DNA of 64,000 nt from Sediminibacterium soli (GTDB lineage: Bacteria; Bacteroidota; Bacteroidia; Chitinophagales; Chitinophagaceae). Positions 1-64,000 of the stretch are shown one piece after another; positions within the stretch are counted from its first letter, which is position 1, and every line of letters starts with the position of its first letter. The translations under genes and the position numbers were made by a program. The notes below the pieces were generated by a model. It saw nothing but the letters and a program-made list of their open reading frames with translations, was not told where the DNA came from and searched no databases. Location: positions 59,107 through 123,106 of the forward strand of contig NZ_JAACJR010000008.1 of the NCBI RefSeq assembly GCF_009939225.1, written 5' to 3'.

Positions 1-60
1 GGTGTAACCGATATAAAACCGGTCGCAGGAGGCTGAATAAAGGATATAGGTCTTATACAT
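1..60 (-). CDS. GIY-YIG nuclease family protein, N-terminal fragment
   Basis: Only the first 20 codons are inside the window. The reverse strand reads from an ATG and gives MYKTYILYSASCDRFYIGYT, which carries the two hallmarks of a GIY-YIG domain start: the Y-I-L strand and the Y-I-G-Y-T strand about ten residues later. Single-domain GIY-YIG proteins (UPF0213-like, roughly 80-100 residues) are common in Bacteroidota; their function is mostly unknown although the fold is that of a nuclease. The gene begins directly downstream of the tRNA-Val gene and its hairpin, on the same strand. The rest, including the catalytic Arg and Glu, lies outside the window, so activity cannot be judged. Confidence 0.75.
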   Translation of the reverse strand, partial: MYKTYILYSASCDRFYIGYT

Positions 61-92
61 AAAAAAATAACCCCGAAAATTTTACGGGGTTA
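60..92 (-). terminator. Rho-independent terminator behind tRNA-Val
   Basis: On the reverse strand an 8-bp perfect stem (TAACCCCG paired with CGGGGTTA, 9-nt AT-rich loop) is followed by a run of seven T. It sits 6 nt after the 3' end of the tRNA and immediately before the ATG of the GIY-YIG gene, so it should end the tRNA transcript; the nuclease gene would then depend on readthrough or its own promoter. Confidence 0.8.
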
Positions 93-98
93 CTTTGT

Positions 99-172
99 GG
101 GAGCACACGGGTTCGAACCGCGGACCCTCTGCTTGTAAGGCAGATGCTCTAAACCAGCTGAGCTATGCTCCC
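99..172 (-). tRNA. tRNA-Val (anticodon TAC)
   Basis: Reverse-strand cloverleaf of 74 nt: a 7-bp acceptor stem (GGGAGCA with TGCTCCC), a D arm with AGCTCAGCTGGT, an anticodon stem TCTGC/GCAGA with loop CTTACAA, and a T arm with GGTTCGAACC. The anticodon is TAC (rc of 135-137), decoding GUA and by wobble other valine codons. No CCA is encoded at the 3' end, so it must be added after transcription. It is a single tRNA, not a cluster, divergent from clpS. Confidence 0.95.
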
Positions 173-309
173 TTGATTGATTGGGAGTGCAAAAATAGGC
201 CCTGTAACATAACTGCCAAAAAAAACTTTGGATTTTTTCGGAGTTTGTTTCCGTCCATGATGGTGATGCCGCTCCGCCTTCTTCCTGACCGGCCGCTGCC
301 GGGAGCGGA

Positions 310-344
310 TTTGCACGAACATTCTCCGGCAACGCCTACATTTG
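310..344 (+). promoter_or_regulatory. Candidate Bacteroidota promoter for clpS
   Basis: A perfect TAnnTTTG -7 box (TACATTTG, 337-344) lies 23 nt after a TTTG at 310-313; that spacing is slightly longer than the usual 19-21. Transcription would begin around 349-352, at or just after the first ATG of clpS, so the message is either leaderless or uses the next ATG at 409. Confidence 0.5.
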
Positions 345-348
345 TGGC

Positions 349-657
349 ATGACGCATAGGATATTCAGCAGTGCTGCGAAACCCTGGGAAAAAGAAGAAA
401 CGGAGCTGATGACCGAGCTCGCATCATCCTACAGTCTGATCGTATGGAATGATGAGGTAAATACGTTTGAATGGGTGATCGAAACACTGGTTCATATCTG
501 CGGCCATACCACTGAACAGGCTGAACAATGCGCCATGCTTATCCACACACAGGGCAAGTACGCCGTAAAAAAAGGCGATTACGACACACTCAAACCCATG
601 CGCGACGCAATCACCGACCGCGGTATCGGGGCTACGATAGAAGAGAACGCGGGATAA
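349..657 (+). CDS. clpS: ATP-dependent Clp protease adaptor ClpS
   Basis: Small cytoplasmic adaptor that binds N-degron substrates and hands them to the ClpA (or ClpC-type) unfoldase for degradation by ClpP. The 102-residue product shows the ClpS core: SLIVWNDEVNTF near residues 28-39 (the N-D-x-x-N/T-F substrate-pocket segment), the helix with H-T-T-E-Q-A-E-Q-C, and the H-T-Q-G-K-Y region that supplies the pocket His. Length fits the family (about 90-110). The start is uncertain: the -7 box ends 5 nt before this ATG, so translation may be leaderless or begin at Met21 (409), which would still leave the whole core. It stands alone, divergent from tRNA-Val. Confidence 0.93.
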   Translation: MTHRIFSSAAKPWEKEETELMTELASSYSLIVWNDEVNTFEWVIETLVHICGHTTEQAEQCAMLIHTQGKYAVKKGDYDTLKPMRDAITDRGIGATIEENAG

Positions 658-732
658 GCGCGGTTGCTTACCTGCAATCGGGAAAATGTCAATGGTAAGC
701 TGTTTGATGGTTGGAAATTTGAGAGAGGGCGT

Positions 733-784
733 ATGCCGCAGATTTCACAGACCTGTCTGCCTACAGGCAGGTTATCACAGTTTT
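733..784. repeat. Dispersed palindromic repeat, copy 1
   Basis: The 20-bp imperfect palindrome CCTGTCTGCCTACAGGCAGG (752-771) is flanked by GATTTCACAG on the left and TTATCACAG on the right. The same palindrome with the same kind of CACAG flanks occurs once more at 8746-8765 with one base changed in the centre. It lies in the 165-nt gap between clpS and the next, convergent gene and could form a hairpin in RNA. Confidence 0.75.
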
Positions 785-822
785 TAAATCCGAATTCATC
801 ATCCACGAATTCATCATCCGCT

Positions 823-1113
823 CTAGTTCAGTTGCAGCGCGGGCAAGCGGTATTCTTTGCTGTCGTAGACAAACAATTCTTCTATCTCGTAGGTCCAGTA
901 TTTGTACAAAGGCGATTTGGCGATATAGCCATCGGCTTCTGTTTTGGAGTCTGCATTGACCGTTACCCAGCAGGTCTGGCTTTCCATGCTTACGGCATAA
1001 CTGTCTATGATCCCTTTGTTGATGAGGTAGTTGATATAAGTGCGGTGCGGCGGTACCAGTGACATGAAACCCTCATCCATCGTAAACCTGATGATCGCCT
1101 GGAACTTTTTCAT
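823..1113 (-). CDS. Hypothetical protein, YciI/muconolactone isomerase-like fold
   Basis: A 96-residue soluble protein without signal peptide or membrane segment. The pattern of a first strand (MKKFQAIIRF), a helix containing RTYINYLINKGII, a second strand (SYAVSMES), T-C-W-V-T-V-N-A and a second helix (KTEADGYIAKSPLYKY) is that of small ferredoxin-like alpha/beta proteins such as YciI or muconolactone delta-isomerase. I do not recognise a specific family and no catalytic residue can be named. It is convergent with clpS across a dispersed repeat and divergent from the DUF486 gene. The call rests on secondary-structure pattern only. Confidence 0.6.
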   Translation of the reverse strand: MKKFQAIIRFTMDEGFMSLVPPHRTYINYLINKGIIDSYAVSMESQTCWVTVNADSKTEADGYIAKSPLYKYWTYEIEELFVYDSKEYRLPALQLN

Positions 1114-1213
1114 GATCTTCCGTTTTACAACCTGTGTAATACAATATCCGTGCGAGCTTTCTTTCCAATGGCATTATGGCAATCAACCGGAGAACAACTG
1201 ACATAATTTACGG

Positions 1214-1221
1214 TAATTTTG
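1214..1221 (+). promoter_or_regulatory. -7 box (TAATTTTG) of the DUF486 gene
   Basis: Matches TAnnTTTG exactly; no clear TTG at -33. It lies 23 nt before the ATG at 1245 and inside any longer reading frame starting at 1176, so it argues for the shorter start. Confidence 0.5.
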
Positions 1222-1244
1222 CCTCTTTCCTAATTAAACCTTTT

Positions 1245-1574
1245 ATGCTGAGAACCGTCGGGTTACTGATCTTATCCAACTGCTTTATGACCTATGCCTG
1301 GTACGGGCACCTGAAAAACAACAGCGTTCCTCTCTGGAAAGCCATCCTGATCAGCTGGCTGATCGCATTTTTCGAATACTGCCTCATGGTTCCCGCCAAC
1401 CGGCACGGTTATTTACATGGCATGACAGGTTTCCAGCTCAAGATCACCCAGGAAGTGATCGCACTGTTCATCTTTGTACTCTTTGCCATTTTCTACCTCA
1501 AAGAACCCTTCGAACTGAAGTACATGATCAGCATAGTGTGCATTATTGCCGCAGTGTATTTTGCGTTTAAGTGA
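1245..1574 (+). CDS. DUF486 family small integral membrane protein
   Basis: A 109-residue, mostly hydrophobic protein with four predicted membrane segments, matching the DUF486 family (a small DMT/EamA-like transporter relative of unknown substrate). Characteristic stretches are the N-terminal LILSNCFMTYAWYGHLK, the central WLIAFFEYCLMVPANRHGY and FQLKITQEVIAL, and the C-terminal LKYMISIVCIIAAVYFAF. I chose the ATG at 1245 because family members begin just before the L-I-L-S-N segment and because the TAATTTTG box lies between this ATG and the upstream in-frame one at 1176. Location is the inner membrane. The gene is monocistronic. Confidence 0.85.
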   Translation: MLRTVGLLILSNCFMTYAWYGHLKNNSVPLWKAILISWLIAFFEYCLMVPANRHGYLHGMTGFQLKITQEVIALFIFVLFAIFYLKEPFELKYMISIVCIIAAVYFAFK

Positions 1575-1648
1575 GGGGGACTGATTTTCGTGAGTTGGCG
1601 TGAGTTTTTTGGAGAGATGTGGCGGCCTATCGCATTTTCAAATTCCTC

Positions 1649-2266
1649 CTACCCCTTGAACCCATACATTTTCTCCACATCCTTCACGATCCGTTCCATG
1701 TCGGCATCTCTGCCGCTGCGGTCGTAGCTTTGTTTGAGGTTGCTGCCGAAGAGTACGGCTACGGTTTGCCAGAAGGCGGCGGTGATAAATCCCTTGTATT
1801 CGTCGATGATCTCGTAACAGTTGCTGCCGGTTTCGCGGTAGATCAGTTTCATCAGCACCTTACCCTGGTATACCGAAAGATTGGTGAGTTTATCCGTAAA
1901 CTCTTTTTTGAGCTCTTTCTCCCGCGAATGTATGATGGCTTTGCGCTGCTTTTTATCGGTGACATTGACCAGCTTTGCGTTGATCTCGTTCATCACACGG
2001 CCCGCGGCTTTTGCGTAGGGATAGGTTACATACACCGCGTTGCGCAGACGCGTCCAGTCGGCCCAGTAATTTCTCCATTTGCTGTTCATCCGGCCAAGCA
2101 CTTCTACGGAGGGCAGGTAAGACATCCCTATCGTATCGCCTTCGGGGGTTACCCAGGCATAGACCTTCACCGTATCGGCAGAACCATGCACCTGCGCGCC
2201 GGCTTTACCGGTAATCAGGCTCAAAGCGATCAGCATGGCTGCGGTATATGTGTTCAGGATCCTCAC
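1649..2266 (-). CDS. DUF4294 domain-containing exported protein
   Basis: A 205-residue protein with an N-terminal signal peptide ending near K-A-G-A-Q (residue 25), followed by the DUF4294 domain, a family confined to Bacteroidota. Seen in it are the strand V-Y-A-W-V-T-P-E-G-D-T-I, the L-P-S-V-E-V segment, a conserved helix R-L-R-N-A-V-Y-V-T-Y-P-Y-A, a K/E-rich helix around residues 105-128 and the motif L-M-K-L-I-Y-R-E-T-G. The start is a GTG; the first ATG (codon 11) would leave a signal peptide without its positively charged head. Role unknown; probably periplasmic. It lies just downstream of ccmF, same strand, with 118 nt between. Confidence 0.88.
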   Translation of the reverse strand: MRILNTYTAAMLIALSLITGKAGAQVHGSADTVKVYAWVTPEGDTIGMSYLPSVEVLGRMNSKWRNYWADWTRLRNAVYVTYPYAKAAGRVMNEINAKLVNVTDKKQRKAIIHSREKELKKEFTDKLTNLSVYQGKVLMKLIYRETGSNCYEIIDEYKGFITAAFWQTVAVLFGSNLKQSYDRSGRDADMERIVKDVEKMYGFKG

Positions 2267-2384
2267 CGGTTTTAAAAATAGACAGTTCCCGGGAATTAAT
2301 GCTGCCTGGCAGGAAAAAGTAACCCAGCGGGATTGTTAAATGGGCGATGGCAGATTGCCGGTTGGTCGTTTTTTTCGCGAATAC

Positions 2385-4853
2385 CTATCTGGCAGCTTTT
2401 TTCCCGTTCCGCTGGTAAATAGACATAAAGAACCCCACCACCATCACCACCACTCCCAGCCAGAGAATATTGATCATGGGGAAAGCATATACTTTGAGCG
2501 TGATCAGGTCGGTAATGGCCCCGCTTTCTTTAACACCGATCTCGAATTTACCGTTCTGTCCATCCAGTATTTTATTGAACCTGAGCGCCAGGCTTTGCGA
2601 TACCACGGTATCGGCGATCATCCGCACCTGGCCGTTCTTCACCGCAAAACCGGGGTTGGCGGGATAGGTACGGCCGTCTTTGGCAATGACCACCATATCC
2701 ATGAAAATGGCGGTGTCGGCATCGGGGTACCTGGACTTAAACCGGTCGGGGTTCAGCATAATATTGTTCAGCACCATCATACCGCGGCTGTAAAACAGCG
2801 TATCGCCTTTGCTGATGGGGCGGGCCTGGAAACTGGCCGTATCCTCTCGGCTGTTTTCCTGAAAGGAAGTGATGTAAACGAATACATCTTTATACCAGTA
2901 GTGCTTGGCAGCTGGATTGGCTGCAAACCCCTCGCCCCCTTTGTTCTGCTTGATCACATCGGGATAGAGTTTAAAATGTTCGCTGCCGTCTTTCGCCTGG
3001 AAATCGATCTCGAAATACCGCTTACGGTCGCGCTCGTTCAGGGTATCCTGTACATAGGTAACCATGTACTTGCCCATATCCGTAGGCAGTTTTTTGAACA
3101 GCGTGATGTTTTCCGCCGGATCGCCTGCGGGATTGGCTTTGTCTTTCGGATTGCCGGTCAGCGGGGTAATACCCGTGGTATTCCAGCTCAACACCGTTTT
3201 CTTGCTCGATGAAATAAGTATGCCCACCAGCATCAGCCCAAAGCCGATATGCGCCACCGATGCGCCGGCAGCCCTGATCTTACCATTCAGTCCCGCCCAG
3301 ATATAACCCATATTCGCCACCACGGCATACACCGAAGCGTAAATAGCAATATGAATGGCGATCAGGAAGCCGGGGCCTTTTTTATCGAACGCCACATGGC
3401 CCCAGAAGCTGATCAGTATACCGATCACCAGTGAAATGACGGTTGGCAGTAATATCTTCTTATTGAAATAGGCTTTGGGCGTGTCTTTGTATTTGAAATA
3501 CTGTGTAACGGCAGTGAGTACGCCGATCACGATGGCTACGAACACCTGTATCTGGTTGTACGCGAACTCCGCATCTTCCGGCGGCGCAATATTGGTGCCG
3601 AACACCTTGTTCACCACGGGAACGGAGGTTTTGGATATGATCACCAGTCCGGCAAGAAAGAATACCAGCGAACCGATAAACATCCAGAACTCGCGGCTAT
3701 AGGTTTTTTCCTCTTTATGGATCGTCGGGATGGCTTTGTACCTGATACCGTACATCGCCATTGCCGGCACAAAAAATACCAGCACAAACAACAGCAGCTG
3801 CCAGTTCATACCCAGGTCGGTGAATGCATGCACCGAAGTATCGCCCAGTATACCACTCCGGGTAAGGAAGGTTGAATACAGTACCAGCGAGAAAGCCGCG
3901 ATATAAAAGAAATATGTGGGGCGCAACGAATACCCCGTGCTTTTATAGATCAGGTTGGTATGCAGTCCGGCGATCAGTACCAGCCAGGGCACCAGCGATG
4001 CATTCTCCACGGGGTCCCATGCCCAGTAGCCGCCGAAGGAAAGACTTTCGTAGGCCCATGCCGCGCCCATCATCACACCGGTTCCCAGCACGGCGGCGGA
4101 GAAGGATGTCCAGGGTATTGCCGGTTTTATCCAGCTATGGTCTTTCTTCATCAGTCCCGCCATGGCAAAGGCAAACGGTACGATGGTGGATGCAAAACCA
4201 AGGAACAGTACAGGCGGGTGTATCACCATCCAGTAATTCTGCAGCAGCGTATTCAGCCCCGTACCGTCTTTCAGGAACTGGAGGTAATCGGCGCGAAGCA
4301 GACCGGTGGCTGCATCCTTGAATATGGGTGCATTGTCGAGGATACCCTCGTTGCGTACCAGCGTAAACGGACTGCTGCCCAGTTTTACGCCAAAGAAATA
4401 AACACCCAGCACCATCGTGGCCAGTGCAAACTGGGCAAAACTGATCACGCTCATTACACCGCTTTCCCATCCCCTGCCGCGCCATACCAGCAGCCAGCCC
4501 AGCACACAATGCCAGAACGCCCATAACAGGAAACTGCCCTCCTGTCCTTCCCAGAAACAGGCAAACAGGTATTCCATCTGCAGGCTTTTGTCGCTGTGCG
4601 TAAAAGCATATTTATATTCGAAATAATGATGAGAGATGATATAGTACAGCGTGGCAAATGCCGCAATCACACTGATGGTCTCCGCAAGAAAAGCCAGCCT
4701 TGCCAGCCGCTGCCAGCCCTGTTGCGAAACGATATCAGCAGACCGGAACGATTTGAAATAAGCGATGGTGGCGGTCAATGAACTCACCAAAAAAAGCACC
4801 ACGAAAAAATGTCCGATCTGACCCGGGAGCAGGTGTTCGCCGATATAATCCAT
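2385..4853 (-). CDS. ccmF: Cytochrome c-type biogenesis protein CcmF/CcsA
   Basis: Heme lyase subunit of the cytochrome c maturation machinery in the inner membrane; it attaches heme delivered by CcmE to apocytochromes on the periplasmic side. The 822-residue product has many membrane spans, the motif W-E-G-Q-E-G-S-F-L-L-W (about 101-111), I-H-P-P (211-214), the tryptophan-rich WWD heme-handling signature G-G-Y-W-A-W-D-P-V-E-N-A-S (274-286) and T-R-S-G-I-L-G-D-T-S-V-H. After the core comes a large soluble periplasmic part (roughly 570-785) and a last span near the C-terminus. Length is typical of Bacteroidota CcmF. It follows ccmE on the same strand with a 129-nt gap, so the two probably act and may be transcribed together. 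Confidence 0.93.
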   Translation of the reverse strand: MDYIGEHLLPGQIGHFFVVLFLVSSLTATIAYFKSFRSADIVSQQGWQRLARLAFLAETISVIAAFATLYYIISHHYFEYKYAFTHSDKSLQMEYLFACFWEGQEGSFLLWAFWHCVLGWLLVWRGRGWESGVMSVISFAQFALATMVLGVYFFGVKLGSSPFTLVRNEGILDNAPIFKDAATGLLRADYLQFLKDGTGLNTLLQNYWMVIHPPVLFLGFASTIVPFAFAMAGLMKKDHSWIKPAIPWTSFSAAVLGTGVMMGAAWAYESLSFGGYWAWDPVENASLVPWLVLIAGLHTNLIYKSTGYSLRPTYFFYIAAFSLVLYSTFLTRSGILGDTSVHAFTDLGMNWQLLLFVLVFFVPAMAMYGIRYKAIPTIHKEEKTYSREFWMFIGSLVFFLAGLVIISKTSVPVVNKVFGTNIAPPEDAEFAYNQIQVFVAIVIGVLTAVTQYFKYKDTPKAYFNKKILLPTVISLVIGILISFWGHVAFDKKGPGFLIAIHIAIYASVYAVVANMGYIWAGLNGKIRAAGASVAHIGFGLMLVGILISSSKKTVLSWNTTGITPLTGNPKDKANPAGDPAENITLFKKLPTDMGKYMVTYVQDTLNERDRKRYFEIDFQAKDGSEHFKLYPDVIKQNKGGEGFAANPAAKHYWYKDVFVYITSFQENSREDTASFQARPISKGDTLFYSRGMMVLNNIMLNPDRFKSRYPDADTAIFMDMVVIAKDGRTYPANPGFAVKNGQVRMIADTVVSQSLALRFNKILDGQNGKFEIGVKESGAITDLITLKVYAFPMINILWLGVVVMVVGFFMSIYQRNGKKAAR

Positions 4854-4871
4854 GCGGTAGGGAGGGTTTAG

Positions 4872-4980
4872 AAAGTAAGAGAGGTCTCTGTTATATTGTT
4901 AAATGGTTGCCTTGTTATATTGCTTTTGACTGCCGGTGACGCAATGCCATAAAACAATACAGCCATTAAACCATTATCGT
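4872..4980. repeat. Imperfect inverted repeat between ccmE and ccmF
   Basis: The gap holds the left half GTTAAATGGTTG...TTGTTATATTGC and the right half CAATACAGCCATTAAACCATTA, which can pair imperfectly. The same word set (ATTG, AATGGCTG, CATTGTT) builds the strong 22-bp hairpin at 27558-27605, so both may belong to one dispersed repeat family. Confidence 0.45.
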
Positions 4981-4982
4981 TT

Positions 4983-5396
4983 TCAATTCATTCCTGTTGC
5001 CTGAACATTCTTCTTCATGGCATTCGGGTCGTCTTTGTATTTGGAGGGGCATTTGAGCAGGATATCCTTGCAGTCAAAATGATCGCCCGTTACCTTGCCT
5101 TTGAGCACCACGCGCTCGCTTTTCTCCATATCGGTGGGTTTGTTGTTATGGTACACCACTTTAATGCGGTTGCCCAGGGTATCCACAGCGGTAAAGCTCA
5201 GGTAATTGGGGTTTTTCACCGCGTCGTATTCCACCGGCTGCTGCAGGTCGATCTTTGCGATCAGGTTCACGAATTTACCCTCTTTCTGGCGGGCGGATGC
5301 GATGGTCTCGTACGTAGTCAGATCGCCCATATAACTTACCAGCACCACTATGGCTGCGGCGATCAGCACCAGTATCACAATATGCGTTTTCTTCAT
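4983..5396 (-). CDS. ccmE: Cytochrome c maturation protein CcmE, CxxxY type
   Basis: Periplasmic heme chaperone anchored by one N-terminal membrane helix (residues 5-22), 137 residues, with the OB-fold strands F-V-N-L-I-A-K-I, I-K-V-V-Y-H-N-N and E-R-V-V-L-K-G-K-V-T-G. The heme-attachment motif, H-x-x-x-Y in Escherichia coli, is here C-P-S-K-Y (Cys116, Tyr120), preceded by D-I-L-L-K; this is the Cys-type CcmE described for archaea and some anaerobes. The frame is open 103 codons further upstream, but those codons show no domain and run into the divergent promoter region, so I start at MKKTH. It probably forms a unit with the downstream ccmF and is divergent from the ureohydrolase gene. Confidence 0.88.
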   Translation of the reverse strand: MKKTHIVILVLIAAAIVVLVSYMGDLTTYETIASARQKEGKFVNLIAKIDLQQPVEYDAVKNPNYLSFTAVDTLGNRIKVVYHNNKPTDMEKSERVVLKGKVTGDHFDCKDILLKCPSKYKDDPNAMKKNVQATGMN

Positions 5397-5504
5397 ACCT
5401 GCAATTTTACGCCGCAAAATTAGCGTAAAAATGCCAAGACACGGCGGTTTGTGGTGAGCGGTTCCGCCGGTACACGGTGTTTCCGGAGCGGTTCCCACTC
5501 CAAA

Positions 5505-5535
5505 GCTGCCTGCCCAGGCCCCGCGAAGGCAGGTG
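5505..5535. repeat. Hairpin repeat CTGCCTGCCC...GAAGGCAGG
   Basis: CCTGCC (5509-5514) and GGCAGG (5528-5533) can pair around a GC-rich loop containing CGCGAAGG. It resembles the CCTGTCTGCC repeats at 752 and 8746 and stands in the divergent gap between ccmE and the ureohydrolase gene. Confidence 0.45.
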
Positions 5536-5649
5536 TTAAAAAAAATCCAATCCCCGGGCAATTTCCATCCGGGGGCAAAGCATACAGATTTTAACGCCGG
5601 AAATCCGGTAATTAGCCTAATTTGCATCCGTTTTTGCAACAACATTATC

Positions 5650-6693
5650 ATGGCTGATCTTTCGCAATTCGACCCCAATGCGGTCGGTAACCCGTTTAAC
5701 AACATATTCGGGCTCCCCTTCTCCGAAGACGATGCAAGGCTGGTATTGCTTCCCGTTCCCTGGGAAGTGACCGTTAGTTATGGCGCCGGTACCGCCAGGG
5801 CCGCCGAGCATATCTGCAAGGCCAGTATCCAGGTGGATCTATTTGACCAGGACGGCGACCAGGGCTGGAAACAGGGGTTTTTCATGAAGGATGTGGACAA
5901 GAAGATCCTTATGAAAAGCGATTACCTGCGCAAGGAAGCAGAACTCTATATTGATTATATCTCCAAGGGCGAGATCGTTGACAAGAACAAGTTCATGTGC
6001 AAAAGCATGAAAGACATCAACGAGGGCAGCGAATTGCTGAACCAGTGGGTATACCACCAGACCACGGCCCTGCTTGGCAAAGACAAACTGGTAGGCCTGA
6101 TAGGCGGCGATCACAGCACACCGTTCGGGTTTATCAAGGCGCTGGCCGACAGGCACGGCGATTTTGGCATACTGCAGATAGATGCACACTGCGATCTTCG
6201 CAAAGCCTATGAAAATTTCAAATATTCGCATGCATCGGTGATGTACAATGTGCTGGAAGAAATTCCCGCCGTAAAAAAACTGGTGCAGGTGGGTATCCGC
6301 GACTACAGCGAAAGCGAATGGGCATATATCTCGAACAGCAATTACCGGGTGGTCACTTACCTCGACAAACACATCAAGGAACGCCAGTTCGAAGGCGAGA
6401 CCTGGAAACATATCGTGGACGAGATCGTTAACCACCTGCCTGAAAAAGTATATATCAGTTTCGATATCGATGGCCTGGACAGGAAATACTGTCCCAATAC
6501 CGGCACCCCTGTACCCGGTGGTTTTGAACTGGAAGAAATATTCTACCTGATACGCAGGATCAGCAACAGCGGACGCAAACTCATCGGCTTTGATCTTGTG
6601 GAGATAGCGGTGGGACAAACCGACTGGGACAGCAATGTGGGCGCGCGCTGCCTGTGGAGATTATGCAACCTGCTTACCCATAACAATTCATAG
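5650..6693 (+). CDS. Arginase/agmatinase-type ureohydrolase
   Basis: Binuclear Mn2+ hydrolase that cleaves a guanidino group, releasing urea or a related product (agmatinase, arginase or formimidoylglutamase activity). All metal-ligand motifs are present in the 347-residue product: G-G-D-H-S (152-156, His155), D-A-H-C-D (178-182) and D-I-D-G-L-D (272-277: Asp272, Asp274, Asp277). The N-terminal 80 residues are longer than in arginase and substrate cannot be fixed by reading alone. I chose the ATG at 5650, since upstream in-frame codons cover a repeat and promoter-like sequence (TAATTTG at about 5619). The next gene begins 1 nt after the stop codon, so both are cotranscribed. Cytoplasmic. Confidence 0.88.
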   Translation: MADLSQFDPNAVGNPFNNIFGLPFSEDDARLVLLPVPWEVTVSYGAGTARAAEHICKASIQVDLFDQDGDQGWKQGFFMKDVDKKILMKSDYLRKEAELYIDYISKGEIVDKNKFMCKSMKDINEGSELLNQWVYHQTTALLGKDKLVGLIGGDHSTPFGFIKALADRHGDFGILQIDAHCDLRKAYENFKYSHASVMYNVLEEIPAVKKLVQVGIRDYSESEWAYISNSNYRVVTYLDKHIKERQFEGETWKHIVDEIVNHLPEKVYISFDIDGLDRKYCPNTGTPVPGGFELEEIFYLIRRISNSGRKLIGFDLVEIAVGQTDWDSNVGARCLWRLCNLLTHNNS

Positions 6694-6694
6694 G

Positions 6695-7267
6695 ATGCCT
6701 GTTAAAGCCTACGATTATATTGTTGAATGCAAGCAGCCGGATTATAAACTGGTGAACCTGGTGAGCCAGATCATGCTGTTTCTCTCGCTGATCGCATTCG
6801 GGTCTTCGCCGCATATGTATCCCATTACCTTCAAAGCCGTGTACCTGTACCTGATCATGACAGGTATATTGGTATTGCTGGTGATCGGCAACCGCAAACA
6901 GCGCCATGAAGGCAATGCCAATTACCGTTTTGCCCTTTCGCTTGCCGCCATCGGCTGGATAGCGCAGCCAGGCGATTGGAAATGGGTAGCGGCCATCTTT
7001 ATCCTTTCCGCCATACTCGAAAGACAGGTAAAGTTTCCCATCGAATACGCGTTTGATGAAAAACAGGTGGTGTTCAATTCCCTTCCCAAAAGAATGTATG
7101 ACTGGAAAGAGCTGAACAATGTAGTGTTAAAGGACGGCCTGCTCACCATCGATTTCAAGAACAACAGGATCATACAGAAAGAGATCAACGAACATATCAG
7201 CGATAAACTCGAAACGGATTTCAACGATTTCTGCCGCCGGTGCCTGCTGTCTGCACAGGCAGCCTGA
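6695..7267 (+). CDS. Hypothetical membrane protein, operon partner of the ureohydrolase
   Basis: A 190-residue protein I do not recognise. It has membrane segments at about residues 22-40, 47-64 and 78-104 (two short spans with a P-G-D-W turn), then a soluble C-terminal part of about 80 residues rich in beta strands (Y-A-F-D-E-K-Q-V-V-F-N-S-L-P-K, W-K-E-L-N-N-V-V-L-K-D, L-L-T-I-D-F-K-N-N) that looks like a PH-like domain, and a closing helix. It begins 1 nt after the stop of the ureohydrolase, so start and cotranscription are well supported. Upstream in-frame codons from 6635 overlap that gene and were discarded. No function can be assigned. Confidence 0.75.
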   Translation: MPVKAYDYIVECKQPDYKLVNLVSQIMLFLSLIAFGSSPHMYPITFKAVYLYLIMTGILVLLVIGNRKQRHEGNANYRFALSLAAIGWIAQPGDWKWVAAIFILSAILERQVKFPIEYAFDEKQVVFNSLPKRMYDWKELNNVVLKDGLLTIDFKNNRIIQKEINEHISDKLETDFNDFCRRCLLSAQAA

Positions 7268-7343
7268 CCTCTCTCTGCGATACTTTGCGATCTCCGCGTC
7301 TCTGCGGTAAAAATCACCGCAGCGTTTCGCAGCGAAAAAACAA
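7268..7343. repeat. CTCTGCG-type dispersed repeat with small hairpin
   Basis: The gap contains CTCTCTGCGATACTTTGCG, CTCCGCGTCTCTGCGGT and CGCAGCGTTTCGCAGCG. CTGCGGT (7302-7308) pairs with ACCGCAG (7316-7322). This CTTTGCG/CTCTGCG wording recurs in intergenic regions of many Bacteroidota; here it separates the ureohydrolase operon from the radical SAM gene. A short relative (AACGCAGAGACGCG) lies at about 12919. Confidence 0.6.
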
Positions 7344-7350
7344 AGACATT

Positions 7351-8652
7351 ATGCCTACTCCCTATATACTTTATTCCGACGGTAACGGTAATATTTTCGA
7401 AGACACCAGCCTTTACGCCGCAGGCCGTGCAGGATGGGATGCCATGCCCGTACCCGAGGAAGACTGGATCATACTCCCCGAAGGCGGCAATCTTTACGAA
7501 CTGCCCGGCAGGCGCGGCATAGGCATAGACGTGCACACCGGCGAGATGCGTCTCTGCGAAAAAGGATGGGCTGTAGCCGCCTTTATCCCACCCGCGCATA
7601 CCGGTCTTTTTATTGCAGCATACGAAACCCTGCCCGATGCGCCTACCCTGCCGCTGTTTTGCTACACCGCTGTGGGCTGGTTCAACAACCAATACTATGT
7701 ACCTGCGGTACGCATCGAAAAAGACATACGACAGGAATGCGCAGGTTACGACGACACCAAAATTGAACAGGGTACCAAACACCTGCTCCAGGCCTATCCC
7801 GGTAACCGACTGGTAAAACACCTGATGGAGAACTGCTGCATGACCTACCATTGTCCGGCAGCGCGCAATTTTGCTTTGGGCAGGTGGGAATGCCCGATAC
7901 CGAGTTCCCCTGCCTGCAATGCCAACTGCGTGGGATGCATCTCCTTCCAGCCCGAGGAAGAATCGATCGTATCCACGCAGGACAGGCTTACGTTCAAACC
8001 TCTCCCCGAAGAGATCGTGGAGTTTGCCGTACCTCACCTGATGACAGCACCTTACCCCATCGTAAGTTTTGGCCAGGGCTGCGAAGGCGAGCCCTTGCTG
8101 ATGTGGGAAACCATACGCGAAGCCATCATCGAAATACGGAGGCATACGGATAAGGGCAGCATCAATATAAACACCAACGGTTCCAAACCCGATGCGGTGC
8201 GCGCCTTATGCGAGGCAGGCCTCAACAGCATACGTGTAAGCACCAACTCGGCCCGCAAACGTATTTACGATCCCTATTACCGCCCCAATAACTACCGCTT
8301 CGAAGACATCATCGACAGCCTGAAAGTGATGCGCAGCTTCGGAGGCTGGACAAGCATCAACTATTTCGTATTCCCCGGTATGACAGACAGCGTGGAAGAA
8401 TACGAGGCCCTGCGACAGCTTATCATCGACACCGATCTCTGCATGATCCAGTGGCGCAATTTCAATATAGACCCCGACTGGTACATGGGCAAGATCGGCG
8501 CCTACGAAACGGGCGATATGCTTGGCATGAAACAGGTAATGCAACTGCTCCGTGAAGAATTCCCTAACCTGAAATTCGGCTATTTCAACCCTTCGATGGA
8601 GCGGATGAAGGGAAATTACGAAAGCGATTTTGCGGGGAGTGAGCGGTACTAG
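7351..8652 (+). CDS. Radical SAM protein
   Basis: A 433-residue cytoplasmic enzyme with the radical SAM cluster motif CxxxCxxC as C-N-A-N-C-V-G-C (Cys189, Cys193, Cys196), which binds a 4Fe-4S cluster and S-adenosylmethionine. The G-x-G-E-like segment follows as F-G-Q-G-C-E-G-E-P-L-L, then I-N-I-N-T-N-G-S and I-R-V-S-T-N-S. About 185 residues precede the cluster, unusual for the family, and contain four cysteines just before it (162, 163, 168, 181) that could hold a second cluster. Substrate unknown. The start is the ATG after the repeat; earlier codons fall in the repeat and in the preceding gene. It lies 83 nt after the ureohydrolase operon on the same strand. Confidence 0.88.
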   Translation: MPTPYILYSDGNGNIFEDTSLYAAGRAGWDAMPVPEEDWIILPEGGNLYELPGRRGIGIDVHTGEMRLCEKGWAVAAFIPPAHTGLFIAAYETLPDAPTLPLFCYTAVGWFNNQYYVPAVRIEKDIRQECAGYDDTKIEQGTKHLLQAYPGNRLVKHLMENCCMTYHCPAARNFALGRWECPIPSSPACNANCVGCISFQPEEESIVSTQDRLTFKPLPEEIVEFAVPHLMTAPYPIVSFGQGCEGEPLLMWETIREAIIEIRRHTDKGSININTNGSKPDAVRALCEAGLNSIRVSTNSARKRIYDPYYRPNNYRFEDIIDSLKVMRSFGGWTSINYFVFPGMTDSVEEYEALRQLIIDTDLCMIQWRNFNIDPDWYMGKIGAYETGDMLGMKQVMQLLREEFPNLKFGYFNPSMERMKGNYESDFAGSERY

Positions 8653-8716
8653 CACTCCGCAAGTATGCCCGTACAGCGCTGAAAGATCGGGTAAAGATTT
8701 AGTTGTGTAAAAAAAA

Positions 8717-8809
8717 TTGCCACAGATTGCACAGATTAGCACAGCCCTGTCTGCCGACAGGCAGGTTAGCACATAAAAAAGCTGTGTCAATCTGTGTAAT
8801 CTGTGGCAA
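8717..8809. repeat. Composite inverted repeat with CCTGTCTGCC core, copy 2
   Basis: Two 28-nt arms (8717-8744 and 8782-8809), TTGCCACAGATTGCACAGATT on the left and its near-perfect complement on the right, enclose the 20-bp palindrome CCTGTCTGCCGACAGGCAGG (8746-8765). It lies in the gap between two convergent genes (radical SAM and DHFR-like), where it could act as a bidirectional terminator, although no clear T run follows. It shares core and flanks with the copy at 733-784. Confidence 0.8.
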
Positions 8810-8831
8810 CAAATTCCCGCACCACACCACC

Positions 8832-9395
8832 CTACACCGGCAGATACTTAGTCAGCATCTTTCCATTCGCATAAGTAACCACGCTCTCCAGCGCCAGCAT
8901 TTTTCTCTCTTTGAATATCCGCATCCCCTCCCCGATCGCCACGGGGTTCCGGATGATATAGTATTCATCGATCAGGTTCAGGCTGATCAGCGAACTGACA
9001 AAAGTGGCGCCGCCATACACCATGATGTCCTTACCGGGTTGTTCTTTCAGGGCTTTTACGGCAGTGGCCAGGTCGCCGTTTTCCACTTCCAGGTTGCGGC
9101 CTTTGATCTCTTTCTGGGTATGACTGAACACGATCTTACGCATATTGACCATACGGTAGGCAAGCGACTGCTCTTTACTGTCGGGCAAATTATCGAGCGT
9201 ATTTTCCCAGTGATCGATGAATTCGCGGGTCATTTTTCTGCCGAGTAAGATGGTGTCGCAGGTATCGGCCAGGTCAATGACAAAGCGCATTCCCGCTTCA
9301 TCGGGTTGGCTCAGCCACATCCAGTCGAGTTCTCCGTTGGGACCGGCTACAAAACCGTCCAGGGTCATTTGTACCTGTACTTTTAATTTTCGCAT
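8832..9395 (-). CDS. Dihydrofolate reductase family protein (RibD C-terminal type)
   Basis: A 187-residue NAD(P)H-dependent reductase-like protein of the RibD_C/DHFR fold. Seen are the opening V-Q-V-Q-M-T-L-D-G-F-V-A-G-P-N-G, the helix-turn T-I-L-L-G-R-K-M-T-R-E-F, K-I-V-F-S-H-T, and the nucleotide-binding end D-I-M-V-Y-G-G-A-T-F-V-S-S-L followed by L-I-D-E-Y-Y-I-I-R-N-P-V. Proteins of this kind are widespread in Bacteroidota, and whether any reduces folate or a pteridine is rarely known. Single gene, convergent with the radical SAM gene. Confidence 0.9.
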   Translation of the reverse strand: MRKLKVQVQMTLDGFVAGPNGELDWMWLSQPDEAGMRFVIDLADTCDTILLGRKMTREFIDHWENTLDNLPDSKEQSLAYRMVNMRKIVFSHTQKEIKGRNLEVENGDLATAVKALKEQPGKDIMVYGGATFVSSLISLNLIDEYYIIRNPVAIGEGMRIFKERKMLALESVVTYANGKMLTKYLPV

Positions 9396-9595
9396 GGGAA
9401 TCGTTTTAAAGTTGATGATGTTTTACACCACAAATTTGTGCCAATATTCCCCGCCACCATGGGTAGGATTGCGACAAAACCGCTGGTGGTTTGCGTAAAT
9501 ATGCCCGTCAGGGTACCGGGCGGGACGCGATTGCCATACGAGGCCGCCGCGCTGATCCGCGGCATCTGTTCTTTCAAAGGGGAAACAATGGCAGT
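9396..9595. other. Gap without recognised gene
   Basis: About 200 nt between two genes on the reverse strand. It holds a palindrome-like ACCACAAATTTGTGCC near 9430 upstream of the DHFR-like gene and a GC-rich hairpin candidate (CCGCG/CGCGG near 9548-9563) behind the LpxR gene. Short open frames on both strands have no recognisable content. Confidence 0.4.
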
Positions 9596-10753
9596 TTATT
9601 GCCGTCGATTTACGATATGAACATTCATCTCGATACTCATCCAGTAATGCCAGCGCGGAGCACGACCGGGCGCCTCGAACTCGGGTGAGCGAAAATTGAA
9701 TTTCAGTTTTCCGTCAAAATTGGTTCTGCTGGAAACAGAAGGATTGATACAAAACCCAAGCGATCCGTCGAACACGCCGCGACGAGCCCAGGCATTGGGC
9801 AGGTTTACCGCATCGTGACGGCTCTGGCCGCTTATCAGTGCATTGTACCCAATGAAATTACCCCTGATCGCTGCAAAGAAAAAGAGCTCTGTTGCTTTTT
9901 CGCGTTTATAATAGTTTTCCATTGTTGCAACGGCATTGGGCTTAAAAAGCATCGAGGAAGATCCGAGCGGATTGGTCGCATACATCCAGTTGCGCGGATC
10001 GAGCCAGCCAAAACGCCAGGACAATTCAGCGACGGCGGTATTGTACCAACCCAGGTTTAAGCGGCCGGCGGCTTTCCATTCACCTCCGAAGCGGATAAGC
10101 CTGTCTGTGAAACCCAATTCACGCCGGCGCAGCGGTCCCCGGGTCAGCAAATGATCCTGCTGGTAAAACAGTAATGCGGTAAGCGCGCCGCCGTCTGACA
10201 GCTGGTTATGCCAGCCCCTTGGCGTGCGCGGGTCTTTTGTATCATTATTGTTCATCCCCTTGTGAATCGCGGTTTGTATTTCACGGGAAACTCCTGTACC
10301 CAGCGCACCCGCAGCCAGCCCGAAAGTATATAACCGACACTTTTCGCGATCAAGAAACATTCCGGTTGTTTGCAGATAAGTGAGAGAGGCATATGGCCTG
10401 TCGTTGTAGATCGGATAGGAAGCGGGCAAGGAATCAGGGGTAAACGATCCGTTAGCCAGCTGCATTACATAGAATCCCGTGGCATACTGTACACGTTTCG
10501 GTTTTATCATTTTGAAAAGCCAGCGCGAAGGAGCAAATAGAAAACATTTTTCAAATGCATCTGTTGCGTAGTGGAAGCCAAAACCCATCGTGTAGTTTCT
10601 GTCTTCATTCAATTGTTTCATGCCAAACCATTCCAGGGTATAGTCCTGGTCGTAGCTGATACCAAAACGCTGATAGCGCGCAGCCGGCAAAGGCTGTGCA
10701 AGGGCCTGCCCCGTCAGCAAAACTGAAACGAGTAAATACAATATCCTTACCAT
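9596..10753 (-). CDS. Lipid A deacylase LpxR family outer-membrane protein
   Basis: A beta-barrel enzyme of the LpxR family (DUF2219), which removes the 3'-acyloxyacyl chain of lipid A in the outer leaflet. The 385-residue product has a signal peptide cleaved after A-L-A (residue 19), then L-N-E-D-R-N-Y-T-M-G-F (48-58), N-D-R-P-Y-A-S-L-T-Y-L-Q (117-128) and Q-T-A-I-H (Gln160, His164), which matches the Gln/His pair with x3 spacing of Salmonella LpxR, followed by G-W-H-N-Q-L. Aromatic alternating strands fill the C-terminal half and it ends in a barrel strand. It is the last gene of a three-gene operon, 8 nt behind the HETVH gene. Confidence 0.82.
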   Translation of the reverse strand: MVRILYLLVSVLLTGQALAQPLPAARYQRFGISYDQDYTLEWFGMKQLNEDRNYTMGFGFHYATDAFEKCFLFAPSRWLFKMIKPKRVQYATGFYVMQLANGSFTPDSLPASYPIYNDRPYASLTYLQTTGMFLDREKCRLYTFGLAAGALGTGVSREIQTAIHKGMNNNDTKDPRTPRGWHNQLSDGGALTALLFYQQDHLLTRGPLRRRELGFTDRLIRFGGEWKAAGRLNLGWYNTAVAELSWRFGWLDPRNWMYATNPLGSSSMLFKPNAVATMENYYKREKATELFFFAAIRGNFIGYNALISGQSRHDAVNLPNAWARRGVFDGSLGFCINPSVSSRTNFDGKLKFNFRSPEFEAPGRAPRWHYWMSIEMNVHIVNRRQ

Positions 10754-10761
10754 ATGCTTTT

Positions 10762-11214
10762 TTATCGGTCCCGCACCATCAACTCCGCCAGTTCACCGAT
10801 CACCCAGGGCGCTGTATTTGCTTCCCCGTTGGGATTGTTGTCATGATGCGTATAATCAAACTGGTTATTGGTAAGGTAGTCAACAGCATGCACGGTTTCG
10901 TGCACCAGTGTATTGGTTATCGATGCCAGGCTTCTGTTCAGTTTAGCCGTATTCACACTGATCTTGTCGAGTGTGCCCGCGTTGGAACGGCTCCAGGGCC
11001 TCCAGAAAGTGGTTACGGTGATCTCTCTTGGAAACGCGGTAAATTCCGCGGCGATCTGCCGGCCGGAATAAACAGAATTGTCAAAAGAATTGATCTGTTC
11101 GAGTTTCTGGTAAAATACCTCATCTGAAAGGATGCGGTTCGCTTCCAGGATCGCATTGGTGAGAGACCTATTGTTTCCCTCGTATTTTAGCTTTGGACAG
11201 TTGGTGATAGCCAT
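10762..11214 (-). CDS. Small protein with HExxH zinc-peptidase-like motif
   Basis: A 150-residue protein with no signal peptide or membrane segment. It contains H-E-T-V-H-A-V-D-Y at 105-113, the H-E-x-x-H motif of zincin metallopeptidases placed in a hydrophobic helix (I-T-N-T-L-V-H-E-T-V-H-A-V). Possible third ligands are His123/His124 (Y-T-H-H-D) or Glu141 in G-E-L-A-E-L. The part before the motif (residues 60-100) is strand-rich. It is short for a full peptidase and I do not recognise a family; an Eip- or effector-like toxin/peptidase is possible. It sits 2 nt behind the secreted barrel-like protein and 8 nt before the LpxR gene, so all three are surely cotranscribed. Confidence 0.65.
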   Translation of the reverse strand: MAITNCPKLKYEGNNRSLTNAILEANRILSDEVFYQKLEQINSFDNSVYSGRQIAAEFTAFPREITVTTFWRPWSRSNAGTLDKISVNTAKLNRSLASITNTLVHETVHAVDYLTNNQFDYTHHDNNPNGEANTAPWVIGELAELMVRDR

Positions 11215-11216
11215 GA

Positions 11217-12056
11217 TCAGTTTAGTTTATAGTTAACGGCAAATTTGACAACAGGTTTGGCAAGCAGTTCCACCGGGCTGTTGGTATACTGGTAAACACC
11301 GGCACGCAGGCTGATAATATTGTCAATTTCTATCCCCATATCAACCGAATAGCCCAGCAGTGAATTTTTTTTGAAGCCTGGTCCGAATATGCGCGCAAAA
11401 TTGCTTTCGGCCGACATGTTCCCGGAAATCTTCGCCTGCAGAAAGAACATGCCTATATTACTCATATCATCATTGGCCCAGGCCCCTGTTTGAAAATACA
11501 GTCCTGCATTGGCAAAGCTGTTGAGGTAATTGATACTTTCCTGGGTAAGACTGTCCCTGCCATTGACAAGCCGGGTACCCAGGTGATAGTTGAACTTAAG
11601 CAGTGTGCGGGCCGATGCATTTCTTTCTAACAGATTAAAGGACTGGTTGATGGAAAAATTCAACGTGCCGCCGAGCTGATTGAGCAGCGAATTGACAGAC
11701 TGGCTATTCTCTTTATCATTGCCAAATCCGGTACCTGAGGTGCCTGTGTAGATATAAAACGGAATGCTGAATTTTTCCTCCCCGATATTCAGTTTCAGAA
11801 ACCGCGCAGAAGCCTGCACGCCGCCGTTGGTGAGGTAATCTATGATACCGCTTCGAAGCAGCTGAAAAGATTCGTCGTCGGCCTGAATACGCTTTTGGAT
11901 CTTTGTCGTTTTTTGGGTCAATCCAGAAATATTTCTCGCGGACAAATTGTTGATTTTTTCCTTTGCCCATGTATAATCCACTTCTACGATCTGGGCTTTT
12001 GCGTGCAGGTAAAAGACGGAGCACAGCACAATGATGGCACACCGGTACCGTTGCAT
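11217..12056 (-). CDS. Secreted protein, probable outer-membrane barrel, unknown family
   Basis: A 279-residue protein with a signal peptide (cleavage after K-A near residue 21). A polar helical region (30-75, W-A-K-E-K-I-N-N-L and K-T-T-K-I-Q-K-R-I) is followed by alternating hydrophobic strands: K-F-S-I-P-F-Y-I-Y-T-G, L-L-K-F-N-Y-H-L-G-T-R, A-N-A-G-L-Y-F-Q-T-G-A-W, I-S-L-R-A-G-V-Y-Q-Y, ending V-V-K-F-A-V-N-Y-K-L-N. That is the look of a small outer-membrane barrel. No named family recognised. It is the first gene of the operon with the HETVH protein and LpxR; a weak -7-like box (TAGGTTTA, rc) lies upstream. Confidence 0.65.
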   Translation of the reverse strand: MQRYRCAIIVLCSVFYLHAKAQIVEVDYTWAKEKINNLSARNISGLTQKTTKIQKRIQADDESFQLLRSGIIDYLTNGGVQASARFLKLNIGEEKFSIPFYIYTGTSGTGFGNDKENSQSVNSLLNQLGGTLNFSINQSFNLLERNASARTLLKFNYHLGTRLVNGRDSLTQESINYLNSFANAGLYFQTGAWANDDMSNIGMFFLQAKISGNMSAESNFARIFGPGFKKNSLLGYSVDMGIEIDNIISLRAGVYQYTNSPVELLAKPVVKFAVNYKLN

Positions 12057-12208
12057 AAGCAGTTGGGTTTTGATCAGTAAATAAGGGGGGATATCGTAAA
12101 CCTAATAAAAGTTTCTGCATAATGCAAGCCATTCCAGACTTCTTTTTTCGGCTTAGGCCGACCAACCGGAGACAGACCGGAAGAACGCTCCGTGGCACTG
12201 TTTATGCG

Positions 12209-12216
12209 TACATTTG
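12209..12216 (+). promoter_or_regulatory. -7 box (TACATTTG) of the DNA alkylation repair gene
   Basis: Perfect TAnnTTTG box, 22 nt before the ATG at 12239; no clear TTG partner at -33. It lies inside the longer frame opening at 12122, which supports the downstream start. Confidence 0.5.
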
Positions 12217-12238
12217 GATAGCCCGAAAAACGAGCATT

Positions 12239-12907
12239 ATGACACTGAAAGAAACGCTGGCCCGGCTGAAATCGATGAGCAACGAAAAAACCATGGCGCA
12301 TAACAGGAAATTCGGCCTGGGCGATAACCAGTTTGGCGTAAAAATGGGAGATATACGCGCGCTTGCCGGCAAAATCAAAACCGATCAGGCGCTGGCAATG
12401 GAACTTTGGGAGACCGGCAACCTGGATGCACAACTGCTTGCCGTACTCATCACCGACACCAGAAAACTGACAAAAAAAGAACTGGAAAAAATGGTACAGT
12501 CTGCCGGTTACGCCCCGGTGGCGGACTGGCTGTACAGCTATGTGGTCAAAGTGTTTCCCGACAAAGAATCTTTCCGCACCGGCTGGATGAATGGCAGGAA
12601 CAAATGGGCCGCCCGTGCAGGATGGAGTCTTACCGCAGGCAATATAGCGCGCGATCCGGCACTGGTGGATATCCAGGCATTGCTGGACAGAATTGAATCC
12701 GAGATGCCCGCCGCGCCGCCCGAAGTGCAGTGGACCATGAACACCGCACTGGCCAATATCGGCATCCACCACGAAAAACACCGCCAGCGCGCCATCGCCA
12801 TCGGGGAGAAACTGGGTATTTACAGAGACTATCCCGTTTCCAAAGGATGCACCTCCCCTTTTGCCCCGGTATGGATCGGCGAAATGGTGAAAAGACAGCA
12901 GGGCTGA
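12239..12907 (+). CDS. DNA alkylation repair protein (AlkC/AlkD-like HEAT-repeat glycosylase family)
   Basis: A 222-residue all-helical protein of the DNA alkylation repair family (PF08713), in which AlkD removes N3- and N7-alkylpurines without base flipping. Signs are N-R-K-F-G-L-G-D-N-Q-F-G-V-K-M-G-D-I-R (20-38), L-W-E-T-G-N-L-D-A-Q-L-L-A-V-L-I-T-D, V-A-D-W-L-Y-S-Y-V-V, and A-A-R-A-G-W-S-L-T. Whether the catalytic Trp/Asp/Arg set of AlkD is complete was not established. The C-terminal K-G-C-T-S-P-F-A-P-V-W-I helix is typical of a Bacteroidota subgroup. The start follows from the -7 box. Monocistronic, cytoplasmic. Confidence 0.86.
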   Translation: MTLKETLARLKSMSNEKTMAHNRKFGLGDNQFGVKMGDIRALAGKIKTDQALAMELWETGNLDAQLLAVLITDTRKLTKKELEKMVQSAGYAPVADWLYSYVVKVFPDKESFRTGWMNGRNKWAARAGWSLTAGNIARDPALVDIQALLDRIESEMPAAPPEVQWTMNTALANIGIHHEKHRQRAIAIGEKLGIYRDYPVSKGCTSPFAPVWIGEMVKRQQG

Positions 12908-13067
12908 CCATTCCTGTTCAACGCAGAGACGCGAGGGAGCAGCCTCCCGCCGAGATCATATCCGGGAACCCGCGATCCGCAAATCCATCATCCCCTGCGC
13001 CGAAAGGATCCGGAACGCTTCCTGAATCGCGGCGGTTTTCTTATCTTACTGTGCAAACAAGGATTGC

Positions 13068-14417
13068 ATGCAAAAGAACCAACTGTTCCGTTACTCGGTG
13101 GTGGCTGCCCTGGCTGGTTTTATTTTCGGGTTTGATACGGTGGTGATCTCCGGCGCCAACCTTCCTATTAAAAATCTCTGGCATACCTCGCCGCTGTTTC
13201 ACGGTTTCTTCATCATGTCGATGGCCTTATGGGGCACCGTACTCGGAGCGGTCTTTGGCGGCATTCCTACGCAGCGATACGGAAGAAGAAAGGTATTGAT
13301 TGCGGTGGGACTGCTGTTTGCGGTTTCGGCATTTGGAACAGCGCTGGCAAACGATCCCTATCTGTTCTCTTTCTTCCGTTTTATCGGCGGCGTGGGCATA
13401 GGGGTTTCTTCTGTGGCAGCGCCCACTTATATTTCCGAAATAGCAACACCCGGCAGCCGGGGCCGGCTGGGCGCTATGTACCAGTTCAACATCGTTTTCG
13501 GGATACTGGTGGCATTTCTCTCCAATTATTTACTCCAGGGTGTGGGCGGCGATAACGACTGGCGCTGGATGCTGGGTGTGCTGGCCATCCCGTCTGTGCT
13601 CTATACCCTGATGGTACTGGGCGTTCCGGAAAGTCCGCGCTGGCTGATCACGCAGAAAAATGATATGACTGCTGCCAGGCAGGTATTGGTACAGTTGGGT
13701 ATAACGGATCCTGATAAAGAGGTGGAAACCATTCTGGCAGCCAACAGGGACGAAGCCGCCGCGGGAAGCGGGGCGCAGTTGTTCAGCGCCCCATACCGGA
13801 AAGTGCTGTGGCTGGGTTTTATGATCGCGTTCTTTAACCAGGTATCGGGTATCAATTTCATCCTTTACTATGCACCGGAGATACTGGAGAAAGCGGGACT
13901 TGCTGCAAAAGAGTCGCTGCTCAATTCCATCGCCATCGGTGGCACCAACCTGCTGTTCACCTTCGTGGGGCTGTACCTGATCGACCGCGCCGGCAGGCGG
14001 AAACTGCTGGTCATCGGGTCGCTGGGGTACATACTCAGCCTGTCGATGGTGGCCTGGTCGTTCTATACACATGCCGGCGCCGCCTTACTGATGGGTTTCC
14101 TGTTGCTGTTTATCGCCGCGCATGCCATCGGCCAGGGCGCTGTGATCTGGGTATTCATATCCGAAATATACCCCAACCGCATACGTGCGGCAGGACAGTC
14201 TTTCGGCGCAAGCGTGCACTGGGTGTTTGCCGCCATCATTACGCTGGTAACACCTGTATTTCTTGATTCCGGGAACGGCATCTTCAAAGACAATCCCTGG
14301 CCCATCTTCGCTTTTTTTGCCTTTATGATGCTGCTGCAGCTGATCTGGACCCTCACCAAAATGCCCGAAACCAAAGGCGTTTCACTCGAGGGCCTGGAAA
14401 AACGACTGATGCATTGA
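13068..14417 (+). CDS. Sugar porter family MFS transporter
   Basis: A 449-residue, 12-span major facilitator of the sugar porter family, probably a sugar/H+ symporter in the inner membrane. Family signatures are present: G-F-D-T-V-V-I-S-G-A in span 1, R-Y-G-R-R-K between spans 2 and 3, R-F-I-G-G-V-G-I-G, P-E-S-P-R-W-L after span 6, N-Q-V-S-G-I-N in span 7, D-R-A-G-R-R between spans 8 and 9 and P-E-T-K-G at the C-terminus. Substrate cannot be read from sequence; hexoses or pentoses are usual. It stands alone between the repair gene and the kinase operon. Confidence 0.93.
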   Translation: MQKNQLFRYSVVAALAGFIFGFDTVVISGANLPIKNLWHTSPLFHGFFIMSMALWGTVLGAVFGGIPTQRYGRRKVLIAVGLLFAVSAFGTALANDPYLFSFFRFIGGVGIGVSSVAAPTYISEIATPGSRGRLGAMYQFNIVFGILVAFLSNYLLQGVGGDNDWRWMLGVLAIPSVLYTLMVLGVPESPRWLITQKNDMTAARQVLVQLGITDPDKEVETILAANRDEAAAGSGAQLFSAPYRKVLWLGFMIAFFNQVSGINFILYYAPEILEKAGLAAKESLLNSIAIGGTNLLFTFVGLYLIDRAGRRKLLVIGSLGYILSLSMVAWSFYTHAGAALLMGFLLLFIAAHAIGQGAVIWVFISEIYPNRIRAAGQSFGASVHWVFAAIITLVTPVFLDSGNGIFKDNPWPIFAFFAFMMLLQLIWTLTKMPETKGVSLEGLEKRLMH

Positions 14418-14433
14418 AGAACCAGGTAACCAT

Positions 14434-14497
14434 GTTCACCCGTTCCTTATTCTTTGTTCCTTGTTCCCCTGTTCCTTGCTCCTTGTTCATCTGTTCC
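14434..14497. repeat. TTGTTCC/TTCCTTG dispersed repeat run
   Basis: The gap behind the sugar porter is built of variants of GTTCCTTGTTCC(CCT) repeated about five times. The same wording returns at 17540-17622 and, on the other strand (AACAAGGAACAAGGAAT), at 41800-41880. Its last unit supplies the TTG of the following promoter. Confidence 0.7.
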
Positions 14498-14505
14498 TAT
14501 ATTTG
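14476..14505 (+). promoter_or_regulatory. Promoter of the histidine kinase/response regulator operon
   Basis: TTG (14476-14478), 19-nt spacer, TATATTTG (14498-14505): a full match to the Bacteroidota sigma-A consensus. Transcription should start near 14511, 13 nt before the ATG at 14524. Confidence 0.7.
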
Positions 14506-14523
14506 ACCATCATCCCCTTGTTG

Positions 14524-16392
14524 ATGCCGATATCCCTGCGTGTGGTTTTGTTACTGTTGCTTGTTTCCTGTTGGAAGGGCGGCCTGTTGGCCCAGGATAA
14601 CAGCACGCATTTTTATCTGTATGAAGACACCTCGCGTTACCCCGATCCGCAGCGGGTATTGCAGCTGTACCGGAATCACCAGGTAAAACAGGCGCCGGAT
14701 AAGGGAAAGAATCCGGGTTTTACACGGTCGCTTTTCTGGCTGCTGTACGAAAACCCGGTTGACAGACCGGCAGATTCCCTGCTGCTGTATATAGGCCACC
14801 ACCATATTAACCGGATCCATTTTTATTTTATCAGCGACAGCAGCACACTGCTGCAGTGGGTTACCGGTGATTATTTTCCTTTCCGCCAGCGACCGGTGGA
14901 GGCAACGGGGTTTTATTTTCCCATCAACAAAAAAGGCATTTACCTGGCGCAGATAGACAAGCGGAACGAATCGTTACAGCTCTCCTATTACCTCACCGAT
15001 AAAGTCCGTGCCCTTCGCGAAGAATCGGGTACCAAAACCACGGTCTTCCTTTTTACCGGTATGCTGCTGCTGCTGGTCATTTTCGGTATCTATCTTTTTA
15101 TCATGGAGAAAGACAGGCTGTACCTGTACTATATCCTCTATATCGGTTCGGGCTGGCTTTGGGTGTTATCGAATGCGGGTTATGGATTTGAATACCTCTG
15201 GCCCAACCTGCCCTGGTTTGCCAGTAAAGCCCGACCCATATTTGTGGTGGTGCCGCTTATTTTTGCATCTATATTCCTGGTACGGTATATCGGTGGCATA
15301 AAAAGCAGGTGGCTGCTCAACACATTTCGTTCCATCAATACGCTGCTGCTGGGCTGCATCGTGCTGACGCTTTGCCTGAACGACCAGAACCAGCAGAACA
15401 ACTGGTGGCTGTACCTGCAATACCTGGTGCCTATATTCCCGCTTACCTATATCATTCTTTCATTCACCATTTTGATTTCCGCATCCTGGCGTGGCAACCG
15501 GCTGGCGGTGTTTTACCTGGTTTCGCAGTCGGTGCTGCTGGTGTCGGCAGTGCTGCAGGTGTCTTTTTCACTGGGCAGTCTTAACCGCTTCGATCATTTC
15601 TTCAGTCATTATGGTCTTGCTTTCGGCTATGTGGTGGAAGCAATCATCCTCACCGCCGGGCTTGTATACCGGTTCAGCCGGTATCGGCTCGACAAAGAAA
15701 ACCTGCTGATAGAAATGAACCGGCAGCAGCAGGAAAACACGCATGTGCTGATGCAGGTGCAGCAGGAAGAGCGCAGTCGCATCGCCACCCAATTGCACGA
15801 TGTGGCCGGATCCTTACTTTCGGCGGTAAAACTCAATCTCTCATCGATCAGGGAAAAAAACCTGTTCCTGCAGCCCGATACATCGGCCAAGTTTGAAAAA
15901 ACCGAGGAAGCCGTGGGCATCGTATCTGATATGGTCCGTAACCTCAGCCATGCGCTGAGTCCTGTCATGCTTACGCAGGTGGGCTTTCGAACGGCGCTGG
16001 AAAAATTGGTGGGTATCTTTAACGCATCGGGCAAGATCCATATGCAATTGGTGGTGATCGGGTTTGACAGGTATGAACCAAGACTGGAGCAGTATTATTT
16101 GGCGCTTTACGGCATTGCCTATGAGCTGCTCAACAATATTGCCAAACATTCGGGCGCCGGTCATGCGCTGTTACAGGTATCGGAACATGAGGATGTGTTC
16201 AGCCTTATTGCGGAAGACGACGGCGTGGGACTGGAACAGGTGTCGGGCGATGGATTGGGACTGGCAGGCATCCGGTCAAAGACAAACTATTACGGCGGTT
16301 CGATGGCCATTGACCGCAACGAACCGAAAGGACTGATTGTAACGATAGAAATACCCATTACCTATGACACCAAGCAGGATCATACTGGCTGA
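14524..16392 (+). CDS. 7TM-DISM sensor histidine kinase (HisKA_3/NarX type)
   Basis: A 622-residue membrane sensor kinase. A signal peptide (to about residue 23, G-L-L-A-Q) is followed by a periplasmic 7TMR-DISM-like sensor domain, seven membrane spans (about 165-395), a coiled linker, then the DHp helix of the NarL-partner class, E-E-R-S-R-I-A-T-Q-L-H-D-V-A-G with the phosphate-accepting His, and a HATPase domain: E-L-L-N-N-I-A-K-H-S (N box), D-D-G-V-G (G1) and G-L-G-L-A-G-I (G2). The ATG at 14524 was chosen because a perfect promoter ends 18 nt before it and a signal peptide starts there. It overlaps the response regulator gene by 29 nt, a coupled two-component operon. Signal unknown. Confidence 0.9.
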   Translation: MPISLRVVLLLLLVSCWKGGLLAQDNSTHFYLYEDTSRYPDPQRVLQLYRNHQVKQAPDKGKNPGFTRSLFWLLYENPVDRPADSLLLYIGHHHINRIHFYFISDSSTLLQWVTGDYFPFRQRPVEATGFYFPINKKGIYLAQIDKRNESLQLSYYLTDKVRALREESGTKTTVFLFTGMLLLLVIFGIYLFIMEKDRLYLYYILYIGSGWLWVLSNAGYGFEYLWPNLPWFASKARPIFVVVPLIFASIFLVRYIGGIKSRWLLNTFRSINTLLLGCIVLTLCLNDQNQQNNWWLYLQYLVPIFPLTYIILSFTILISASWRGNRLAVFYLVSQSVLLVSAVLQVSFSLGSLNRFDHFFSHYGLAFGYVVEAIILTAGLVYRFSRYRLDKENLLIEMNRQQQENTHVLMQVQQEERSRIATQLHDVAGSLLSAVKLNLSSIREKNLFLQPDTSAKFEKTEEAVGIVSDMVRNLSHALSPVMLTQVGFRTALEKLVGIFNASGKIHMQLVVIGFDRYEPRLEQYYLALYGIAYELLNNIAKHSGAGHALLQVSEHEDVFSLIAEDDGVGLEQVSGDGLGLAGIRSKTNYYGGSMAIDRNEPKGLIVTIEIPITYDTKQDHTG

Positions 16393-17002
16393 CGATCACC
16401 AGTTCATGCTGGAGGGCGTACAGTCGATCTTAAAAGACGATGCTTCCCTGGAAATTGTGGCAACCGCGCACAATGGCCATCAACTGATGGATGCCGTGGC
16501 GCAGGAAAGACCCGACCTGGTGGTTCTTGACCTCAACATGCCGGGATACGATGGACTGCAATGCCTGGAAAAGATCAAGCAGCAGTTTCCGCGTGTGAAG
16601 GTACTGGTACTGTCCAATTATTCGCAACCCGACCTGGTGGGCACGGTAAAGAAAATGCAGGCTGATGGGTACCTCGTAAAAAATTCAACCGCCGCCGAAT
16701 TGCGGGATGCGATCAGCATGCTGTTATCGGGCGAGACGCATTTTCCGGCCACCGAAGAACTGAAACCGGTTTCGGAAGACTCTTATTTCTTCGATGAGTT
16801 CCTGAAAAAATACCAGCTCACCAAACGGGAAGTGGAAGTGATCCGGCTGGTATGCCGCGAGATGAGCACCAAGGAAATCGCAGCCGAGCTTTTCCTGAGC
16901 GAGCTGACGGTCAACACCCATCGCAGGAATATCCTCAAAAAATTATCACTCAAAAACGTGGCCGGCCTGGTGAACTTTGCCAAACAAAACCAGATTTTGT
17001 AA
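16364..17002 (+). CDS. NarL/FixJ-type response regulator
   Basis: A 212-residue cytoplasmic transcription regulator, partner of the overlapping kinase. The receiver domain (1-120) has the acidic pair D10-D11, the phosphorylation site Asp56 in V-V-L-D-L-N-M-P-G, a Ser/Thr switch in V-L-S-N-Y and Lys106 or so in G-Y-L-V-K-N. A LuxR-type HTH (about 150-208) shows L-T-K-R-E-V-E-V-I-R-L-V, M-S-T-K-E-I-A-A-E-L-F-L-S-E-L-T-V-N-T-H-R-R-N-I-L-K-K-L. Target genes are not evident; autoregulation is usual in this class. Confidence 0.95.
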   Translation: MTPSRIILADDHQFMLEGVQSILKDDASLEIVATAHNGHQLMDAVAQERPDLVVLDLNMPGYDGLQCLEKIKQQFPRVKVLVLSNYSQPDLVGTVKKMQADGYLVKNSTAAELRDAISMLLSGETHFPATEELKPVSEDSYFFDEFLKKYQLTKREVEVIRLVCREMSTKEIAAELFLSELTVNTHRRNILKKLSLKNVAGLVNFAKQNQIL

Positions 17003-17066
17003 CTGCAGGAATGTTGACATGTCGGTATCCGAGAATTTTGAAACCCCTGTCTTTATTTACTGCAGC

Positions 17067-17465
17067 TTACCGCCTGCTGTATACCTTATCCCCCATCCGC
17101 AACTCGGATTTCGATACTTTCATGGTCAGACCGATCACCCTGGTTTGCTGCCAGCTGCCGCCGGTAAATTGCTGGTGATAGGCTTCCCAGTAACCGGCGC
17201 GTATAAACTCCACTTCCTTTATACAAATACCACCCAGGGCCGAAGACGGTAATGCAGTGCCCATGGCGTACACGGTGCCGGTGCCGGTTTGATGCAGGTC
17301 AACGCCGCTGATGCGCACCATCGCCCCGGTGGCGGTGTCTTTCCATATACCGTTGATATCGGCCGCTGAAAAACCAACCTGGTTCGTCGCCTCCCGTATA
17401 TCTCCCCTACAACCTGTGAATACGGAAACCACCAATACAAGCAAGACCAGCCTGTTGTTTCTCAT
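17067..17465 (-). CDS. Hypothetical lipoprotein
   Basis: A 132-residue protein with a type II signal peptide; the lipobox V-F-T-G-C places the acylated cysteine at residue 19. The mature part is strand-rich (I-N-G-I-W-K-D-T-A-T-G-A-M-V-R-I-S-G, W-E-A-Y-H-Q-Q-F-T-G-G-S-W) and looks like a small lipocalin- or META-like beta domain, ending in S-K-S-E-L-R-M-G-D-K-V-Y. No family recognised. Membrane attached, probably periplasmic face. It is convergent with the response regulator gene. Confidence 0.7.
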   Translation of the reverse strand: MRNNRLVLLVLVVSVFTGCRGDIREATNQVGFSAADINGIWKDTATGAMVRISGVDLHQTGTGTVYAMGTALPSSALGGICIKEVEFIRAGYWEAYHQQFTGGSWQQTRVIGLTMKVSKSELRMGDKVYSRR

Positions 17466-17539
17466 AAAGCACCCAGCGTTTAGAAGAACAAATCTATCCC
17501 TCCCAAACGCCCCCGGAAATCCCTATTTATAAGTATTGT

Positions 17540-17622
17540 TCACCCCCCATTCCCCTGTTCCTTGCTCCCCTGTTCCCTGTTCCCTGTTCCTTGCTCCTCT
17601 GTTCCCCTATTCCTCTCTTCCA
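17540..17622. repeat. TTCCCTGTTCC dispersed repeat run, copy 2
   Basis: About seven tandem variants of CCCTGTTCCTTGCTCC between the lipoprotein and GH43 genes, running up to the GH43 stop codon. Same family as 14434-14497. Confidence 0.7.
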
Positions 17623-18594
17623 TCACCTTCTTCTCGCCGGGGTAAACAGACTCAGGTCCCATTCGCGGAGCCAGTGTATTTCCATCTTCCCGTCGGCGGT
17701 GATGGTGATGGGCAGGAATACGTATTCGGAATCGGGTTTGCCGCCGCCGTTCCATCGGTCGCCCATATAAAGATAGGCATCGGTATAACCGGGTATTTTG
17801 AAGATAAAGCAGGGCTGCGAGTTAAAGGAGTTGTTACCCGCATCGCCGGTAAACGGATTGCCGCCCCTGGTGTACGGACCGAGTATGGCCGAAGAGGTGT
17901 AAAAGGTGCCGGGGTTGGGCGTCCATCCCGAACACTGGCTTGTAAGTAAATAATACACCCCCCTTCTTTTCAGGACGCCCGGCCCCTCGCAATGGGCATT
18001 GATATCCGAATCGTTGGTGGTGATGTCGAGATAATCTTCTGTCAGCTCCACCATACGGATGGTGCGGTTCACATGGTCTGCGGCATAACCGATATAGGCT
18101 TTTTTGGTTTCCGGTTCGAGGTACATGCCGATATCGCGCGACTCATGCCCGTTGGGACGGAAATGTTTTTTTAGCACGAAAGGGCCTTCCGGCTTATCGC
18201 TGGTGGCAACACCGAGTTCGGCAACATCGTAATTACGGCTGTCGTAGTGAAACCACATCACATAACGATTGTTTTTGGGATCGTAAATGACTTTGGGTCT
18301 TTCCAGCACGGGTATTTCTCCCTTGGTAAGCACCACGCCTTCTTTTTTCCAGTTATACAGGTCTTTCGAGGAATAACAGGATACGCCCTGTGGTGTTCCC
18401 CTGTGCTCGCCGTACCAGTAAAAAGTGTGTGTGGAATCAACATACAACAGGTTTCCGCCATGGGCATCGATATGCACACCGTTTTCGTCGAGCCATTGCC
18501 CGCCGGGTTTAAAGGAACTGTAGCGCGGCTGTGAGAAACCGGCTGTAACCGATACCTGCAGCAGCAGGCATACCTGCATGAGCCTGAAAAGCAT
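17623..18594 (-). CDS. Glycoside hydrolase family 43-like enzyme, secreted
   Basis: A 323-residue secreted five-bladed beta-propeller hydrolase resembling GH43 (arabinanase, xylosidase or galactanase activities). After a signal peptide (to about residue 21) come I-D-A-H-G-G-N-L-L-Y (42-51, likely catalytic base Asp in blade 1), Y-W-Y-G-E-H-R, Y-S-S-K-D-L-Y-N-W-K, E-R-P-K-V-I-Y-D-P, C-E-G-P-G-V-L-K-R-R-G-V-Y-Y-L-L-T-S (likely acid Glu) and Q-P-C-F-I-F-K-I-P-G-Y-T-D-A-Y-L-Y-M-G-D-R-W. This layout is like the GH43 subfamilies that hydrolyse galactan side chains, but the substrate is not certain. It lies 97 nt behind the NlpC/P60 gene; the two may be cotranscribed. Confidence 0.8.
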   Translation of the reverse strand: MLFRLMQVCLLLQVSVTAGFSQPRYSSFKPGGQWLDENGVHIDAHGGNLLYVDSTHTFYWYGEHRGTPQGVSCYSSKDLYNWKKEGVVLTKGEIPVLERPKVIYDPKNNRYVMWFHYDSRNYDVAELGVATSDKPEGPFVLKKHFRPNGHESRDIGMYLEPETKKAYIGYAADHVNRTIRMVELTEDYLDITTNDSDINAHCEGPGVLKRRGVYYLLTSQCSGWTPNPGTFYTSSAILGPYTRGGNPFTGDAGNNSFNSQPCFIFKIPGYTDAYLYMGDRWNGGGKPDSEYVFLPITITADGKMEIHWLREWDLSLFTPARRR

Positions 18595-18691
18595 ATCCGT
18601 ATGTTTTTTTATCGTTTGGTTTGAAAATTTTTTCTACAATAAAACAGGAAGTATGTCCGCCAAAAAATGCGGGCTCCGTAAAGAATCCATG

Positions 18692-19459
18692 TTACCCATT
18701 GATCCGCCTGATGATCCTGAGTGTATGCGTGCGCTCGCCGGTATCGGAACTGACAATACCCATATTGTCGATGGGATCGATGCGTACGCGGCCGGAGGAA
18801 TGAATGATCCTGTCGGGACCCAGCAATATGCCCACATGGGTGATGCGGCCTTCTTCGTTGTCAAAAAAAGCAAGATCACCCTCATTCGCTTCCTGCAGAA
18901 ACCCGACAAGTTCGCCTGTTTCTGCCTGCTGGTAAGAATCGCGGGGCAGCTGTTTGTTGAAAAAAAGGAATACCTGCTGTACAAAGCCGCTGCAGTCTAT
19001 GCCAAATACAGAGCGTCCGCCCCAGAGATAGGGCGTATTGAGGTACTGCCTGGAAAAAGCCACCAACGCCCTTTTATCGAACGGCGTGCCCGATGGATCA
19101 TGGCGTTTGCCCGCGTAGGAGCAGTGAAAAGCGCCGATGCTGCCCCGGCCGTTTTCCAGCATATCGATGGAACAGCCCAGGGGTACCTGCATGGTTTGAT
19201 CGTTGAACAGGATCGTGTTGATCCATTCTGCCGTAAGCTGTTTGTGCCAGGTCTTCTCCGTTTCCGGCACCTCGGCAAATTGTGTGCGCTGGCACCAGCC
19301 TTCGTATCCGTCAAAAAGGGCGCGGATACGTAGGAAATCCCGGGTCGTTTCCAGCAGTTCGGCTGCCTCCCCAAACAGCATCTGGCTTACCATCTCAGTC
19401 CTGTGCGATGCCTCTTTGCGCATCGGGGATATGGGAACGATACAAACGATCATATTCAT
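18692..19459 (-). CDS. NlpC/P60 family peptidoglycan hydrolase
   Basis: A 255-residue cysteine peptidase that should cut D-gamma-glutamyl bonds in cell-wall peptides. The C-terminal NlpC/P60 domain has the catalytic Cys in G-I-D-C-S-G-F, a His in I-T-H-V-G-I-L-L and the leading Y-L-W-G-G-R-S. The N-terminal half (V-S-Q-M-L-F-G-E, D-G-Y-E-G-W-C-Q) is an SH3-like module typical of YkfC-type dipeptide endopeptidases. There is no clear signal peptide, so a cytoplasmic role in recycling muropeptides is likely. The start may be MNM (used) or MIV six bases later; codons further upstream overlap the region of the divergent sigma gene. A TATCTTTC box lies 15 nt upstream. Confidence 0.87.
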   Translation of the reverse strand: MNMIVCIVPISPMRKEASHRTEMVSQMLFGEAAELLETTRDFLRIRALFDGYEGWCQRTQFAEVPETEKTWHKQLTAEWINTILFNDQTMQVPLGCSIDMLENGRGSIGAFHCSYAGKRHDPSGTPFDKRALVAFSRQYLNTPYLWGGRSVFGIDCSGFVQQVFLFFNKQLPRDSYQQAETGELVGFLQEANEGDLAFFDNEEGRITHVGILLGPDRIIHSSGRVRIDPIDNMGIVSSDTGERTHTLRIIRRING

Positions 19460-19527
19460 TTGCCGAGTTTGCGGAAAGATATGGAAATTTACAGGGGCTG
19501 CATCTAACAGAAAAGCTATTTTCAGGC

Positions 19528-20091
19528 GTGGCGCAGGAACGATACGACCATATTGAAGACCAGGAGCTATTAGACAGGTTCTATAAAGACCGTAACAACG
19601 AGTGGCTGGGCATACTGCTGCAGCGGTATACACTGCTGTTGCTGGGTGTGTGTATGAAATACCTGAAGAACGAAGAAGAAGCCCGTGATGCGGTGCAGCA
19701 GATATTCCTGAAAGCGATCATGGAGCTGGAGAAATACCGGGTATCGTACATCAAAAGCTGGCTGTATATGGTGGCCCGCAACCATTGCCTGATGAAGCTG
19801 CGCGATAAACATGTGACGGTGCCGGTAGAAGAGAAAACACAGCTGGCGGCAACCGAAACGGACAAAAACGAGCTGGCCGATAAGGAGCTCACGCTTACAC
19901 AGCTGGAAGCGGCCCTGGAAGAACTGAGCCCGGAACAGAAAAATTGCATCCGTCTGTTCTACCTGCAAAAGAAAAGCTACCAGGAGATCGTTTCTATTAC
20001 AGGCTATACGCTTTTGCAGGTAAAAAGTTATATCCAGAACGGTAAACGAAACCTGAGAATACTGGTCGAAAAGAAAATGAAACAAAGGTAA
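19528..20091 (+). CDS. RNA polymerase ECF-type sigma factor
   Basis: A 187-residue sigma-70 family factor. Region 2 shows Y-L-K-N-E-E-E-A-R-D-A-V-Q-Q-I-F-L-K-A and Y-I-K-S-W-L-Y-M-V-A-R-N-H-C; region 4 shows L-E-E-L-S-P-E-Q-K-N-C-I-R-L-F-Y-L-Q-K-K-S-Y-Q-E-I and the recognition helix V-K-S-Y-I-Q-N-G-K-R-N-L. No ATG is available at the expected place; the frame enters from the divergent NlpC gene, and I take the GTG at 19528 (read as M-A-Q-E-R-Y). The stop codon overlaps the start of the next gene (TAATG), so the two are translationally coupled, as sigma and anti-sigma genes usually are. Confidence 0.87.
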   Translation: MAQERYDHIEDQELLDRFYKDRNNEWLGILLQRYTLLLLGVCMKYLKNEEEARDAVQQIFLKAIMELEKYRVSYIKSWLYMVARNHCLMKLRDKHVTVPVEEKTQLAATETDKNELADKELTLTQLEAALEELSPEQKNCIRLFYLQKKSYQEIVSITGYTLLQVKSYIQNGKRNLRILVEKKMKQR

Positions 20092-20450
20092 TGGCAGACC
20101 TGAAAGACATATTGAACAGTGACGATGAACTGAACCACGAAGAACTGATGCGCTACCTCGAAGGGAACGCATCGGAAGAGGAACGTTTTGCCATTGAAAA
20201 ACAGATGGCCGATTCTGCTTTTGTAGACGATGCGGTGGAAGGACTGCAGCGTTTCAAAGACCCCGGGCAGGCGCTCAGCTACGCGGACCAGCTTGACAAA
20301 CAACTGCAGAAATACACCAGGCTCCGCCAGGCCCGCAAACGCAAACGCAGGCTGAAAGACCAGAACTGGCTGGTGATTGCCATATTCGGCATTCTGGCGC
20401 TCTGCGTTGCCGGCTACCTGCTGATCCATTTCTTTATGCACAAAGGATAA
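20091..20450 (+). CDS. Small membrane protein, putative anti-sigma partner
   Basis: A 119-residue protein: an N-terminal acidic helical part (N-H-E-E-L-M-R-Y-L-E-G-N-A-S-E-E-E-R, 15-32) similar in pattern to the anti-sigma or zinc-finger-less ASD start, a basic stretch (A-R-K-R-K-R-R-L-K), and one C-terminal membrane span (93-114) leaving five residues outside. Overlap of its ATG with the stop of the sigma gene and the helix-plus-single-span layout suggest control of that factor, but the protein lacks a cysteine zinc finger and the role is inferred. A strong bidirectional terminator follows. Confidence 0.7.
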   Translation: MADLKDILNSDDELNHEELMRYLEGNASEEERFAIEKQMADSAFVDDAVEGLQRFKDPGQALSYADQLDKQLQKYTRLRQARKRKRRLKDQNWLVIAIFGILALCVAGYLLIHFFMHKG

Positions 20451-20476
20451 ACCACCCTACAAACACCGATCATAGG

Positions 20477-20520
20477 TATAAAAAGCAAAGATCTCCCTCG
20501 GGAGATCTTTGCTTTTTATA
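20477..20520. terminator. Bidirectional terminator, 21-bp perfect stem
   Basis: Arms 20477-20497 and 20500-20520 are perfect complements (TATAAAAAGCAAAGATCTCCC) around a 2-4 nt turn, with A and T runs at the ends so that both strands finish in a T tract. It lies between the convergent sigma operon and the T9SS protein gene. Confidence 0.93.
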
Positions 20521-20549
20521 CGGAAGGTAACACGCAGTTACCAGGGTTA

Positions 20550-23500
20550 CTACCCTCTTGTCTTGATCAGTTGCACCACTTTTCTTCTGCCTCCCTGGGT
20601 AAACTCAGCATAATACGTGCCGCTGCTGTAGGTATGTCCTACCTGCAGACTGCTGTTTGCCTGGAGTTTAGTCCTTGCCTCAACCGTTCTTCCTGTTCCA
20701 TCCAGCACACGGAGACTAACCGGAGCATCGCTCCTGCTTGTGAGTTTGAGGGTGAAATAGGTGGTTGAAGGGTTCGGCATCACGGTCACCGCAAGTTCCG
20801 CTTCGGAAACAGCAGCTGCAGTGGTGGCTTTTGCAGCCATTTCCTGCGTTACCGTTTGCTTCGTGGTGGTTGCGAAGGCGCTGCTGCTGCCGCTGTTGCA
20901 AGGAGCCTGCTCACAGCTGCCCAGCCTGTCGCCACCATGACCGCCGCAGGTGCCGTTCAGATGCGCCGGCACGGCGTTAACCGATATCTCTATGGTATGT
21001 GAACCGTTCTTACCGTCTGTGGCATGACATACAAATACTTTGGCACCGCCTTTGGTTCCTGGTACACGTATATCGGTTACACAGATGGTAATGCTTGTTG
21101 TGTAACTGCAGTTGTACCTGTTGGTAACCGTTACCACGAATGTGTAACTGCCGGCCGCCACCGGTGAGAACACCGGCGCTGCACTGCTTGTGCTGTTCAG
21201 CAGGTTGGTGGCACTGCCCGTCCAGCTATACCTGTAAGGTGCACCCACTGAGGGCAGTGTACCTACCTGCAGGGCTGTGCTCTGCGCACCATAACCCAGG
21301 TAGAGATTGGTTGCCACACCACCGGTGTACGTACTGGTTGTCGGAACAGACGTGATATACGGTGCAAACACCGCTCCGATCGCGATCTTCTGGATGGCTG
21401 TTCCTGTGTTTCCGGAAGGATCTGTCGCTTTCCAGGTACGGGTGATCAGATTGCCGGTTGTTTCATCTGTATAAGTGATCGAAGAAACATGGCAATTGTC
21501 TGTTGCCGTTGCCGTACCTGTTGCCGCCGGTGCAGTTGCGCCGCCGCAGTTAACCGTGGTATCGGCAGGTGCTGTCACCACAGGTGGTGTTGCATCCGTA
21601 ACCATAATGGTCTGGTTCTGCGTTGTGGTATTGCCATTTCCATCATCGTATTTCCATACAATGGTGTAAGTGCCTCTTGTCGTATAGATCAGCTGGTCAC
21701 TTGTTGTGGCAGTGATTACGCCTGTACAGTTATCTGTCGCTTTTGGTGCGTTGATAACCACTGCTGAGCATAGACCCGAGATCGTTGGCAGGGTTGCCAC
21801 CTGCGGAACAGGAGCCGTAATGTCTTTCACGATCACGGTCTGCGTCTGCGAAACGGCATTACCGCTTGCATCCCTGTATACCCAGTTAACCGTGTAGGTT
21901 CCCTGAGCTGTATATACCAATGGATCTTCTGTAACGCCACTGATGATTCCGCCGCAGTTGTCAACTGCTATAGGAAGCGGCACTGTTACCGAGCACTCGC
22001 CTGTAAGTACCGGCAATTCTGCTACAGTCGGAACAGGTGCGATATTGTCTTTTACCGTTACGGTCTGCGTTTGGGTTACGGTAAGACCGCTCAGATCAGT
22101 TGCTGTCCAGGTAATGGTGGTAACCCCTACCGGATAAACCTCATCCAGCGCCTTACCATCGTCTCTCACACCAGCCACGCTTGCCAGTCCACAGTTGTCC
22201 GAGGTCGCGGGTGCCGTAGCAGCCACCGCTGCGCCGCAAACGCCTGCGTCGTTGTTTACGCTGATATCAACCGGGATATTCATCAGCGGAGCCTGGTTAT
22301 CCGTTACCGTTACGGTCTGCGTTGCGGTACTGGTGTTGCCGGATCTGTCCGTTACAGTCCAGGTAATCGTGGTAACCCCAATCGGGTACCTGCCTCCGGT
22401 GAGGAAGGAACTGCTGTTGTTAACCACGCTCTGCACACCGCAGTTATCCGATGCCACAGGCGAACCGAGGTTCACCGCAGCGCCGCAATAACCCAGGTCT
22501 GCATTTACGCTGACAGAAGCGGGTGCCGTAATGGTCGGATTGGTCACATCCACCACGGTACCGATAACCACCGGCTGCACGGCCGATACGCAGCCATTTG
22601 CCGTTCTGACAGCCGCGTAATATGTGCCTGCTGTCAATCCGGCAAAGGTGTTGGAAGCCTGGTAGCTGCCGCCGCCATTTCTTGAATACAGATAAGGTGT
22701 GGATCCGCCTGTTACCGAAACAACAAGGCTTCCGCTGGCACCGCCCGCACAGGCAACATCGGTTTTTTCTACCGAAACAATGGGCTGTCCGTTCACCGTT
22801 ACGATTGCCGTAGCGGTGCCTACATTGCCGCTGCCATCGGTTACGCTGAGTGTAACCGTATTGGCCCCCACATTGGCCGAAGTAAAGTCTGTCTGGCTCA
22901 ATGCATAAGAAGCGATACTGCAGTTATCGGTAGAACCGTTATTTATCTGCGCCGGTGTGATAACGGCATTGCCGTTTTGATCCAGACAGACAGCGATATT
23001 TCTTGTAACAACCTTAGGACTGATATTATCCACCACTGTAACCGTTGCTGTGCCCGAGGCAGAATTGCCCGCGGCGTCTGTTACGATCAGCGTGGCGGTA
23101 TTATTGCCCAGTTTGCTGCAGTCGTACACATTGCTGGTACCCGTGCTGGCATAAGACGCCTGTACACAGAGACGTTTTACCGTTCCGTAACAGGGATCGC
23201 CAAATATTGCATTGCTGGCGGCAATGGTAAAGCTGTTCTTACCGATGGCCTGGCTCAATACAGACATGCTGAGCGAAGAATGACAGGCTCCGAGCGCAAA
23301 ATTACCGCAGGTTCCGGTGGGTGATCCGTACGATGCAAAATCGATGGCACTGATCAGTTTCCCTGCCGGCGCGGTGATGGTAAGCCAGCTGCCCTCTGCC
23401 GCTGTTGCGCAGATGATGCCGCTGCTGTTGGTAAGGAAGGTTACGGCGCCGCAGTTATCGGTACTGCCATCATCGAGCGATGCGGCATTCAGCGTTGCCT

Positions 23501-25790
23501 TACCCGTGTTATCGAGGTAGAGGGTTGTGTTCTTTGTTTTAACAACCGGCGGTACATTATCCACCACCGTTACATCAAACGAAACAGACGGTGTTCCGCA
23601 GCCATTTACCGCAGTAACGGTAACATGCGTGATGCCCTTGTTAAAGGTCTGATCGCTTCCGGTGCCTGTACCGCTGGCGGTAGTTGCCCCGCTAAAGGTA
23701 TAATTCACGTTTGGTGCCGGTGTACCCGAAACCGCAAGTGCATAGTTCACCACAGCGTTGCAGCTGTTTGCTGCCGTGGAAGCCTGCAGGTAGGGATTGA
23801 GGTTGCTGAATACCGGCGCCGTGCAATAGGCAGTGCCTGTTACGGCAAAACGGTAGGTTGCTTCGTCACAGTCCGTGTTGTTGATGGTAACCTGCGCATT
23901 CTTCACACCTGCGGTTGCCGACTGGAATACCAGGCTGAAACCGGCCGTTGCACCTGGCGCCAGAGAAACGGGCAGGGTAATACCACCCATGGTGAAATCA
24001 CCTGCATTTGCTCCGCTGATACCGATGGATTGTACGGTCAGGACACTGGTACCGCTGTTCTGGATCACAAATGATTTTGTAACCTGTGTTGCGGTAGTCA
24101 CCGTGCCAAAACCGGTGTTATCGTTTTCAGATGGTGTCTGTGAATCATTTACAATATTGGTATTGTTACCGGTAAGATTGATTTCCGGCGCCTGTACGGT
24201 AATGTTCTGTGTACAGGTTTGAGTATTGCCATATGCATCGGTAGCGGTCCATACAACGTTGGTAACGCCTATCGGGTAAGTGCCTGATGCATCTGCCGAA
24301 TTATTGAAACTGTTTTTGATCACGATGTTCGCAGAAGCCGTACAGTTGTCGGTTGCAGTAAGTGCAGGTACCGTCACCGCAGCGTTACACGAGCCCTGCG
24401 GGGCGGTGATGACAAGGTTTGACGGACAGACGATGACCGGTGCCGTATTATCAACCACTGTGATCACGGCGTTGGCAGTGGCGGCGTTCCCGTAAGGATC
24501 GGTTACCGTAAGCACAACCGGGTTGTCGCCGATATTGGTGCAGGTAAAACTGCTTTTGCTAAGCGTAAATGTCATGGAACAATCGTCTGTAGAACCATTG
24601 TTAACCGCAGCGGGTGATACCGTTACCTGGCCATTGCTTCCCAGCGCGGCCGTAAGGTTCTTCGCCACCGCCACCGGCGGATAGGTGGTCAATTCAATGG
24701 TGGAACTGGTGGACACGGTGGTGTTATTCGGTTTGGCAAGCGTTACCGTAAGATTGCGTGTTGCCGAAGATACACCGCAGTTGTTCTGGTAGGTGATATG
24801 ACGCGCAAGACTGGTTATGATCTCCGGTGTTACGTTATTGCCGAATACTTTCACGTTATCGATATACAGCGATGCACCGGCTGCCCTTCCGCAGGTCTGG
24901 TCCCAGGTTCCGGAAACGAAGACAAAACGATAGGTGCCCGTTGTTGGAACGGATACACTGGCCGGGGCCCAGGCTGTTGCCGCAGAAGTATTGGCGCCGG
25001 TCTGGTTGAGTACGATAGTAGATGCCCCGGTATTTACATTGACGATATAGCAGAAAATATCATAAGCGTCACTTCCGCCGAGTGCCCGCCAGTCGAAAGA
25101 AAGCACATCGCCGGCATTTGACTGAAACGGCGCGCTGTAGGCATAGCCTCCGTGCACCACATCACAGCCAAGGGCTGTGGTCATGGATGCATACAACCGG
25201 AGCGACTGGTTGCCCTGTGTTTTTTCGGTGGTGCTGAACTGGTAGCTGTAAGTGGCAGATGCCGGCACGTTCAGGTCTTTGTTCCTGGTATTGGAAGGAT
25301 AGGTAGGATCCGCAGGTGTGGTGAAACCGAACAACTGCGTCTGACCTAAAAATATCTGTTGGTTTACCACGGTCCAGCCGCTCAGTCCCGACTCAAAAGA
25401 AGGGTTCTCGAAGTTGGAGGTGAAATTGATCCTGAGCTTCTGCCCGTTCTGTCCGTTCAGCACACCATCGATGGAACCGATGATATTGGTGCCGGTTCCG
25501 TTACCGAGAAAAATACCGGTGCCTGAAACGGATATGGCGCCCAGATCATTCGGGTTGGCGTCGCTCTTGATACCCAGTTGGTCGCCGAGTGATCCGTTGG
25601 TGAGATCGAACAGCATATAACCGCCGCCAAAACCGTCACCACCCGTAACGGTAAAGTTCGGGTGAATGGTAATGGCGGGTGCATGTTCTGTATACGTTGA
25701 ATTGGTAATATTCGTGATGGTCTGGGCATTCGCACCGGCGGCAATCACCCATACCAGCAGAATCCCTAAAAATTTGTACAAATGTTTCAT
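20550..25790 (-). CDS. Giant T9SS-secreted HYR/SprB-repeat protein with nested SUEL-type lectin domain
   Basis: A 1,746-residue surface or secreted protein. In order: signal peptide (1-22, A-N-A-Q); an N-terminal region with a jelly-roll-like domain (about 125-317, S-G-W-T-V-V..., Y-I-D-N-V-K-V); HYR or HYR-like repeats marked T-V-V-D-N-x-x-P, S-T-D-N-C and W-T-A-T-D (about 370-535); a choice-of-anchor-like module (536-655); another repeat (745-920) interrupted by a SUEL-type lectin domain (794-880, N-A-I-F-G-D-P-C-Y-G-T-V-K); an SprB repeat (1003-1077); five more HYR repeats (1080-1470); a PKD-like part; a V-C-H...H-G-G-D-R-L-G-S-C motif (1587-1626); and a T9SS type A sorting domain (1665-1746, V-M-P-N-P-S...). 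Adhesion or glycan binding is inferred. A small exported protein is encoded 18 nt upstream. Confidence 0.9.
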   Translation of the reverse strand: MKHLYKFLGILLVWVIAAGANAQTITNITNSTYTEHAPAITIHPNFTVTGGDGFGGGYMLFDLTNGSLGDQLGIKSDANPNDLGAISVSGTGIFLGNGTGTNIIGSIDGVLNGQNGQKLRINFTSNFENPSFESGLSGWTVVNQQIFLGQTQLFGFTTPADPTYPSNTRNKDLNVPASATYSYQFSTTEKTQGNQSLRLYASMTTALGCDVVHGGYAYSAPFQSNAGDVLSFDWRALGGSDAYDIFCYIVNVNTGASTIVLNQTGANTSAATAWAPASVSVPTTGTYRFVFVSGTWDQTCGRAAGASLYIDNVKVFGNNVTPEIITSLARHITYQNNCGVSSATRNLTVTLAKPNNTTVSTSSTIELTTYPPVAVAKNLTAALGSNGQVTVSPAAVNNGSTDDCSMTFTLSKSSFTCTNIGDNPVVLTVTDPYGNAATANAVITVVDNTAPVIVCPSNLVITAPQGSCNAAVTVPALTATDNCTASANIVIKNSFNNSADASGTYPIGVTNVVWTATDAYGNTQTCTQNITVQAPEINLTGNNTNIVNDSQTPSENDNTGFGTVTTATQVTKSFVIQNSGTSVLTVQSIGISGANAGDFTMGGITLPVSLAPGATAGFSLVFQSATAGVKNAQVTINNTDCDEATYRFAVTGTAYCTAPVFSNLNPYLQASTAANSCNAVVNYALAVSGTPAPNVNYTFSGATTASGTGTGSDQTFNKGITHVTVTAVNGCGTPSVSFDVTVVDNVPPVVKTKNTTLYLDNTGKATLNAASLDDGSTDNCGAVTFLTNSSGIICATAAEGSWLTITAPAGKLISAIDFASYGSPTGTCGNFALGACHSSLSMSVLSQAIGKNSFTIAASNAIFGDPCYGTVKRLCVQASYASTGTSNVYDCSKLGNNTATLIVTDAAGNSASGTATVTVVDNISPKVVTRNIAVCLDQNGNAVITPAQINNGSTDNCSIASYALSQTDFTSANVGANTVTLSVTDGSGNVGTATAIVTVNGQPIVSVEKTDVACAGGASGSLVVSVTGGSTPYLYSRNGGGSYQASNTFAGLTAGTYYAAVRTANGCVSAVQPVVIGTVVDVTNPTITAPASVSVNADLGYCGAAVNLGSPVASDNCGVQSVVNNSSSFLTGGRYPIGVTTITWTVTDRSGNTSTATQTVTVTDNQAPLMNIPVDISVNNDAGVCGAAVAATAPATSDNCGLASVAGVRDDGKALDEVYPVGVTTITWTATDLSGLTVTQTQTVTVKDNIAPVPTVAELPVLTGECSVTVPLPIAVDNCGGIISGVTEDPLVYTAQGTYTVNWVYRDASGNAVSQTQTVIVKDITAPVPQVATLPTISGLCSAVVINAPKATDNCTGVITATTSDQLIYTTRGTYTIVWKYDDGNGNTTTQNQTIMVTDATPPVVTAPADTTVNCGGATAPAATGTATATDNCHVSSITYTDETTGNLITRTWKATDPSGNTGTAIQKIAIGAVFAPYITSVPTTSTYTGGVATNLYLGYGAQSTALQVGTLPSVGAPYRYSWTGSATNLLNSTSSAAPVFSPVAAGSYTFVVTVTNRYNCSYTTSITICVTDIRVPGTKGGAKVFVCHATDGKNGSHTIEISVNAVPAHLNGTCGGHGGDRLGSCEQAPCNSGSSSAFATTTKQTVTQEMAAKATTAAAVSEAELAVTVMPNPSTTYFTLKLTSRSDAPVSLRVLDGTGRTVEARTKLQANSSLQVGHTYSSGTYYAEFTQGGRRKVVQLIKTRG

Positions 25791-25808
25791 AAGTGTTCTT
25801 AAGTAGGG

Positions 25809-26336
25809 TTATTGTGCAATGGTTACCAGCAATTCGGTCAGTTCAATGTCTGTCACGAGTGCCATCAGGCCAGACTCGCGCACCAGTACCGACAGTTTGC
25901 TGTTCTCGGCAAAGCAGGCGCCTTTCAGTGAAGCGTTGGCATCAACCGTCAGTTTCACCGCAGCATCATCGGGGTTCTGGGTCTTTTCGGTGCCGTTCTG
26001 GAAAACGCGGTACTTCCAGGAAACCGTTTGCCTGTCGGAAGAGGTATTGCTGATCCTGAACTGGATCATTTCCAACGGACCGCAGTCTACGTATTGATAA
26101 GATACGGTTACGGAACCGCTTGTTTTCAGGGGATGCCATATACCGGCGGTACTGTCTTTCTGAAGACTGCCGATGGCGATCCTGTCCTGTGCCCTCGATT
26201 TACTCGTCGAAAGGAGGATGGCAACAAGAATAAAAAGAGCAAGTAAGCAACACCTGGCAACCAGGGAGAGCTGCTTGCTTCTTACTGCATGGGTTAGCTG
26301 TCGCATGTTAGGGTATTTGTACGTTTTGGTTTGCAT
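25809..26336 (-). CDS. Small exported protein in operon with the T9SS adhesin
   Basis: A 175-residue protein with one hydrophobic segment (about 27-45) ending S-K-S-R-A-Q, which reads as a signal peptide or anchor; a second possible start is Met11 (26306), which would give a more usual signal length. The rest is strand-rich with two cysteines (V-D-C-G-P-L-E, K-G-A-C-F-A) and the stretch W-K-Y-R-V-F-Q-N-G-T-E-K. No family recognised. It ends 18 nt before the adhesin gene on the same strand, so it is likely cotranscribed and may be a partner, chaperone or minor surface component. Confidence 0.7.
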   Translation of the reverse strand: MQTKTYKYPNMRQLTHAVRSKQLSLVARCCLLALFILVAILLSTSKSRAQDRIAIGSLQKDSTAGIWHPLKTSGSVTVSYQYVDCGPLEMIQFRISNTSSDRQTVSWKYRVFQNGTEKTQNPDDAAVKLTVDANASLKGACFAENSKLSVLVRESGLMALVTDIELTELLVTIAQ

Positions 26337-26718
26337 GTTTAGGATGGTTGATATGGTCCGGCCGTTCGGGAAGACAAAGGCTTCCTTAGGGAATAAATTG
26401 CCTGCTTTATTTATCTGTTCAGGATAATGTAGGCTGGCTTAGCGGATACCGGATTGAAGAAGACACCAATGTGGAGGAACAGGTCAGAACCTGCGTGGGT
26501 ATTGCCTGGGTTGCAGACAGAGAACCCCTATCTCATTAGCAGTCATTTAGTTACAAAAACGCGGGCCGAGGGTACCTTGTTTTCATGGCGTAAACATAGG
26601 ACAGCCATATTACCGCAAAAAACAAATTTGATAACCCCTTTTAATTAGTAGACAAAAACCCCAACCCAGTAGATGAGCATTTAAAACCGCGCTAAAAATC
26701 ATTATTATCGCTTTTTAC
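26337..26718. other. 382-nt gap, no gene seen
   Basis: Noticeably AT-richer than the neighbours toward its right end. It must hold the promoter of the exported-protein/adhesin operon on the reverse strand, but I find no exact TAnnTTTG there. Short frames have no recognisable content and no RNA gene is seen. Confidence 0.4.
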
Positions 26719-26745
26719 CTATTTTGTAACCGGTTAGCAAAATAG
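26719..26745 (+). promoter_or_regulatory. Palindromic site overlapping the LytTR gene promoter
   Basis: CTATTTTG (26719-26726) and CAAAATAG (26738-26745) form an inverted repeat around TAACCGGTTA, itself a palindrome. The left arm also resembles a -7 box (TATTTTG). It ends 11 nt before the ATG of the LytTR regulator, a natural place for autoregulation. Confidence 0.55.
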
Positions 26746-26756
26746 CTGAGGGCATT

Positions 26757-27533
26757 ATGACGTACTCCTGTATCGCGGTTGAAGACAATATTATAGAACT
26801 TCATTCTCTGGTTTCCAAGATCAAGAAGATTACCAAACTTTCGCTGGCCGCCTCCTTTGAAGATCCCGTGCAGGCCGTGCACTACCTGAAAGAGAACGAA
26901 GTTGACATCGTGTTTTCCGATATAGACATGCCCGATCTTTCGGGTATCTCCCTGCTCAGAAGCCTGAAAAAACCGCCGGTGTTCGTGTTTATCTCCGCGC
27001 ACAGCGAGCATGCCGCTGAAAGTTTTGAACTGGATGTGATCGATTTTATCGTAAAACCCGTGCAACTGGACCGGCTGATCAGGGCCACCGACAAAGCCGT
27101 GGAGTATATCCTGGCAAAGAAAAAACTGGGTGCGGAAAAAAGCCTGCCTGCCGCGCAGGTGATGCAGGACATGATCCGCACGATAGACGCACAGGATTAT
27201 TTCTTCGTAAAAGAAAAGAACAACTACATACGGGTGAACATGGGCGATGTGCTGTACATAGAAAGCATGGGTGATTTTTCGAAGATCATTACCGTGGGCG
27301 GCAAATCGCATTTCATACTGGTAAGCCTTAAGAACCTAGAAAAACAACTGCCCGACCGGTTGTTTGCCAGGATACACAAACAGTATATCATCAACCTGCT
27401 CCATATCATTCATATCGGCGCTGCCGATATCAAACTCACGGGCAATGCCGTTGTTCCGCTCAGCGGCGCATACCGTCAGTTATTGCTCGATAACATCGTT
27501 GCCAAGAAAACACTGACCAGGTTTGGGGAATAA
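26757..27533 (+). CDS. LytTR-type response regulator
   Basis: A 258-residue cytoplasmic regulator. The receiver domain has the acidic pair E9-D10, the phosphorylation site Asp55 in V-F-S-D-I-D-M-P-D-L-S-G, S79-A in F-I-S-A-H and the conserved Lys in F-I-V-K-P. The C-terminal LytTR DNA-binding domain (about 148-255) shows F-F-V-K-E-K-N-N-Y-I-R-V, V-L-Y-I-E-S-M-G-D-F-S-K-I, L-K-N-L-E-K-Q-L and F-A-R-I-H-K-Q-Y-I-I-N. The nearest kinase is the convergent TPR histidine kinase, whose partner it may be, though they do not share an operon. A palindrome sits at its promoter. Confidence 0.93.
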   Translation: MTYSCIAVEDNIIELHSLVSKIKKITKLSLAASFEDPVQAVHYLKENEVDIVFSDIDMPDLSGISLLRSLKKPPVFVFISAHSEHAAESFELDVIDFIVKPVQLDRLIRATDKAVEYILAKKKLGAEKSLPAAQVMQDMIRTIDAQDYFFVKEKNNYIRVNMGDVLYIESMGDFSKIITVGGKSHFILVSLKNLEKQLPDRLFARIHKQYIINLLHIIHIGAADIKLTGNAVVPLSGAYRQLLLDNIVAKKTLTRFGE

Positions 27534-27557
27534 TTAATAATACAGGGTAAATTGTTT

Positions 27558-27605
27558 TATTGCTGAATGGCTGCATTGTTTTGACAATGCAGCCATTCAG
27601 CAATA
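27558..27605. terminator. Bidirectional hairpin between LytTR regulator and kinase
   Basis: A perfect 22-bp inverted repeat (TATTGCTGAATGGCTGCATT at the left, complement at 27584-27605, loop TTTG) between convergent genes. It lacks a long T run but is strong enough to stop transcription or protect 3' ends. Its wording resembles the repeat between ccmE and ccmF. Confidence 0.75.
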
Positions 27606-27619
27606 GGGGCGGTTTCTTA

Positions 27620-29896
27620 TCAAACTGCTGCCGGCAGGGCAACATAGAACCTGCTGCCCTGACCCTGCGCGCTTTTTACCGTTATGGTTCCGCCCATCAT
27701 GGCGGCAAAATGTTTGCAGAGCATAAGACCCAGACCGGTGCCTTTCTCTTTCTGCGTGCCGCTCGTGCTTTCCACCGACAGTATCGCGGGGTTATTGATG
27801 TACTGAACCTTGGTTTCCGCCATGCCCACGCCATTGTCTTTCACAGCAAATACAATGGCAGCATCCTGCCGGTCTGCAGACAGTTCAAGCATATCGCCCG
27901 GCCGCGAGAATTTGATCGCATTGCTGAGCAGGTTGCGCATGATGAGCTCGATCATATTCCTGTCGCCACTCACATACAAACCCGGCATTAGTTTATTCAC
28001 CGCTTTGAGGTGTTTGTTCTGCAGTACCCGGTCCATTCCCGCCAGGGTGCGTTCCGCCACCTGGCAGATATCAACATGCTCGATCACCGGTCTGAAGCCC
28101 TTCATCTGGCTGGCCGACCAGTTCAGCAGGTTCTCCATCAGCGTAGAGGTGTGATCGAGCGTGCGCTTGATCTGGTTCACATACAGCTGCAGCGTTTCCT
28201 TTTCAATAGCTTCTTCTTCGATAATCGAACTCAGTGCAACGATATTGTTCACCGGCCCGCGAAGATCGTGGCTTACGATACTGAATATTTTGTCTTTCAC
28301 ATCCACCAGTTCTTCGAGCGACTGCTTCTGTTCCGAAACAAGCCTGTTCAGGCGGACCGTTTTTCTACGGCTCTGGTAGATCAGCATGGCTGCAACGATC
28401 ATAACAATGACCACCACGGCGAGGAAAAGGGACAGTCGCCTGTTGGAAGCCAGCTGCACATTTTTGAGACCGATCTCCTGTGCGCTCGTTTTCTGCCTGT
28501 ACTCAGACTCCATCTGTTCGCGGTGCAAAAGACCTGCCTGCTGTTCTTTTTGTTTCTGCAATTCAGCCTGCCGCTGGAGAAATACAAGGCGCTGCAGTCT
28601 TTTTTCCTTATCGCTGATCTGCAGTTGCTGGTTGCGGAGCAATATCTCCTGCTGCTGCTGCCGCAATCTGATATCCGACAGCTGCTGGGCGTTCTGGTAA
28701 TCTTTTTCCCTGATGTCGAAATCGATCTTCATCTGCCTGCGGGTGATCTCCTGTTCTTTTTCGCGCGAGAAAATACTGTCGCGCACCAGTATCTCTTTTT
28801 TGAAATAGATCAATGCGCTGTCGTAATCGCCTGTTCTTTCATGTACGCTGCTCAGGGCGCCCAGCGCATCGCCTACGCTGCCCATACTGCTGTTTTTTCT
28901 TGCAGCAACCAGCGCCTCGTGCAGCAAGGCCAGCCCGCTGGCTTTTTCCTGTGCCATGTTGGCAAGAAAGCGGCCGGCATATACCAGGTTATCGGGATAG
29001 GATTCTTCATCCTGTTTATCTTTCAGGATGGCAACGGCCTGCAGGTAATTTCTTTTTGCGGCAGCCACATCGCCCAGTCTCTCATTCAGTTTTCCAAGTG
29101 CGGCGTAAAAGGAGGAGATCAGCGACTCATCTGCTGTGAACAATGATTTTTTCAACCCTTTATCCAGCACCGAAGCTGCTTCGCGCCAGCGGTTGGCCGG
29201 CTGCACACCCATGCGTTGCAGTTCCTGGTCTGTTGCGTTCATATAAGTACTGGCAATCTCCTGGTAAGCCACTGCCATCCCTCTCCCCTGGTTGTCTGTT
29301 TCAAAAGAGCGCAATGCTTTTTTGATATACTCCATCCCTTTTTCTTTCTGTCCCATATTATTGTAGATATAGGACATATTCATATAGCAGCTTGCAATGT
29401 CGGCGGTATCGCGCATTACCGTGAAAGTGCGTAAGGCCTGTTCATGCGCGTCGAGCGATTTGGGATAATCCTGTATCGTCATATACAGCGCCCCCAGGTT
29501 CAGCAAAGAGCCGCCTTCCATCCGCAGGTACCCGGTCTGGCGGGCGTTTTCTATGGCTTTGTTATAATACTGAATGGCCCTGAAGCGGTCTGCATTATGG
29601 AACATCGCCCCCAAACGGTTATACAGGTAGGTGATCGGTTTGCGGGTGGGCAGTCTGGAAGCAACCAGTAATGCGGAATCGATGTACAATTCCATCCTTT
29701 CCGGGTTTTTCAGTTGCAGGTAAGACCGGGCGATGTCTTTCAGCAGGATGCATTTGACAGAATCGGGGGAATGGTGCTGGTTATTCAGCGAAAGCAGGCT
29801 GTCGAGCCTTTTGTTCTGACCTACGGCAGGAACGGCATAAATCCAGAAAAAAAACAAAAGCAGGAACCCACAGGTTCCTTCGCAGCATTTTCTCAC
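27620..29896 (-). CDS. TPR-containing sensor histidine kinase
   Basis: A 758-residue kinase: signal peptide (to about 27), a periplasmic tetratricopeptide-repeat solenoid (about 30-390; e.g. A-I-Q-Y-Y-N-K-A-I-E-N-A, G-G-S-L-L-N-L-G-A-L-Y), a long Gln/Glu/Arg-rich coiled coil (390-495), one membrane span (L-F-L-A-V-V-V-I-V-M-I-V-A-A), then HisKA (F-S-I-V-S-H-D-L-R-G-P, phospho-His) and HATPase (N-L-L-S-N-A-I-K-F-S; D-N-G-V-G-M; G-T-G-L-G-L). This layout is common in Bacteroidota. The start codon is GTG. Its cognate regulator is probably the convergent LytTR protein or a distant one. Confidence 0.93.
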   Translation of the reverse strand: MRKCCEGTCGFLLLFFFWIYAVPAVGQNKRLDSLLSLNNQHHSPDSVKCILLKDIARSYLQLKNPERMELYIDSALLVASRLPTRKPITYLYNRLGAMFHNADRFRAIQYYNKAIENARQTGYLRMEGGSLLNLGALYMTIQDYPKSLDAHEQALRTFTVMRDTADIASCYMNMSYIYNNMGQKEKGMEYIKKALRSFETDNQGRGMAVAYQEIASTYMNATDQELQRMGVQPANRWREAASVLDKGLKKSLFTADESLISSFYAALGKLNERLGDVAAAKRNYLQAVAILKDKQDEESYPDNLVYAGRFLANMAQEKASGLALLHEALVAARKNSSMGSVGDALGALSSVHERTGDYDSALIYFKKEILVRDSIFSREKEQEITRRQMKIDFDIREKDYQNAQQLSDIRLRQQQQEILLRNQQLQISDKEKRLQRLVFLQRQAELQKQKEQQAGLLHREQMESEYRQKTSAQEIGLKNVQLASNRRLSLFLAVVVIVMIVAAMLIYQSRRKTVRLNRLVSEQKQSLEELVDVKDKIFSIVSHDLRGPVNNIVALSSIIEEEAIEKETLQLYVNQIKRTLDHTSTLMENLLNWSASQMKGFRPVIEHVDICQVAERTLAGMDRVLQNKHLKAVNKLMPGLYVSGDRNMIELIMRNLLSNAIKFSRPGDMLELSADRQDAAIVFAVKDNGVGMAETKVQYINNPAILSVESTSGTQKEKGTGLGLMLCKHFAAMMGGTITVKSAQGQGSRFYVALPAAV

Positions 29897-30166
29897 ACGT
29901 ATACAGTTTTAGCTAATCCGTCAGCAAAATACGACAAGAAAGCAAATCATCATAGATCATTTCAAACACCACAATGGATCAGCCCTGGATGGCCTGGAGG
30001 TTTTCAGTCGCCGATTGACGGGGCCGTTTTGGTGATCTGTGCAGTTGCTAATAAATCAGTCGCATGGATTTTTCCTGAGCGTTCTGATGCGCAAAATTTA
30101 TATATAAGCAGCCATACTGCCGAATCCGTATTTTTACCCCGGACACATATTTGGAAAAATCATCGT

Positions 30167-31345
30167 ATGACGGCATCCATTATCATTACCATATGTGTAT
30201 TGCTGTTGATCGCTTATATATTCGATCTGACCTCAGGCAAAACAAAGATACCGGCTGTTATCCTGCTACTGCTGCTGGGGTGGCTGGCAAGGAGGATATC
30301 TGAGTGGCTGGAGCTCCGGATACCGGATCTTACTACCCTGCTACCCGTATTCGGCACCATCGGTCTTATCCTGATCGTGCTGGAAGGATCACTTGAACTG
30401 GAACTTAACGCATCAAAAACAAAACTGATCCGGAAATCTTTTATCGTGTCGCTGGTACCTATGCTGGTGCTTGCATTTGGACTGGCATACGCATTTCAGT
30501 TATACGGGCAACCTGATTTCAGGCAGAACCTGATCAATGCGATCCCCCTCTGCGTTATCAGCAGCGCGATAGCCATACCCAGCGTGAAGAACCTGGGCTC
30601 CGGAGACAAGGAGTTCATCATTTATGAGAGCAGCCTGTCAGATATACTCGGTGTATTGTTCTTCAATTTTGTCGTCATCAACGAAAGCATCAATTTTTAT
30701 TCTGTAACCGGATTTGCATGGGATATCATTGTCATTGTCATTGTATCCTTTATCGCAACCATCGGTCTCGCCGTACTGCTGAACAGGATCGATCATCATA
30801 TCAAGTTCGCGCCGATCATCCTGCTTGTGATACTGATATATGAGCTGTCTAAAATATTTCACCTGCCAGGACTGATCTTCATCCTGTTATTCGGTCTTTT
30901 TCTTGGCAACCTCGATGAGTTGAAAAGATTTGCCTGGATACGGAAATTACATCCGGAAAAACTGAACGAAGAAGTACACCGTTTCAAATACCTCACGCTT
31001 GAAGCCACATTCCTGGTAAGATCGATCTTCTTCATCCTGTTCGGATACCTGATAGAAATTGCAGAGATCATTAACCCGGACACGCTCGGCTGGGCTGCCG
31101 GTGTGGTTATTGCGATCGTATCATTGAGGGCCATGCTGCTAACACTGAACCGGCTGCCTTTGTTCCCGTTGCTGTTTGTTGCCCCGCGCGGTCTGATTAC
31201 CATCCTGCTGTTCTTCGCCATCGAACCGGTCAACAGGATCCCGTTGATGAACCGATCGTTTATCATACAGGTAATCATTTTCATGGCTTTTCTTATGATG
31301 ATCGGGATGATGAGAAAATCCCCAAAGCGCTTCACCCAACCATAA
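30167..31345 (+). CDS. Cation:proton antiporter family membrane protein
   Basis: A 392-residue protein with about 11-12 membrane spans, similar to the CPA-type Na+/H+ exchangers. Signs are I-L-L-L-L-L-G-W-L-A-R-R in span 2, the L-I-L-I-V-L-E-G-S-L-E-L-E segment, the P-L-C-V-I-S-S-A-I-A-I-P-S-V (extended-chain crossover) region, S-S-L-S-D-I-L-G-V in the place of the ion-binding Asp motif, and V-A-P-R-G-L-I-T-I-L-L-F-F-A-I near the C-terminus. The exported ion is not certain. I use the ATG at 30167, since upstream codons cover the promoter region of the divergent kinase and code for nothing recognisable. Monocistronic. Confidence 0.88.
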   Translation: MTASIIITICVLLLIAYIFDLTSGKTKIPAVILLLLLGWLARRISEWLELRIPDLTTLLPVFGTIGLILIVLEGSLELELNASKTKLIRKSFIVSLVPMLVLAFGLAYAFQLYGQPDFRQNLINAIPLCVISSAIAIPSVKNLGSGDKEFIIYESSLSDILGVLFFNFVVINESINFYSVTGFAWDIIVIVIVSFIATIGLAVLLNRIDHHIKFAPIILLVILIYELSKIFHLPGLIFILLFGLFLGNLDELKRFAWIRKLHPEKLNEEVHRFKYLTLEATFLVRSIFFILFGYLIEIAEIINPDTLGWAAGVVIAIVSLRAMLLTLNRLPLFPLLFVAPRGLITILLFFAIEPVNRIPLMNRSFIIQVIIFMAFLMMIGMMRKSPKRFTQP

Positions 31346-31369
31346 AATCGTTTCAGACCGCGTTTTTTG

Positions 31370-31891
31370 TCACTGTCTGCACAACCTTCGGATTACTGTC
31401 GCATGACTGGGATATGCCGATAAGAGTTCAGCCTGTTTTGCCAATTCAAAATCTGCAAAATCGAATCCCGGTGCAACAGTGCAGCCTACCAGCGAATAGC
31501 TGCCGCCCAACGCTGTTTCGGATGCGAACCAGCATCCGGCAGGAACCACTGCCTGAAAGGAACAACCATTGACAGGATCGTTACCCAACCGGATCAACCC
31601 ATATCGCCCGTCGGGATAAATTACATGAACCTGCAGCGGATCACCCGCATAAAAATGCCAGCACTCATCGCTTTGGATACGGTGAAAGGCGGAGAAATTT
31701 CCTTTCTCCAGCAAAAAATAGATCGCTGTGGAAAAAACCCGGTCCCCGGTAAAACGCCCGGGCAAGGAAGCGGCTGCCATGGTTTCCGCGGCACGGTAGG
31801 TTTCGCGGTAATACCCGCCTTCGGGATGCGGCTGCAGCTGCAATTGCCGGATAAGGTCTTTTACGGCCTCGTGTTGCATGACAGCGATCAT
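31370..31891 (-). CDS. Cupin superfamily protein (DUF985 / Cupin_5)
   Basis: A 173-residue cytoplasmic double-stranded beta-helix protein. It begins with the family signature L-Q-P-H-P-E-G-G-Y-Y-R-E-T-Y-R, then S-T-A-I-Y-F-L-L-E-K-G-N-F-S-A-F-H-R-I-Q-S-D-E-C-W-H-F-Y-A-G-D-P-L and ends with G-F-D-F-A-D-F-E-L. His/Glu residues in these two stretches are the probable metal or substrate ligands. Function is unknown for the family. The ATG overlaps the stop of the SpmA-SpmB gene by 4 nt (ATGA), so it is the last gene of that operon. Confidence 0.9.
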   Translation of the reverse strand: MIAVMQHEAVKDLIRQLQLQPHPEGGYYRETYRAAETMAAASLPGRFTGDRVFSTAIYFLLEKGNFSAFHRIQSDECWHFYAGDPLQVHVIYPDGRYGLIRLGNDPVNGCSFQAVVPAGCWFASETALGGSYSLVGCTVAPGFDFADFELAKQAELLSAYPSHATVIRRLCRQ

Positions 31892-33147
31892 TTAAAGAAA
31901 ATATAAGCGATCACGATCGCGGAAATAACGCCGATCAGGTCGGCGATCATACCGGCCCAGATGGCATACCGTACTTTTTTAATACCCACACTGCCAAAAT
32001 ACAGCGCTACGATGTAGAAGGTTGTATCTGCACTGCCCTGGAAAGTGGAGGCCAGCTGCCCCACAAAACTATCCGCGCCATGCGTCTTGAAAATATCCAG
32101 CATCAGTCCCCTGGAACCACCCGCACTGAAAGGGCGCATGATTGCCACGGGCAGGGAAGGCACAAATTCGCCGCTGAAACCAAGCGAGGTAAAACACCAG
32201 GTGATGCCGTTGATGATCGCCTCCAGTGCACCGCTCTCACGGAATACACGGATGGCAACCAGCAGTCCCACCAGATAAGGCAGCACTTTGATCACCACTT
32301 CCCATCCCTGCTTTGCTCCTTCGATGAAGGCACTGAACACATCCACTTTTTTGCGCCATCCGCCAATGATAAATGCACACACAACGAATAGCAGGATCAT
32401 ATTACCCAGCACATTGCTGAATGTTTCCTTTGTGAGCAGGCTGGGTGTCGGTAGGTCTTTTTGCGAAGGCAGGCTGTGGATAAAACCGGCAAACAACAAT
32501 ATCGCGGTGATCATACCCAGCAGCCAGAGCACCAGCACCCTGTCGAAACGCAGACGCTGGTAAACACCCGTTACAATGATACTGGCTATCGTGGCGATGG
32601 TTGTTGCAATCATCAGCGGCACAAACACACTGGTTGGGTTGGTGCTTCCGCCGCTTGCCCTGTATGCGATGATGGATATGGGAATAAGCGTAAGCCCGCT
32701 TGTATGCAGCACCAGGAACATGATCTGCGAATTGCTCGCGGTGTCTTTCGACGGATTCAGTTCCTGCAGGCTGCCCATGGCCTTCAAACCAAAGGGCGTG
32801 GCTGCATTATCCAGTCCCAGCATATTGGCGCTGAAGTTCATGACCATCTGTCCCATCGCCGGGTGTTTCTCCGGCACTTCGGGGAAAAGGCGTTTCATAA
32901 ACGGACCCAGCAGCCGTGCAAGGAAATTGATGGCGCCTGCTTTTTCGCCGATATTCATCAGTCCCATGAAAAAGATCATCACACCCGCCAGCGGCAGCCC
33001 GATATCCATCACGGATGATTTGGATGCATCGAATATGCCTTCCACCAGTCGCTTGAATATTTCGTAATCCTGGAAGACAATGAGTTTGATCAGCGCGATG
33101 ATCAACCCGATCACAAAGAACAGTATCCAGACGTAATTGAGGGCCAT
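31888..33147 (-). CDS. SpmA-SpmB-like nucleoside recognition membrane protein (fusion)
   Basis: A 419-residue inner-membrane protein made of two nucleoside-recognition (Gate) domains, equivalent to spore maturation proteins SpmA and SpmB joined in one chain, the usual form in non-sporulating Bacteroidota. First half: G-I-F-D-A-S-K-S-S-V-M-D-I-G-L-P-L-A-G, N-F-S-A-N-M-L-G-L-D-N-A-A-T-P-F-G-L-K-A-M. Second half: F-I-E-G-A-K-Q-G-W-E-V, M-R-P-F-S-A-G-G-S-R-G, T-F-Q-G-S-A-D-T-T-F-Y. Substrate unknown. It overlaps the cupin gene by 4 nt and lies 95 nt behind the kinase gene. Confidence 0.9.
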   Translation of the reverse strand: MALNYVWILFFVIGLIIALIKLIVFQDYEIFKRLVEGIFDASKSSVMDIGLPLAGVMIFFMGLMNIGEKAGAINFLARLLGPFMKRLFPEVPEKHPAMGQMVMNFSANMLGLDNAATPFGLKAMGSLQELNPSKDTASNSQIMFLVLHTSGLTLIPISIIAYRASGGSTNPTSVFVPLMIATTIATIASIIVTGVYQRLRFDRVLVLWLLGMITAILLFAGFIHSLPSQKDLPTPSLLTKETFSNVLGNMILLFVVCAFIIGGWRKKVDVFSAFIEGAKQGWEVVIKVLPYLVGLLVAIRVFRESGALEAIINGITWCFTSLGFSGEFVPSLPVAIMRPFSAGGSRGLMLDIFKTHGADSFVGQLASTFQGSADTTFYIVALYFGSVGIKKVRYAIWAGMIADLIGVISAIVIAYIFFK

Positions 33148-33242
33148 AAGCGGGTATTATAGAGTGAAAATAGCGAAAGCCGCAGAATTGGGCAATTCAG
33201 GTGCTGTCCGCCTGTTCTTCGCAGCAAAAAACGGGCAGGGAT

Positions 33243-34289
33243 TTATACCGCGCTGCGCAGGGAAACTTCCATATCGGAGAGCTGATCCAGCAGTACCGCC
33301 TGGTTGCCGGCGCGCACCAGGTTCTGACCGGGGTAAGAGGACTGATAGTATACATCGTTGCTCAGGTAGTCTGCCAGGAAACGCAGCGCCTGCATATAGA
33401 TCATGAATTTGCCGGCATACAGGAAATAATGCTTTTCCGTAGCCGTGAGTTCATCGGCCATAACACTCAGGTAGCCTTCGGCGATGGCTTCATAGAAGGC
33501 GCGCCGCACTTCTATTTTTGCCGTATCCGCCTCTTCCTCGCTTACGGGGCACAGGTAGGTGCGCATCATATCGCCCACATCGCTGATAAAATAACCGGGC
33601 ATCACCGTATCGAGATCGATTACGCAGATGCCTTTGTTATGTGCATCGAATAACACGTTGCTGATCTTGGTATCGTGGTGGGTTACGCGCAGTCTGCAGG
33701 ACGGGTCTTTCTGAATCCGTTTGTAGTCATCCACGATATGGCTGTTGCTGCGCAGCTGCCTGATCATGGATGCGGTTTCTTTAACGCGCTCCTGGTTACC
33801 CAGCCGCACCGCCCGTTCAAATTGCTGATACCGCAGCCCGAGATCGTGAAATGCAGGAATGGTGGCCACCAGCCGGCTGCTGTCGAAGTCCCTTAGCACC
33901 GCCGTGAATTGGCCGAACTGCCGCGCGGCTTCATAGGCTTCTTCCGGCGCCTGTACAATGTTCTTGCTATGCGATCCTTTGACAAAGGGAAACACCCGAA
34001 AATAGCCCTGCACCGGGTCGTGCACCATCGATCTTCCATCCGGTGTGGCAATGGGCGCGGCGAAAAAATAATCCGGGCACGCGTTTTCCAGATGCTGTGC
34101 GATAAGCGCAATATTATTGTCAATATCCTCCGGGTGGCGGAACACTTCCTGGTTGATCTTCTGAACGATAAAAGACGTTTCGCCCTTCACCAGTTTCCAG
34201 GTGGTATTGATCAGCCCCTCCTGCAAAGGGATGACGAGGGGCGCCGGTTCACCGGCAAGACCATATTGCTGCAGTATCGACTCAAGCAT
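33243..34289 (-). CDS. nahK: N-acetylhexosamine 1-kinase-like phosphotransferase
   Basis: A 348-residue cytoplasmic kinase of the aminoglycoside phosphotransferase/choline kinase fold. Motifs: G-L-I-N-T-T-W (nucleotide loop, 25-31), R-V-T-H-H-D-T-K-I-S-N-V-L-F-D (Brenner motif with catalytic Asp), V-I-D-L-D-T-V-M-P-G (metal-binding Asp), and Q-A-L-R-F-L-A-D-Y-L-S-N-D. The last three are the pattern I know from bifidobacterial NahK, which makes GlcNAc/GalNAc 1-phosphate. It lies 11 nt behind a GH109 gene whose family releases GalNAc, which makes HexNAc the likely substrate. The symbol is by resemblance; homoserine kinase-like use cannot be excluded. Confidence 0.75.
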   Translation of the reverse strand: MLESILQQYGLAGEPAPLVIPLQEGLINTTWKLVKGETSFIVQKINQEVFRHPEDIDNNIALIAQHLENACPDYFFAAPIATPDGRSMVHDPVQGYFRVFPFVKGSHSKNIVQAPEEAYEAARQFGQFTAVLRDFDSSRLVATIPAFHDLGLRYQQFERAVRLGNQERVKETASMIRQLRSNSHIVDDYKRIQKDPSCRLRVTHHDTKISNVLFDAHNKGICVIDLDTVMPGYFISDVGDMMRTYLCPVSEEEADTAKIEVRRAFYEAIAEGYLSVMADELTATEKHYFLYAGKFMIYMQALRFLADYLSNDVYYQSSYPGQNLVRAGNQAVLLDQLSDMEVSLRSAV

Positions 34290-34300
34290 GGAGAAATACC

Positions 34301-35659
34301 TTAAAAATCATCGTTCAGTGCAAACACGGGTTTACGGTACATCCACTGGCCGCCGGTGAAATCGGGGAAGTCAACGGTTTCGTTACCCAGTTCGATCGAC
34401 TGCTCGCTCAGCGGGGTGATCGCACTCCATGCGGCAGCATCATACACATCCATCGGTGTGGGCAGTTTGCGTTTGATGGATTCCACCAGTGCGTGCACTA
34501 CGAAGAAGTCCATACCGCCATGACCCGCGCCCTGCGCATCCTGTCCGTATTTTTTCCATAACGGGTGATCGTATTCATCCAGCCATTTCCTGGCCTCATC
34601 CCACTGGTGGGCTTTGGCTGATTTGCCCTCGATATAGATACCCTTGTTCACATCCATCCACAAGCCATTGGTGCCCTGTACGCGGAAACCGAGTGAATAC
34701 GGTCTTGGCAGGTTGGTATCGTGCTGCAGCAAAATGGTTTCGCCGTTGGCGCAACGTATCGAAGTGGTTACCACATCGCCCAGTTTGAATGCCACACCGG
34801 CATTGGGATGGGTGGGTCCGCATGCCTTAACGATATGATTATGCAGCCCTCTTGCCTTGGAAGAAAAGGAACAGAGATTCAGGAAACGGTTGCCGCGGTT
34901 GATATTGATGTAATTCGCCACCGGCCCTATTCCATGTGTGGGATACAGATCGCCATTACGGTAAACAGAGTGGTTGGTGCGCCAGTGCGCTTCTGAAAAT
35001 CCTTTCTCGCCAAATTCGCAGCCATGGCCGTATGCATTCACGCCATCGTTGAATTTCACTTCGCGCAGGTCGTGCTGGTAGCCTCCCTGCAGGTGAATGA
35101 GTTCGCCGAACAGTCCCTGCCGCACCATATTCAGCACGGCCATCACATCGCGGCGATAGCAGACATTCTCCATCATCATCACATGTGCATTGTTTTTTTC
35201 CGCCGCATGTACCACATCCCAGTGGTCCTGGAGGGTAATGCCCAGTATCACTTCGGTGCCGATGTATTTAACACCCGCGTCCAGCGCGCCCATGATCATG
35301 GGCTTATGCCATTCCCAGGGTGTGGCTATGATGATGCCGTCCAGCTTTTTTTTCTCCAGCATTTTCTTCCATGCATATTCACTGCCGGTGAATACCTCCG
35401 GCATTTTCCTGCCGCTTTTATCGATGATGGTCTTTGCCGATGCCAGCATACGGTCATCGATATCACAGACAGCAACAAGGTCCACATCGTTCCTTCTCAA
35501 TACCAGGTCCAGGTGGTTCTGGCCGCGCAGGCCAACGCCTATGATGGCCATCCGTACTTTGTCATCGGCTTTTTTACCGGCTGCCAGCAGTTCGGAAGAA
35601 CTGAGCGCCAGTCCCGCCGCTGCGATACCTGTGGTTGCTAAGAATTCTTTGCGTTTCAT
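34301..35659 (-). CDS. GH109 alpha-N-acetylgalactosaminidase-type Gfo/Idh/MocA protein
   Basis: A 452-residue NAD+-dependent glycosidase that would remove terminal alpha-GalNAc by an oxidation-elimination mechanism. The N-terminus looks like a Tat signal (K-R-K-E-F-L-A-T-T-G). A Rossmann domain (36-165) shows I-I-G-V-G-L-R-G and A-V-C-D-I-D; then come GH109 signatures: L-Q-G-G-Y-Q-H-D-L-R (190s), H-S-V-Y-R-N-G-D-L-Y-P-T-H-G-I-G-P-V-A (catalytic Tyr/His region), L-L-Q-H-D-T-N-L-P-R-P-Y-S-L-G-F and G-A-G-H-G-G-M-D-F-F-V. It is flanked at 9 and 11 nt by the DUF3472 and kinase genes, so it is mid-operon behind a LacI gene. Confidence 0.85.
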   Translation of the reverse strand: MKRKEFLATTGIAAAGLALSSSELLAAGKKADDKVRMAIIGVGLRGQNHLDLVLRRNDVDLVAVCDIDDRMLASAKTIIDKSGRKMPEVFTGSEYAWKKMLEKKKLDGIIIATPWEWHKPMIMGALDAGVKYIGTEVILGITLQDHWDVVHAAEKNNAHVMMMENVCYRRDVMAVLNMVRQGLFGELIHLQGGYQHDLREVKFNDGVNAYGHGCEFGEKGFSEAHWRTNHSVYRNGDLYPTHGIGPVANYININRGNRFLNLCSFSSKARGLHNHIVKACGPTHPNAGVAFKLGDVVTTSIRCANGETILLQHDTNLPRPYSLGFRVQGTNGLWMDVNKGIYIEGKSAKAHQWDEARKWLDEYDHPLWKKYGQDAQGAGHGGMDFFVVHALVESIKRKLPTPMDVYDAAAWSAITPLSEQSIELGNETVDFPDFTGGQWMYRKPVFALNDDF

Positions 35660-35668
35660 ATGGTTTGG

Positions 35669-36979
35669 TTATGGATGTAACAAGGTGTTCAGTTTTCCGA
35701 GATCGATATCCGGCATCGTATCCGTTCTTACAACGGTCACCGGCTGGCGCAATACCGCCGTTTCATTAAAAAAACCGCCGTTGGCAAGGTAATACCTGCC
35801 GTTGCTTAGGCCTCCGCCGTAATCCATCCTGTATTTTTTACCGGCCGTGGCGTCGGCGGTCAGGTACATGGTCCGCAATGGCTGCCAGTCGCTGTTCCTG
35901 GGCTTCACCCATTGGTTATGGTAATAAGCCCTGCGTGTAAGGTTGCCGGTTTCGGGAATGAAATTTTCGAGAAAGGAATGCAGTCTTTTCAGCCAGGTAT
36001 TGGTTGCCGGTCTGATAAAGCTGGCTATCAGCAGCCATTCTTTTTTGTCCGGGTCCTGAAAATAGGCCGTGTATTGGGTGCGGTTGTCCGGCAAAGGTGT
36101 TCCGTGTAAAAGAAAGCCATACCGCTGCCCTGCTTTCCAGGGATATACCAGGTGCGAATGCCCGCCCGAACCTTCGTTGCCGAATTCGTTGGCGGTTACC
36201 CTGCGGCCTTTCTTTACCAGTACGATCTTCTGGTCTTCGGGAATTTCCTTGGGGTTATCGGTCCTGAACGAACTCCATACGGAAAAGATGATACGTCTTT
36301 CCCTTTCAGAATTTACCTGCATGCCAAAATAACCCTCCGCAAAACCATCGGCCATAAAATAGGAGCCGATCACATCGTTGCCGGCGGGCACGGTAATCTC
36401 GTTATAGAACCATTCGATATCGCTGATACCGGAAATATCGTAATTGATGTGCACCGAAGGCCCTCTTCTTCCCCAATAGAAATAGTTACCCTCGTTATTC
36501 CTGACGAAGGCGGTATTGCTGTCAACCGCGGATCCGCTGATATAAAATTCTTTCACCTCGGCATATACGCCACCCGTTTTGCCCAGCCCCTGCGCGGAAA
36601 TCATAACATAGCCAGGTGCGGCTATATCCCATTCGCCGATATCGTACCGGTGCATACCGGCCTTGTCTGCTTTTACCGCATTTGTTTTGCCGTTGATGGT
36701 AAAAGCGATGCTGCTTTCGCCCGCGGGAACCGAGAGCAGTACGGCCAGCCGCAGGCTGCCCGGTTTTGCCGGTCTTAGGTAGGTGTTCCAGACGGCGGCC
36801 GCTGTTTGCCAGTTGCGCCATCCCTCGTTCGTCACTTTTTCTTTGGCCCGCGCAGACAAACCCGTTACCCAGGAATTTCCTCCCGCCGGCACCACCGTTT
36901 CCTGTGCCTGCAAACAGGTGCAGGAAAATACCGCTGCCAGCAGGCAGGCAATCGTTGCTATCGTTACGCGTTGTTTCAT
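35669..36979 (-). CDS. DUF5077/DUF3472 domain secreted protein
   Basis: A 436-residue secreted protein. After a signal peptide (ends C-L-Q-A-Q near 23) is an N-terminal DUF5077-like beta domain (V-P-A-G-G-N-S-W..., N-W-Q-T-A-A-A-V-W-N-T-Y-L-R-P, Y-D-I-G-E-W) and then a DUF3472 domain (W-F-Y-N-E-I-T-V-P, S-Y-F-M-A-D-G-F-A-E-G-Y-F-G-M-Q-V-N, S-F-L-E-N-F-I-P-E-T-G, R-A-Y-Y-H-N-Q-W). Both occur in glycan-degrading loci and are probably carbohydrate-binding or catalytic; the activity is unknown. I use the ATG at 36979, where the signal peptide begins, rather than a start five codons upstream. First structural gene behind LacI. Confidence 0.82.
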   Translation of the reverse strand: MKQRVTIATIACLLAAVFSCTCLQAQETVVPAGGNSWVTGLSARAKEKVTNEGWRNWQTAAAVWNTYLRPAKPGSLRLAVLLSVPAGESSIAFTINGKTNAVKADKAGMHRYDIGEWDIAAPGYVMISAQGLGKTGGVYAEVKEFYISGSAVDSNTAFVRNNEGNYFYWGRRGPSVHINYDISGISDIEWFYNEITVPAGNDVIGSYFMADGFAEGYFGMQVNSERERRIIFSVWSSFRTDNPKEIPEDQKIVLVKKGRRVTANEFGNEGSGGHSHLVYPWKAGQRYGFLLHGTPLPDNRTQYTAYFQDPDKKEWLLIASFIRPATNTWLKRLHSFLENFIPETGNLTRRAYYHNQWVKPRNSDWQPLRTMYLTADATAGKKYRMDYGGGLSNGRYYLANGGFFNETAVLRQPVTVVRTDTMPDIDLGKLNTLLHP

Positions 36980-37006
36980 GCTGTTTCCAACCACCGGCCG
37001 AAAATA

Positions 37007-37031
37007 GCATGCTTATTTGTTTTTTGCATGC
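37007..37031. promoter_or_regulatory. Two GCATGC sites, possible LacI-family operator
   Basis: GCATGC occurs at 37007-37012 and 37026-37031, 19 nt apart, in the gap between the LacI gene and the DUF3472-GH109-kinase operon, with T- or A-rich flanks. A TATTTTCG (-7-like) overlaps the site nearer the operon on the reverse strand. Confidence 0.3.
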
Positions 37032-37049
37032 GCAGTCGGTTGCACAGGC

Positions 37050-38081
37050 TCAGCGCGGCTGGTACTGGTTGATTACAAGCGTGGGCAGTATTTCTTCGGA
37101 GAGGAACACAGCTTCCTGTGTTTCGGCGTTTTTTTCGTTCATAAGCCGTATGATCATCTTCATGGCTTTTTCGCCCTGTGCGTAGGGGTATTGTTCAAGC
37201 GATGCCAGTGGCGGGTTGGCTGTATAGGCGGTGATGGGCAGGTTGGCATAACTCACAAAAATGATATCGCGGTTCACTTTGATATGCTGTTTGTCTGCAT
37301 ACTGCACCGCATCCATATGCACATAATCGTTGAAGGTGATAATGGCGTTGGGCGGCTGTTTCAGTGCGAGTAATTTGGCTACCGCATCCTGGGTGCTTTC
37401 CTTGGTGAGATCGGTGTTTTCCACCAGCTGCATATCCACTTTCAGTTTCTGGCGTGAAATGCCTTCGATGTAGCCGTTCAGCCTGTCCCTGCTGGCCGCA
37501 ATTTTATCCGGTCCGTTGATAAAGGCGATCCGCCTGTATCCCTGGTTAAACAGCCAGCCCACCATTTCGATGGTACCCTGGTATACATTGCAGTATACCC
37601 GGTTTGCTTTCTCCGAAAGAGGCACACGGTCAAAATACACAACAGGGATATCGTAATTATCCAGCGCTTCTATATGATCGTACCGCAAAGTGGTTTTAGA
37701 GGGAGAAATGATCAGTCCGTCAACCCTTTGCCTGCGCATGGCGTTAACCACTTCCTTTTCTTTCTCCACATCGTCATAGCTCTGCCCGAACAGTATGGTG
37801 TATTCGTGTTCCAGCGCCACCATCTCGATACCGCTGATCGCTTCCGAAAAAAATTCTTCGCGGATATAGGGCAGGATCACACCCACGACATGCGTTTTTT
37901 TCTGTTTGAAAAAAATCGCCTGCGCATTGGGTTCGTAGTTGAGTTCTTTGGCCAGTTGTTTTACCCGCTCTCTGGTGGCAGCTCCTATGCGCGGATGATC
38001 GCTCAGCGCCCGCGACACTGTTGACACCGATACATTGAGCCTCCGGGCAATCTCTTTAATGGTGGGTAACTTCTGGTTCAT
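37050..38081 (-). CDS. LacI family transcriptional regulator
   Basis: A 343-residue sugar-responsive repressor or activator. The N-terminal HTH shows T-I-K-E-I-A-R-R-L-N-V-S-V-S-T-V-S-R-A-L-S-D-H-P-R-I, followed by the hinge region and a periplasmic-binding-protein-like effector domain (V-V-G-V-I-L-P-Y, V-D-G-L-I-I-S-P-S, R-R-I-A-F-I-N-G-P, A-I-I-T-F-N-D-Y). It lies directly upstream of the DUF3472, GH109 and kinase genes on the same strand, with a 70-nt gap, and probably controls them in response to a hexosamine or glycan product (inference). Confidence 0.93.
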   Translation of the reverse strand: MNQKLPTIKEIARRLNVSVSTVSRALSDHPRIGAATRERVKQLAKELNYEPNAQAIFFKQKKTHVVGVILPYIREEFFSEAISGIEMVALEHEYTILFGQSYDDVEKEKEVVNAMRRQRVDGLIISPSKTTLRYDHIEALDNYDIPVVYFDRVPLSEKANRVYCNVYQGTIEMVGWLFNQGYRRIAFINGPDKIAASRDRLNGYIEGISRQKLKVDMQLVENTDLTKESTQDAVAKLLALKQPPNAIITFNDYVHMDAVQYADKQHIKVNRDIIFVSYANLPITAYTANPPLASLEQYPYAQGEKAMKMIIRLMNEKNAETQEAVFLSEEILPTLVINQYQPR

Positions 38082-38153
38082 GCCGGCACAAGGTAGGGAA
38101 TTCGGTTATAGCATTGCCCGTTGCAACTCAGCCTTCACCACTATGCAAGAGCG

Positions 38154-39269
38154 TTACGGTGCTGTATTTTTTTTCTTTTTTCTTCTGCCCCACCAGATCA
38201 GGAACCCGGTTACGGGCAGGCTGGCTGCGATCAGGCTGGCAAAGAATGCCAGGCATTTGGTTGCCAGGCCGCCTATCGCACCCACATGCACATCGTAGTT
38301 CATACGTACGATCTTGTCTGCCGCAGAAGTGTTTTCAAAACGGCCATAGATATGGTCAACGGTGATCTCCTTCAGCGAATACCGGTCAAAATAGCGGTAA
38401 TCGGTTTTCCAGTACGTGCCGGGGTTTGGATTGGCCGCGCCCTCGATGGAGGCACTGTCGCTTTGCGGATAATGGATCTCTATCAAGCCGGCTCCGGGAT
38501 ACAATGCCAGCATTTTTCCGTACACCGCGTCCACAGCGGGTATACTGCTGTCTGCCACCGGTATTTTCCGGGAGAGCGCTTCATAATAGGTTTTCATGGT
38601 CTTACCGCCCGATGTGCCATAATACATGGCTTTTGCAAACCACTGGAAGCCCATGACCAGGCCGGTGATCGCGATAAAGATGGATACCCACGACATATAA
38701 AACCCGAGCACATTGTGCAGGTCATAGTTCTTCCTGCGCCAGCGTACAGTCCATTTGATCGAAAAACGCTGCCTGCGGGCGGCTTTGTTCTTTGGCCACC
38801 AGAGAATAATGCCGGTAACCATCATCACAAAAAATACCAGGGTGGCCGTGGCAACGATCGGTTGCCCTATCGAAACGGGCAGCCATAAATTATAATGTCC
38901 CGCAATAACGATCCGGAAAAAATCACGGCTCATATCCACTGTCCGCTGTACCGCACCGGTATAGGGGTTGATATAAACGATATGGAAATAACCCTCGCCG
39001 TAAAAAAATACCTGCGCCGCTTTTCCCTCCTGGTAGTTTACGCTGTGCGGGTGTTTGCCGGGAACTTCTTTTTCGGCGATGGGTTTGATAACCGACGGCG
39101 GAAGCAGTTTCTCTCCTTTTTCCTTTACATACTGGTAGGGTTTGGTAACCGACTCTATCTCCAGTTGAAAAGCCAGTATGCAGCCTGTGATACCCAGGAA
39201 TAAAACAACCAGCCCGGACGAAAGTCCGAGCCAGAGGTGTATCAAACCGATGATCTTTTTTAACCGCAT
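38154..39269 (-). CDS. PepSY-associated membrane protein
   Basis: A 371-residue inner-membrane protein of the PepSY_TM family (like PiuB/FoxB), often involved in releasing or reducing iron from siderophores. Four spans: 10-30 (G-L-I-H-L-W-L-G-L-S-S-G-L), about 137-160, 185-210 (H-N-V-L-G-F-Y-M-S-W) and 345-365; conserved His residues in spans 1 and 3 are potential heme ligands. The chain ends in a Lys-rich tail. Its start is 5 nt behind the stop of the siderophore receptor, so the two are one operon. Confidence 0.88.
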   Translation of the reverse strand: MRLKKIIGLIHLWLGLSSGLVVLFLGITGCILAFQLEIESVTKPYQYVKEKGEKLLPPSVIKPIAEKEVPGKHPHSVNYQEGKAAQVFFYGEGYFHIVYINPYTGAVQRTVDMSRDFFRIVIAGHYNLWLPVSIGQPIVATATLVFFVMMVTGIILWWPKNKAARRQRFSIKWTVRWRRKNYDLHNVLGFYMSWVSIFIAITGLVMGFQWFAKAMYYGTSGGKTMKTYYEALSRKIPVADSSIPAVDAVYGKMLALYPGAGLIEIHYPQSDSASIEGAANPNPGTYWKTDYRYFDRYSLKEITVDHIYGRFENTSAADKIVRMNYDVHVGAIGGLATKCLAFFASLIAASLPVTGFLIWWGRRKKKKNTAP

Positions 39270-39274
39270 AAGGT

Positions 39275-41677
39275 TTAGAAACGATAGTTAACACTGAAAC
39301 GCAGGTTCCTCGGCGGGTCTGTCTGCCAGTTGTATGCCTTAAGCCAGGAATAATACGATCCGTTGTAAAGGTATTTGTTCAGCACATTGAATACATTGAA
39401 GTTGAACACCAGGTTGTCTTTCTCGTAAGAGATCCCGGCATCCAGTTTGGTATAGGCCGGCAATACCTGGTTGGGATCGGGCGATATATCCCAGTAAGTT
39501 TTTCTTCCGTCCAGGAACATGAGTCCCGAGGAGAAACCCAGTCCTTTCAGAACGCCTTCCTGCAAACGGTAGGTGAGCCATACATTGGCCGTGTGTCTGG
39601 CATAACCCGGAACCACATCACCCACTTTCATAGAGGTAACGCCATTGGCCACCCTGGTGATCTTCGAATCCGTTAAGGCATAGTTCGCCACCAGGTCCAG
39701 GCCTTTTGCCAGCCGGCCTTTCAGATCGAACTCGATACCCTGCGCTCTTTTCTGTCCCATCACAATGCTCAGACCGGAAGCAGGCGGACTGAACGGATCA
39801 GCAGTAAGTTCGTTCTCTTTGAGTATGCGGTAAACTGTCAGTCCTGTATTCCATCTTCCGCCGGCCCAGTCGCGTTTGATGCCGAACTCCAGGTTATTAC
39901 CCGTGATGGGTTTTACCTTGCCGCCATTGGCCAGCCGTCCGCCCTGCGGAACAAATGCCTGGTCGTACAAACCATATACGGAAGTCTGTTTATCGAGCGA
40001 CACACTGATACCGATGCGCGGTGTAAACCGGCTGGCCGTTATAGCAGCCCCGCCCCACTGTGCCTGTGTAACGGTGGTATACCTGCCTGCCAGCGTTACA
40101 CGCAGCAGGTTATCAAAAAATCCCAGTTCGTCCTGGAAATACACACCGGTATTGCGCATGCTCATCGTACCCCCTATCGCAGCGGCCCGCTGTTCAAGCG
40201 GCGTGCGGAAATTGAAGGAAGGATAGCCATTAACAGGCGCACCGAGATTGGGATTGCGTGTGTTGAATTCTGCGCCCACCGTGTCCAGTGCATGCGATTG
40301 TCCCCAGTCGGCAAAATATTCCTTGGTGGCCACATCGATACCGCCCAGTATGCGGTGACGTACCTTACCGGTGGCAATGTCGCCGTTCAGGTAAGCCTGC
40401 GCCATGGTCATGGCACTTTTTGCATCCCAGCTGCCCACCGAGCGGATCATGGTGCCATTTGGGTTCACCGCATTCGGCCACATAGAACTGCCTACCTGGC
40501 GATAATTGCTGTAACCCGCCTGCGCCGTTACTTTCCAATGGCTGTTGAACTGGTGCTGCAGGTTCAGCAACACCGTATGGTCGTTGATATTGGTGCCGGG
40601 CAATCCCGCAGGCAGCGAAGTAAACCCAACGGGCAGCGTGGCAAATCCTGCCGATGAAAACACATAATAGGAACCCAGATCGCTCATACTCGCTTTCTGC
40701 CAGGTATATTCTGCGGTGAGTTTTGTTTTATTGTCGATCTGGTAAGAGATCACCGGTGCAATTGAATACCGGTTATTGTATTCATTGGCACGGTGTGATT
40801 TTTTTTGCTGACCGGCCAGGTTCAGGCGATACAGGAGTTTTCCGTCCTTACTCAGCTTACCATCGAGATCCAGTGTTGCGCGGTACAGGTCAAAGCTTCC
40901 TATGGTAAGGCCGGCCTCCCCTTTTGTCTGGCCCGTGGGTTTTTTAGTCACCACATTGTACAATCCGCTGGGGTCACCGTTGCCCAGCATAAATCCTGCG
41001 GGACCTTTTACAAATTCGATATGGTCTACAAAGCTCATATCCTCTGTCAGCGGCCCCCAGAAAGAATTCACCATATTAAAGCCGTTGCGGAATGCCTGTA
41101 TCTGCGAGCCGCGTGCGGTGATATTGGTATACATATCGCCCCAGTGTTCCATGCGTATGGCACCGCTTACATTGCGGATAGCGCCATCGCTCATGCTGAT
41201 CACCTGCTGGTCGGCCAGCGCCTTACCGGTAACCACCTGTATGTTCTGCGGAACCTGTAATAAGGGCGTTTGCAGACGCAGTGAAGACGATACGGCAGAC
41301 GCCTTGTAACTGCGCACACCTGTTTTGATGATCACTTCCTCCAGTTCTTTCTGTGTAAGCTGCAGCCTGATCGATATCACAGCCGCTTCGTTGGCCGCCA
41401 GCGTTACTTTCTCCGTCAGGTCCTGGTAACCCATCAGTGAAATATGCAGTTCGTAACTGCCTGCGGCGAGTCCTTTGATCTGAAAATTACCATCGGCATC
41501 GGAAATGGCGCCTTTGGGTGAATTTTTAACCTGAATGGTTACATCCGCGGCTGCCGCACCTTCGGTGGTGGTGATTTTTCCCCTGATGGAACCATTGCCT
41601 TCCGGTGTTTCGGAAGCTTTTGCCGCACCCAGCAACAACATGGCCGCACACAGCAGTAACCCGTATATTCTTCTCAT
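39275..41677 (-). CDS. TonB-dependent siderophore receptor
   Basis: An 800-residue outer-membrane receptor for ferric siderophores. Signal peptide (to about 21); carboxypeptidase-regulatory-like (peptidase-associated) domain with G-S-I-R-G-K-I-T-T-T-E-G-A and Y-E-L-H-I-S-L-M-G-Y-Q (about 28-110); plug domain with L-L-Q-V-P-Q-N-I-Q-V-V-T-G, F-V-D-H-I-E-F-V-K-G-P-A-G-F-M-L-G and G-L-Y-N-V-V-T-K-K-P; 22-strand barrel ending in L-R-F-S-V-N-Y-R-F. I start at MRRIYG (ATG 41677), since the 14 codons before it add no signal-peptide feature. The next gene, PepSY protein, is 5 nt away. Iron-dependent control is likely but no Fur box was identified. Confidence 0.93.
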   Translation of the reverse strand: MRRIYGLLLCAAMLLLGAAKASETPEGNGSIRGKITTTEGAAAADVTIQVKNSPKGAISDADGNFQIKGLAAGSYELHISLMGYQDLTEKVTLAANEAAVISIRLQLTQKELEEVIIKTGVRSYKASAVSSSLRLQTPLLQVPQNIQVVTGKALADQQVISMSDGAIRNVSGAIRMEHWGDMYTNITARGSQIQAFRNGFNMVNSFWGPLTEDMSFVDHIEFVKGPAGFMLGNGDPSGLYNVVTKKPTGQTKGEAGLTIGSFDLYRATLDLDGKLSKDGKLLYRLNLAGQQKKSHRANEYNNRYSIAPVISYQIDNKTKLTAEYTWQKASMSDLGSYYVFSSAGFATLPVGFTSLPAGLPGTNINDHTVLLNLQHQFNSHWKVTAQAGYSNYRQVGSSMWPNAVNPNGTMIRSVGSWDAKSAMTMAQAYLNGDIATGKVRHRILGGIDVATKEYFADWGQSHALDTVGAEFNTRNPNLGAPVNGYPSFNFRTPLEQRAAAIGGTMSMRNTGVYFQDELGFFDNLLRVTLAGRYTTVTQAQWGGAAITASRFTPRIGISVSLDKQTSVYGLYDQAFVPQGGRLANGGKVKPITGNNLEFGIKRDWAGGRWNTGLTVYRILKENELTADPFSPPASGLSIVMGQKRAQGIEFDLKGRLAKGLDLVANYALTDSKITRVANGVTSMKVGDVVPGYARHTANVWLTYRLQEGVLKGLGFSSGLMFLDGRKTYWDISPDPNQVLPAYTKLDAGISYEKDNLVFNFNVFNVLNKYLYNGSYYSWLKAYNWQTDPPRNLRFSVNYRF

Positions 41678-41794
41678 AATTGTGTTGATTAAACGGCGCG
41701 AAAGTATTGCACCGATCAACCAGGCCTCTGCCGGATACGGAAAACGGTTTTACGCAAAGAGGAAAATGACAGTTGTGTGACGGGAGGGAGGGGA

Positions 41795-41932
41795 ATATCG
41801 AATCAAGAACAAGGAACAAGGAATGACGAACGGAGGGATGGGAATATTGAACAAGGAACAAGGAATATCGAATATCGAGGGATTGGGGGAAACTGATTTG
41901 ATAGTCGATATTCCCTGTTCTGTTCGTTGTTT
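41795..41932. repeat. GAACAAGGAACAAGGAAT dispersed repeat run, reverse-oriented
   Basis: Two close copies of AACAAGGAACAAGGAAT separated by ACGAACGGAGGGATGGG, with ATATCGAATATCGAGGGA behind. This is the opposite-strand form of the TTCCTTGTTCC family at 14434 and 17540. It fills most of the gap between the receptor and SRPBCC genes. Confidence 0.65.
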
Positions 41933-41941
41933 GGGGTGTGG

Positions 41942-42436
41942 TTAGGCGGCCAGCAGTTCGTCGAGGTTGCCGAGGGCCATGGTGAAGCCTTCTTTGAAGC
42001 CCATCTGCACAATGGTCTCCAGGTCGGTCTCGCTGTTGAAGCGCATTTCCAGATCCAGTCTTGAACCTGTGTCTGTTGCGGAGAAACGGGCAAACCAGTG
42101 CATGGGCGGTGCGGTATCCACCAGTACACCGTTCTCATCGCAAAAACCGGCAACCGCCTGAAAACTTTTTTCCTTCACCACTTCTTCTATATCCACCCGA
42201 CACCAGTGTTTGTCGCCTTCCGGACCCACCATCGCGTACAGCCAGCGGCCGCCCGTTTCAAACCGGATGCTTTTTGTCTGCGCCCGGTAGGGTTTGGGCG
42301 CCCACCACTGGTCCAGCAGTTCGCTTTCGGTCCATGCTCTCCATACCTTGGCCAGCGGTGCGCTGAAATCTCGCGTGATCAGGAGTTTCCGGCCGGAATC
42401 GTCCCGGGTAATTTTTGTTTCGTGTGTGTTGCTCAT
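41942..42436 (-). CDS. SRPBCC (AHSA1-like) domain protein
   Basis: A 164-residue START/Bet v 1-fold protein of the activator-of-Hsp90-ATPase-like family. Family marks: I-T-R-D-F-S-A-P-L-A-K-V-W-R-A-W-T-E-S-E-L-L-D-Q-W-W-A-P (20-47), E-T-G-G-R-W-L-Y-A-M, and the closing M-G-F-K-E-G-F-T-M-A-L-G-N-L-D-E-L-L. It has a hydrophobic pocket and unknown ligand. It starts 3 nt after the ArsR-type gene, a pairing common in bacteria, and the pair is one operon. Confidence 0.92.
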   Translation of the reverse strand: MSNTHETKITRDDSGRKLLITRDFSAPLAKVWRAWTESELLDQWWAPKPYRAQTKSIRFETGGRWLYAMVGPEGDKHWCRVDIEEVVKEKSFQAVAGFCDENGVLVDTAPPMHWFARFSATDTGSRLDLEMRFNSETDLETIVQMGFKEGFTMALGNLDELLAA

Positions 42437-42439
42437 GGT

Positions 42440-42763
42440 TTAGTCTTTTAGTTTGTTTAATACATCATCCAGCTGGCTGAACCGGGTCTCCCATAGTTTA
42501 CGGAAAGGTTTCAGCCACTGATCGATCTCTTTCATCTTTCGTTTATTTAAATGATAATAGATCTCGCGTCCGGATTGTTCCTGCTTCAGCAAACCGCATT
42601 CGGTGAGCAGGTTTACATGTTTAGATACGGCCTGCCTGCTGCTCTCAAAATGCTGTGCCAGGGCGTTCGGTGTCATGGCATGACACATCAGCAGCGATAA
42701 GATCGCCCTCCGCGTGGGATCGGCGATTGCCTGGAAAACATCCCGTCTTGGTTCCTGTCCCAT
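42440..42763 (-). CDS. ArsR-family transcriptional regulator
   Basis: A 107-residue winged-helix repressor. It shows [18 protein letters not shown], the recognition helix [17 protein letters not shown], and wing [16 protein letters not shown]. Metal-binding CxC motifs are absent, so it belongs to the non-metal subgroup that pairs with SRPBCC genes. The ATG at 42763 follows a -7 box at 42784-42791; the longer frame from 42805 starts upstream of that promoter and is rejected. Confidence 0.92.
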
Positions 42764-42783
42764 AAAATGCAACCATTTGATTG

Positions 42784-42791
42784 CAAATATA
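42784..42791 (-). promoter_or_regulatory. -7 box (TATATTTG, rc) of the ArsR-SRPBCC operon
   Basis: Exact TAnnTTTG on the reverse strand, 20 nt before the ATG. Several GGTTGC/TTGCAA words around it (42767-42816) may be repressor contacts, but no clear palindrome emerges. Confidence 0.6.
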
Positions 42792-42823
42792 TGAAACGCA
42801 ACCAAACAATTGCATATTTTTTT

Positions 42824-42856
42824 AAAAAAAATCCGGTCTTGGCCGGGATTTTTTTT
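42824..42856 (-). terminator. Terminator of the GH43 gene
   Basis: On the reverse strand A-run, ATCCCGG...CCGGAT stem with one bulged base, then eight T; a standard rho-independent terminator 7 nt behind the GH43 stop. The A/T runs on both sides would also allow function in the other direction. Confidence 0.8.
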
Positions 42857-42862
42857 GCGGGA

Positions 42863-43921
42863 TCAGAACTTTTGCGGCAGATGCCAGTAAGCGGCAAGCC
42901 GGTTGGCTTCTTTTTTGGTAAGATGGATGACAGCGCCGTGTTTGGGCGAAAAGAAATTGGTGGCCTTCATCACCCCTTCGTTAAAATGACCCAGGTTTTT
43001 GAAATGCACAAAATCCGTTGTTTCGCTGAATCCGAAATTATGCGGCTGTATGCCGTAGATATCATAGATCAATATCCAGGTGTTCCGGCCGATCAGTTTG
43101 TATACCGTGGGCGCCTCGCAACCCCTGGGCTCCGGATCGTACCAGGCCGAATCGTAGCGGTAACCGCTTTTCAACGAATCGGATACCGCCTGCTTGATAC
43201 CGGCCGTTCCATCCTGTGCCACGTAAAACAGGTGGTACCGGTCTCCCACCCTGGTGATATCGCCATCGATATAGGAAATATCTTTCGGGTATTCGAAAAG
43301 CAGCTTCGGCGCTGTTTCCAGTTTGGTAAACCCATCATCAAGATAAGACCAGTACAAACGGTTGCGGCCGTTTTTGAAACGCATGGTGAAATACACCATC
43401 ATTTTTTTTGCCTGCCCGTCATAGATCAGCTCCGGGGCCCAGGCGCAACCGATCTCTTCCAGACCGGGAAAGGATTTGTCTACCCGGAGTACCGTATGCG
43501 ACCAGTGCAGCAGGTCGGCAGATTTCATCAGCACCAGTCCTTTGTTGTTTCCCCAGCCGTATTCCTTGCCGTCGCGTTCCCATTGCGTTGAACGGAGACC
43601 GGCGCGCTGTGCAAAAATGTGCAGGTCTGTGAGTGCCATATAAAACAGGCCATCCGGGCCGCGGCAGATATACGGGTCGCGTACCCCTTTCTGTTCGGCC
43701 AGTGTATCGCCGCCAATTACGGGGCGGCCGTTGTTGATATCGGTAAAGCGGTAACCGTCGCTGCTCAGCGCCATGTACAGGCTATGCGTGGTATCTTTGA
43801 AATAAACCAGCAGGTATGCCGCCATGTCTTTTTCGCGCGGCGGTTTTTTCTGCCGGGGCTGTGCCATGGCTACGACACCGCTAAACAAAACAAACGCAAA
43901 CAGCAGGCAGTGATTTCTCAT
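42863..43921 (-). CDS. Glycoside hydrolase family 43 protein, secreted
   Basis: A 352-residue beta-propeller hydrolase with a signal peptide (to about 20). Marks: Y-L-L-V-Y-F-K-D near the start, G-V-R-D-P-Y-I-C-R (catalytic Asp region), G-C-A-W-A-P-E-L-I-Y-D (Glu/Asp of blade 3), Y-I-D-G-D-I-T-R-V-G-D-R-Y-H-L-F-Y and R-G-C-E-A-P-T-V-Y-K (probable acid Glu). Family members act on arabinan, xylan or arabinoxylan chains. It is preceded by the CE15 gene on the same strand with 56 nt between, so both may act on glucuronoarabinoxylan (inference). Confidence 0.88.
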   Translation of the reverse strand: MRNHCLLFAFVLFSGVVAMAQPRQKKPPREKDMAAYLLVYFKDTTHSLYMALSSDGYRFTDINNGRPVIGGDTLAEQKGVRDPYICRGPDGLFYMALTDLHIFAQRAGLRSTQWERDGKEYGWGNNKGLVLMKSADLLHWSHTVLRVDKSFPGLEEIGCAWAPELIYDGQAKKMMVYFTMRFKNGRNRLYWSYLDDGFTKLETAPKLLFEYPKDISYIDGDITRVGDRYHLFYVAQDGTAGIKQAVSDSLKSGYRYDSAWYDPEPRGCEAPTVYKLIGRNTWILIYDIYGIQPHNFGFSETTDFVHFKNLGHFNEGVMKATNFFSPKHGAVIHLTKKEANRLAAYWHLPQKF

Positions 43922-43977
43922 ACAGGTGGTTTGTGCAAATAAAATACAAAGGCCTGGGCGGGCTGTCCTGTTCAGTC

Positions 43978-45564
43978 CTAACGCCCGGCGGCATTCGGAT
44001 GGTTATTCATTTTATTATTGGCCCATTCGATAAAATATTTCACATTCGGTGCGTCGGTATGTCCGCCTGCATGTTGCCGCCAGGCAAGTTCGCCATCCAG
44101 TAAACCCGTCAGTACGGCCGGCATTTTTTCCGTGCGGTAATTGTTGGATACGCCAAGGTCTTTTGCGCCAAGCAGTTTAAACACTTCGCCCGCGGCTACC
44201 GTGGCCATATAACTGCCCTGCTGGTCGAGCCATTTTGCATCGCCCTGCGCGGGCACACCGTAGCTGATGAATGTGAGACGCGGAGCACAGAGCGCAATCA
44301 GCTGGTGTGCATCCACTGGTAAATCGCCTGCATTCTTTGCACCGAAAACCGATTCCGCCGTTCCGTATTTTAAGAAATTACCTGCCATCCAGTGGTATTC
44401 ACCGCTTCCGGTAAGACTTTCCACCGCCTCGCCGAAATTGCGGCGATGCAGCTTGGCGCCCCCTTCGCCCGATGAGCCCACGAGCGCCATGGCAAAACGC
44501 GGTTCAAACGCCAGTGTTACCAGCGCAGCTTTTCCATACCGCGAAACACCTTCGATACCCACATGCTTGGCATCCACCATCGGCTCTGTTTCCAGGTAGT
44601 CGAGCGCACGGGCCGCGCCCCATGCCCAGGCACGCAGGGCGCCCCAGTCTTCGGGTTTGCGGGGTTGTCCTTTGTTGACAAGACCAATGATGCCTTTTGT
44701 CAGGCCCGCTCCGTTATCGGCCTGTATGCTCGAAGGATCTATCTGCACATACCCCCATCCCGCCGCGATCAGCTGCTGGGTGGTGGGTGGATCCTGTCCT
44801 GCCGGCAACTGCGGTCCAAACGGAGAGGCAGGCGGTGTGGCCAGCATGGGTGTGTAGGCCGGGTACTGGTCAAAGATCGCTTTTACCGAAGGGTCTGCTT
44901 TGATGAGCATTGTCTTCAACGCGTCGTTGAGTTTTTCCATCGATTCCTGGCCGGGCTGCGCGGGTGCGGGCAGGTTATTGCCGCCGCCAAACATCACCAG
45001 CACGGGCACAGGGCCTTTGGCATTGGCCGGAAGCACCAGCACCATTTTGATATCTACCCTGATATCGGGATACGCGCTGTTGTCTACATGACCCACCAGT
45101 TTTTTTGCGATCACCGGTAAAAAGCCGATGCGTTCGTTATCGGTGATCTTTACTTCCCAGTTCACCCTGGGAACCTGTTTTGGCACCCTGCCGATCACTT
45201 CGCGTTCAAAATCTTCCACGATCTCGGGACGGCGCTGTTTCCACCAGCCCTCGGCCGTACTGATGCGCTGCCCGCTTTTTGTCAGCAGCAGTTGCGGAAG
45301 ATCGGGGAAAGGATTGGCAAGGGCCTCATCGTAGTTTGCGTGGTTGGGGGCAGATTCGTTACCGCTGGGACCGGGTCGCAGTTTGCGGATACCCAGTTGC
45401 TCCATCATGTTCTTATGATCCTGCTCCGTTGTAAAGTTAACAGGCGTCTGTGCAGACAGGTCAGCTGCATACATGATCAGCAACAACATAAAAACGGAGA
45501 AAGCGAAAGGTGTTGGGGATCGGCTGGTTTTGTTGGCCCGGGAACAGGCATGGCAATAATTCAT
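43978..45564 (-). CDS. CE15-like glucuronoyl esterase / acetylxylan esterase family
   Basis: A 528-residue secreted alpha/beta hydrolase. After an N-terminal signal region (hydrophobic 20-36) comes the catalytic domain with the nucleophile elbow G-V-S-R-Y-G-K (Ser341), the CE15 version of GxSxG in which Arg follows Ser, and the C-terminal R-Q-H-A-G-G-H-T-D-A (catalytic His). The segment V-L-V-M-F-G-G-G-N-N-L supplies the oxyanion region. CE15 enzymes cut the ester between glucuronoxylan and lignin. An insert of about 60 residues (200-260) rich in Pro is seen before the W-G-Y-V-Q-I-D strand. Next to GH43, 56 nt downstream. Confidence 0.83.
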   Translation of the reverse strand: MNYCHACSRANKTSRSPTPFAFSVFMLLLIMYAADLSAQTPVNFTTEQDHKNMMEQLGIRKLRPGPSGNESAPNHANYDEALANPFPDLPQLLLTKSGQRISTAEGWWKQRRPEIVEDFEREVIGRVPKQVPRVNWEVKITDNERIGFLPVIAKKLVGHVDNSAYPDIRVDIKMVLVLPANAKGPVPVLVMFGGGNNLPAPAQPGQESMEKLNDALKTMLIKADPSVKAIFDQYPAYTPMLATPPASPFGPQLPAGQDPPTTQQLIAAGWGYVQIDPSSIQADNGAGLTKGIIGLVNKGQPRKPEDWGALRAWAWGAARALDYLETEPMVDAKHVGIEGVSRYGKAALVTLAFEPRFAMALVGSSGEGGAKLHRRNFGEAVESLTGSGEYHWMAGNFLKYGTAESVFGAKNAGDLPVDAHQLIALCAPRLTFISYGVPAQGDAKWLDQQGSYMATVAAGEVFKLLGAKDLGVSNNYRTEKMPAVLTGLLDGELAWRQHAGGHTDAPNVKYFIEWANNKMNNHPNAAGR

Positions 45565-45689
45565 TGTATACGTAATTTAACAGTTACTTACCGGTGATTA
45601 CGTGAGCAATGGCAGTAGCTAATATACAGGAATATTTCAGACCAGGAAAAGATTAGAAAATTGCATGTGATGAACCTCCCTGTTTTCTT

Positions 45690-45755
45690 AACACAAAGCC
45701 ACGGAGATACAAAGGTGCTTCTCCGTGTTCCTCAGTATCTCCGTGACTCTGTGTT
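45690..45755. repeat. CTCCGTG-type inverted repeat
   Basis: Arms 45690-45710 (AACACAAAGCCACGGAGATAC) and 45735-45755 differ from perfect complement by two bases; between them is TCTCCGTGTTCCTC, a third partial copy. This is the widespread Bacteroidota intergenic repeat of CTCTGTG/CTCCGTG wording; it is unrelated in arms to the one at 8717 but similar in style. Confidence 0.7.
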
Positions 45756-45789
45756 CAACCCGTGTCTCTGTCCTCTCAAACCACCCACC

Positions 45790-45840
45790 CAAAAACGCCC
45801 CATCCCGTGCCGCCGCGGCAACTAACAGGAATGGGGCGTT
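45790..45840 (-). terminator. Terminator of the GH20 gene
   Basis: Reverse strand: AACGCCCCAT...ATGGGGCGTT (arms 45831-45840 and 45794-45803) followed by TTTTT. An inner GCCGC/GCGGC stem sits in the loop. Located 23 nt behind the GH20 stop. Confidence 0.8.
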
Positions 45841-45863
45841 GTCAAACAAGTGAGAACCCTGAG

Positions 45864-47504
45864 TTATTTATCCGGGGTCAGCGCGCTGCGGTCATAACTC
45901 ACTTTCCACAGATCGTACCGGCCGAATTGTGTTGACAGGCGTTTTTTGAAATCATCCCAGTTGCGAAGTTCCTGTGGCGACCACAGCACTTCGCTCAATG
46001 CCGTCATACGCGGAAACACCATGTACTCCACTTTTGACGGGCTGGCCATGTATTCGGTCCACACATTGGCCTGTGCGCCGATGATGTATTTCTGTTCTTC
46101 CGGTGTCAGTTCGGCAGGAAGCGGGTTATAGCTGTATACCTTATCCAGCGGCAGGAAACCACCGATCACCAGCGAGTCTTCATTCTTTTTCTGCGCATAG
46201 TCGAAATACACATAGGTGGTGGGCGTCATGATCACTTTGTGTTTTTGTTTGGCTGCCTCTATACCGCCTTTTTCGCCGCGCCAGCTCATCACCGTTGCAT
46301 TGGGCGCCAGGCCTCCTTCGAGTATCTCATCCCAGCCAATGATATCGTGACCCTTGCTGTTCAGGTATTTTTCTATCCGTCCGATAAAATAGCTCTGCAG
46401 GCCATGCTCGTCTTTCAATCCTTTTTCCTTGATCAGCTGCTGGCAGAATGCAGAGCGTTTCCAGGCTTCTTTCGGGCATTCATCGCCCCCGATATGGATG
46501 TATTTTGACGGAAACAGCTGCATCACTTCATCAAGTACATCCTGCAGGAATGTGAAGGTATATTCTGAAGGACAAAACACATCGCTGTACACACCCCATG
46601 CCTGCTGCACCTGTTTGCCTGTTCTGGGACCGGCCCAGTCCACCACGTTCTTTGCGGGCTGGGTGGCCTCATCGGGGAAGCAGCTCAGCTTGGGATACGC
46701 GGCGATGGCGGCAGACGAATGGCCGGGCATTTCTATCTCGGGTATAACGGTGATAAAACGGTCGGCTGCATATTTCACCACTTCTTTCACCTGTGCCTGT
46801 GTATAGAACCCGCATGAATGGGTGTTGTCGTTTCCTTTACCGGGGTGATGCCCCAGGATGGTTCCGTTGCGGCAGGCGCCTTTTGTTGTGAGCAGGGGAT
46901 ATTTTTTGATCTCTATCCGCCAGCCCTGGTCTTCTGTAAGATGCCAGTGAAAGGTATTGATCTTATGCAATGCGAGGAAGTCGATGTACTGCTTTACAAA
47001 TTCAACAGGGAAAAAATGGCGGCCAACATCGAGCATCATGCCGCGGTAGGCAAACCTGGGTGCATCGGCAATGCTCAGCTGCGGAACCTGCAGACTGGCA
47101 GATACCGAAACGGGCAACAGCTGTATCAGCGACTGCACACCGTAGAACACGCCTTCCGCATCGTCGCCGCTGATCGTGATGGTATTGGCGGATGACTTCA
47201 GCTGGTAAGCACCTTTGACCTCGTTGTGCTTGCCGTTATTGCGAAGAACGATCAGGTTCCTGGCAGGAGCAGCGCCCCGGTTCTTTACTGCCAGGTTCAG
47301 CTGGTAGATCTTGCCGAGATAAGACTTGAGAAAATCCGCCTGTTTGCGCAGCGAGGGATGGTCGAGCACGATAACGGTGGAGCGGTTAAGGGTAAAATGA
47401 CCGGTACCGATTTCCATACTGGCCGGCTGCGGAATAATGGATACCTGTGCATGGACGGCAGCGGACAGCACCAGGACAAGCAATAGCAAAACGTGTTTTT
47501 TCAT
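45864..47504 (-). CDS. GH20 beta-N-acetylhexosaminidase
   Basis: A 546-residue exported exo-hexosaminidase, releasing terminal GlcNAc/GalNAc from chitin oligomers or glycoproteins by substrate-assisted catalysis. Signal peptide (to about 19); N-terminal GH20b domain (20-145); TIM barrel with M-L-D-V-G-R-H-F, F-H-W-H-L-T-E-D-Q-G-W-R, P-E-I-E-M-P-G-H and the catalytic pair H-I-G-G-D-E-C (Asp341, Glu342), then W-R-G-E-K-G. It has an independent terminator. Together with the GH109/NahK-like operon it widens the set of HexNAc-releasing enzymes. Confidence 0.94.
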   Translation of the reverse strand: MKKHVLLLLVLVLSAAVHAQVSIIPQPASMEIGTGHFTLNRSTVIVLDHPSLRKQADFLKSYLGKIYQLNLAVKNRGAAPARNLIVLRNNGKHNEVKGAYQLKSSANTITISGDDAEGVFYGVQSLIQLLPVSVSASLQVPQLSIADAPRFAYRGMMLDVGRHFFPVEFVKQYIDFLALHKINTFHWHLTEDQGWRIEIKKYPLLTTKGACRNGTILGHHPGKGNDNTHSCGFYTQAQVKEVVKYAADRFITVIPEIEMPGHSSAAIAAYPKLSCFPDEATQPAKNVVDWAGPRTGKQVQQAWGVYSDVFCPSEYTFTFLQDVLDEVMQLFPSKYIHIGGDECPKEAWKRSAFCQQLIKEKGLKDEHGLQSYFIGRIEKYLNSKGHDIIGWDEILEGGLAPNATVMSWRGEKGGIEAAKQKHKVIMTPTTYVYFDYAQKKNEDSLVIGGFLPLDKVYSYNPLPAELTPEEQKYIIGAQANVWTEYMASPSKVEYMVFPRMTALSEVLWSPQELRNWDDFKKRLSTQFGRYDLWKVSYDRSALTPDK

Positions 47505-47671
47505 GGAGCATTTTTTAGCGGCCTAAAGTTGTATAAAATCAGCCAATAAACGGTGCACCCATGCAAACGTTTGTCCGCAGGATCGGTTTTCAAAACAGGG
47601 GAGCGGAAATTTCCCTGGTATTTCTTGTCTTCCGCACAACGCCCGCTCCCACCCTTTTATTAGTCGGCTAT

Positions 47672-48559
47672 TCAGCCCTTCTCCCATTTCTTTCCGAACG
47701 CTTTTGCAAATTCCACCAGTTTTACATTACCTGTTACCGGCGATCCCTGCTTTTCAAAATCGTGTTGTATGCTGCCGTTCCGGAAGCCGGCACCCATTTC
47801 GGTATACAGACCTGCTATTTCTTCGGGTAAACCGGCCTGCACCATTCCCTGCAGCGACTGCCGGTCGCTGAATTCCACCCAGGCAAGCGCCGGTATGCCG
47901 ACGGCCGCGCCCAATGCTCCGGCAATTTCACCCGGTCGGCGTATATCGCTGACCACATAGCGAACGGTGTGGCCGGCGCCGGTTACCTGCAGTTCTTCGG
48001 CAGCCGCGGCGGCGATATCTGCCGGATGCACCAGCGCCATCTGCAGGGACGCAGGATAATTGCCTCCGATGATACCTGCCTGTCTGATCAGCGGGATATC
48101 GTTGAAAAAATTGGTGAAGAAAAATCCTGCCCGCAGATACGTTACCGATACACCTTCGAGCGCATGGTACAGTTGTTCGATGTTATGCAGCCCTGCAATG
48201 GGACCGTTGCCTGCTGCCAGGTCGGCGCCCACGCTGCTGAGCATTACCACACGCGGTATACCCGATGCCCGCACCGCCGCCGCATAGGCCTGGCCTGCCC
48301 GGGTGGTATTGGCAATAACATCCGCGCCACCCAGGTTGGGCGGTGTCATGGCAAATAACGCGTCCGCGCCCCTGCAGGTTTCGGCCAGGAATGCCGCATC
48401 CGTTACCGATCCGATGGCAGCTTTGGCGCCTGCGGCTTCAATGTCTTTTTGCCGGGCGGGTGTGCTGCTGATAACGGTTACGGTATGATCTGCCGCCACC
48501 AGTATGCCGGTTAAAACGCTTCCAATGTTCCCTAAAGAACCTGATACGATGATCTTCAT
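47672..48559 (-). CDS. NmrA-like NAD(P)-binding reductase
   Basis: A 295-residue atypical short-chain dehydrogenase of the NmrA family (like QOR2). It begins I-V-S-G-S-L-G-N-I-G-S-V-L (a GxxGxxG variant as G-S-L-G-N-I-G), with A-L-F-A-M-T-P-P-N and R-V-V-M-L-S-S-V-G-A-D. Such proteins reduce quinones or act as redox sensors. It is divergently transcribed from an HxlR regulator gene across a 77-nt region with two overlapping promoters and a double operator, the standard arrangement for an electrophile- or quinone-induced reductase. Confidence 0.9.
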   Translation of the reverse strand: MKIIVSGSLGNIGSVLTGILVAADHTVTVISSTPARQKDIEAAGAKAAIGSVTDAAFLAETCRGADALFAMTPPNLGGADVIANTTRAGQAYAAAVRASGIPRVVMLSSVGADLAAGNGPIAGLHNIEQLYHALEGVSVTYLRAGFFFTNFFNDIPLIRQAGIIGGNYPASLQMALVHPADIAAAAAEELQVTGAGHTVRYVVSDIRRPGEIAGALGAAVGIPALAWVEFSDRQSLQGMVQAGLPEEIAGLYTEMGAGFRNGSIQHDFEKQGSPVTGNVKLVEFAKAFGKKWEKG

Positions 48560-48566
48560 TTGACTG

Positions 48567-48596
48567 TTGTTTATTTGAAAAGCAAAGCTATCTTTG
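48567..48596 (+). promoter_or_regulatory. Promoter of the HxlR gene
   Basis: TTG (48567-48569), 19-nt spacer, TATCTTTG (48589-48596): full consensus match. The transcription start falls at the left edge of the operator, so bound regulator should block initiation. Confidence 0.75.
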
Positions 48597-48613
48597 TACT
48601 TACTTTTTTACAA
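48583..48613 (-). promoter_or_regulatory. Promoter of the NmrA-like gene
   Basis: On the reverse strand TTG (48613-48611), 20-nt spacer, TAGCTTTG (48590-48583). Its -33 element lies inside the left operator half and its -7 box overlaps the -7 box of the divergent promoter by 2 bp. Confidence 0.75.
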
Positions 48614-48630
48614 GTACTTACCCTAAAGTA
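48601..48630. promoter_or_regulatory. Double TACTT-N6-AAGTA operator for the HxlR regulator
   Basis: Two perfect dyads, TACTT-TTTTAC-AAGTA (48601-48616) and TACTT-ACCCTA-AAGTA (48615-48630), overlap by two bases and stand 14 bp apart. YodB/HxlR-family regulators are known to bind TACT...AGTA dyads. The right dyad ends 7 nt before the HxlR ATG. Confidence 0.75.
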
Positions 48631-48636
48631 TGTATC

Positions 48637-49011
48637 ATGGCAGCAGTTAAAGCAAGCTCCACCATCCAGGAGAACAAACATTATGCACTGGGTTTATGTC
48701 CGGTTACCTATACCATGGAAAAGATCGGTGGGTACTGGAAGCCGATCATCCTGTACCACCTGTCTTCCGGCAGCAAGCGCTACAGCGAATTAAAGAGGGC
48801 CATACCCGCCATTACCGAGAAAATGCTGATACAGCATCTCAGGCAAATGGAGGCAGACGGGCTGGTGCTGCGTGAATCCAGACCGGTGGTGCCTCCTTAT
48901 GTTACCTACCGTCTCAGCCAGGCCGGGCAGGGTCTGAAACCGGTGATCAGGGCCATGACGGCATGGGCCGGCAAAGAGCGCGCGGGCGAATTCGGGAAAA
49001 AGAAAAAATAA
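48637..49011 (+). CDS. HxlR family transcriptional regulator
   Basis: A 124-residue winged-helix regulator: C-P-V-T-Y-T-M-E-K-I-G-G-Y-W-K-P-I-I-L-Y-H-L (21-42), R-Y-S-E-L-K-R-A-I-P-A-I-T-E-K-M-L-I-Q-H-L-R-Q-M (recognition region) and L-T/S-Q-A-G-Q-G-L-K-P-V. The conserved Cys21 before P-V/P-T is the redox-sensing cysteine known from YodB/HypR-type members, so thiol oxidation or quinone attack may be the signal (inference). It probably represses the divergent NmrA-like gene and itself through the double dyad. Confidence 0.93.
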   Translation: MAAVKASSTIQENKHYALGLCPVTYTMEKIGGYWKPIILYHLSSGSKRYSELKRAIPAITEKMLIQHLRQMEADGLVLRESRPVVPPYVTYRLSQAGQGLKPVIRAMTAWAGKERAGEFGKKKK

Positions 49012-49041
49012 GGGCTGGTGCCTGGATCGTTTGATAACATA

Positions 49042-49068
49042 AAGAACCGCCCGTTGGGGGCGGTTCTT
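49042..49068. terminator. Hairpin terminator between HxlR and SusCD operon
   Basis: 11-bp stem AAGAACCGCCC/GGGCGGTTCTT with a 5-nt loop; T-rich on both exits though without a long T run. Placed between convergent genes. Confidence 0.7.
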
Positions 49069-49103
49069 GTTACCTGTTACAGGTATCCTAAAGATCGTCT
49101 GCT

Positions 49104-49640
49104 TTATTTCACGGAGAAACGGGCAAATTCGTAGAACCCGATCGCCGCCATGCCGGTTACACCCGATCCTGCGCCTGCAGCACCGCCTACCGAAGGAAAC
49201 GCCTCGTATTTTTTTGCACCCACATAGATATCGGGTGAGAAATCATACGTATCATTCAGCGCCAGCGGCGTACCGAACAGCGTTTCTATTTCAGAAGCGC
49301 TGATGGTAAAGCTGGTGGGGAATGCCGTGATATTGGCCTTGTATACTTTTACGTTTGCCGCAGAAGCATTTTTCCTTACCACCACATCCACTTTTGTTGG
49401 CGGCACCGATGTGGGGAATACCATGGCCACTTTGAATTTGCCGGAGAACGCGGCCTGGTTGCTGAACGTGATCGTTCCCACATTATTGGTGTTTGTCGAT
49501 TCAATATTCGTGGTCATAGCAGGCACGTCTTCAATACCGATCCTTTTCGGGATGGAACCGTCATCCTTTGAGCATGCTGTGAACATAGTAACAGCTCCGA
49601 AAGCGATGGCTGCGACTAAGTTTATTTTTATCAATTTCAT
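49104..49640 (-). CDS. SusD-associated lipoprotein of unknown family
   Basis: A 178-residue lipoprotein with lipobox F-T-A-C (Cys23) followed by S-K-D-D-G, a charged start typical of surface-exported Bacteroidota lipoproteins. The rest is strand-rich (N-V-G-T-I-T-F-S-N-Q-A-A-F-S-G-K-F-K-V-A-M-V-F, V-D-V-V-V-R-K-N) and looks like an Ig-like or DUF1735-type fold, ending in F-Y-E-F-A-R-F. It lies 32 nt behind susD and is likely a surface glycan-binding or accessory component of the SusCD complex. Confidence 0.75.
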   Translation of the reverse strand: MKLIKINLVAAIAFGAVTMFTACSKDDGSIPKRIGIEDVPAMTTNIESTNTNNVGTITFSNQAAFSGKFKVAMVFPTSVPPTKVDVVVRKNASAANVKVYKANITAFPTSFTISASEIETLFGTPLALNDTYDFSPDIYVGAKKYEAFPSVGGAAGAGSGVTGMAAIGFYEFARFSVK

Positions 49641-49672
49641 AATCTGTTGGTTTAATTGTAAGGGATCATCGA

Positions 49673-51340
49673 TTAAGGCTGCCAGAACACTTTGTAGTTC
49701 TCAGCCACTTTCTGCGGCAGCGCGTTTGAGTTCAGACCGATTTCGTTGTTGCTGAATGGCAGCGACCAGGGGTATTTCCTGTCGTTCGAAACCGGAACCG
49801 TTTTTCCTTCGGGCGTAAGCACGCTGGTAACGGTGCCTTCCGGCGCCGGTGCAAACAGTACCGGGAATTTGGTTCTCCTGTAATCGGTATAGTTGTCAAC
49901 CGGGTTCTCGATCCTGTTGATCCATTTTTGCGTCATGATATGTTCCAGCTTCTTGGAAGCGCTGGCCGCATCATAGGCCGCCAGCACACCGCTTTTATAG
50001 GTAGCGGTTGCGGGCTGCGTGGCAATGGCCGGAACCACCTGCGGAGAACCGGCAGAACCGGGTTTCACGTAGTTGGTGATCAGGTAATCCACCTGGTTAA
50101 AAGATTCATCCATCGCTTTGCTGAACACATCCCTTGCATTACCGGTTACCACTCCCGCGCTGATCAGCTCGGCCTCCAGGTAAAGACGATCGGCATAGGT
50201 GAGGAACTGGTGCGGAAGTGCGCCTGTTCCTGCATTCAGCGCTCCGATGGAGTTGATGGTTACCGCGGCGCCCGCATCATACCGTCCGCCCGTGGGGTAA
50301 ATACCCAGCAGGGAATAGGTCTGGCTGTTGGAACCATCTCGGCAGGGTCCTTTCGAGCCGAAGATGATGGTGATAAAACCACCATCGCGGTAGTCGGTGC
50401 AGTTCTCCGGAACACCTGTTGCGGATTTCTGGTTGTACACGTAATAAGGGATCCGCGGGTCGGTCAGACCGGTGAGGATATCCGGGTTCCTGCCCTTCAT
50501 GATCTCGTACAACCAGGGACTGAACAGCTGTCCGCCGCGCTGTGTTGCACTGTAATCGCCATAGGCCGGGTGACGGTCGTCTGTGACAGTGATCGGGCCA
50601 TAAGGCATCATAAAGTTATCCGCCTGCGAATTAATCAGCAGATTGGGCGTAGCCAGCAGGGCAGCCACCTGTGTTTTTACATCCTGCACCAGCCTAACCT
50701 GCGTATACAGTTTCAGCTTGATGGTATTGGCGGCTTTTGTCCAGTTGGTCACATTACCCTTGAAAATATAATCGTCGCTACCCGGTTTGGAAGGATTGAT
50801 GGCCGGGTTGTTCAGATCGGCCACACCTTCGTCGAGCATCGCCAGCAGTTTGGGATAGATATCGGAACCCTTGTCGAATTTGGGTTGCGTAATACCTTCT
50901 TCAAACCTGTCGAACTCGGAGAACGGCACATCGCCGTATACATCCACCAGTACACTGAATGTATAGGCTTTCAGGATCTTGGCGATACCCACATACACAA
51001 ATCTTTTTTCCTCGGCGCCGCGCTTGATGATCACGTTCAGGTTGGCAATGGCCCCGTACAGTCCCTCCCATCCCGATGCACCTGCATTGTAGTTATCGGC
51101 GCCAACACGGCCCGTTAACTGGTGGGTGTATACGGATAAGGTATTGCCCAGACCGGTTCCGAGCGCGATGTTGCCGGATATATTGCGTTCAGCCGCGCTC
51201 AGCACCATCGATAACTGCACCGATGAGGGGGTGGGACTGTTGACGTTCTTGTTTACGTCGAGAAACTTTTTACAGCCGGTTCCCGCCATGACCAGCAGGG
51301 AAAGAGCTGCAAAAGAATATAGGAAGTATTTCCTTCTCAT
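49673..51340 (-). CDS. SusD/RagB-like nutrient-binding lipoprotein
   Basis: A 555-residue surface lipoprotein that caps the SusC transporter and binds its ligand. Lipobox A-G-T-G-C (Cys23) followed by K-K-F-L-D-V-N; TPR-like helices around V-G-I-A-K-I-L-K-A-Y-T-F-S-V-L-V-D-V-Y-G-D-V-P-F-S-E, the strongest SusD signature (about 115-145); the C-terminal helix-rich part holds W-I-N-R-I-E-N-P-V-D-N-Y-T-D-Y-R-R-T and P-W-S-L-P-F-S-N-N-E. It belongs to the SusD-like 2 type. 22 nt downstream of susC. No glycosidase gene is in the same operon, so the ligand may be a peptide, vitamin or sugar. Confidence 0.94.
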   Translation of the reverse strand: MRRKYFLYSFAALSLLVMAGTGCKKFLDVNKNVNSPTPSSVQLSMVLSAAERNISGNIALGTGLGNTLSVYTHQLTGRVGADNYNAGASGWEGLYGAIANLNVIIKRGAEEKRFVYVGIAKILKAYTFSVLVDVYGDVPFSEFDRFEEGITQPKFDKGSDIYPKLLAMLDEGVADLNNPAINPSKPGSDDYIFKGNVTNWTKAANTIKLKLYTQVRLVQDVKTQVAALLATPNLLINSQADNFMMPYGPITVTDDRHPAYGDYSATQRGGQLFSPWLYEIMKGRNPDILTGLTDPRIPYYVYNQKSATGVPENCTDYRDGGFITIIFGSKGPCRDGSNSQTYSLLGIYPTGGRYDAGAAVTINSIGALNAGTGALPHQFLTYADRLYLEAELISAGVVTGNARDVFSKAMDESFNQVDYLITNYVKPGSAGSPQVVPAIATQPATATYKSGVLAAYDAASASKKLEHIMTQKWINRIENPVDNYTDYRRTKFPVLFAPAPEGTVTSVLTPEGKTVPVSNDRKYPWSLPFSNNEIGLNSNALPQKVAENYKVFWQP

Positions 51341-51362
51341 AATTGAAGTTTTACTTGTATGA

Positions 51363-54300
51363 TTAGAAAGTTACATTTAAGTTGATACCGTATCTTTTTG
51401 TACTGGGTGCACCGCCGGTTTCAACACCCTGCGTGCCGCTGCCGACAACAGAGTTGATATCCGGGTCGAAATTGGTGTACTTGGGTACATTGGGTGCAAG
51501 GTACCAGAGATTGCGTCCGGTCAGCGAAACGGTTACGGCACTCAGGCCTATTTTCTTCACCAGTGTGACAGGCAGCGTATACGCCAGGGAAACCTCCCTC
51601 AGCCTGTATACGGTACCATCAAACACCGCGTATTCAAATGCACCGTTGGTGGCGAAGCTGGCACCGGTGCCTGCTGTAAAATACAGGTCGTTGGTGGTAA
51701 CTTTTGTCTGGTTGGGTATGGTTTTACCGCCCGACAGCAGGGGTACGTAATGGTTAAGTCCATCAGCCCCCGTAACCGGAGTCGGGCTGCCGTAAATACC
51801 TGTGATCACGCGGTTCTTCTCCCTGTCTTCTGTGTCTTTTGTCACACCCCTTCCCAGCATGCTGCTGATGGTTTCGGAATAGAAATTACCACCCTTGGTC
51901 ATATCCCAGAGAACACTCAGCTGGAATCCTTTGTAAGAGAAGCTGTTGGTGATACCCAGTTTGTAATCGGCATTGGGATTTCCCACCATACCGTTGTTGG
52001 GATCCGCATAAGGCATACCCGACACGGCATTGATCAGCAGCTGTCCGTCGGAAGACCTTGCAGAGTAGGATCCTCTCAGGTAACCATAAGGGTATCCGGC
52101 CTCGATCCAGTTGAAACCGCCCAGCTGCGCGCGGGTAAGTCCTTTTACGAGTTTCTCAACAGTGTTCCTGTTCCTGGTAAATACGGCCCGTACATCCCAC
52201 TGGAAATCGCGGGTGATCACCGGTTTTGCATCCAGCGCCGCTTCCCAGCCTGTATTGCGGATTTCGCCGAGATTGGTGAAGAAAGAGCTGTAACCGGTGG
52301 TGGTTGGCAGACTGATCGCATAGATCAGATCGGTTGATCTTTTATCGTACCAGGTAACTTCCAGTCCCAGTCGCTGTTTGAAGAAACGCATATCGGAACC
52401 GATCTCAAGTTCTGTTGTGAACTCCGGCGTAAGTTCGGGATCGTAGCTGGAACCGCCTCTTGTTGCCAGGGGCTGGCCGAGGAAGCCGGCAGCATTCAGG
52501 TTAAATATGGGTTCGCCGTTATGCGGCGCGGCATCGTTACCCACCCTTGCATAACCTGCACGGAGTTTGCCGTAATCGAGCCAGTTTGATTTCAGTTTGA
52601 ACGCATCAGACCAAACAACCGATCCGGATATACCGGGATAGAAATACCGTGCATTCTTGTACGGCAAGGTAGAAGTAAGGTCCGTTCTGCCTGTCATGTT
52701 CAGGAACGCAAATCCCTTGTAACCGACCGTGGCATCCGCAAAAACACCCACCAGTCTTCTGGTGCTCCTGCTGTCGTCGATGAAGAACTGGCGACGTGTA
52801 TTGGTCAGGTTGAACAGACCGGGAATGACAAAGTCCACGCCATATACCTGCTGTGCGCGACCGGTTCTTTCGTTCACATCCGCACCGAGGTTAAAATCGA
52901 GGCTGATGTTGTTGGCGATCCGGGGGTTGGTATACACGGCTACGATCTTGCCCTGCAGCTCCTGTGTTTTGTTCACCACTTCGGTAAGCGTACCAAGGGT
53001 ATTATCGGCACTGCCCAGTGATGACTTATCAATGATCTGGTCTCTGTAAAGCGAATAACTGTTTACGCCGGCATTGAAATCCAGTTTCAGCCTGTTGCTG
53101 AATTTATAGGAAGCCCTTACGTTGGCAACTGTCCGCTCATCCACAGAGGTGATCACGTTGTGGTAGGCGCCCCATATCGGGTTGGTATACTGCCCGTCGT
53201 TAAAACCGATCTGCTGACCGGCCCTGTTTTCAGTGGGCCATCCGGCAATGTCCCAGTTGCGGGCCATGGTATAGGTACGGCCCCACTGCGAGAGAAAGCT
53301 CTGCGCCTGGCCGATGAAACCACCGATCTGCTTGGTACGTGCATAAGAAACATTGGCGCCGATGGTGAGATTGCCAATGGCTGTCTGACCACCCACGCTG
53401 ACATTGTTCTTGGTATAGCTGGAATTGGTGATGTATCCTTTCTGGTCAACGCGCGAGAGGGTAACATTGAATAAGGAACTTCCTTCGCCACCGTTCAGAC
53501 CGATCGAATGCTCCATCAGGCTGCCGGTATTGAAAAGTTTGGATACGTTATCCGGTACCGCCTTGTATGCCATACGGCCGTTGGGGAACAGTTCAGGATA
53601 AGAATTGTACATGGTAGCCCAGGTAGTGGCCGGTATGGAATCGATGCCGGATGCGGAAGTGCCGATCACCAGACCGGCCGCATCATAGATAACACCTTTG
53701 CCGAACCTGCCACCCCAGGAACCGTTGGAAGACTGTGTGCGGAAGTTGGCGCCCGCACCGTACTGGTTCTGGAAACTGGGAATATCGGAGATCTTTTCAA
53801 TACTGTAACCCGCGCGGTAAGTTACGTTAAGCGACTTGGTGCCTTTTTTCGGCGCGCCTGATTTGGTGGTGATCAGCAGTACACCATTGGCAGCGCGCGA
53901 ACCGTACAATGATGCCGCCGCGGCGCCTTTCAGTACGTTGATCGATTCGATATCGTTCGGATCAAGGTTACCGAGACCGGAACCATAGGTACCGCCACCA
54001 CTGAACGGGTTGCTGGTGTTTACCAGGTTATTGCTGTACGGAATTCCGTCCACCACGATCAGCGGCTCACCGCCGTTGAAAGAGGATACCCCCCTGATCT
54101 GTATACGGGAAGCCGCACCGGGCGCACCCTGACCCGACCTGATATCCACACCCGGTACTTTACCGGCCAGATTATTCAGGATATTGGGTTCGGATTTCTG
54201 CACCAGCGCACCGGGATCCACCTTGGATACGGCATAACCCAGCGCTTTCTCCGAACGTTTGATACCCATGGCCGTAACCACCACTTCGTTCAGGGCGGCA

Positions 54301-54596
54301 TCCGCCATGGTAAGCGTAATGTTCAGCGTGGTGTTGCTGCCCACGGCTACCTCTTTGGGGAGGAAGTTGACGCTGGAAACCACCAGAACATCCCCTTTCG
54401 AGGCGTTGATCCGGTACCTGCCTTCCGCGTCGGCGGCAACACCGGTTGCTCTTTTACCTTTGATGATAACGGAGGCCGAGGGGATAGGCACTCCTTTGTC
54501 GTCGGTAACCCTTCCGGATACCGGCGTGACCTGAGCCTTACCCGCGATGGCAAAACATGCCATTACCAGCAGGAGGCTGGACAGAATTTTTCTCAT
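51363..54596 (-). CDS. SusC/RagA family TonB-linked outer-membrane transporter
   Basis: A 1,077-residue outer-membrane pump that imports the ligand bound by SusD, powered by TonB. Signal peptide (about 1-22); CarboxypepD_reg-like domain (V-S-G-R-V-T-D-D-K-G-V-P-I-P-S-A, 26-110); TonB-linked plug with L-N-N-L-A-G-K-V-P-G-V-D-I-R-S-G, S-F-N-G-G-E-P-L-I-V-V-D-G-I-P and the SusC signature D-I-E-S-I-N-V-L-K-G-A-A-A-A-S-L-Y-G-S-R-A-A-N-G; then the long barrel ending R-Y-G-I-N-L-N-V-T-F. I use the ATG at 54596; the 14 codons before it weaken the signal peptide. First gene of susC-susD-lipoprotein. Confidence 0.95.
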   Translation of the reverse strand: MRKILSSLLLVMACFAIAGKAQVTPVSGRVTDDKGVPIPSASVIIKGKRATGVAADAEGRYRINASKGDVLVVSSVNFLPKEVAVGSNTTLNITLTMADAALNEVVVTAMGIKRSEKALGYAVSKVDPGALVQKSEPNILNNLAGKVPGVDIRSGQGAPGAASRIQIRGVSSFNGGEPLIVVDGIPYSNNLVNTSNPFSGGGTYGSGLGNLDPNDIESINVLKGAAAASLYGSRAANGVLLITTKSGAPKKGTKSLNVTYRAGYSIEKISDIPSFQNQYGAGANFRTQSSNGSWGGRFGKGVIYDAAGLVIGTSASGIDSIPATTWATMYNSYPELFPNGRMAYKAVPDNVSKLFNTGSLMEHSIGLNGGEGSSLFNVTLSRVDQKGYITNSSYTKNNVSVGGQTAIGNLTIGANVSYARTKQIGGFIGQAQSFLSQWGRTYTMARNWDIAGWPTENRAGQQIGFNDGQYTNPIWGAYHNVITSVDERTVANVRASYKFSNRLKLDFNAGVNSYSLYRDQIIDKSSLGSADNTLGTLTEVVNKTQELQGKIVAVYTNPRIANNISLDFNLGADVNERTGRAQQVYGVDFVIPGLFNLTNTRRQFFIDDSRSTRRLVGVFADATVGYKGFAFLNMTGRTDLTSTLPYKNARYFYPGISGSVVWSDAFKLKSNWLDYGKLRAGYARVGNDAAPHNGEPIFNLNAAGFLGQPLATRGGSSYDPELTPEFTTELEIGSDMRFFKQRLGLEVTWYDKRSTDLIYAISLPTTTGYSSFFTNLGEIRNTGWEAALDAKPVITRDFQWDVRAVFTRNRNTVEKLVKGLTRAQLGGFNWIEAGYPYGYLRGSYSARSSDGQLLINAVSGMPYADPNNGMVGNPNADYKLGITNSFSYKGFQLSVLWDMTKGGNFYSETISSMLGRGVTKDTEDREKNRVITGIYGSPTPVTGADGLNHYVPLLSGGKTIPNQTKVTTNDLYFTAGTGASFATNGAFEYAVFDGTVYRLREVSLAYTLPVTLVKKIGLSAVTVSLTGRNLWYLAPNVPKYTNFDPDINSVVGSGTQGVETGGAPSTKRYGINLNVTF

Positions 54597-55033
54597 GTGC
54601 TTTGGTTTTGGAAGTTGAATAAACTTTCTAAGTCCCAATTTATTAATATTTACCCAACCACAATTCGTGTTTTTTTAACACTTAATGTCAAAACAGTACT
54701 TTTTTGATGCCGTTTTTATTCATGTGATAATATTTATATATAAAATATATAGATTATCAGTCCAATTTAGGCCTTCGGAAATCCGGGCCGGTTGTGCAAA
54801 ATTTTACAAGCGGTAAGCGGCCACCCTTCACCGTTCAAACACCTGCAGGGAGCGGTTTTTAGCAAAAAGAGGGGGACCTGGTTCATCGCCGGATATCCTT
54901 TGTTCATGGGCCAGCCCCGGTGCCGGCGATGGCATAAACCACTGGTTTTCACATGGTCACATAGAATATAGTGTCATATCACAAATTGCGCGCGGGGGCG
55001 GCGGTGGTAGGGGTTTGTCGTTAACTTTAGGCT
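54597..55033. other. 437-nt divergent gap with AT-rich palindrome
   Basis: No gene seen. Between 54640 and 54760 the sequence is strongly AT-rich; 54726-54758 is an imperfect palindrome (GATAAT...ATTATC with TATATA core), about 130 bp before the susC start. Nearer the DUF2236 gene the gap is GC-rich. It must hold promoters for both divergent genes, but no exact TAnnTTTG box is found; TAACTTTA at 55021-55029 is a near match. Confidence 0.45.
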
Positions 55034-55804
55034 ATGCAGCCAGCCGAAGAACCCTTTGTGAACCAGGATTCCATCGTACGCCGTATCTGGGGCGATGCTG
55101 ATACGATACTGTTCATCTTTGCCGGATCGGCTGCTGAATTTGCGCTGAACAAGGCGGTCGACTGGCTGTACTTCACCGGCCGGCTGCCAGCCGACCCGCT
55201 GGGAAGGTTGTTCTCAACGGTTGCCTATGCAAAATCGATCGTCTTCTCCCCTGCCGCCGCAGCCAATCAATCCATCGACCGGATCACGGCCATCCATGCG
55301 GGTGTGGAAGCGGCCAGGAATACCAAGATCCCCGACTGGGCCTACCGCGATGTACTGTATATGCTGATCCATTATTCGATCGCGGCTTTTGAACTGCTGG
55401 AACGCAGGCTGACTGCCGCCGAGAAACAGGAAGTATACGATGTGTTTTACCGCGTGGGCACCCGGATGCAGCTTACCGGTTTGCCGGCTGATTATCCCGG
55501 CTGGCTGGCATCGCGCGAATACCATTTGCAGCATGATCTGGCCAGGAGTGTGTATACAAACGATCTGTACCTGCAATACCGCAAACACCTGGGGCGCTTT
55601 CGTTTCCGGCTGCTGCTGGGCGTACAGCGGATGATCCTTCCGCCGCTGGCAAAAAAACTGCTGAACAGGCAGGGTATAGAATGGCTTCGGCCCGTATTGT
55701 TTTTTTACCGCTTCAGCAGGTATGTAAATGCCGACCATATTGTAAAACACCTGTTGCTGCCACCCAAATACAAGGAACAGGTTTTTGCACTTGACCGGCG
55801 TTGA
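55034..55804 (+). CDS. DUF2236 (MpaB-like) family protein
   Basis: A 256-residue helical protein of the DUF2236 family, to which the fungal oxygenase MpaB and the latex-clearing oxygenase belong. Signs: R-R-I-W-G-D-A-D-T-I-L-F-I-F-A-G-S-A-A-E-F-A-L-N (16-39), G-R-L-F-S-T-V-A-Y-A-K, I-T-A-I-H (the His that would bind heme in family members), I-P-D-W-A-Y-R-D-V-L-Y-M-L-I-H-Y-S and H-D-L-A-R-S-V-Y-T-N-D-L. Substrate unknown. Divergent from susC, convergent with the PAS gene. Confidence 0.88.
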   Translation: MQPAEEPFVNQDSIVRRIWGDADTILFIFAGSAAEFALNKAVDWLYFTGRLPADPLGRLFSTVAYAKSIVFSPAAAANQSIDRITAIHAGVEAARNTKIPDWAYRDVLYMLIHYSIAAFELLERRLTAAEKQEVYDVFYRVGTRMQLTGLPADYPGWLASREYHLQHDLARSVYTNDLYLQYRKHLGRFRFRLLLGVQRMILPPLAKKLLNRQGIEWLRPVLFFYRFSRYVNADHIVKHLLLPPKYKEQVFALDRR

Positions 55805-55819
55805 TCCCAGCATCGTTCT

Positions 55820-56992
55820 TTATTCGATCAGCGCCGTTTTGTGCACGATCACTTTTACTTCACGGTCGAGCTCTTCTGCAGACCGCTTTAGGTTATTGAT
55901 CAGATCGGGTGTGCAGTCGGAGGTATTGATCAGTTCCACCAGCCCCAGAATATTGGCCAGCGGCTTCCTGAATCCGTGCGAAGCGGTATAGGCGATGTCC
56001 CGCAGGCGGTTGTTCTGTTCCTTGATGGCGGTGATATCGGTTTGAATGGCGATATAATTGGTGATCTTTCGCCCGGTATACACAGGCGCCACGGTAAGAC
56101 GCAGCCAGAAACTGCTGCCGTCTTTCCGGTAATTCAGTATCTCTCCTGCGAATGCCTTGCCTGAAGTTACTTTCTGCATGATCTTTTCCAGCAGCGCATC
56201 ATCCGTTTCGGGGCCGTGCAGGAATTCCGAAGGCCGCCGGCCGATCACTTCGTCGATCGTGTAGCCCGTAAGTTTGGTAAACGACTGGTTCACCCATTCT
56301 ATGCGCGACTGGTCATCGAGTATCAGCACCGAATTGGTGGCGTTCTCCGCCACAAGCGATAACCTGCGGTTCTCTTCCTCGCGCTTAAACCGTTCGGTGA
56401 TATCCGTTGCGCAGACAAGCCGGCAGGGTTTTCTGAAAAAAGTAACATCGTTGGCCGAAATGTCAACAATGATCACTTCCCCGTTTTTTTTACGGTGATG
56501 CCATACGCCGTGTCCTTTATCGCCCGTCTGGTAATTGTTCATATAATTTTCCAGCAGGGGAATGTCTTCTTCGGGGCGTATGTCTTTTAAGGTAAAGTCC
56601 AGGAACTCCTTCCTGCTGAAACCATATTGCGAGAGCGCCGCTTTGTTCACCGCGCGGAATTGCAGCGTTTCTATCTCATATATCCACATTGGCTGCGGAT
56701 GGTTATCGAACAGCGCCTCGTATTCGGCCCGGGTATTGTTGAGTTTTTTGCGTGACACACGCATCAGGAAAAAGATCATGACCGAAATACCAACGACAAA
56801 ACTTGCATCCCGGATATTATGTATCTGCTGCACACGGGCCGCCTCCTCCGAAACAGGCAGGCCACCAAGCCAGCGGTCTGAAAACAACACCCATACTATG
56901 CCCGGTATAAAATAGAGCAGGGAGAGCAGGAAAGCGGTCTTATTTCGTTTGAAATACGCTTTCATGGAGAATTTTTTATGTACTGAAGCCAT
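55820..56992 (-). CDS. Membrane PAS-PAS protein with HisKA-like end but no ATPase domain
   Basis: A 390-residue sensor protein. Two N-terminal membrane spans (about 18-38 and 62-82); PAS domain 1 (85-205, I-T-E-R-F-K at its end); PAS domain 2 (208-335, T-G-Y-T-I-D-E-V-I-G-R-R-P-S-E-F-L and PAC D-G-S-S-F-W-L-R-L-T); then a DHp-like helix pair with A-S-H-G-F-R-K-P-L-A-N-I-L-G and the stop shortly afterwards (E-L-D-R-E-V-K-V-I-V-H-K-T-A). The HATPase (CA) domain is missing, and the stop is not caused by a visible frameshift. The His would be a possible phosphotransfer site. Start could also be Met10. Confidence 0.82.
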   Translation of the reverse strand: MASVHKKFSMKAYFKRNKTAFLLSLLYFIPGIVWVLFSDRWLGGLPVSEEAARVQQIHNIRDASFVVGISVMIFFLMRVSRKKLNNTRAEYEALFDNHPQPMWIYEIETLQFRAVNKAALSQYGFSRKEFLDFTLKDIRPEEDIPLLENYMNNYQTGDKGHGVWHHRKKNGEVIIVDISANDVTFFRKPCRLVCATDITERFKREEENRRLSLVAENATNSVLILDDQSRIEWVNQSFTKLTGYTIDEVIGRRPSEFLHGPETDDALLEKIMQKVTSGKAFAGEILNYRKDGSSFWLRLTVAPVYTGRKITNYIAIQTDITAIKEQNNRLRDIAYTASHGFRKPLANILGLVELINTSDCTPDLINNLKRSAEELDREVKVIVHKTALIE

Positions 56993-57086
56993 TGCCAGGG
57001 GGGATCTTTCAATTTACAACATTTATCCCGGGCGACCATAAAAACACACAATTTTTATACCAGCATGCGTTTCGAATGCCGGCGCT

Positions 57087-57094
57087 TAGCTTTG
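57087..57094 (+). promoter_or_regulatory. -7 box (TAGCTTTG) of the MFS gene
   Basis: Exact TAnnTTTG, 30 nt before the ATG at 57125, and inside the longer frame from 57065, which it rules out. TTTC, not TTG, at the -33 distance. Confidence 0.5.
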
Positions 57095-57124
57095 CACCTC
57101 GTAAATACCTACCCCCCCATCCCG

Positions 57125-58336
57125 ATGAAGCAAGCCCGGCACCCCTATCTGTCTATGTCAAAAACGGAATACATCTGTCTATCGGCCGCCATTATGATGC
57201 TTACCGCACTGGGCATCGATATTATGCTGCCGGCATTGGGTGCATTAAGAATTCATTTCGGGTTAAGACCCGACTCAACGGCAACCGCCAACATCATCGT
57301 GTTCTTTTTCATGGGACAGGTAGCGCAGCTGGTGTTCGGGATATTATCTGACAGGTTCGGACGTTTGCGGGTGTTGCGGATCGGTTTTCCCCTGTACATA
57401 CTGGGTGGTGTGGCCGCTGCCTATGCGCCAACGCTGCTGCTGATGTGCGCGGCACGGTTTATTGCGGGTGTCGGTGCTTCGGCGGTGTTCACCACCACTA
57501 TTGCGGGTGTCAGGGATCGTTTTGCCGGCGACCAGATGGCGCGGACGCTGTCGCTTATTTTTACCATCTTCCTTTTTACACCGATCGCTGCCCCGTTTGT
57601 AGGGATTGCGCTGTTATCGGCCGCGTCCTGGCGTGTTGTGTTTCTAACACCGCCGCTGTTCGGGCTGCTGGTCTTCTTCTGGTCGTTCCGTCTCACAGAA
57701 TCGCATCCCGCCGAAAAAAGAACGCGGTTGCGTGCTATATCTATACAACAGGCATTGCGGCAGGTAATAGGTAACCGGACATTTATGCGGTATACCACGA
57801 TCACCACACTGCTGTTCTCCGGGTTGAGCGTATATGTTTCCGGCTCCGAACGCATGGTAGGTGAATTGTACGGACGCCCCGGTTTGTTTGCCTGGATCTT
57901 TGCCGCTATCGGGCTGGTGATGTCATTATCGGCATTGTTTAACGCGCGACTGGCAGCAAAATACGGAGCGGCGAAAAGCGTCCGCTACCTGCTGCTGGCA
58001 TATACCGTTGTGTCCGCCCTGCTGTTAATGATAACCTGTATCGACGGCGATCCGCCGGGTATGTTTGTTTTCTTTACCTGTATCGGGGCTTTAATGGCCA
58101 TTAACCTGGCGATCGAACCCAACAGCAGCGCACTTGCACTGGAACCGTTGGGCGAAACAGCGGGTATTGCGGCTTCTGTTTACGGAACCATTTTCTTCTT
58201 TGCCGGATCATTGATCGGCGCGCTGATCGGCCAGCTGATGGTGCATTCAGTGATGCCGCTGGTGATCAGCTTTTTCCTGTTTGGCATTACGGGAACGGCA
58301 CTTGCCTGGGGCGACGGGGGCCGTCGTAATCACTGA
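57125..58336 (+). CDS. MFS drug-resistance-type transporter (Bcr/CflA-like)
   Basis: A 403-residue 12-span major facilitator of the DHA1 group. Seen: span 1 with G-I-D-I-M-L-P-A-L, motif A G-I-L-S-D-R-F-G-R-L-R-V-L (67-79 region) between spans 2 and 3, R-F-I-A-G-V-G-A-S-A in span 4 and the P-x-x-P-P-L-F-G end of span 6. The Bcr/CflA subfamily is suggested by D-I-x-L-P-A and the S-R/D-R-F-G-R pattern. Exported compound unknown. Start by the upstream -7 box. Convergent with the sugar isomerase-like gene. Confidence 0.85.
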   Translation: MKQARHPYLSMSKTEYICLSAAIMMLTALGIDIMLPALGALRIHFGLRPDSTATANIIVFFFMGQVAQLVFGILSDRFGRLRVLRIGFPLYILGGVAAAYAPTLLLMCAARFIAGVGASAVFTTTIAGVRDRFAGDQMARTLSLIFTIFLFTPIAAPFVGIALLSAASWRVVFLTPPLFGLLVFFWSFRLTESHPAEKRTRLRAISIQQALRQVIGNRTFMRYTTITTLLFSGLSVYVSGSERMVGELYGRPGLFAWIFAAIGLVMSLSALFNARLAAKYGAAKSVRYLLLAYTVVSALLLMITCIDGDPPGMFVFFTCIGALMAINLAIEPNSSALALEPLGETAGIAASVYGTIFFFAGSLIGALIGQLMVHSVMPLVISFFLFGITGTALAWGDGGRRNH

Positions 58337-58361
58337 ACCGCTATCGCTTTTGTTTGATACG

Positions 58362-59255
58362 CTATAAAAACCGCTGCAGGTGCTTTTTGAAATAAGCCGC
58401 GCTGTCGGCAATGCTTTTCATGGGAGCCTGCGCAAAATTGCCGCCCTGTTCAAGATAATAAAATTTGAGACCCGATTCTGCCGGGTCGGGTAATACCATG
58501 GTATAATCAATGGAACCGTTACCCAGTTCTGTATAATCCCTGGTTACCTTGTCCATATCTTTTATATGCCACATCACATAACGGCCCGGTTGATTCCTGA
58601 CCCATTCTTTGGGGCTGCGTTTGGACGAATGCATCACCCAGTAAAGATCCATCTGCAGTTTTACCAGCGCGGGATCCGTTTCTTTGAGTATGATATCGTA
58701 ACCGGTTTGTCCATCCTGTTCGCGGAATTCAAAGTCGTGGTTATGGTACGCAAATCCCAGTCCCGCATCACTTACCTGTTGACCGATCAGGTTCAGTTTT
58801 TTTGCAAGCAGCCTGAAATGCGCCAGGCTGCGCTGGTCGGGTGCCAGCCAGGGCCAGGTGATGTATTGCATACCCGCCGCTTTGGCGCCTTCGATACAGC
58901 GGTCAACAAATGCATGCAGCGCATCGTCTGTCTGGTTCAGGAAGGGCGCAAAATCATAATGTCCGCTGGAGGCGGTAAGCCCCAGGTCGCCGAGTATTTT
59001 TTTAAACTCCGCAGCCTTGAATCCATAGTAACTGCCTTTCGTGCTGTCGAAGCCGTATATCTCCAGGTCTTCATAACCCATATCCCTGGCTGCTTTTAAC
59101 GATCCCAGCGGATCTTTCGCCATATTAGCACGAATGGTGAAAAGCTGCAGTCCCATTTTATACTTCGGCGCGGGTACGGCAGAAAAAACAGCCGGCGCCA
59201 GTAAGGCGGCAGCCGATGCCATTCCGGTTTGTGTCATAAATTGTCTCCGGTTCAT
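58362..59255 (-). CDS. Sugar phosphate isomerase/epimerase family protein, exported
   Basis: A 297-residue TIM-barrel protein of the AP endonuclease 2/xylose isomerase-like family. It begins with a Tat-type signal (N-R-R-Q-F-M-T, then hydrophobic stretch, A-P-A-V-F-S-A). Barrel marks: M-G-L-Q-L-F-T-I-R (35-43), Y-E-D-L-E-I-Y-G-F, G-F-A-Y-H-N-H-D-F-E-F (metal-ligand region), L-Q-M-D-L-Y-W and M-W-H-I-K-D-M-D. Such exported proteins are common in Bacteroidota next to polysaccharide loci; the reaction is unknown. It is divergent from the GH127 gene by 193 nt, so a link to arabinoside metabolism is possible. Confidence 0.9.
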   Translation of the reverse strand: MNRRQFMTQTGMASAAALLAPAVFSAVPAPKYKMGLQLFTIRANMAKDPLGSLKAARDMGYEDLEIYGFDSTKGSYYGFKAAEFKKILGDLGLTASSGHYDFAPFLNQTDDALHAFVDRCIEGAKAAGMQYITWPWLAPDQRSLAHFRLLAKKLNLIGQQVSDAGLGFAYHNHDFEFREQDGQTGYDIILKETDPALVKLQMDLYWVMHSSKRSPKEWVRNQPGRYVMWHIKDMDKVTRDYTELGNGSIDYTMVLPDPAESGLKFYYLEQGGNFAQAPMKSIADSAAYFKKHLQRFL

Positions 59256-59448
59256 AGTAAACAGTTTAGCAGGGTAAATATATTCCGAAACCGGCGAAAT
59301 GCGGATAATGCGTTGCAGGTGTTACCATATTGCGCGGATTAACCGATGGCATACCTGTTAATATCGGGTGATGATTGGTTAAAATAGACTTATCGGAACA
59401 CGTGGATTATTCCTTGTTTTACGGGAATTATCAAACATTGTTTTTCAT

Positions 59449-62400
59449 ATGAAGATGTACCAAGTATACCTGCGGGTTATTTTGCTTACCGGTATTTTGA
59501 CCGGGAGCCTGGGTACCGGCCTCGCGCAGAACGGCGATCAGATACTGGACGGGATCGGTGAAACCGGAATGATTGCGCGGTATGTATTTAACGGCGATGC
59601 CCGCGACTGGTCCCGCAACAACCTGCACGCCAGGGTTCAGGGAAGCGAAAGCAGATTTGTGAACGACAGCCGGTTTGGAAGGGTTTTATCGCTGGCGGGC
59701 GACAGCAGTTCATTCATCACCATTCCCGGCGAAGCATTGACCGATCTGGAATCGCTGAGTATATCGGGATGGATCTACCTGCGATCCAAACAGCCCGGGC
59801 AGCGCTTTTTTGATTTCGGTAAAGATGCCGGCAAACATTTTTTTGCGGCTCCTGCGGGCACTGCAGAGCAGGAAGGTTACCAGGCACTGATCACATCGGG
59901 CAAAGCAAATAAGAATGGGGCGGTTGCGCCTGCTATCGAGCTGAACAAATGGGTTCATCTTGCCGTAGTGATAGACATACCTTCAAAATCAATCACCACG
60001 TATGTAGACAGCAAACCTGTTGCCGAGGCAAAAGATATCCCGCTGGAACTAACCGAAGTATTCGGTCAGCAACCGGGCGAGAAAATGCTTTATATCGGCA
60101 AATCCCTGACACCGGGAGATGCTTACCTGAATGCGATGGTACACGATTTTCGCATTTACCGTGTTCCGCTGAGCAACAGACAGGTGGCGGCCATTTATAC
60201 AAATGCCCAGAGAGGAAGAGGACTTAACGAAGGATCGGTGAATACCGGTGGCAGGCGTGTTGAAGACGAGCTTCCCCGCTTCTCTCCCACCGAAGCGCAG
60301 CTGTATAACACCTATCTTTTGCAGGTATCGGATGTGGAAGTGGAAACAGAAGCAGGCAGTCTGCCCCGGCTGCCCAGTTATGTGCCCGGAACTTACCGGG
60401 ACGATATGAAAGGCAAAGCCCCCAGGGTGCGCGTGGTATGGCCCGAAGCCACAGACAACAGCGCCGTGCTTACCCCGGGGCGTTACACCATCACCGGACG
60501 CGTTGCCGGAACCAGTTTTCAGCCAAAAGCTTTTGTTACCGTAAAAGCGGCGAAGAAACCGGTTGTGCCTGCTTTGAAACTGGCAACATTTGGACTGGGC
60601 AGGGTTTCACTGAAAACGGATGCCGGCGGACACGAGACACAGTTCATCGAAAACCGCAATAAATTCGTCAGCACGCTGGCAAAAACAGATCCCAACTCAT
60701 TTCTGTACATGTTCCGTCATGCTTTTGGCCAGAAACAACCTGAGGGCGCAAAGCCGCTGGGTGTATGGGACAGCCGCGATACCAAGCTGCGGGGTCATGC
60801 TACGGGTCATTATCTGTCGGCGATTGCACAGGCATATGCGAGCACGGGATACGATAAAACACTGCAGGCGAATTTCTCCGATAAGATGGCCTATATGGTC
60901 AATACGCTGTACGATCTGTCGCGGCTATCCGGCAAGCCGAAGGAAACGAACGGAACACATGTATCCGATCCTGCCGCCGTGCCCCCTGGCCCGGGCAAAA
61001 CCGCTTACGACTCGGACCTGAGTGATACGGGCATACGCAACGACTACTGGAACTGGGGCACAGGATTTATCAGCGCATACCCGCCGGATCAGTTCATCAT
61101 GCTGGAAAACGGCGCCAAGTACGGCGGGCAGAAAAACCAGGTTTGGGCACCGTATTACACGCTGCATAAAATCCTGGCCGGGCTGCTGGATGTATACGAA
61201 GTGAGCGGCAACCAAAAAGCGCTTGCCATTGCCTCGGGTATGGGCGACTGGGTGTATGCACGACTGAGCAAGCTGCCGACAGATACGCTGATCAAGATGT
61301 GGAACACCTATATTGCCGGTGAGTTTGGCGGTATGAATGAGGCCATGGCGCGGCTGTACAGAACCACGGGCAAAGCGGATCACCTGAAAACCGCGCAGCT
61401 GTTTGACAACATCAGGGTGTTCTTTGGCGACACGGCCCACTCGCACGGACTGGCCAAGAATGTGGATCTTTTCCGCGGACTGCATGCCAACCAGCACATA
61501 CCGCAGATAGTGGGCAGTATTGAGATGTACCGCGTTTCGCATAATCCCGAATACTACCGGATTGCCGATAATTTCTGGTACAAGATGGTCAACGATTATA
61601 TGTACAGCATCGGCGGCGTTGCGGGTGCGCGCAATCCCAACAACGCGGAATGTTTTATCAGTCAGCCCGGCACCTTGTACGAAAACGGTTTTGCCGCCGG
61701 AGGTCAGAACGAAACCTGCGCCACCTACAATATGCTGAAGCTGACCAGCGACCTGTTTCTTTTCGATCCACGCGCGGAGTTAATGGATTACTATGAACGC
61801 GGGTTATACAACCATATCCTTGCCTCGGTGGCGGAAAATACGCCTGCCAACACCTATCATGTGCCGCTCAGACCCGGCGCCATCAAACAATTCGGCAACC
61901 CGAATATGACCGGGTTCACCTGCTGTAACGGCACGGCGATAGAAAGCAACACCAAACTGCAGAATTCCATTTATTTCAAAAGCGGGAATGACCGGGCGCT
62001 GTACATTAACTTATACGTTCCTTCCGTGCTGGAATGGACAGAACGCAAGGTAACCGTGGAGCAAACCACGAGCTTCCCCAATGAAGACCAGACTACGCTT
62101 ACCATTCGCGGGAATGGAAAATTTGAGGTGCATGTGCGTGTGCCGGGCTGGGCTACAAAAGGCTTTTTTGTGAAGATCAACGGCAAAGAACAAAAGCTGC
62201 AGGCAAAGCCTGGTACCTACCTGAAACTATCCCGCAGCTGGAAAGACGGTGATAAGATAGAATTGAAAATGCCTTTCGAATTTCACCTGGAACCGGTTAT
62301 GGACCAGCAGAATATCGCCAGCCTGTTTTACGGCCCCGTATTGCTGGCCGCACAGGAACCCGAGGCCCGGAAAGACTGGCGTAAAATAACACTGGATGCA

Positions 62401-62529
62401 GGCGATATCAGCAAATCCATCAAAGGCGATCCGCAGCAGTTACAGTTCACCATTGATGATGTGATCTTTAAACCATTTTATGAAACCTACGGACGCCATT
62501 CTGTTTACCTGGATGTAAAATTGAAATAG
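59449..62529 (+). CDS. GH127-type beta-L-arabinofuranosidase with LamG and Ig-like domains
   Basis: A 1,026-residue secreted glycosidase. Signal peptide (to about 26, G-L-A-Q); LamG/concanavalin-like domain (about 38-262, A-R-Y-V-F-N-G-D, I-S-G-W-I-Y-L, M-V-H-D-F-R-I-Y-R); bacterial Ig-like domain (288-368, W-P-E-A...Y-T-I-T-G-R-V-A-G); then an (alpha/alpha)6 barrel with G-H-A-T-G-H-Y-L-S-A-I-A and W-A-P-Y-Y-T-L-H-K, E-C-F-I-S-Q-P-G-T-L-Y-E-N-G-F, Q-N-E-T-C-A-T-Y-N-M-L-K and F-T-C-C-N-G-T-A-I-E-S. The Cys residues and Glu in the last motifs form the Zn-coordinated nucleophile site of GH127. It probably releases L-arabinofuranose from plant glycoproteins or arabinan. Confidence 0.9.
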   Translation: MKMYQVYLRVILLTGILTGSLGTGLAQNGDQILDGIGETGMIARYVFNGDARDWSRNNLHARVQGSESRFVNDSRFGRVLSLAGDSSSFITIPGEALTDLESLSISGWIYLRSKQPGQRFFDFGKDAGKHFFAAPAGTAEQEGYQALITSGKANKNGAVAPAIELNKWVHLAVVIDIPSKSITTYVDSKPVAEAKDIPLELTEVFGQQPGEKMLYIGKSLTPGDAYLNAMVHDFRIYRVPLSNRQVAAIYTNAQRGRGLNEGSVNTGGRRVEDELPRFSPTEAQLYNTYLLQVSDVEVETEAGSLPRLPSYVPGTYRDDMKGKAPRVRVVWPEATDNSAVLTPGRYTITGRVAGTSFQPKAFVTVKAAKKPVVPALKLATFGLGRVSLKTDAGGHETQFIENRNKFVSTLAKTDPNSFLYMFRHAFGQKQPEGAKPLGVWDSRDTKLRGHATGHYLSAIAQAYASTGYDKTLQANFSDKMAYMVNTLYDLSRLSGKPKETNGTHVSDPAAVPPGPGKTAYDSDLSDTGIRNDYWNWGTGFISAYPPDQFIMLENGAKYGGQKNQVWAPYYTLHKILAGLLDVYEVSGNQKALAIASGMGDWVYARLSKLPTDTLIKMWNTYIAGEFGGMNEAMARLYRTTGKADHLKTAQLFDNIRVFFGDTAHSHGLAKNVDLFRGLHANQHIPQIVGSIEMYRVSHNPEYYRIADNFWYKMVNDYMYSIGGVAGARNPNNAECFISQPGTLYENGFAAGGQNETCATYNMLKLTSDLFLFDPRAELMDYYERGLYNHILASVAENTPANTYHVPLRPGAIKQFGNPNMTGFTCCNGTAIESNTKLQNSIYFKSGNDRALYINLYVPSVLEWTERKVTVEQTTSFPNEDQTTLTIRGNGKFEVHVRVPGWATKGFFVKINGKEQKLQAKPGTYLKLSRSWKDGDKIELKMPFEFHLEPVMDQQNIASLFYGPVLLAAQEPEARKDWRKITLDAGDISKSIKGDPQQLQFTIDDVIFKPFYETYGRHSVYLDVKLK

Positions 62530-62563
62530 AAATAACAGGATATACTATCCAATACTGTTTCTT

Positions 62564-62600
62564 AAAAGAAGACCAGATGCTATCCGGTCTTCTTTTTTTT
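62564..62600 (+). terminator. Terminator of the GH127 gene
   Basis: Stem AAGAAGACC-A-GAT with ATC-C-GGTCTTCTT (one mismatch), loop GCT, then eight T; 35 nt behind the stop codon. A textbook rho-independent terminator. Confidence 0.9.
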
Positions 62601-62662
62601 ACGATGACAGCACAGCGCGTATTATGCAATAAAACAGGGAAAGCGTTCGTTTATTATTCCTG

Positions 62663-63331
62663 ATGCCGCTTCCTGAAAATTACCTGGTTATTAAACGGTC
62701 CCTGTTACCCGGTGCGGGCAAAGGGCTGTTTACCAGGATCGCCATCAACGGGGGAACCCGCATTATCGAATACAAAGGGGTGATCAGAAAAAAAGTCAGG
62801 GAAGCGGATATGCCCTATGCATTTGTTGTGCGCCCGGGTTATTTGATCGATGCGAAAAATTACAAGGACGGTATTGCGCAGTTTGCCAATGATGCCACGG
62901 GAACCGGACAGTTAACCGGTGTTGACAATAACTGCAGGTATGTGCGCGACGGATTGAAAGTGTTTATCGAGGCAAAGAAAAACATCAGGGCCGGCGAAGA
63001 GCTCCTGGTATTTTACGGCAGGGGGTACTGGGTGGAGGAAGACGATACAAATGCCGCGGTCAAAAAAAATATTCATTTACTAACCCATAAACCGGATCGT
63101 ATGGCAACAGCAAAAAAGGCCGCTAAAAAAGCAGCGCCTAAAAAACCCGTAAAGAAACCAATGGCCAAAAAAACAGCGAAGAAAGCTGTTAAAAAAGCGG
63201 CGAAGAAAAAAGCTGCACCAAAAAAAGCGGCGAAGAAAGTGGTAAAAAAAGCAGCTCCTAAAAAAGCAGTGAAGAAAATCGCCAAAAAAGTTCCTTCCCG
63301 CAAAGGAAAAAGCGGAAAAACCGGCGGTTAA
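62663..63331 (+). CDS. SET-domain protein with histone H1-like Lys/Ala tail
   Basis: A 222-residue protein in two parts. Residues 1-125 form a SET lysine methyltransferase domain: S-L-L-P-G-A-G-K-G-L-F-T-R (13-25, SAM-binding start), I-I-E-Y-K-G, the pseudoknot strand F-A-N-D-A-T (74-79) with N-N-C-R-Y at 89-93, and G-E-E-L-L-V-F-Y-G-R-G (111-121) with the catalytic Tyr. Residues 147-222 are nearly all Lys, Ala, Pro and Val (K-K-A-A-P-K-K units), like histone H1-like nucleoid proteins of Bacteroidota and Chlamydia Hc2. The tail should bind DNA and may itself be a substrate. Met147 (63101) could also start a separate tail protein. Back-to-back with the next, convergent gene. Confidence 0.87.
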   Translation: MPLPENYLVIKRSLLPGAGKGLFTRIAINGGTRIIEYKGVIRKKVREADMPYAFVVRPGYLIDAKNYKDGIAQFANDATGTGQLTGVDNNCRYVRDGLKVFIEAKKNIRAGEELLVFYGRGYWVEEDDTNAAVKKNIHLLTHKPDRMATAKKAAKKAAPKKPVKKPMAKKTAKKAVKKAAKKKAAPKKAAKKVVKKAAPKKAVKKIAKKVPSRKGKSGKTGG

Positions 63332-64000
63332 TTACGGATTTTTCAAAGCAGCAAGACTATCCCGCAGCGCGCTGAGATCAATGCCTGCGGGATTTTTGTT
63401 GTCCTTTATAAAATCTTCACTCAGTACGGCATAGGCTTCGTCGCAATAGGTATCGAAATACGCCCAGCTCATCCATTTTTCAATTCCCCAGGTAACTGCT
63501 TTCAGTCCATGTTCGCTGTACCCCGTGATGAGCACCGCGTGCCCGCCCCAGGAGCCCGGTTCAAAATCGCCCACGGTGCCGGAGGCGGGTATCTCCCAGC
63601 GTTTTTGTTTCATACACGAAGCAGGAAGGTTCAGACCGGCATAGCATCCGCCAAAAAGATAGATGGTTTGTCTTACCTCTTCGTGATCGAGCGGATCGAT
63701 GGATGCAAACGCGAAAATGCGATGCCCATGGATATAATATTTGCGCCAGTATTTCAATACATCGATCGAATTCATACCGATGTCATTGGCGCCTGTTTCG
63801 GGATCGTAGCCGGTGAGTGCGGAATAGGTTGCCACGATGGCCGCATCGCTTGGCCGGAAAAGTTTACCGGTGTTCGAGGTCCAGGTCATGATAAAATGTC
63901 CCGCCGCAGCAATGGTGCAGTCCGATGAACGCATATTATCCATCTCACCCCATGCGTCTTTCGCAATATGCGCATCCCAGTTCCAGCTATCGGGCACTGC
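63332..64000 (-). CDS. Papain-like cysteine peptidase-like protein, N-terminus cut by window edge
   Basis: At least 222 residues of a soluble protein with a C1/C39-like fold. The visible part starts P-D-S-W-N-W-D and has S-D-C-T-I-A-A-A-G-H-F (probable catalytic Cys and helix), G-L-N-L-P and G-S-W-G-G-H-A-V-L-I-T-G-Y (catalytic His), then V-T-W-G-I-E-K-W-M-S-W-A-Y-F and Y-A-V-L-S-E-D. Similar proteins often begin some 15-25 residues before the W-N-W-D motif, so the first ATG lies outside the window; the GTG at 63997 is probably internal. Its stop (63332-63334) abuts the stop of the SET gene with no base between. Function not known. Confidence 0.7.
   Translation of the reverse strand, partial: AVPDSWNWDAHIAKDAWGEMDNMRSSDCTIAAAGHFIMTWTSNTGKLFRPSDAAIVATYSALTGYDPETGANDIGMNSIDVLKYWRKYYIHGHRIFAFASIDPLDHEEVRQTIYLFGGCYAGLNLPASCMKQKRWEIPASGTVGDFEPGSWGGHAVLITGYSEHGLKAVTWGIEKWMSWAYFDTYCDEAYAVLSEDFIKDNKNPAGIDLSALRDSLAALKNP

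Follow-up and report, generated by a model that had tools for sequence, protein, structure and literature searches.

H1-like proteins rich in lysine, alanine and proline are known from elsewhere, with AlgP, BpH1 and Hc2 as examples, and the prokaryotic DNA-binding protein MC1 is not a Lys/Ala repeat protein. SET enzymes acting in trans on prokaryotic chromatin proteins are already known, as described in the accessible parts of two articles (PMC3980110, PMC2904774). According to the portion of the review available to us (PMC3980110), cpnSET of C. pneumoniae binds both Hc1 and Hc2, and its methylation of Hc1 is attributed there to Murata 2007. The same review reports that Go1-SET of Methanosarcina mazei methylates MC1-alpha in vitro. 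The first-pass annotation of the locus described here had cited a different chlamydial SET enzyme, NUE, as the methylase of Hc1. This attribution has to be corrected: in the available part of PMC2904774 NUE did not methylate Hc1, and cpnSET is the enzyme reported instead (PMC3980110). NUE was described there as methylating itself, on a peptide with K209/K210 near its own C-terminus (PMC2904774). In the available sections of these sources the chlamydial data on SET modification of the bacteria's own histone-like proteins are in conflict, and a SET domain that is physically tied to the H1-like protein of its family points to a substrate in a way that is directly testable in free-living bacteria.

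The gene reported here lies in the window, the 64,000-nucleotide stretch of Sediminibacterium soli DNA that we analysed, and combines both kinds of protein in a single chain (Table 1). Judged by the sections of the two articles available to us, it resembles the chlamydial systems in that a SET enzyme and H1-like proteins occur in one and the same bacterium, but cpnSET or NUE and Hc1/Hc2 are separate proteins, and neither a fusion nor an internal start is mentioned for cpnSET or NUE in those sections of PMC3980110 and PMC2904774. In the same partial account Go1-SET and MC1-alpha likewise pair a SET enzyme with a prokaryotic DNA-binding protein, but again as separate proteins. Among the literature titles and abstract openings covered, in which subscription journals are thinly represented, an in-cis SET/H1-like fusion that keeps the leader and start codon of its partner is undescribed.

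Table 1. Coordinates of the fusion gene and its parts in the window
Feature	Position	Strand	Evidence or remark
Whole open reading frame, SET part and tail in one chain	62663-63331	+	
SET domain, residues 1-123 (Pfam 19-119)	62663-63031	+	Profile match, fold, 53-sequence alignment
Linker, residues 124-146	63032-63100	+	
Remnant of the H1-like gene's 5' leader, within the linker	63068-63100	+	
Leader core ATTTACTAACCCATAAAC	63075-63092	+	
ACTAACC box	63079-63085	+	22 nt 5' of the internal ATG
In-frame ATG (codon of Met147) at which a free H1-like protein may start	63101-63103	+	
H1-like Lys/Ala/Pro tail, 76 aa, first residues MATAKKAAKKAAPKK	63101-63328	+	
C-terminal motif PSRKGKSGKTGG	63293-63328	+	

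The translated open reading frame matched the Pfam SET profile PF00856 with an E-value of 2.4e-10 (41.2 bits against a gathering cut-off of 22.4), and its N-terminal part has the SET fold, so that the N-terminal half described as SET-like by the first-pass annotation is indeed a SET domain. In an alignment of 53 sequences, residues N76, N90, I108, E113 and Y118 occupied invariant columns, and N76 and Y118 aligned with the corresponding Asn and Tyr of the solved SET structure 5kkl. We take Y118 to be the catalytic tyrosine and N76 to be the cofactor residue, that is, the Asn of the N-H motif. Where 5kkl has the histidine of this motif, the window protein has Asp77, which is found in at least 90% of the 53 sequences of this branch; given this replacement of the His after the Asn, SET activity should not be taken for granted. 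The same genome also encodes a tail-less SET paralogue (C11:604642) that is 48% identical.

The Lys/Ala/Pro tail of 76 residues, which the first-pass annotation had placed after an in-frame ATG at 63101 (Met147), is present, and its proposed H1-like nature is borne out by homology to a free H1-like protein of the same bacteria. When the tail was compared from Met147 onwards with the free H1-like proteins of the genus, that of its own genome included, all 15 starting residues (MATAKKAAKKAAPKK) were identical. The separate H1-like gene of this genome is located at C13:133226, approximately 11 kb past the fusion gene. The tail has this start and the upstream leader in common with the free H1-like proteins of the family and differs from them by its attachment to an enzyme and by its KGKSGKxGG end. 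The HC2 profile PF07382 did not match the window protein (P0001) or its tail at an E-value of 0.01; for two fused relatives it gave 26.0 bits (P0009) and 20.9 bits (P0080), both under the cut-off of 40.

The resemblance to the free gene extends into the DNA 5' of the internal ATG, which reads TTTACTAACCCATAAACCGGATCGT in the fusion and TTAACTAACCATTAAATCTAAAAAC in the free H1-like gene of the same genome, with ACTAACC 22 nt before the ATG in both. We collected 31 free H1-like genes of other genomes, chosen by the protein start MAT. ACTAACC was present in 26 of the 31 leaders, in 11 genera of the family by our count, 22-25 nt from the ATG and most often (15 leaders) at 23 nt; at this latter spacing the TAA of the box shares the reading frame of the ATG, hence only leaders with other spacings can be read through, among them the 22 nt of the fusion and of the free gene in its genome. 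A strongly conserved leader, TTTACTAACCATTAAAT, was also seen 22-25 nt before free H1-like ATGs across the family (L131-L200, L236; L229-L231, L234-L238).

A profile was built from the 31 leaders, leaving out the sequence of the own genome, and used for an ungapped scan of 95.8 kb of this genome. The window site came second both among 191,482 positions and among 3,303 ATGs, and the top-ranked site was the own free H1-like gene, at an offset equal to that of the window site. Shuffling the linker 20,000 times by codon and 20,000 times by base never gave a score as high as that of the window site. In a covariance search without filters on an 801-nt stretch the window site scored 9.2 bits (E 0.0023); the internal site was not reported by default cmsearch of the window with the leader model, nor was it among the seven sites found when the whole genome was searched with this model. 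The exact 15-base leader pattern occurred 11 times in 10 genomes, with eight occurrences 22-25 nt from an H1-like ATG and three elsewhere, compared to two matches for the control; it thus marked an H1-like start in eight of the 10 genomes and was near-unique in each of the 10.

Two other accounts of the leader were rejected. That it marks starts throughout the genome was not supported: ACTAACC was found five times on both strands of the 95.8 kb, two of them at H1-like starts. Nor was a structured RNA supported, as the Rfam search returned one match far under the cut-off and the internal start folds unremarkably (z -0.34). The promoter-like element TACTTTTA, which is present 5' of the free gene, was absent by eye before position 63070, which argues that the tail is a derived copy rather than an independent gene. 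A sigma-70 scan of the + strand of the SET part, of a kind that excludes Bacteroidota promoter types, found no promoter. Judged by these sequence comparisons, the DNA before Met147 is a remnant of the conserved 5' leader of the H1-like gene, and a fusion origin of the gene is strongly supported.

Given this origin, we propose that the gene of a bacterial SET lysine methyltransferase was joined in frame to that of an H1-like nucleoid protein and that the joining took in the leader and the start codon of the latter. The full-length product would most likely be a methyltransferase kept on the DNA by its Lys/Ala/Pro tail, while translation starting at 63101 would give a second product, the free 76-aa H1-like protein. 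The SET domain might then methylate H1-like lysines, either in its own tail, in the free form or in the paralogue, with the KGKSGKxGG end perhaps among the methylated sites. We assign a probability of roughly 0.5 to this model as a whole, namely a chimera giving a DNA-held methyltransferase and a free H1-like protein, with H1-like lysines as the substrate. As for its parts, tethering to DNA by the tail is probable and methylation of H1-like lysines is put forward more tentatively. The complete form of this idea, in which a nucleoid-bound chromatin-modifying enzyme and its substrate both come from one gene and the enzyme modifies the sequence common to them within its own chain as well as on the free form, seems unlikely to us. 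A fusion that took up and kept the leader and start codon of another gene represents a possible route towards two proteins from one gene, and the H1-like leader offers a new handle on the expression of a nucleoid protein.

The candidate internal start, which the first-pass annotation had also raised, gained weight from the retention of the methionine and from the H1-like gene's leader that precedes it. All 14 tail-bearing proteins have Met at the tail start, followed by Ala in 13 and by Ser in one. This conservation is found despite a variable linker, as the distance from the SET Trp to the tail Met ranges from 13 to 34 residues and none of the 16 columns preceding the Met is invariant, and despite SET domains that differ by up to approximately one change per column (tree path lengths). 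Furthermore, we scored start contexts with a model trained on 56 ORF starts from the same genome. Among 517 internal ATGs, 63101 reached the 99.0 percentile, and it surpassed 82% of the 56 ORF starts as well as the annotated start. M167, another internal Met of the window protein, also scored high (97th percentile), so the A-rich codons of the tail may inflate this score.

The leader could also be traced in the relatives, albeit through leaders that were inferred from peptides and in proteins that are not independent of one another. In nine of the 14 fused proteins the linker peptide is compatible with ACTAACC at 21-22 nt from the Met. Two reading frames are involved, one giving LTHK (22 nt) and the other TNP or TNL (21 nt), which suggests that nucleotides rather than a peptide were retained. 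When the linkers of the first nine fused proteins were shuffled, ACTAACC appeared at a spacing of 18-25 in 119 of 4,500 cases. The linkers of P0076 and P0079 cannot encode the box, and in P0008 its one possible position is 9 nt from the Met. The remaining half of the leader, CATTAAA, is compatible with the linkers of P0009 and P0080 at a distance of 17 nt from the Met, a spacing at which it stands in 14 of the 31 free leaders. Taken from sequence, internal initiation at 63101 is moderately supported.

A tenable, if doubtful, alternative is that the gene has a single product, a DNA-tethered SET enzyme, with the leader and the Met as a fossil of the fusion and the internal ATG hardly used. Indeed, the window copy of the leader has drifted, with CCGGATCGT in place of the A-rich run that precedes the ATG in the free gene. 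It also lacks A at -3 and -6, positions at which A favours initiation in Flavobacterium johnsoniae according to the available part of PMC6847099, and retains A at -10 to -12. Moreover, a second source of H1-like protein would be unneeded because a free H1-like gene exists in the same genome. What speaks against this explanation is the start context of 63101 and a methionine kept in 14 of 14 fused proteins across so much SET and linker divergence. We prefer a gene with two products.

To place the fusion among its relatives, we combined several searches, which gave the window protein and at least 13 database relatives, i.e., at least 14 proteins with the fused layout. The first protein search scored only candidates sharing most words and brought in some Lys/Ala-rich proteins without SET; it identified eight fused proteins (P0002-P0009). 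A search with the SET part only returned 56 proteins, and a search with the SET alignment added at least five more fused proteins (P0076-P0080) among the best 120 of 3,582 relatives. In a SET tree of 55 rows and 127 columns, which omits the truncated P0007 and locus L128, the fused proteins formed clades of 11 and 2 (support 100/99 each), and a single clade of all 13 was not rejected (AU p 0.309). In a second tree of 40 rows that includes L128, nine fused rows and L128 formed one clade (93/91).

L128 (G462:C181:2400-2786) belongs to the same genus. It shares the SET clade and the C-terminal motif with the window protein, but it ends in GKGILLGKSGKTGG after the SET domain and has no H1-like tail; it extends 22 residues past query position 124, and the tail Met is absent. 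As L128 groups with the fused proteins, the H1-like part was either lost in it or inserted before an existing motif, and since it has the SET domain and the C-terminal motif alone, at least one relative either can do without the tail or never had it. On present sequences, a single origin followed by loss of the tail from L128, a single insertion ahead of a C-terminus already in place, and two origins are all possible histories of the fusion. The stand-alone small SET proteins of Bacteroidota share the branch, with identities of up to 58%, and differ in their C-termini.

Among 394 genomes of the family, 189 matched the query at an E-value of 0.001, many by the tail part alone. We read 121 SET loci in family genomes other than the window's own; 96 had at most 35 residues past query position 124 and none had a tail starting MATAKK. 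Within the genus, 12 of 147 genomes matched at an E-value of 1e-12 (seven by the SET domain, five by the tail part), and the fusion was found in one of the 147, namely the window's own. In 396 genomes drawn from the order there were 32 matches at an E-value of 1e-20, with no further fusion in the loci read; of six listed matches that gave no new locus, five were already in the set and G608 was left out. A scan of named-species genomes gave 11 related SET loci with a different short basic tail, which came from Cyclobacteriaceae and related groups. The first-pass annotation had considered that the tail might be missing from close relatives, and this is true in part: all of the at least 14 fused proteins carry it, and L128 and the 121 family SET loci do not. 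A common operon of SET and H1-like genes was not supported: Lys/Ala/Pro-rich ORFs were found at only four of 125 SET loci (own copies included, two of them skipped). These were a SWIB-like H1-type ORF 395 nt downstream of the SET gene (L028), other Lys-rich ORFs 144 and 188 nt from the SET gene (L090 and L099, respectively) and, in L018, the SET protein itself.

This distribution bears on a second explanation, in which the SET head acts on another protein, or is inactive owing to Asp77, and the tail serves localisation only. Asp77 in at least 90% of the branch would fit such a head, and so would the lack of an H1-like tail in L128 of the same clade and at all 121 family SET loci, because of which the ancestral substrate need not have been the tail. 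However, N76, N90 and Y118 are invariant, and tail and SET domain stay joined across the 14 fused proteins. We regard this explanation as improbable.

Near the C-terminus, 10 of the 14 fused proteins carry GKSGK and 11 of the 14 carry P[ST]xKGK; P0005, which may be cut short, has neither. None of 168 other proteins examined had GKSGK or GKGGK within the final 30 residues. A scan of 12,451 ORFs from the loci retrieved showed the C-terminal motif in the window protein and L128 alone, and none of the free H1-like ORFs of these loci carried it. In L128, EATPDAKNGGKGILLGKSGKTGG comes after the SET domain, the H1-like part being absent. The presence of the motif on this tail-less protein rules it out as a mark of the H1-like part and indicates that it goes with the SET clade instead. 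The KGKSGKxGG end, which in our view resembles histone-tail peptides, is a candidate for the site that the SET domain methylates or docks on.

Other SET loci do have lysine-rich tails with KVNGKK repeats or KATGKK, and the tail could accordingly be one more low-complexity basic extension, unconnected to any H1-like gene. This is very unlikely and largely refuted by the identity over 15 residues combined with a homologous leader spaced as in the own free copy; on the same two grounds we rejected a generic low-complexity tail as the full account. A VNGK-repeat Lys-rich tail was observed on SET proteins of other lineages (L031, L033, L034, L038, L042, L047, L054, L058, L071, P0039, P0088 and P0108). 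P0011, a distant SET protein with post-SET cysteines, likewise ends in a Lys/Ala tail; it has SET and H1-like composition in common with the window protein, but its tail start lacks the Met. This distant case suggests that the combination of SET and H1-like composition has more than one origin.

That an assembly or gene-calling artefact joined two genes is hardly credible: although a one-base error in the A8 run at 63062-63069 would shift the frame, an in-frame fusion in 14 proteins of several sources argues strongly against it. The A8 run lies immediately 5' of the leader remnant, and as seen by eye, one base gained or lost in it would make the SET ORF stop at the TAA of the leader, near the internal ATG. 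Slippage at this run could thus give SET and tail as separate products. The adjoining gene (59449-62529) encodes a GH127-type beta-L-arabinofuranosidase with laminin-G-like and Big_4 domains and has no evident connection to the SET gene. Lastly, a group of ORFs (L132, L133, L140, L183, L187 and L028:2277-2642) combines an H1-like N-terminus with what we presume, from its appearance, to be a SWIB/MDM2-type domain, and three of these (L132, L133 and L140) share the ACTAACC-type leader box.
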